Below are positions 1 to 16,283 of a stretch of 16,283 nt of DNA, piece by piece (position 1 is the first letter of the stretch; every line of letters starts with the position of its first letter). Made by a program: the position numbers and the translations under genes. This DNA comes from Anaerolineaceae bacterium UBA4799 (GTDB taxonomy: Bacteria; Chloroflexota; Anaerolineae; Anaerolineales; Anaerolineaceae). The notes under the pieces are model-generated. The model had not been told where the DNA came from, made no database searches, and worked only from the letters and a program-made list of their open reading frames with translations. The stretch lies in contig DHGL01000015.1 in assembly GCA_002402725.1 (NCBI GenBank), positions 6,519-22,801 on the forward strand, read 5' to 3'.

Positions 1-426
1 GCGGTGAACACCGGCATCGGTTACGCGGTCTCCATTAACATCGTCAAGCGCGTGGTTCCGGTTCTGATCAGTGAAGGCGTATATAATTACCCGTTGATGG
101 GGATTTCAAGCACGTCCACTGAATTAACATTGGACATGTGGCGGCAGATCAGTGATACGGTTACTTCAGGCGTGTACGTGGTCAGCGTCACCCCGGGTGG
201 CCCGGCTGACCAGGCGGGTTTGGTCGGCGGAACCCAGGCCACTGACCTGCAGGGCTTTTATACTGGCGGGGATATTATCATCGCGGTGGACGGTTTGCCA
301 GTGAACATTTACGGTGATCTCATCAGTTATATCTTCAAGAACAAATCACCGGGAGACGTAATCAATTTGACCATCATCCGAGACGGTCAGGAAATGGAGG
401 TGCCGTTAACCCTGGGTTCGCGATAA
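1..426 (+). CDS. HtrA/DegP-type serine protease, C-terminal part with PDZ domain (5' truncated by window edge)
   Basis: The frame is open from base 1 and ends at TAA 424-426, giving about 141 residues of a longer protein. The first residues (NTGIGYAVSIN followed by VKRVVPVLI) match the end of the trypsin-like protease domain of HtrA/DegQ proteins, where a GIGFAVP-type strand precedes the linker to PDZ. The rest is a PDZ domain, with a GVYVVSVTPGGPADQAGL ligand-groove segment, a GGDIIIAVDGLPV strand and a closing PGDVINLTIIRDG strand. HtrA proteases degrade or refold damaged envelope proteins and are usually membrane-anchored or exported. The catalytic His-Asp-Ser and any signal segment lie upstream of the window, so activity cannot be judged. 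Only one PDZ domain follows. The family call is firm; the subtype is not. Confidence 0.9.
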   Translation, partial: AVNTGIGYAVSINIVKRVVPVLISEGVYNYPLMGISSTSTELTLDMWRQISDTVTSGVYVVSVTPGGPADQAGLVGGTQATDLQGFYTGGDIIIAVDGLPVNIYGDLISYIFKNKSPGDVINLTIIRDGQEMEVPLTLGSR

Positions 427-469
427 CAGCATAATGCTGGTCTATCTCACAACTTAAGAGGAGGTATCA

Positions 470-1219
470 ATGTTCACAGAGTCCAGTCTGCGAAAGATTA
501 AGGACTTTTCGGCCAACGATCCGGTCATCAGCCTGTATTTGAATACAGAACCAAACCGGGGCAACGCGGAAACACATCGGCTTCGACTGCGCAACATGAT
601 TAAAGATATTTCCCTCAAACAGGACGCAGAGGTGATTGAAAAATTCTTCAATTACACTTATGACTGGTCCGGCCGATCGGTGGCGGTTTTTTCGTGCGCA
701 CCGGCCGGCTTTTTTCATGCCATACCGCTGGCTGTGCCGGTAAGGGATTTCATCCAGATCGGGTCAAAAGCGGCGGTAGACCCGTTGGAAGATTTGCTGC
801 AGGATTACAGTAACCTGGGGGTGATACTGGTGGATAAGCAAGGCGCCAGGCTTTTCCATTTTCACCTGGGAGAATTAGTGGAGCAGCAGGGATTTTTGGG
901 TGAGCAGGTAAAGCAGGTTAAGGCAGGGGGAGCCTCTTCAGCGCACGGGCTGCGCGGCGGGGCACTGGATGGCGCACGAGCGATGCGCGAGACCATTGAC
1001 CGCAACCTGCGTGATGTAGCCGATACGGCAGCCAGGTTCTTTGAGAGCAAACGCGTGCGACGCATCATGCTCGGCGGCACTGATGAGAACATCTCGCGCT
1101 TTAAAAGTCACCTGCCAAAGTCCATGCAAAGCCTGATTGTAGGTAGTTTCGCGATGGGCATGACTGCCAGCAACGCCGAAGTGCTGCAGAAGGTGCTGGA
1201 ACAAGCGCTGGAAAAGTAA
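470..1219 (+). CDS. eRF1-like protein of the bacterial archaeo-eukaryotic release factor (baeRF) group
   Basis: 249 residues starting at ATG 470, preceded by a strong ribosome-binding site (GAGGAGG about 7 bases upstream). The layout resembles the baeRF/VLRF1-like proteins: an N-terminal domain with ISLYLNTEP, a middle alpha/beta domain (about 65-135, GVILVDKQGARLFHF), a Gly-rich loop (AGGASS at 152-157, LRGG at 161-164) and a helix with ETIDRNLRDVADTAARFF. The C-terminal Rossmann-like part has RRIMLGGTDENI and LPKSMQSLIVGSF. In eRF1 and Vms1-type factors the equivalent Gly-rich loop carries GGQ or a related peptidyl-tRNA hydrolysis motif; here the Gln is absent. A ribosome-associated or rescue role is inferred from the family only. 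It lies 43 bases after the HtrA-like gene, so co-transcription is possible. The family call comes from remembered sequence patterns and is moderately sure. Confidence 0.65.
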   Translation: MFTESSLRKIKDFSANDPVISLYLNTEPNRGNAETHRLRLRNMIKDISLKQDAEVIEKFFNYTYDWSGRSVAVFSCAPAGFFHAIPLAVPVRDFIQIGSKAAVDPLEDLLQDYSNLGVILVDKQGARLFHFHLGELVEQQGFLGEQVKQVKAGGASSAHGLRGGALDGARAMRETIDRNLRDVADTAARFFESKRVRRIMLGGTDENISRFKSHLPKSMQSLIVGSFAMGMTASNAEVLQKVLEQALEK

Positions 1220-1235
1220 GGGGAGATGTAAATAC

Positions 1236-1274
1236 ACAGCCGCGGTTCTCAATGTGAGCGCCGCGGCTGTTTTT
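1236..1274 (+). terminator. Rho-independent terminator after the baeRF-like gene
   Basis: A perfect 10-bp stem (ACAGCCGCGG at 1236-1245 pairing with CCGCGGCTGT at 1261-1270), a 15-base loop, and a T run at 1270-1274. It starts 16 bases after the stop of the plus-strand gene and lies between convergent genes. The minus-strand side has a weaker T-rich tail (TGTATTTAC), so it may act in both directions. Confidence 0.85.
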
Positions 1275-1287
1275 GTAACGAAAAGTT

Positions 1288-2079
1288 TCAGGGAAGATTG
1301 TCGACCAGCAACAGCAGGTTGGTATACAGCGTATCCAGAGCGGCGCGCGATTTCTGGAGGGTGATTTCATTAAGGTTAGTGACAGCTTCATCCACCCGGT
1401 CAGCGAACCCGGAAAGCGCTTCCACCTCCAACCCGGCTTCTTCCAATTCTGCCAGGTCGCTGCCGGCGAAGTTCAACGCCTGTCGCGCTGAATCGGTGTC
1501 GCGTTTTTCCAGCGCGGCGCGGGCGGAATTGATATTACCCAGTAGTTTGTAAGCCAGGCGCTTGATATTGGCGTTGGCAACTTCGGTCTGTTGTTCTTCG
1601 ATGGTCACCTGCGCGGTGGTCAATTCTTCCTGTGTATCCACCAGGCTGGCACGCGCGCTATCCAGCTCGCTCTGCACCTGTGATTTTTGAAGTTCGAGTT
1701 GGGAGACCTGGTCGTTCAGCGCGGCAATCTCCTGTTCAGCGCTGGCAGCCGCGGCAGCAGCTTCGTTTCTGGCTGGCTGGTAAACAGCGAAGAAAATTGT
1801 CGCCAGTCCGCCCAGGTAGAAGACCAGCGCCACAATCGCCCAGGGTAGGGCTTTGCCCCAAAAGCTCTTTTTCGGCGTGGGTGCGCGCAAGGGTTTGGTT
1901 TTTACTTCGGCTTTTACTTCCGATGCTGATGCAGCGGCCGGTTCATGCAAAGCTTCGACGACCGTTGCAGCGGTCGTCTCTTCAAAGGTCGTGGTTTCAT
2001 CTGTGGGGGTTTTTTCATCCGACAAAGGTTTTACTGCTTCAGGGTTTTCCTGGGGTTTGATTTCTTCTGATGGTTCCAT
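1288..2079 (-). CDS. Hypothetical membrane-anchored coiled-coil protein
   Basis: 263 residues from ATG at 2079, with AAAGGA about 8 bases upstream on the minus strand. Residues 1-70 are acidic, rich in Glu/Thr/Pro/Ala and likely disordered. Residues about 78-100 (PWAIVALVFYLGGLATIFFAV) form one transmembrane helix preceded by basic KK residues, which predicts a cytoplasmic N-terminus and an external C-terminus. Residues about 105-170 have the Ala/Glu/Gln/Leu heptad pattern of a long coiled coil, and 170-263 look helical (SARAALEKRDTDSARQAL, then DRVDEAVTNLNEI), like a TPR-like or helical-bundle tail. I do not recognise a named family; an envelope scaffold or spacer is only a guess. The gene is convergent with the baeRF-like gene and divergent from murJ. 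Confidence 0.8.
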   Translation of the reverse strand: MEPSEEIKPQENPEAVKPLSDEKTPTDETTTFEETTAATVVEALHEPAAASASEVKAEVKTKPLRAPTPKKSFWGKALPWAIVALVFYLGGLATIFFAVYQPARNEAAAAAASAEQEIAALNDQVSQLELQKSQVQSELDSARASLVDTQEELTTAQVTIEEQQTEVANANIKRLAYKLLGNINSARAALEKRDTDSARQALNFAGSDLAELEEAGLEVEALSGFADRVDEAVTNLNEITLQKSRAALDTLYTNLLLLVDNLP

Positions 2080-2120
2080 GGGTCGGTCCTTTCGATATAT
2101 ATTTGATCGTTTACAGCATT

Positions 2121-2126
2121 AGTATA
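2121..2126 (-). promoter_or_regulatory. Putative -10 box for the coiled-coil protein gene
   Basis: On the minus strand TATACT reads from 2126 to 2121, about 41 bases before the ATG at 2079. This would give a leader of about 35 bases containing the ribosome-binding site. No convincing -35 hexamer is visible 16-18 bases upstream, so the call rests on the -10 match and position. Confidence 0.4.
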
Positions 2127-2160
2127 ACACCCTGCCGCGCTTCATGTATTGCGCGTAATG

Positions 2161-2183
2161 CCGTGAGGTGATCCTCCTCACGG
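2161..2183. repeat. Inverted repeat between the divergent coiled-coil and murJ genes
   Basis: A perfect 8-bp inverted repeat, CCGTGAGG (2161-2168) with CCTCACGG (2176-2183) and a 7-base spacer. It can be lengthened by three pairs (ATG 2158-2160 with CAT 2186-2188) if two G bases bulge. No T run follows on either strand, so it is not a normal terminator. It sits 20 bases before the murJ -10 box, where an operator could be; function unknown. Confidence 0.6.
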
Positions 2184-2202
2184 GGCATGCGGGACATAGG
2201 GT

Positions 2203-2208
2203 TATAAT
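2203..2208 (+). promoter_or_regulatory. Putative -10 box of the murJ operon, overlapping the annotated start codon
   Basis: A perfect TATAAT lies at 2203-2208 and overlaps the ATG at 2207. If it is used, transcription would begin near 2214-2216, at the next in-frame ATG (2216), giving a leaderless message. There is no clear -35 hexamer and no strong ribosome-binding site for either ATG. See the separate finding. Confidence 0.4.
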
Positions 2209-3811
2209 GCGTTATATGGATGTCGCGACATTGCCGGGTAACACCGAGAACCGCCGTATCGCCCGCGACGCGGGCACGGTGATGCTCGCCATCCTGCTTG
2301 GTCAGGTATTCAGCCTGCTTTCCTCCATTCTGATCACTCGCGCCTTTGGCACGGGAATCCAAAACGAAGCCTTTAACGCCGCCAATCGCCTGCCAGACAT
2401 CCTTTACCAGTTGATTGCCGGCGGCGCACTGGCATCGGCATTCATTCCCACTTTCACTACGCTGCTCACTCGCGGCGAACGTTCAAAAGCCTGGCTGCTG
2501 GCATCTGCCATCGCCAACATCATCACCATCATTTTCATCGTGCTGGGGGTGGTCATCACCATCTTCGCGCCATGGGTGGTTCGATATATCCTGGTGCCTG
2601 GTTTTGCTGTAGACCCGGTCAAGTTCAAGCTCACCGTTGACCTGGTGCGCATTCAGATGCTCGCGCCGGTCATCTTCGGGTTGAGCGGGCTGGCGATGGG
2701 CATTCTCAACAGTCACCGCAGCTTTTTATGGCCGGCCCTGGCACCGATGATGTATTCCATTGGCAAGATCCTGGGTGTGCTGCTGCTGGCGCCTTCGCTG
2801 GGTGTGTATGGGCTGGCACTGGGGGTGGTTGGCGGGGCGCTGATGCACGGCTTGATCCAGTTGCCAGCACTGCTGAAGCTGCCAGAGCTGAAATACACGC
2901 CAACATTTGGCGCCAGGCTGCCGGATGTACGCGAGGTAGCGCGGTTGATGGGACCGCGTGTGTTAGGTGTAGCGTTTGTGCAGTTGAACTTCCTGGTGAA
3001 CACCCGGCTGGCGTCGCTGCAGCCGCTGGGCAGCGTGACCGCGCTGGCGGTGGGTTTTTCGCTGATGATGATCCCGGAGGCAGCCATCGCCCAGGCTATC
3101 GCCATCGCCGCACTGCCGGCCTTCTCAGCGCAGGCGGCAGCCGGAAAACTGGAGGAAATGCGCAGCTCGCTGGCGGTGCTTTTGCGCGCGCTGCTACTGC
3201 TAGCACTGCCCGCCTCGCTGGGGCTGATCCTTTTACGCGTGCCGCTGGTAACGATAATTTTTCAGCGCGGCCAGTTTGACGCGGCATCCACACAATTAGT
3301 GGCATGGGCTTTGTTGTGGTACGCCGCCGGGCTGGTGGGACACTCGGTGGTGGAAATTGTTTCGCGTGCTTTCTACGCGCTGCATGACACCAAAACACCC
3401 GTGGCTGTGGGCGTGGCGGCGATGAGCCTTAACGTGGGGTTAAGCATCGGGCTGAGCCGCTTGTTCAGCAACTGGGGTTGGATGCCGCATGGTGGACTGG
3501 CCCTGGCCAACTCGATTGCCACCTTTCTGGAAATGTGCGCGCTGCTGGTCTTTATGCGCCGGCGGCTATCTGGGTTGGAAGGAAAAAACGTGCTCAACGG
3601 GCTGTACAAAGCACTCGCCGCGACGGGTGTGATGGCGCTGGCACTGTGGGGCTGGATGCGCGTCACCATGGGATTATCCGCCTGGTTGGTCGCGCTGGGC
3701 GGCATGGTCGCGGGCGTACTGGTTTACGGAGTGATGCTGGCGATCTTACGCGTGCCTGAGCTGAAGATGGCATGCAATGGGATCAAAGGAAAGTTAACGA
3801 AAAGAACATAA
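2207..3811 (+). CDS. murJ: Lipid II flippase MurJ (MviN family)
   Basis: 534 residues counted from ATG 2207. The frame is open further upstream to a GTG at 2168 that falls inside an inverted repeat and lacks a ribosome-binding site; ATG 2216 is a serious alternative start. MurJ flips the lipid-linked peptidoglycan precursor (lipid II) across the cytoplasmic membrane. The N-terminal region has the family pattern: an Arg-rich start, GQVFSLLSSILITRAFGTG, then FNAANRLPDILYQLIAGGALASAFIP in which the conserved N-R-x-P-D and GGA-x-x-x-F-I-P residues are visible. Further MviN hallmarks are PVIFGLSGLAMGILNS and FQRGQFDA, the latter the typical R-G-x-F motif. Hydrophobic segments occur throughout, consistent with about 14 membrane helices. 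It is followed 10 bases later by the SagB-type gene, whose ribosome-binding site overlaps the murJ stop, so the two are probably co-transcribed. Confidence 0.95.
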   Translation: MRYMDVATLPGNTENRRIARDAGTVMLAILLGQVFSLLSSILITRAFGTGIQNEAFNAANRLPDILYQLIAGGALASAFIPTFTTLLTRGERSKAWLLASAIANIITIIFIVLGVVITIFAPWVVRYILVPGFAVDPVKFKLTVDLVRIQMLAPVIFGLSGLAMGILNSHRSFLWPALAPMMYSIGKILGVLLLAPSLGVYGLALGVVGGALMHGLIQLPALLKLPELKYTPTFGARLPDVREVARLMGPRVLGVAFVQLNFLVNTRLASLQPLGSVTALAVGFSLMMIPEAAIAQAIAIAALPAFSAQAAAGKLEEMRSSLAVLLRALLLLALPASLGLILLRVPLVTIIFQRGQFDAASTQLVAWALLWYAAGLVGHSVVEIVSRAFYALHDTKTPVAVGVAAMSLNVGLSIGLSRLFSNWGWMPHGGLALANSIATFLEMCALLVFMRRRLSGLEGKNVLNGLYKALAATGVMALALWGWMRVTMGLSAWLVALGGMVAGVLVYGVMLAILRVPELKMACNGIKGKLTKRT

Positions 3812-3821
3812 GGAGTTTCAG

Positions 3822-4580
3822 ATGAATAACAACAACGGTCACGAATTTATGGTGAAAACACGATACGCCAACATCAGCCCTTCGCCTCAGAACAGCGGAG
3901 TTGTGCCGCAGCCGCCGCTCGAGCTGCCGCTGCCGGAGGGAGCGGTGGTGATGCCGCTGCCGCGCCCGACTGACCTGGCGCTTGCACCCATGGACTTGAG
4001 AGCGGCAATCGAAGCACGCCGCACCATCCGGGCATACGCTGAAACACCCTTATCGTTGGAAGAAACCACGTACCTGCTGTGGGTGTCTCAGGGGGTAAAA
4101 CGTGTTTCCACTCGACCGTCCACCGCGCGCACGGTACCCTCCGCCGGTGCACGCCATGCTTTTGAAACCTACCTGCTGGTAAACCGCGTGGAGGGGTTAA
4201 CCCCCGGGTTGTACCGTTACGCAGCCATCGAACACGGGCTGCTGCAGCTTGAGGCGCCTGCCGATATCGCCGGGCGCGTCGCGCACGCCTGCCTCGACCA
4301 ATCGCAGGTTACCGAGAGCGCCGCTACTTTCATCTGGGTGGCAGTGGTGGAGCGCATGTTCTGGCGCTACGTGGAGCGTGGTTACCGTTACCTGCACCTC
4401 GATGCCGGGCACGTGTGCCAGAACCTGGCGTTAGGAGCGGAGCAGGTGGGCTGCGGCATCTGCCCCATCGCGGCGTTTGATGACGAGTTGCTCAACAGCA
4501 CGCTGGGGCTGGATGGGGAGGAGATGTTCGTGGTTTACCTGGCAACGCTGGGGAAAAAGATCATCAAGCGAGAATCATGA
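3822..4580 (+). CDS. SagB-type nitroreductase-fold oxidoreductase (FMN-dependent)
   Basis: 252 residues from ATG 3822, with AAGGAG at 3810-3815 overlapping the murJ stop, a strong reason for this start and for an operon. Family signs: a Pro-rich N-terminal tail (to about 50), then DLRAAIEARRTIRAYAETPLS (about 58-78), with the Arg-rich FMN-phosphate-contacting motif; YLLWVSQGVKR; TVPSAGARHAFETYLLV (about 104-120); LDAGHVCQNLALGAEQVG (about 193-210); and a C-terminal VVYLATLGK. SagB proteins were first known as dehydrogenases that oxidise azolines to azoles in peptide natural products. Many bacteria, however, have stand-alone SagB-like proteins of unknown substrate. No YcaO, leader peptide or E1-like gene is nearby, so a peptide-modifying role is not supported here; a general nitroreductase or redox role is equally possible. 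Confidence 0.85.
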   Translation: MNNNNGHEFMVKTRYANISPSPQNSGVVPQPPLELPLPEGAVVMPLPRPTDLALAPMDLRAAIEARRTIRAYAETPLSLEETTYLLWVSQGVKRVSTRPSTARTVPSAGARHAFETYLLVNRVEGLTPGLYRYAAIEHGLLQLEAPADIAGRVAHACLDQSQVTESAATFIWVAVVERMFWRYVERGYRYLHLDAGHVCQNLALGAEQVGCGICPIAAFDDELLNSTLGLDGEEMFVVYLATLGKKIIKRES

Positions 4581-4597
4581 GGGGTGAATTAATCAAA

Positions 4598-4636
4598 AGC
4601 GGGGAGGGTCAATGATCCTCCCTCGCTCTATTTATT
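4598..4636. terminator. Bidirectional intrinsic terminator between the SagB-type gene and pfkA
   Basis: AGCG (4598-4601) and GGGAGG (4602-4607) pair with CCTCCC (4617-4622) and CGCT (4624-4627), leaving one bulged T and a 9-base loop. The plus strand continues CTATTTATT; the minus strand continues GCTTTTGATT. It lies between the convergent stop codons at 4580 (plus) and 4649 (minus), and plausibly ends both operons. Confidence 0.8.
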
Positions 4637-4648
4637 GGCTGTTGTTTG

Positions 4649-5635
4649 TTATCTCGCCAGCATGCGCGCCATGTCGATGTAATCCTGGGCGATGACCTTC
4701 TTATTATTGATGACCTCGTCAATGGGAATGGGGATGATCTCGCGGCCTGAAAGCGCGGTCATCACCGCGCTCCTGCCTTCCAGCAGAAACTGCACAGCCT
4801 TAACGCCAAAGCGGGTGGCCAGCATGCGGTCAAAAGCGGTGGGTTTGCCGCCACGTTGCACGTGCCCTAAGATGGTAACGCGGGTCGTAAAACCGATGTC
4901 CATGGCGTCGATCATGGCGCTAAGTTCGCTGGTGGGTGGTTTAAAGCCCTCGGCAACTACCACGATGGCGTGGGTCTTGCCGCGGCGGTAGGCTTCTTCA
5001 ATGGCTTTGGCAACCTCTCTGGGGGGTGTTTTGATTTCGGGAATGAGCACCAGTTCAGCGCCGGTGATGATCCCCGCCTGCACCGCCAGGTAACCGGAGG
5101 CGCGCCCCATCGTTTCCACCAGGAAGGCGCGGTTGTGTGATGAGGCGGTATCGCGCAGCTTGTCGATGGCGTCCACGATGGTGTTGAGCGCTGTATCCAC
5201 ACCGATGCACATATCGGTGCCGTAAATATCATTATCAATGCTCGCTGGCACGCCGATGACCGGGATACCCTTCTGGGTCAGTTTCTGAGCGCCAGCCAGT
5301 GAACCGTCTCCGCCGGCGACAATGAGCGCATCCATTTCAGCGTTATTGATCTGGCGGATGGCCTCCCGCTGACCGCTGGCTTCGCGGAATTCTGTGCTGC
5401 GCGCGGTCTGCAATATCGTTCCACCGCGCTGCAGGATGCCGCCCACCTCACGAATGCCCAGCTCATGGAACTTCCCGTGAATGAGTCCTTCGTAACCGCC
5501 TTCAACACCCAGCACGATGATGTCGTTGGCGCAGGCGGTGCGCACCACAGCGCGGATGAAGGGATTCATCCCCGGAGCGTCGCCGCCAGAGGTCATTACA
5601 CCAATCTTCCTGATTTTTTTCACCAGGTCGCTCAT
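4649..5635 (-). CDS. pfkA: ATP-dependent 6-phosphofructokinase
   Basis: 328 residues from ATG at 5635 (MSDLVKKIRKIGV). Upstream in-frame codons read antisense to nothing recognisable and overlap the dnaE tail, and AGGA stands 5 bases before this ATG. The enzyme phosphorylates fructose 6-phosphate to fructose 1,6-bisphosphate, the committed step of glycolysis. Motifs: TSGGDAPGMN (15-24), GGDGS (108-112), IDNDIYGTD (133-141) with catalytic base D134, LRDTASSHNRAF (160-171), VETMGRASGYLA (173-184) and GHVQRGG (257-263). Gly at 111 (E. coli 104) favours ATP over pyrophosphate. The residue equivalent to E. coli G124, Lys in PPi enzymes, is Ala131. Length fits bacterial PfkA (about 320). It is 19 bases downstream of dnaE on the same strand and ends at a shared terminator, so it is very likely the second gene of a dnaE-pfkA operon. 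Confidence 0.95.
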   Translation of the reverse strand: MSDLVKKIRKIGVMTSGGDAPGMNPFIRAVVRTACANDIIVLGVEGGYEGLIHGKFHELGIREVGGILQRGGTILQTARSTEFREASGQREAIRQINNAEMDALIVAGGDGSLAGAQKLTQKGIPVIGVPASIDNDIYGTDMCIGVDTALNTIVDAIDKLRDTASSHNRAFLVETMGRASGYLAVQAGIITGAELVLIPEIKTPPREVAKAIEEAYRRGKTHAIVVVAEGFKPPTSELSAMIDAMDIGFTTRVTILGHVQRGGKPTAFDRMLATRFGVKAVQFLLEGRSAVMTALSGREIIPIPIDEVINNKKVIAQDYIDMARMLAR

Positions 5636-5654
5636 ATCAATCCTGTTGTCCTCT

Positions 5655-8600
5655 TTAGAGGTTTTCAACCTGAATGTTCTCTCTACCCACCAGTTCAGCC
5701 AGTTGCTCAACCAGTTCTTTAGAAGCGTTGGTGGTATCGTTCGGAAAATCCAGCAGGTGCCGGTACCCGTGCTCATACAACATAAAGCAGAAACGGTCCT
5801 GCCCCGGGAAGGAGTTCAACACACCGTGCACCAGACGGATACGGCGCACATCCCGTTCCTTTTCTCCGCTGGATTTGATGGTCACCGTCACCAACCTGAT
5901 CCCACCCGTCTCAGCCGTGCCGGTTAAAGTTATCAGCGGGGACATGATTACCGGTGGGCGGACAAAGCCGCGTGATGGTGTTTCACCGGTTACCTCATCG
6001 CCGCCGCGGGGTTCCCGTATTGTAGTGGCAGCGAGTACGGGTTGCGGTGAAAGTGGCGCGGGGATGTTTTCTGCCTCAGGTTCATCAACATGGTTTTCGA
6101 AAGCCGTGGCAGCGGGAGGCATGGATACCTGCCAGGTGGTTTCTTCGTCAGAAAGCGGGGGTTCTTCGTAACCGTTCACCTGGTCCACAAACCGCATGGT
6201 ATCGATATCCGTTTGCCAGGTCTCCTCAACGCCACGGTTTGAAGGGTTATCTGCAGGCATTTCGAAAGCCGGGATGTCTTCTTCACGCAGCGGTTTAATC
6301 ACATCCACCAGCACTTTAGCATCGGATTTCGCCAGATCCATCTTGCCCTCCACCAAGATGACGGATTCCATTTTGACGAGCGCGCCCATTCTTTCCCAGA
6401 CTCTGGGGAAGATGACCAGTTCGACCGCGCCTTGCAGGTCTTCAATGGTGGCAAAAGCCATCTGGTCTCCCTTCTTGGTCACCGTGGTGCGGATGTGCGT
6501 CACCATGCCGGCAACGATGACCTTTTGTTTATCACCAGCTTCAGCCAGATCCCTGGTAGAGTGCGTGGCTTGTTGACGGATGAGTGGCAGGTAGGGGGAA
6601 ATGGGGTGATCGGAAATATACATACCCAGCAATTCTTTTTCCCACTCCAACTGCATGCGGCGGTCGAGCAGAATACCGGCTGGCAGGTGTATCTCTTCCT
6701 CCAGACCGGCGGCGCTGCCAAATATGCTCATCTGTCCGCACTCCGCGGCGCGGAAATGGCTGTTGCTGACTGAAATGAGGTTATCCACCACATCCAGCAG
6801 CGCCCGGCGCGGACCGAAGCGGTCCAACGCGCCAACCTTGATCAGGCATTCCAGGCTGCGTTTGCCTACGCTATGCAGGTCCACCCGGCGCACAAAATCA
6901 TTAAGATCTTTGAAATCGCCGCTTTGCCTGGCCTGGAAGATCAGGTCAACCGGGGCGATACCGACATTTTTGACCGCGCCCAGCCCAAAGTGTATGGCTG
7001 ACCTGCCATCGGGGTAGTCTTCGATGCAAAAGTCCCACTCGCTGTTATTAATGTCAGGAGGCAGGATCTCGATGCCCATGGAGCGTGCATCGGCCACGTA
7101 AAACGCCACCTTGCTACTCTCATCCTTGGTAACGGAGAGCAGCGCAGTCATGTATTCCACCGGGTAATGCAGTTTGAGGTAAGCGGTTTCCACCGCGATA
7201 ACGCCGTAATCAGCGGCGTGACTTTTATTGAAACCGTAGCGGGCGAATCCCTCCCACCCGGTAAAGATCTGCCGCGCCTGGTCAGCGGAAATGTTGTTCT
7301 TTTGCGCGCCGGCGATGAATTTCTCGCGGTGCTCTTCAACAGCTTCCTTTATCTTCTTGGAGATGGCCTTACGCAGATTATCCGCTTCAGAAGCGGTATA
7401 ACCAGCCAGTTCCATCACCGCCATCATCAACTGTTCCTGGTACACCGGCAAGCCGTAGGTCTCTTTGAATATTCGTTCCATCACCGGGTGCTCGTAGGTG
7501 ACCTCTTCTTCACCGTGCATGCGGCTGAGGTAGTTGGGGATGATTTCCATGGGGCCGGGGCGGAAAAGCGCCACCATGGCGATGATATGCGCCAGGTTTT
7601 GAGGCTGCATCTGCATGATGTAACGGGTCATCCCAGTGCCTTCCAGCTGGAACAGGCCGGCGGTGTGTCCTTTACTGATGAACTCGAAAGTCTCGGGGTC
7701 GTCCAGGGGAATGTTGTGCAGGTCGAACTCGATATGATGGCGTTCTTTTATGAGGTCGCAGGCCTTGTGGATGATGGTGATGGTGGCGAGACCTAAAAAG
7801 TCCACCTTGAGCAGGCCGAGTTTGGTGATGATGTTCATTTCGAACTGGGTGACCGACTTGATAGGAGATTCTTCGGCGTTGCTGGTGGGCCGGTGCAGCG
7901 GCAGGTACTCCAGCAGCGGCACATCCGTGATGACCACACCGGCAGCGTGCGTACCGGCGTTACGGGCTACCCCTTCCATGCGGCTTGCGGTATCGATCAG
8001 GTCTTTAACATATCCACCCTCATTGTAAATAGTTTGAAACTCGGGGCTTTTTTCGATCGCTTTGGCAATGGTGACAGTCTCGTCAGGGATCATCGCCGGC
8101 ACCGCTTTTGATATGCGGTCCACTTCGGAAAGTGGCACATCCATCACACGGCCAACATCACGGATGGCAGCTCGGGCACCCAATGTGCCGAAGGTGATGA
8201 TCTGCGCCACCTTATCGCTGCCGTATTTTTCTGCGCAGTACTGCAAGATTTGGGCGCGCTTGTCGTCTTGAAAATCCAGATCGATATCCGGCATCTCGCT
8301 GCGGGACGGATTGAGAAAACGCTCAAACAGCAAAGCGTGTTTGAGGGGGTCAATGAGAGTGATGTTGAGCGAGTATGCCACGATCGAACCCGCGCCTGAT
8401 CCACGGGTGTTGTACCACACGTTATTTTCAGCAGCGTATCGGCATAAGTCCCACACGATGAGGAAATAAGCATCGAAACCCATCTCATGGATGATCTTGA
8501 GTTCGTATTCAAGGCGCTGCCTTACTTCGGGGTCATCACTGCGGCCAGGGTATTTAACCTTCAACCCGTCTTCACAGAGTTTTTTTAAATACGTCTGGGT

Positions 8601-9476
8601 GGTGAATCCTTCAGGTACATTAAAAAGGGGAAGGTGGTAGCCCTTTTTAATGAGGTTTACATTGCAGCGCTCGGCGATTTCAAGGGTATTGCTCAATGCG
8701 GAGGGGATATCCGGAAAGAGAGCAGCCATTTCCTGCGGCGAGCGCAGGTAGAAAGTATTCGCGCCCATCTTCATGCGGTTCGGGTCCGAGAGCAGCGAAC
8801 CGGTCTGGATGGCGAGCATGATATCCTGCAGGCGTGCGTCCTCCTGGTCAATGTAGTGCAAATCGTTGGTGGCAACGTACCTGAGGTTGTAACGCTTTCC
8901 CAGGTCAATGAGGACGCGGTTCAGGTCTGGCAACTCACGCAGGGGATGGTTTTGCAGTTCAATGAAAAAATTGTCGCTGCCAAAGGTGTTGATGTACCAT
9001 TCAAGCGCCTTCTGACCGGCTTCTACCCCTTTGTTGAGAATAGTGCGCGGAACCTCGCCAGACATGCACGAGGTTGTGGCAATCAATCCCTCTTTGTGGT
9101 TTTCGAGGAACTCGTGGTCAACACGGGGGTAATAATAAAACCCTTCCAATTGGCCGGCGGTGGCAATCTGCAACAGGTTTTTATAACCTGTTTCATTCTC
9201 TGCCAGCAGCACCAGGTGATAGGAGTGTTTGTCCTTCATCGGGTCGCGGTCGCTCATGCGGCGGGCGGATATATACGCTTCGATGCCGATGAGGGGCTTT
9301 ACCCCGGCTTCGACCGCAGCCGAGAAGAACTCGATAACACCGAACATAGTTCCGTGGTCTGTGATGGCAATGGAATCCATTCCCAAATCCTTCACTTTAT
9401 GGATCAGCTTTTTAATGTTGCTGAAGCCATCGAGGAGTGAATATTCAGTATGGACGTGAAGGTGGGCAAATGACAT
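5655..9476 (-). CDS. dnaE: DNA polymerase III alpha subunit (replicative polymerase, DnaE1 type)
   Basis: 1273 residues from ATG at 9476 (MSFAHLHVHTEYS); eight extra codons from a TTG at 9500 are open but less likely. It is the catalytic subunit of the replicative polymerase. The N-terminal PHP domain keeps all nine expected metal ligands: H7, H9, D16, H41, E66, H87, C137, D205 and H207. The palm carries RGSGAGS (358-364), PDIDLDF (396-402, catalytic D397 and D399) and KVDFLGL with D559. A helix-hairpin-helix region and an OB-fold (VIVAGMVTHIRTTVTKKG, then FATIEDLQGAVELVIFP) follow. About 1065-1168 is a long acidic, Pro-rich linker, and the last about 105 residues form a separate small domain. 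E. coli DnaE is 1160 residues; the excess lies in this linker and tail. No intein is seen. pfkA follows 19 bases downstream. Confidence 0.96.
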   Translation of the reverse strand: MSFAHLHVHTEYSLLDGFSNIKKLIHKVKDLGMDSIAITDHGTMFGVIEFFSAAVEAGVKPLIGIEAYISARRMSDRDPMKDKHSYHLVLLAENETGYKNLLQIATAGQLEGFYYYPRVDHEFLENHKEGLIATTSCMSGEVPRTILNKGVEAGQKALEWYINTFGSDNFFIELQNHPLRELPDLNRVLIDLGKRYNLRYVATNDLHYIDQEDARLQDIMLAIQTGSLLSDPNRMKMGANTFYLRSPQEMAALFPDIPSALSNTLEIAERCNVNLIKKGYHLPLFNVPEGFTTQTYLKKLCEDGLKVKYPGRSDDPEVRQRLEYELKIIHEMGFDAYFLIVWDLCRYAAENNVWYNTRGSGAGSIVAYSLNITLIDPLKHALLFERFLNPSRSEMPDIDLDFQDDKRAQILQYCAEKYGSDKVAQIITFGTLGARAAIRDVGRVMDVPLSEVDRISKAVPAMIPDETVTIAKAIEKSPEFQTIYNEGGYVKDLIDTASRMEGVARNAGTHAAGVVITDVPLLEYLPLHRPTSNAEESPIKSVTQFEMNIITKLGLLKVDFLGLATITIIHKACDLIKERHHIEFDLHNIPLDDPETFEFISKGHTAGLFQLEGTGMTRYIMQMQPQNLAHIIAMVALFRPGPMEIIPNYLSRMHGEEEVTYEHPVMERIFKETYGLPVYQEQLMMAVMELAGYTASEADNLRKAISKKIKEAVEEHREKFIAGAQKNNISADQARQIFTGWEGFARYGFNKSHAADYGVIAVETAYLKLHYPVEYMTALLSVTKDESSKVAFYVADARSMGIEILPPDINNSEWDFCIEDYPDGRSAIHFGLGAVKNVGIAPVDLIFQARQSGDFKDLNDFVRRVDLHSVGKRSLECLIKVGALDRFGPRRALLDVVDNLISVSNSHFRAAECGQMSIFGSAAGLEEEIHLPAGILLDRRMQLEWEKELLGMYISDHPISPYLPLIRQQATHSTRDLAEAGDKQKVIVAGMVTHIRTTVTKKGDQMAFATIEDLQGAVELVIFPRVWERMGALVKMESVILVEGKMDLAKSDAKVLVDVIKPLREEDIPAFEMPADNPSNRGVEETWQTDIDTMRFVDQVNGYEEPPLSDEETTWQVSMPPAATAFENHVDEPEAENIPAPLSPQPVLAATTIREPRGGDEVTGETPSRGFVRPPVIMSPLITLTGTAETGGIRLVTVTIKSSGEKERDVRRIRLVHGVLNSFPGQDRFCFMLYEHGYRHLLDFPNDTTNASKELVEQLAELVGRENIQVENL

Positions 9477-9505
9477 TGCTGACCGCGGTCTCGCTCTCAA
9501 CTGGT

Positions 9506-9521
9506 AATATTTGAAAATATT
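9506..9521. repeat. AT-rich inverted repeat at the dnaE promoter
   Basis: AATATT (9506-9511) and AATATT (9516-9521), separated by TGAA, form a 6-bp dyad that overlaps the dnaE -10 box and reaches the expected transcription start. An operator is possible, but a dyad this short and AT-only could be chance. Confidence 0.3.
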
Positions 9522-9524
9522 ATA
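9519..9524 (-). promoter_or_regulatory. Putative extended -10 promoter of dnaE-pfkA
   Basis: On the minus strand TGC-TATAAT reads toward dnaE, with TATAAT at 9524-9519, about 42 bases before the ATG at 9476. The upstream TG of an extended -10 is present. No clear -35 element is visible. An AATATT-tgaa-AATATT inverted repeat (9506-9521) lies over and just downstream of it. Confidence 0.5.
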
Positions 9525-9529
9525 GCATG

Positions 9530-9678
9530 CGCAGATTCGCAGTTTCTTAAGAGTCAGTCATCCCCATTCAAATTTAAGGAAGGTCAGATTTCAACGCGGC
9601 AAGGCGAATCAGACACCGGGATGGGAGATTCTGGCAACAGGCTTTTATTTAAGATAATTTTGAATCTTAAAACAATTG
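9530..9678. other. Intergenic stretch between the CYTH gene and the dnaE promoter
   Basis: About 150 bases with no convincing reading frame. Its one visible structure is an 8-bp AT-rich inverted repeat, TTTAAGAT (9648-9655) with ATCTTAAA (9664-9671), located 8 bases past the CYTH stop on the minus strand. It may be a weak minus-strand terminator, followed by TAAAAG, but the stem is poor in GC. Nothing else is evident. Confidence 0.4.
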
Positions 9679-10305
9679 TTACAAGAAAAACGGTCGGTCT
9701 GCCGGGCGCACGCCCAGGTCGCTACCGGTGAGTGCGATATCAGCGAATGCGGCGAAGGTCAAATCCCGCATGGTGAGTCCCCTGCCACGTTTGAGCGTCT
9801 CGAAGAGTTCGAGGTAACTGGATTCAATGCGCGTCTCCCAATCCATAGAGAGCACGGCAGCCGTCGAGCGGATGACAGCGGTGTCAGCGCCTTCGATCTC
9901 GCAAAAATTGCCGTAGGGTAATTCGTCGAGGGTGATTAGCAATCCGTTGAGGCGGTACATGGCACGCCATTTTTCATAGCTCACGGTGAGTACATACCCC
10001 AACCCTTCGAGGATCAACCAGGCGTTACCCAGGTTATCCACTTCGACCTCGTATTCAAGGCGCGTGCGCACGCCATCGATAGTAGAGGAAGGGCCTTTGA
10101 ATGTAAGAATATCGCGCACATCATGGCGCAGACGCAGCGCCCGCCCTGAAAGGGTAAGCGCGCCATCCGGCGTGTCGAAGCGGTAGTTCGTTTCGCGGGT
10201 ACGCGCCTGCACCTGTTCGGCCCCAAGGGAGACCAGCCGATCACGTAACGCGGGCAGGTCAGATAGGTAAAACTTCACTTCCATTTCGACGGTGGTTTGT
10301 GCCAT
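9679..10305 (-). CDS. CYTH-domain protein (class IV adenylate cyclase / triphosphate-tunnel family)
   Basis: 208 residues from ATG at 10305, chosen because GGAGG lies 6 bases upstream on the minus strand; a TTG at 10311 is open in frame but badly placed. The N-terminal EMEVKFY (residues 7-13) is the E-x-E-x-K signature of CYTH proteins, which bind triphosphate groups inside a beta-barrel tunnel. Other matching elements are ETNYRFDTPDG, LRLRHD, ILTFKGP and RTRLEYEVEV, with alternating Arg/Lys/Glu strands that line the tunnel, and later DELPYGNFCEIEG. Members include CyaB adenylate cyclase, thiamine triphosphatase and inorganic triphosphatase; the sequence does not decide which applies. The stop of the upstream membrane-protein gene lies 2 bases before this ATG, so translation is probably coupled. 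Confidence 0.85.
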   Translation of the reverse strand: MAQTTVEMEVKFYLSDLPALRDRLVSLGAEQVQARTRETNYRFDTPDGALTLSGRALRLRHDVRDILTFKGPSSTIDGVRTRLEYEVEVDNLGNAWLILEGLGYVLTVSYEKWRAMYRLNGLLITLDELPYGNFCEIEGADTAVIRSTAAVLSMDWETRIESSYLELFETLKRGRGLTMRDLTFAAFADIALTGSDLGVRPADRPFFL

Positions 10306-10307
10306 GG

Positions 10308-10754
10308 TCAACCTCCGGGCATGTCTTTAGATGTGCTGCCAGTCCCTTTCATGTAAGGTTCGAGTAACCAGGATGATACTAACACAAATGCCAGTACTAA
10401 CACAGATATCACGAGAGGAAAAAGGTGGTTCTTGAATGGCTGCGGGTTACGCGTGAGCACGAGGCGGTCAAACCAGAACCAGGTGAAAATCAGCAACGCG
10501 CAGACCTGACCGAGGCGCGGCGCGAAACGCCACCTTCCCCACAAGACCAGCGCTGCTGATAAGGAAAGGAGGGCGAGTAACAGGGTCTTGAAGAGCAGGT
10601 ACACCGGGTGCGGAAAATAATCAGCAGCCAGCAGCCATTTCCAGGATTGCAGCGTCTGCGGGATGCCGGCGAGGTTCGCCAGGAATACGAGAATAAAGAA
10701 ACCGGCGAGCAGATGCAGCAGAAATGGGGGGCGGACCCTGGTGGTTTGTTCCAT
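10308..10754 (-). CDS. Hypothetical four-helix membrane protein
   Basis: 148 residues from ATG at 10754. Four hydrophobic segments are visible: about 11-30 (FLLHLLAGFFILVFLANLAG), about 51-72 (VYLLFKTLLLALLSLSAALVLWG), about 84-96 (VCALLIFTWFWFDRL) and about 112-131 (LFPLVISVLVLAFVLVSSWLL). The short N-terminus and the loops carry Arg/Lys. I recognise no named family; small proteins with this WFDRL-type third helix seem common in Chloroflexota, but that is from memory. The stop at 10308-10310 is 2 bases from the CYTH start, so the two genes form one transcription unit. No ribosome-binding site is seen before its ATG, and the predicted transcription start is only about 8 bases upstream, so initiation may be nearly leaderless. 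Confidence 0.75.
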   Translation of the reverse strand: MEQTTRVRPPFLLHLLAGFFILVFLANLAGIPQTLQSWKWLLAADYFPHPVYLLFKTLLLALLSLSAALVLWGRWRFAPRLGQVCALLIFTWFWFDRLVLTRNPQPFKNHLFPLVISVLVLAFVLVSSWLLEPYMKGTGSTSKDMPGG

Positions 10755-10768
10755 GGTAAGTGTTGTGG

Positions 10769-10800
10769 ATTATAGCACGCGACATCACGCGGCGCGTCAA
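10769..10800 (-). promoter_or_regulatory. Promoter for the membrane protein-CYTH operon
   Basis: Minus strand: TTGACG at 10800-10795 and a perfect TATAAT at 10774-10769, preceded by TG in the extended -10 position (TGCTATAAT). The 20-base spacer is long, so the extended -10 probably matters most. The -35 box abuts the -35 box of the opposite promoter. Confidence 0.55.
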
Positions 10801-10806
10801 CTTGAC
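10796..10806. repeat. Dyad GTCAA-c-TTGAC between two divergent promoters
   Basis: GTCAA (10796-10800), one C, then TTGAC (10802-10806). It is formed by the two back-to-back -35 boxes. It could simply be the consequence of adjacent TTGAC hexamers or a shared regulator site. Confidence 0.45.
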
Positions 10807-10829
10807 AGCCGCTTAAAGTCGGATATACT
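10802..10829 (+). promoter_or_regulatory. Sigma70-type promoter upstream of the small membrane protein and gatCA
   Basis: A perfect TTGACA at 10802-10807, a 16-base spacer and TATACT at 10824-10829. Predicted start is near 10836, giving a leader of about 29 bases with GAAAGGGG before the ATG at 10865. It is the best-formed promoter in the window and would drive the small gene and the gatC-gatA-M-R series. Confidence 0.75.
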
Positions 10830-10864
10830 GACAAAGACCTTGCGAGAGAAAGAAAGGGGCTCGG

Positions 10865-11104
10865 ATGAAAATCTCTATCTGGGATATTCTGACCATTGTG
10901 TTGATCATCGCCGCGCTGGTGTTGCTGGTGGTGGTGCTGGTGATCTTCACCAATCCTGATTCCCGCATCAACCCGTTTCCCTTCCCCACGCTCCCGCCGA
11001 CCATCGTGGTACCCACGCCGACCCCCACACTGCTACAAATGCCGCCTACCTGGACGCCCACACCACTATTCGAGGCGACACCTGTCTTAACCGGAACTCC
11101 TTAA
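10865..11104 (+). CDS. Small single-pass membrane protein with Pro/Thr-rich tail
   Basis: 79 residues from ATG 10865, with GAAAGGGG about 6 bases upstream. Residues about 6-28 (WDILTIVLIIAALVLLVVVLVIF) form one transmembrane helix. The rest is Pro/Thr-rich and low-complexity (PFPFPTLPPTIVVPTPTPT, then a TPTPLFEATPVLTGTP end), the style of extracytoplasmic stalks or linkers common in Chloroflexota envelope proteins. No family is recognised and no function can be assigned. It is the first gene behind the strong promoter at 10802-10829 and stands 41 bases before gatC without an obvious terminator, so it may be the lead gene of the gat transcript. Confidence 0.65.
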   Translation: MKISIWDILTIVLIIAALVLLVVVLVIFTNPDSRINPFPFPTLPPTIVVPTPTPTLLQMPPTWTPTPLFEATPVLTGTP

Positions 11105-11145
11105 TACTTACCCGCATACTCCAAAGATGAAGCGAGAGTTGAACC

Positions 11146-11466
11146 ATGAGCGAACAGATAACAAAAGAGGTGTTTGACCATCTGGTTGGCCTGGCCGCGC
11201 TGCAGCTGGATGCAGAACAGGCGGAATACTTGCGCCGGCAATTGAACAACCAGTTAAAAGCCATCGCTGAACTGGAAGCCATTCCGCTGGATAAAGATGT
11301 GCCCATCAGCCTGCACGGCGTGCCCTTTGAAGAACCCGCCAGCGCGCCGCCGCGTGACGATGAGTGGAAGCCCTACCCTGACCCGGCGGGCATCCTGGCG
11401 CAGGCGCCGCAGGTGGAAGACGGCTATATTGTGGTTCCTGATATCCCTCATACCGAGTTAAAGTAG
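11146..11466 (+). CDS. gatC: Asp-tRNA(Asn)/Glu-tRNA(Gln) amidotransferase subunit C
   Basis: 106 residues from ATG 11146. GatC wraps around the GatA/GatB interface and stabilises the amidotransferase that converts Glu-tRNA(Gln) and Asp-tRNA(Asn) to the amidated forms. The N-terminal helices (VFDHLVGLAALQLDAEQAEY, then LNNQLKAIAELEAI) and the C-terminal stretch (DPAGILAQAPQVEDGYIVVP) fit the family, in which an N-A-P-x-x-x-D-G-Y-F-x-V-P type ending is typical. It is slightly longer than the usual about 95 residues. Only a weak GCGAGAG-like ribosome-binding site precedes it. gatA begins 5 bases after its stop. Confidence 0.93.
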   Translation: MSEQITKEVFDHLVGLAALQLDAEQAEYLRRQLNNQLKAIAELEAIPLDKDVPISLHGVPFEEPASAPPRDDEWKPYPDPAGILAQAPQVEDGYIVVPDIPHTELK

Positions 11467-11471
11467 GCCGC

Positions 11472-13061
11472 ATGGAATTCTGTGATCGCAACGCACTTGA
11501 ATTAGCGCGCCTGGTGCGCAGCCGCGAGACCTCCGCCGTGGAAGTTGTGAAAGCCTGCCTGGAACGCGTCGCGCTGGTGGATGGGCGACCGGGTTCGTTG
11601 GAGCAGGCGCCGCTCTCCGATGAGGATAAAAAGCGCGTACACGCTTTTATCACCCTGACCGGAGAAGGCGCGCTACAGCAGGCAGTGGAGATTGACCGCA
11701 GGCTGGCTGCTGGTGAAGACCCCGGGGCGCTTGCCGGCGTGCCTTTCACGGTGAAAGATATTTTCTGTGTCGCAGGTACCTTCTCAACGGCGGCTTCAAA
11801 AATATTGGCGAACTTCAAAGCCCCTTACACCGCCACCCCGGTGCAGCGCATGCAAAACGCCGGCGCCATTATGCTGGGCAAGGTCAACCTGGATGAATTT
11901 ACTTATGGTTCTTCCAATGAATCCTCAGCCTACCAGCCCAGCCCGCGCAACCCGTGGAAACCCGACCGCGTACCAGGTGGTTCCTCAGGCGGCAGCGCCG
12001 CCAGCGTAGCCGCGGGTGAGGCTCCGTTATCACTGGGCACAGACACGGCCGGCTCCATTCGCCAACCTGCGGCATTCTGCGGAGTGGTGGGGGTCAAACC
12101 CACCTACGGGCGGGTTTCGCGCTACGGGCTGATTGCCTTTGCTTCCTCACTCGATTGCCCCGGACCGGTGGCGCGCAATGTGAAAGACGCCGCCGCTATG
12201 CTGGGGGTCATCGCCGGCGCGGATGAGCACGATGCCACCGCCGTGCCCCTGTCGGTACCCGATTACCTGGAAGGCATCGAGGATGGCGTGAAGGGAATGA
12301 GGATTGGTTTATCGCCTGATTATTTCCGCATAACCTACCCCGACCCGGCGAGCGGCGAATTGCTCAGCCAGCCGTTGCCACCGGAGATCGAGCGTTCGGT
12401 GCGCGCTGCCGCCGAGATACTGGCGGCCATGGGGGCGGAAATTATCGAGAATGTGCCCATGCCCAACACGCGCTTCGGCATCCCGGCGTATTTTGTCATC
12501 AGCCGCGTCGAAGCCGCCTCCAACCTGCACCGCTATGACGGCGTGAAGTACGGGCTGCGCAGCGAGGTGCCCACAACGGACCTGAAGGAAATGTACAGGT
12601 TCACGCGCAACCAGGGTTTCGGGCTGCAGCCCAAACTGCGCATCCTTATGGGGATGTACGTGAGCGCGGCGCAGTACAGCGAACAATATTACCGGCGCGC
12701 GCTGCAAGTGCGCACCCTCATCCGCCGCGACTTTGAAGAGATATTTACCCCGGCGGGTGCGTACCGGCTGGACGCACTGCTGACGCCGACCACGCCCACC
12801 ACAGCCTTCGAGATGGCAGCGGTGTACGGTGACTCGGTGCTGATGCAGTACGCCGACCAGCTGACAGTGCCCGCCAACCACGCTGGCGTGCCAGGGTTAT
12901 CTCTGCCCGCCGGGTTGGATGGTGATGGGCTGCCTATCGGCATCCAGCTGCTAGGCGCAGATTACAACGAGAAGACGCTGTTCCGCGTGGCGCGGGCTTA
13001 CGAGATGGCCACGGAAAATGAAGATTGGCGCAAACAAAAACCGGATGTGTTAACAAAATGA
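11472..13061 (+). CDS. gatA: Asp-tRNA(Asn)/Glu-tRNA(Gln) amidotransferase subunit A
   Basis: 529 residues from ATG 11472. GatA is the amidase-signature subunit that releases ammonia from glutamine for transfer to misacylated tRNA. The catalytic triad can be placed: Lys95 in GVPFTVKDIF, cis-Ser171 in GGSSGGS (169-175) and nucleophile Ser195 in DTAGSIRQPA (191-200). The 24-residue spacing between the two serines matches known family members. DEFTYGSSNESSAY and GVVGVKPTYGRVSRYGL are further hallmarks. It is longer than the usual about 490 residues, with an insert near 37-55 and another around the PDPASGELL segment. The stop TGA at 13059-13061 overlaps the ATG of a foreign-looking DNA methyltransferase. 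In a normal operon gatB would follow here; instead gatB begins 2.1 kb later. Confidence 0.96.
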   Translation: MEFCDRNALELARLVRSRETSAVEVVKACLERVALVDGRPGSLEQAPLSDEDKKRVHAFITLTGEGALQQAVEIDRRLAAGEDPGALAGVPFTVKDIFCVAGTFSTAASKILANFKAPYTATPVQRMQNAGAIMLGKVNLDEFTYGSSNESSAYQPSPRNPWKPDRVPGGSSGGSAASVAAGEAPLSLGTDTAGSIRQPAAFCGVVGVKPTYGRVSRYGLIAFASSLDCPGPVARNVKDAAAMLGVIAGADEHDATAVPLSVPDYLEGIEDGVKGMRIGLSPDYFRITYPDPASGELLSQPLPPEIERSVRAAAEILAAMGAEIIENVPMPNTRFGIPAYFVISRVEAASNLHRYDGVKYGLRSEVPTTDLKEMYRFTRNQGFGLQPKLRILMGMYVSAAQYSEQYYRRALQVRTLIRRDFEEIFTPAGAYRLDALLTPTTPTTAFEMAAVYGDSVLMQYADQLTVPANHAGVPGLSLPAGLDGDGLPIGIQLLGADYNEKTLFRVARAYEMATENEDWRKQKPDVLTK

Positions 13062-13063
13062 CA
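13057..13063. repeat. Left copy of AATGACA direct repeat bracketing the island
   Basis: AATGACA here spans the gatA stop and the methyltransferase start; an identical heptamer at 15182-15188 spans the gatB start. It could be a target-site duplication or a recombination scar, but a 7-base match at two start codons could also be chance. Confidence 0.3.
13058..13061 (+). promoter_or_regulatory. ATGA stop-start overlap, gatA to methyltransferase
   Basis: The methyltransferase ATG (13058-13060) overlaps the gatA TGA (13059-13061). No convincing ribosome-binding site lies upstream, so re-initiation by ribosomes finishing gatA is the likely route of translation. Confidence 0.7.
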
Positions 13064-14005
13064 ACAATTAATATTCAGAATAGCTTTTCCCCCGAAGCAA
13101 ATTGTATTCTATTTAAGGGAAATGTCTTGGATTTGATGCCTGAAATTCCAGACAAACATGTTCAATTAATTGTCACATCACCTCCCTATAATCTAGGAAA
13201 AGTATACGAAGAACGAGTTGATTTCGATATTTACTTAGATGAACAAAAGAAAATAATCAATCAATGTAATCGAATTATAAGAGATGAAGGGAGTATTTGT
13301 TGGCAAGTTGGAAATCACGTGAGGAATGGCGAGATCATACCATTAGATATTCCATTATTCCCGATTTTTTATGATCTTGGATTTCATCTGCGAAATCGAA
13401 TTGTTTGGTATTTTGGGCATGGACTTCATGCCTCAAAAAGGTTTTCAGGAAGGTACGAAGTAATATTATGGTTCACAAAAACTAATAATTATGTCTTTAA
13501 TCTCGACAATGTTCGTATACCTCAAAAATACCCAAATAAAAAGCATTTTAAAGGTCCGAAAAGGGGTGAATTATCCGGAAATCCTCTCGGAAAAAACCCC
13601 TCAGATGTATGGGAAATACCTAATGTAAAAGCAAATCATATAGAAAAGACTATACACCCATGCCAGTTTCCAGTCGAATTAATAGAGAGACTTGTTCTAG
13701 CCTTATCAAATGAAGGAGATGTAGTATTTGATCCTTTTATGGGTGTTGGAACAACAGCAATTGCCTCGTTATTACATAATAGGAAATCGATTGGAGCAGA
13801 GATAATACCTGAGTACGTTCAAATAGCACAAGAGAGAATAAGGTTGGCAGAAAGTGGAAAGTTAAGAATTCGACCGATGGATAGAGAGGTATATGACCCA
13901 GAACATTCTGCTGTATATAAACCCCCAAAAGTAGTTAATTTTGGAATTCCTAGTCAACCCCATCTACTTAAGGAAAAACCGCGAAATGAGAAAGGGCGAA
14001 AATGA
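13058..14005 (+). CDS. Type II DNA methyltransferase, beta class, probably N4-cytosine
   Basis: 315 residues from ATG 13058, the first start in the AT-rich DNA; an in-frame TTG at 13025 lies inside gatA and would add gatA-derived residues. The catalytic motif IV is TSPPYN (40-45) and the S-adenosylmethionine motif I is FDPFMGVGTTA (224-234), placed after it, which is the beta-class order. HPCQFP (200-205) fits the motif X region just before motif I. An S-P-P-Y motif is typical of N4-cytosine enzymes, whereas adenine enzymes usually have D/N-P-P-Y; the assignment to m4C is therefore likely but not proven. The partner endonuclease belongs to the BglII/BstYI type, whose cognate methylases modify sites around GATC. 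The protein would protect host DNA from that enzyme. Codon use is AT-rich, unlike gatA. Confidence 0.9.
   Translation: MTTINIQNSFSPEANCILFKGNVLDLMPEIPDKHVQLIVTSPPYNLGKVYEERVDFDIYLDEQKKIINQCNRIIRDEGSICWQVGNHVRNGEIIPLDIPLFPIFYDLGFHLRNRIVWYFGHGLHASKRFSGRYEVILWFTKTNNYVFNLDNVRIPQKYPNKKHFKGPKRGELSGNPLGKNPSDVWEIPNVKANHIEKTIHPCQFPVELIERLVLALSNEGDVVFDPFMGVGTTAIASLLHNRKSIGAEIIPEYVQIAQERIRLAESGKLRIRPMDREVYDPEHSAVYKPPKVVNFGIPSQPHLLKEKPRNEKGRK
14002..14005 (+). promoter_or_regulatory. ATGA stop-start overlap, methyltransferase to endonuclease
   Basis: The endonuclease ATG (14002-14004) overlaps the methyltransferase TGA (14003-14005). An AAAGGG at 13991-13996, 5 bases upstream, may also serve as a ribosome-binding site. 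This order lets methylase be made before or with the nuclease. Confidence 0.7.
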
Positions 14006-14547
14006 AGGTTGTTTATGAATATTCACATTTAGGGGGCACAGAAATATTAAAAGTCAGATATCCAAAATTGGAATGTGAAATTTATGATGTGATTGATTCA
14101 GTAACGGCAAATAGGATAAAGGAAAGTAAGGAAAAAACAAAGATTGGTAGAATGTTATACGCACCTACAGACATGAATGATCAGTTTAAAAGAGCTTTTA
14201 ACAAAAGAAATTTCTTAGAATTACGTGATACATACTCTATTTCCATACCCAATTCATCAGTCGTTATTCCTGGTGCATATAAACAAGTAGATTTTGTCAG
14301 AGAAAAAGTACTGGTAGAGGTTCAGTTTGGTAAGTACGCGTTCATGTTCTATGATATGGCGAAATTCCAGTATTTTTTTAATGAAAACAAGGCCGATGTT
14401 GGTGTAGAAATTGTTCCTTGTCATAACCTACACCATTTGATGTCGTCGGGCGTTTCGTATGGTGAACAACTTGTTTATGATATTGAACGTCTAAAACGTC
14501 ATTTCCCAGCTGTACCTGTAAAGGTAATATTAATAGATGTCGAATAA
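14002..14547 (+). CDS. Type II restriction endonuclease, BglII/BstYI family
   Basis: 181 residues from ATG 14002. The N-terminal EYSHLGGTEILKVRYP and the KESKEKTKIGRMLYAP segment, then VDFVREKVLVEVQFGKYAFM and DVGVEIVPC followed by MSSGVSYGEQLVYD, resemble BstYI as I remember it. The active site reads D97-x8-E106-x-Q108, the same spacing and unusual Gln as BglII (D84, E93, Q95) and BstYI (D119, E128, Q130), a variant of the PD-(D/E)xK nuclease core. BglII cuts AGATCT and BstYI cuts RGATCY, so a GATC-centred hexamer is predicted for this enzyme. At 181 residues it is shorter than both (about 223 and 203) but contains the whole core. It starts inside the methyltransferase stop. No controller (C) gene is seen. 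Confidence 0.85.
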   Translation: MKVVYEYSHLGGTEILKVRYPKLECEIYDVIDSVTANRIKESKEKTKIGRMLYAPTDMNDQFKRAFNKRNFLELRDTYSISIPNSSVVIPGAYKQVDFVREKVLVEVQFGKYAFMFYDMAKFQYFFNENKADVGVEIVPCHNLHHLMSSGVSYGEQLVYDIERLKRHFPAVPVKVILIDVE

Positions 14548-14574
14548 TTACGTTGCCATTTAAACGTATGTAAA

Positions 14575-15132
14575 TTGGCTTATGTCAAAGGACATTTAGA
14601 AGGTATTTATTACTTGGATTCTTCTTTTTTGCATTACTTCAATCGTGGTGTCAATCGTGCCCATATAGCTTTTGAGGATGATAACTATCTTTATCTACTC
14701 AGGCTGATGTACCGTTTTCTGCCGTATTATAAAATCGAGTTGGTGGCATATTGCTTGATGCCAAATTACTATCATATATTATTTGAGCAGTTGGAGGATA
14801 AACAAGGTTCACGTTTCATTCAGAGGTTCTTCAATTCGTTTACTCAGGCAATCAACAAATGCTCTGCAAGGGCGGGGACCCTTTTTCAGGGCAGAGCAAA
14901 ACACACTGAATTTGCAGACTTGGTAGACGTAGCAAATGTGGTTGGTTACATTCATCATAACCCGGTTGCAGCAGGATTGGTGAAGCATCCTTCTGAGTGG
15001 AGATATAGTGATTACAATGAATAGGCGGAAAAGGTGGGGTCAACACGCAAAGTTGTAAAATATAGAGAAGCACTCTTCGGTCCGTTGGTTGATTATGTTG
15101 AATTTGTGGAAAATTACGAAAAACAACCTTGA
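14575..15132 (+). pseudogene. Decayed Y1 (IS200/RAYT-like) transposase with premature stop
   Basis: The frame runs from TTG 14575 to TAG 15022-15024 (149 residues) and continues in frame to TGA 15130-15132 with family-like sequence (KYREALFGPLVDYVEFVENY). The start is uncertain, since only a TTG is available. The fold is that of REP-associated tyrosine transposases: FNRGVNRAHIAFEDDNY, YCLMPNYYHILF, the FNSFTQAINK helix, GTLFQGRAKH and GYIHHNPVAAGLVKHPSEWRYSDY. The usual H-x-H of this family (MPNHxH) is here N-Y-Y-H, one C-to-T change from His. The catalytic Tyr expected in the NSYxxxxN context is Phe114. The TAG follows SDYNE, where relatives commonly have Trp (TGG). Three separate lesions argue for an inactive remnant. 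Terminal hairpins typical of such elements were not identified apart from the repeat at 15127-15158. Confidence 0.75.
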
Positions 15133-15158
15133 AAAGGTTAGAAAAAACCTTTTCAAGG
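15127..15158. terminator. 13-bp perfect hairpin upstream of gatB
   Basis: CCTTGAAAAGGTT (15127-15139) pairs fully with AACCTTTTCAAGG (15146-15158) around the loop AGAAAA. The plus strand has no T run after it (CTGTTCGTG), while the minus strand continues TTGTTTTTCG, so as an intrinsic terminator it fits minus-strand transcription better. It contains the distal TGA of the transposase remnant and ends 24 bases before gatB. An element-end structure is the alternative. Confidence 0.6.
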
Positions 15159-15181
15159 CTGTTCGTGCCTAAGCGAGGACT

Positions 15182-15188
15182 AATGACA
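15182..15188. repeat. Right copy of AATGACA direct repeat bracketing the island
   Basis: Identical to 13057-13063. Before insertion, gatB may have begun at an ATGA overlapping the gatA stop, which would explain why both ends of the island carry ATGACA. This is inference. Confidence 0.3.
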
Positions 15189-16283
15189 GATTACGAAGCC
15201 ATCATCGGGCTTGAAACCCATATCCAACTGAATACCACCACCAAGGTGTTCTGTTCATGCAAAGCCGACTCATGGTTCGACCCGCCCAATACCAATATCT
15301 GCCCGGTGTGCTGCGGACTGCCGGGGGTGCTGCCGGTGCTCAACAAGGCTGTAGTGGAGAAGGGTGTGCTGCTGGCGCAGGCTATGAACGCCGAGATCCG
15401 CCCGCTTTCCTTCTTTGACCGCAAAAATTATTTTTACCCCGACCTGCCCAAAGGCTACCAGATCTCTCAATTTGACCAGTCGCTGGCCAGGGGCGGCTAC
15501 CTGGACCTGCCGGTGCCGGGGGCGGCTTCGCCTGATAAACAGGCTTACACCCGCCGCGTGACCATCTGGAAGTTGCACATCGAAGAGGATGCCGGCAAGA
15601 CCAAGGTGGGCAACCGGCGGCGCTTTATCGACTTCAACCGCTGCGGCGTGCCGCTGGTGGAGATGGTGACCGGCCCGGACCTGCGCACTGCTGACGAAGC
15701 GGCGCAGTACCTGATGCGCCTGCGCCAGCTATTGCGCTGGCTGGGCATCTCCGAAGCCGATATGGAAAAGGCGCACTTGAGGTGCGACGCCAACGTCTCC
15801 ATCCGTGTGCGGGGTGAGACCAAGCTGAACCCCAAAACCGAGATCAAGAACGTGAACTCGATTGACGCGGTGCGCGAAGCAATCGCGCGCGAGGTCGAGC
15901 GCCAGATCCGCGAGGTGGAGGCGGGAAACCGCATCGAAGCCTGGACGCTGGAGTGGGACGAGGACAGCGGCACGCTGAAGAAGATGCGTTCCAAGGAAAC
16001 CGAAGCCGATTACCGCTATTTCCGCGAACCCGACCTGCTGCCCATACGCCTGAACGAGGAGTGGAAGCGGCACATCCTGGCGGATTTCCCGGAGCTGCCG
16101 CTGGCGCGGCGCGCGCGCTTCGTGGAACAGTACAACCTGCCGGAGTACGACGCAGATATCCTCACATCAGAACGCAGGCTTTCTGATTACTATGAAAACA
16201 CGCTCAAGGCTTATGGTGGAGACCCCAAGAAGGTTTCCAACTGGTTGATGAACGACGTGTTGCGCATGATCAACGACCAGGGG
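15183..16283 (+). CDS. gatB: Asp-tRNA(Asn)/Glu-tRNA(Gln) amidotransferase subunit B (3' truncated by window edge)
   Basis: The frame is open from ATG 15183 to the window end, 367 codons without a stop; a full GatB is about 480 residues. AGCGAGGA about 6 bases upstream serves as the ribosome-binding site. GatB phosphorylates the misacylated Glu or Asp on tRNA and receives ammonia from GatA. It begins MTDYEAIIGLETHIQLNT, the conserved G-L-E-x-H-x-Q-L start, and has the zinc-binding cysteines in CSC (about residues 24-26) and NICPVCCGLPG. Further hallmarks are PDLPKGYQISQFD, LHIEEDAGK, DFNRCGVPLVEMVTGPD, LRCDANVS, KTEIKNVNS and RSKETEADYRYFREPDLLP. The C-terminal YqeY-like tRNA-binding domain lies outside the window. 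Codon use is GC-rich like gatA. Its separation from gatA by the AT-rich island is the oddity. Confidence 0.97.
   Translation, partial: MTDYEAIIGLETHIQLNTTTKVFCSCKADSWFDPPNTNICPVCCGLPGVLPVLNKAVVEKGVLLAQAMNAEIRPLSFFDRKNYFYPDLPKGYQISQFDQSLARGGYLDLPVPGAASPDKQAYTRRVTIWKLHIEEDAGKTKVGNRRRFIDFNRCGVPLVEMVTGPDLRTADEAAQYLMRLRQLLRWLGISEADMEKAHLRCDANVSIRVRGETKLNPKTEIKNVNSIDAVREAIAREVERQIREVEAGNRIEAWTLEWDEDSGTLKKMRSKETEADYRYFREPDLLPIRLNEEWKRHILADFPELPLARRARFVEQYNLPEYDADILTSERRLSDYYENTLKAYGGDPKKVSNWLMNDVLRMINDQG

Follow-up and report, generated by a model that had tools for sequence, protein, structure and literature searches.

Restriction-modification (R-M) systems are already known to insert into housekeeping operons. 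In Helicobacter and Campylobacter, R-M units of the PabI family lie within such operons, in some cases at one locus shared by different genera, and the authors suggest, in the part of their article available, that maintenance of the operon may be imposed (PMC4615327). Excerpts of other reports bear on how R-M units enter chromosomes: short regions between core genes have been proposed as small integration hotspots (PMC4176335), R-M insertion has been described with long target duplication and with movement linked to insertion sequences (IS) (PMC3031569), and the phrase "operon insertion" occurs in PMC10273834. For the R.Nph3I/M.Nph3I pair of phage NrS-3, the specificity of R.Nph3I was shown to be RGATCY (PMC10734518). 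An earlier note on the DNA analyzed here knew of no described R-M system within a gatCAB operon. Insertion into operons as such is on record (PMC4615327), but among titles and opening lines of abstracts we found no report of an R-M system between gatA and gatB; a survey of mobile R-M systems (Furuta 2010, NAR 38:2428, cited in PMC3031569) may contain such a case.

The window, that is, the whole stretch analyzed, comprises 16,283 nt of contig DHGL01000015.1 from the uncultured Anaerolineaceae bacterium UBA4799; genes were called with Pfam and NCBIfam profiles (Table 1). A methyltransferase gene (M) and an endonuclease gene (R) are sited between functionally linked genes, on the same strand as the gat genes. 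GC content in 500-base windows drops from 0.63 at 12501-13000 to 0.34-0.42 and is 0.62 in gatB; profiles and composition thus agree with the earlier description of AT-rich DNA with M, R, and a transposase between gatA and gatB. The gatA stop is provided by the M start (ATGA, 13058-13061), the R start overlaps the M stop by 4 nt, and gatB has a GAGG placed 7 to 10 nt 5' of its ATG. The candidate promoter is the best of eight promoter-like sites in the region, where shuffled sequences lead one to expect 6.6, and it therefore counts as a consensus match only; the promoter and terminator scan of this region gave no more sites than expected by chance. A terminator-like site is present at 14862, within the transposase open reading frame (ORF).

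Table 1. Features of the gat region and the inserted block (window coordinates)
Feature	Position	Strand	Evidence
Candidate gat operon promoter	10802..10829	+	TTGACA-16-TATACT, 11/12 consensus matches
gatC	11146..11466	+	PF02686 39.5 bits, above cut-off; TIGR00135 39.8 bits, under cut-off 47.1
gatA	11472..13061	+	TIGR00132 475 bits, slightly under cut-off 481
Inserted block	about 13050..15172		Versus closed junction of G519
Amino-methyltransferase (M), type II R-M	13058..14005	+	PF01555 (N6_N4 methyltransferase) E 1e-56
BstYI/BglII-family restriction endonuclease (R)	14002..14547	+	PF09195 E 8e-20
REP-associated tyrosine transposase-like ORF	14575..15024	+	NF047646 63.4 bits, cut-off 80
REP-like palindrome, upstream of gatB	15122..15163		Inverted repeat, fold z -5.95
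gatB, runs past window end	15183..16283	+	TIGR00133 426 bits, above cut-off 315

On the evidence of sequence comparison, the block between gatA and gatB is an insertion, with the empty site found in the closest kin. In the tree of gatA plus gatB, the window joins G519 (99%), then G521 (100%), and then G520/G006/G516. G519, G521, and G520, the closest relatives whose junction is intact, lack M and R there, and their gatA and gatB genes overlap by four bases; in G519, synteny with the window extends on both sides of the closed junction. Such uninterrupted junctions in close relatives were what the earlier note had proposed to look for as a sign of insertion of the R-M system into the gat operon, and its boundaries of 13058 and 15181 prove correct to a few bases: by blastn, window segments 5605-13049 and 15173-16283 meet in locus L219 at 7443 and 7446, the edges at 13050 and 15172 being uncertain by a few bases. 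At these edges we found only short look-alike bases in place of a target duplication, no long duplication or IS, and no mobilizing enzyme. The GC step at both edges could also be produced by an assembly chimera at 13058 or 15181, but both flanks are syntenic with G519, M is joined to gatA by the ATGA overlap, and the order gatA-M-R-gatB is found in five other assemblies, which makes a chimera very unlikely, to the point of being negligible, and indicates a preferred slot.

M matches the PADLOC MTase_II model (E 5e-91) and M.RsrI in PDB (E 1e-35) and carries the motifs TSPPY and DPFMGVGTT. R scores 71.7 bits against PF09195 (cut-off 26) over profile positions 3-162 of 163 and matches BstYI in PDB (E 2e-35) and PADLOC REase_II (E 1e-38). 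Its residues D97, E106, and Q108, which we take to be catalytic, align with D119, E128, and Q130 of BstYI and are invariant in all five gat-slot copies compared. With a nearly full-length fold and these residues present, R is predicted to be an active type II endonuclease of the BglII/BstYI family, and M beside it would form the cognate partner in a type II pair that other genomes also carry as a unit. When PADLOC was run on 10 proteins, it matched M and R of the window and a TIR protein from another species' gap, leaving 7 without a match. RGATCY occurs 9 times in the window, against 13.3 expected, and not at all within M and R; these counts are not informative, and site avoidance was set aside as evidence. 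An endonuclease identical to that of the window is recorded on 16 contigs, one further endonuclease, P0002, is 94% identical, and 2135 endonuclease relatives are on record. Plasmids and phages each gave 4 records with endonuclease relatives, 33 to 42% identical and including no close donor. GC3 is 0.25 in M and 0.28 in R, compared to 0.71 in gatA and 0.79 in gatB; family cassettes range from 0.20 to 0.51 for M and from 0.24 to 0.59 for R, leaving out a partial copy in G433 (0.60). We rejected AT-richness as proof of recent arrival, since a clade of cassettes at a second locus is AT-rich (GC3 of M, 0.23 to 0.32) though seemingly vertically inherited.

The transposase-like ORF scores 25 bits against PF01797 (cut-off 23) and falls under the NF047646 equivalog cut-off, as does the copy in L044 (73.1 bits). 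Its HUH motif is degenerate, reading NYYH where the copies in L002, L004, L044, and L226 read NHYH; the L207 copy gave no match to the HUH search pattern used. By equivalog score and HUH motif alike, the window ORF is thus not placed among active REP-associated tyrosine transposases. It had been called a remnant, which suits the degenerate motif but not an ORF that is nearly full-length. The inverted repeat has 18-nt arms that are 94% complementary, and its pattern occurs 8 times in G009, 10 times in G010, and in none of 8 other genomes searched. A REP-type transposase might have brought the block into the gap, given that the ORF lies within the block beside a REP-like palindrome. We give this idea little credence: besides the degenerate motif, no such gene adjoins the other five gat-slot cassettes, and related copies occupy the gap without R-M genes in G007, G009, G010, and G524.

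The earlier note knew of no described case of the arrangement. We found an M-R pair in the gatA-gatB gap of five further Anaerolineaceae genomes (L009, L013, L021, L056, and L115/L136), scattered on the gat tree. The spacing from gatA to M across the six cassettes is -4, 17, 13, 4, 115, and 3 nt, and M overlaps R in all six. Identity to the window is 65 to 66% for M and 71 to 77% for R in the sampled cassettes (65 and 77% for L136, by tblastn). The position of the G469 cassette is taken by a different gene in G468 and G467, its close kin, and in G424 an M-R pair lies downstream of the gatA copy in a second gat operon, which is not orthologous. Among the best 80 of 579 confirmed loci, 17 had no gatA on the piece, and of the remaining 63 gatA-gatB junctions 37 were occupied, 4 of them by R-M genes; the same gene order is therefore not conserved across the class; such conservation the earlier note would have read as an old arrangement. 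Five of the 63 loci were not Chloroflexi by title, all with short gaps. Most occupied junctions carry another gene, encoding a CAP-domain lipoprotein, a DUF4870 protein, an M55 peptidase, or a DNA alkylation repair protein. A survey of 147 Anaerolineaceae genomes found gatA and gatB in 121, on one contig in 109 and adjacent in 108; the gap was at most 120 nt in 72 of these pairs, 125 nt in one, and more than 250 nt in 35. Four R-M genomes were among the last group, and the fifth, G003, falls outside it, since its gatA is spread over more than one contig. A comparison with other families gave 0 of 16, some of the flanks there being cut short by the contig end. These data suggest that the gatA-gatB gap is a favored landing place in Anaerolineaceae and, with 37 of those 63 junctions occupied, a tolerant rather than a locked slot.

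Recurrence at one site could reflect separate arrivals, one ancient arrival, or exchange. We compared a gat tree of 64 taxa, many of whose deep nodes are weak, with an R-M tree of 49 sets, leaving out loci that missed one gene. The distribution on the gat tree takes 6 Fitch changes, compared to 1 gain and 15 losses, so that parallel arrival of the gat-slot cassettes is, most simply, the more economical account. The AU test did not reject monophyly of the gat-located cassettes (P = 0.059 when only the six are taken and 0.115 with six second-locus cassettes added), and R-M distances among them are no smaller than gat distances; together these leave room for one old gat-associated lineage. Under such a history, the cassette would have entered an Anaerolineaceae ancestor, been inherited vertically, and been lost or replaced in most lineages but kept in that of the window. 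The possible single lineage of gat-located cassettes and cassettes from the second gat locus, the long inheritance seen in the second-locus clade, and a correlation of R-M and gat distances over ten taxa (Mantel P = 0.0008) speak for it. We nevertheless consider it unlikely. The window is nested among G519, G521, G520, and G516, all without a gene in the gap, so that the gap would have had to close again precisely, to a 4-nt overlap, several times; further family junctions without R-M add to the losses counted on the tree; the six gat-slot pairs show no correlation with gat in their distances (Mantel P = 0.39); and ten R-M sets reject the gat topology (AU P = 0.006, with gat nodes partly weak).

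Homologous recombination in the gatA and gatB flanks could likewise have spread cassettes through the family, slot and cargo passing together from donor to recipient. The flanks are conserved on both sides of the gap, the same slot is occupied in scattered lineages, and the cargo of G469 has been swapped relative to that of G468, all in keeping with such a process. However, the flanking gat genes of these two genomes showed no donor tract: gatA is 80 to 99% identical per 25 codons, falling to 33% in the last few codons, and gatB is 89 to 98% identical from its start. The identities among cassettes given above also show no sign of recent exchange between sampled genomes, although donors may be unsampled. 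Spread through the flanks thus seems improbable to us, and parallel arrival remains the reading we prefer.

The earlier note also argued that the gat neighbors are often essential, such that deletions touching them would be lethal. Of the 4 nearest relatives searched, 3 encode a second GatA; in G001 a second set of GatA, GatB, and GatC scores above the NCBIfam cut-offs; and in G411 a single contig has gatA and gatB 2.9 Mb from each other, or at least 0.56 Mb if the contig is circular. We therefore set aside essentiality as an established fact. The other half of the argument fares better: no GlnRS above cut-off was found in the 4 nearest relatives, while 10 of 20 other family genomes have one, so tRNA-dependent amidation is probably needed in these relatives, though not necessarily via this operon. 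All 20 genomes match the AsnRS profile, none above cut-off, and the one such protein checked, from G001, fits a non-discriminating AspRS best.

We favor, with a probability of about 0.68, a model in which an acquired BstYI-type R-M cassette inserted at the closed gatA/gatB overlap, is carried in the gat transcript, and occupies a recurrent slot. The cassette, M followed by R, would have been acquired horizontally in the window lineage and inserted where the final codons of gatA meet the start region of gatB, so that both housekeeping proteins stayed essentially intact. The ATGA stop-start overlap, which in relatives links gatA with gatB, would have been taken over by the M start, and the cassette would ride inside the gat transcript; the ATGA overlaps at gatA/M and M/R suggest that M and R are translated in coupling with gatA, and constant expression from the operon, as predicted in the earlier note, fits this anatomy. 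M would mark its site, which by analogy with BstYI is probably RGATCY, and R would cut unmarked incoming DNA, so that loss of the cassette could expose the chromosome to residual endonuclease. Related cassettes occupy the slot in six genomes, that of the window included, and most simply reached it by parallel arrival. More tentatively, and with the odds against it, the 3' end of gatA may be a preferred landing and expression niche, reached in parallel six times at gatA-gatB and once in G424, because M, which has no strong ribosome-binding site, is re-initiated from gatA termination. If so, gatA translation would set methylation before restriction, and gatB would be demoted to independent initiation.

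If arrival was parallel, the gap amounts to a natural repeat experiment in which a toxic and protective pair finds a safe expression site. There is no recognizable mobile element, and empty sites and swapped cargo are available in close kin, which opens to testing the old question of the route by which short R-M units get into core operons, and of whether their place in an operon serves expression or retention, if either.

Compared to the cases described in PMC3031569, so far as its excerpts go, the R-M unit here likewise entered a chromosome, but with no long duplication and no IS at the edges. As in the hotspots of PMC4176335, by the portion available, it was acquired between core genes, whereas the gat slot is intra-operonic and its cargo is mostly other genes. 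A PF09195 endonuclease adjoins a methyltransferase here as in BstYI and R.Nph3I/M.Nph3I, although, unlike the pair of phage NrS-3, that of the window is chromosomal and within gat (PMC10734518, in part). The closest parallel is the PabI family, as described in the available text of PMC4615327: there too the R-M genes share the strand of the housekeeping operon that contains them, their neighbors being genes of a single enzyme or pathway, and insertion is evident from close relatives lacking R-M (here G519, G520, and G521). PabI is a restriction glycosylase, while the enzymes here are BstYI-like and the operon is gatCAB, and the present locus differs further in that one gap is filled in six genomes of a single family, and by other genes too.

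The methyltransferase, endonuclease and transposase that the earlier note had placed between gatA and gatB are all present and match profiles. The endonuclease (R) covers positions 3-162 of 163 of the PF09195 profile and matches BstYI (E 2e-35); its residues D97, E106 and Q108, which align with BstYI D119, E128 and Q130, are presumably catalytic. The amino-methyltransferase (M), whose best solved relative is M.RsrI, carries TSPPY followed by DPFMGVGTT, a sequence that by itself does not separate m4C from m6A. M.Nph3I, which has been characterised and is paired with a pfam09195 endonuclease, makes 6mA in RGATCY (PMC10734518).

Features of the gat region of the window
Feature	Coordinates	Strand	Remark
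gatC	11146-11466	+	GatC just below NCBIfam cut-off
gatA	11472-13061	+	GatA just below NCBIfam cut-off
M, amino-methyltransferase	13058-14005		between gatA and gatB
R, BstYI/BglII-family endonuclease	14002-14547		between gatA and gatB
REP-type transposase-like ORF	14575-15024		between gatA and gatB
inverted repeat, 18 nt	15122-15163		between gatA and gatB
gatB	15183 to window end	+

The uninterrupted gatA-gatB junctions that the earlier note had proposed to look for in close relatives occur in G519, G520 and G521, where the two genes overlap by 4 bases. In blastn against the G519 region, window positions 5605-13049 and 15173-16283 match stretches that adjoin there, at 7443 and 7446. Judged by gatA plus gatB, the window's closest partner is G519 (99%); G521 joins next (100%), followed by a group of G520, G006 and G516 (97%). 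The gap in G516 is also gene-free (its gatB, L222:6710-8141, is split between two frames that overlap, through either a frameshift or an assembly error), as is the ~120-nt gap of G522. In G006, gatA and gatB are on separate contigs, and gatB is preceded by a transposase remnant of 25 residues with 80% identity. A gene called lipoprotein-like from N-termini or BLAST occupies the gap in nine more relatives (G001, G007, G008, G009, G010, G011, G517, G523 and G524); the sole copy of this set run against Pfam, at L042, is a CAP-domain protein. Since the junction adjoins in G519 and the relatives' gaps are closed or without restriction-modification (R-M) genes, the ~2.12-kb block is evidently a derived state in the window's lineage. 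The window gatA has lost its last few codons, its stop being supplied by the M start, and gatB keeps GAGG before its ATG.

The transposase, which the earlier note called a remnant, scores 63 bits against an NF047646 cut-off of 80. The first His of its HUH motif, retained in four related gap copies (L002, one of the four, has an in-frame stop), is missing. Related copies sit in R-M-free gaps in G007, G009, G010 and G524; in G450, one lies directly 3' of gatA. To us the transposase looks like an independent occupant of the gap that is by chance inside the R-M block. G009 has 8 palindromes of the 15122-15163 pattern and G010 has 10; eight other genomes searched have none. This dispersed, REP-like family (CCTTGANAAGGTT...AACCTTNTCAAGG) adjoins gat genes in the window and at L004 and L044.

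The arrangement is not a single case. By tblastn, M-R lies between gatA and gatB at L009, L013, L021 and L056, 4 of the best 80 of 579 confirmed GatB loci, with 65-67% (M) and 71-77% (R) identity to the window's pair. A search of 147 Anaerolineaceae genomes yielded 24 matches. Of the 13 that are near-complete and belong to the close subfamily, five occupy the gatA-gatB gap (these four and L115/L136 of G469), six lie directly upstream of a nucleotidyltransferase gene, and two (G411, G450) are elsewhere; G433 has a further, partial copy. Outside the family, gat proteins were found beside none of 16 comparable cassettes in a 396-genome class sample, some of whose fetched flanks are short. Fisher tests, which ignore relatedness, give p 0.011 for this enrichment and p 0.0013 if the six nucleotidyltransferase-side cassettes count as one event. 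Some BstYI-like match occurs in 89 of the 396 genomes; the M-R pair itself is therefore common.

Spacing within the gap-borne cassettes varies (in the order window, L009, L013, L021, L056, L136): -4, 17, 13, 4, 115 and 3 nt from gatA stop to M; -4, -4, -1, -17, -17 and -17 nt from M to R; and 635, 59, -8, 3, 170 and 30 nt from R to gatB, the window's 635 nt including the transposase. By eye, a GGAGG-like site precedes R at L013 and L021 and precedes M in none of the six. This M-start pattern is no more than a hint, because some M copies at other loci likewise lack the site.

The gap also receives other genes. At least 249 nt separate gatA from gatB in 37 of the 63 one-contig loci among those best 80, whereas gatC-gatA spacing exceeds 250 nt in 1 of 52 (p 5e-12); family-wide, 35 of 108 adjacent gatA-gatB pairs are more than 250 nt apart. 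Pfam assigned ten representatives of this cargo to CAP, DUF4870 (twice), M55 peptidase, DNA alkylation repair, PMT-like, PDDEXK_3, TIR and HEAT, one having no match. In 20 re-read family gaps, DUF4870-like and lipoprotein-like genes predominate and no additional R-M was found; most cargo is therefore not defence. The TIR-domain protein, in another Chloroflexi genome (L049:5542-6753; PADLOC TIR matches, E 6e-15), is possibly another defence gene. G469 holds R-M, G468 a PMT-like gene and G467 a look-alike gene. G469 and G468 share 80-99% identity per 25 codons of gatA (33% over the last few codons) and 89-98% in gatB, so cargo has been swapped with no exchange of the flanks to be seen.

Parallel arrival of cassettes at the gap is favoured, because close kin let the ancestors of the window and G469 be read as R-M-free. 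Old inheritance from one origin, to which we give about one chance in five, would require 1 gain and 15 losses for the six R-M junctions on a 64-taxon gat tree with many weak deep nodes, against 6 Fitch changes. It is compatible with monophyly of the gat cassettes, which the data do not reject (p 0.059 for these by themselves, 0.115 when second-locus cassettes are added), and with the correlation of R-M and gat distances over ten taxa (Mantel p 0.0008). Over the same ten taxa the R-M data reject the gat topology (AU p 0.006), and among the six gat-slot cassettes distances show no correlation (Mantel p 0.39).

That deletions into the cassette's neighbours would be lethal, as had been argued, is not established: a second GatA is present in three of the four relatives closest to the window, and in G411 gatA and gatB lie 2.9 Mb apart on one contig. 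The second set of G001 exceeds its NCBIfam cut-offs (GatA 578 against 481, GatB 547 against 315, GatC 86 against 47). tRNA amidation is probably needed in the window's relatives, because GlnRS passes its cut-off in none of the four nearest (assemblies of unstated completeness); it does so in 10 of 20 family genomes. G001 encodes a non-discriminating AspRS (L195, G001:C17:307085-308386; TIGR00458, 400 bits, cut-off 368), suggesting an indirect route to Asn-tRNA in this close relative.

Many Anaerolineaceae have two gat clusters, one of them of the window's type (L198 in G006, L199 in G001, L203 in G007, L205 in G411, L216 in G009). In relatives, the second runs gatC2-gatA2-...-nucleotidyltransferase-aminotransferase-...-gatB2 and contains the cassette-side nucleotidyltransferase. 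On the reverse strand of G424 (L135), the order is gatC2-gatA2-M-R-nucleotidyltransferase-aminotransferase-gatB2; the other five nucleotidyltransferase-side cassettes lack gatA2 beside them, and G423, one of the six, retains gatB2.

Glutamate synthase, imidazole glycerol phosphate synthase, GMP synthase and GatCAB are all glutamine-using amidotransferases; R-M at such loci is probably a coincidence, yet a countable pattern. The first three mark R-M loci named in PMC4615327. For gatA-gatB itself, no publication was found by title or abstract opening. The earlier note knew of no published example of R-M inside gatCAB. PMC4615327 describes PabI-family systems that, like the window's cassette, are inserted within housekeeping operons and recur at one locus, there in different genera, and suggests that they may impose operon maintenance. 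Small integration hotspots for R-M have also been suggested (PMC4176335). The M-R gene pair is ordinary and its mode of insertion has precedents; what is surprising is that the same gap of one operon was chosen repeatedly.
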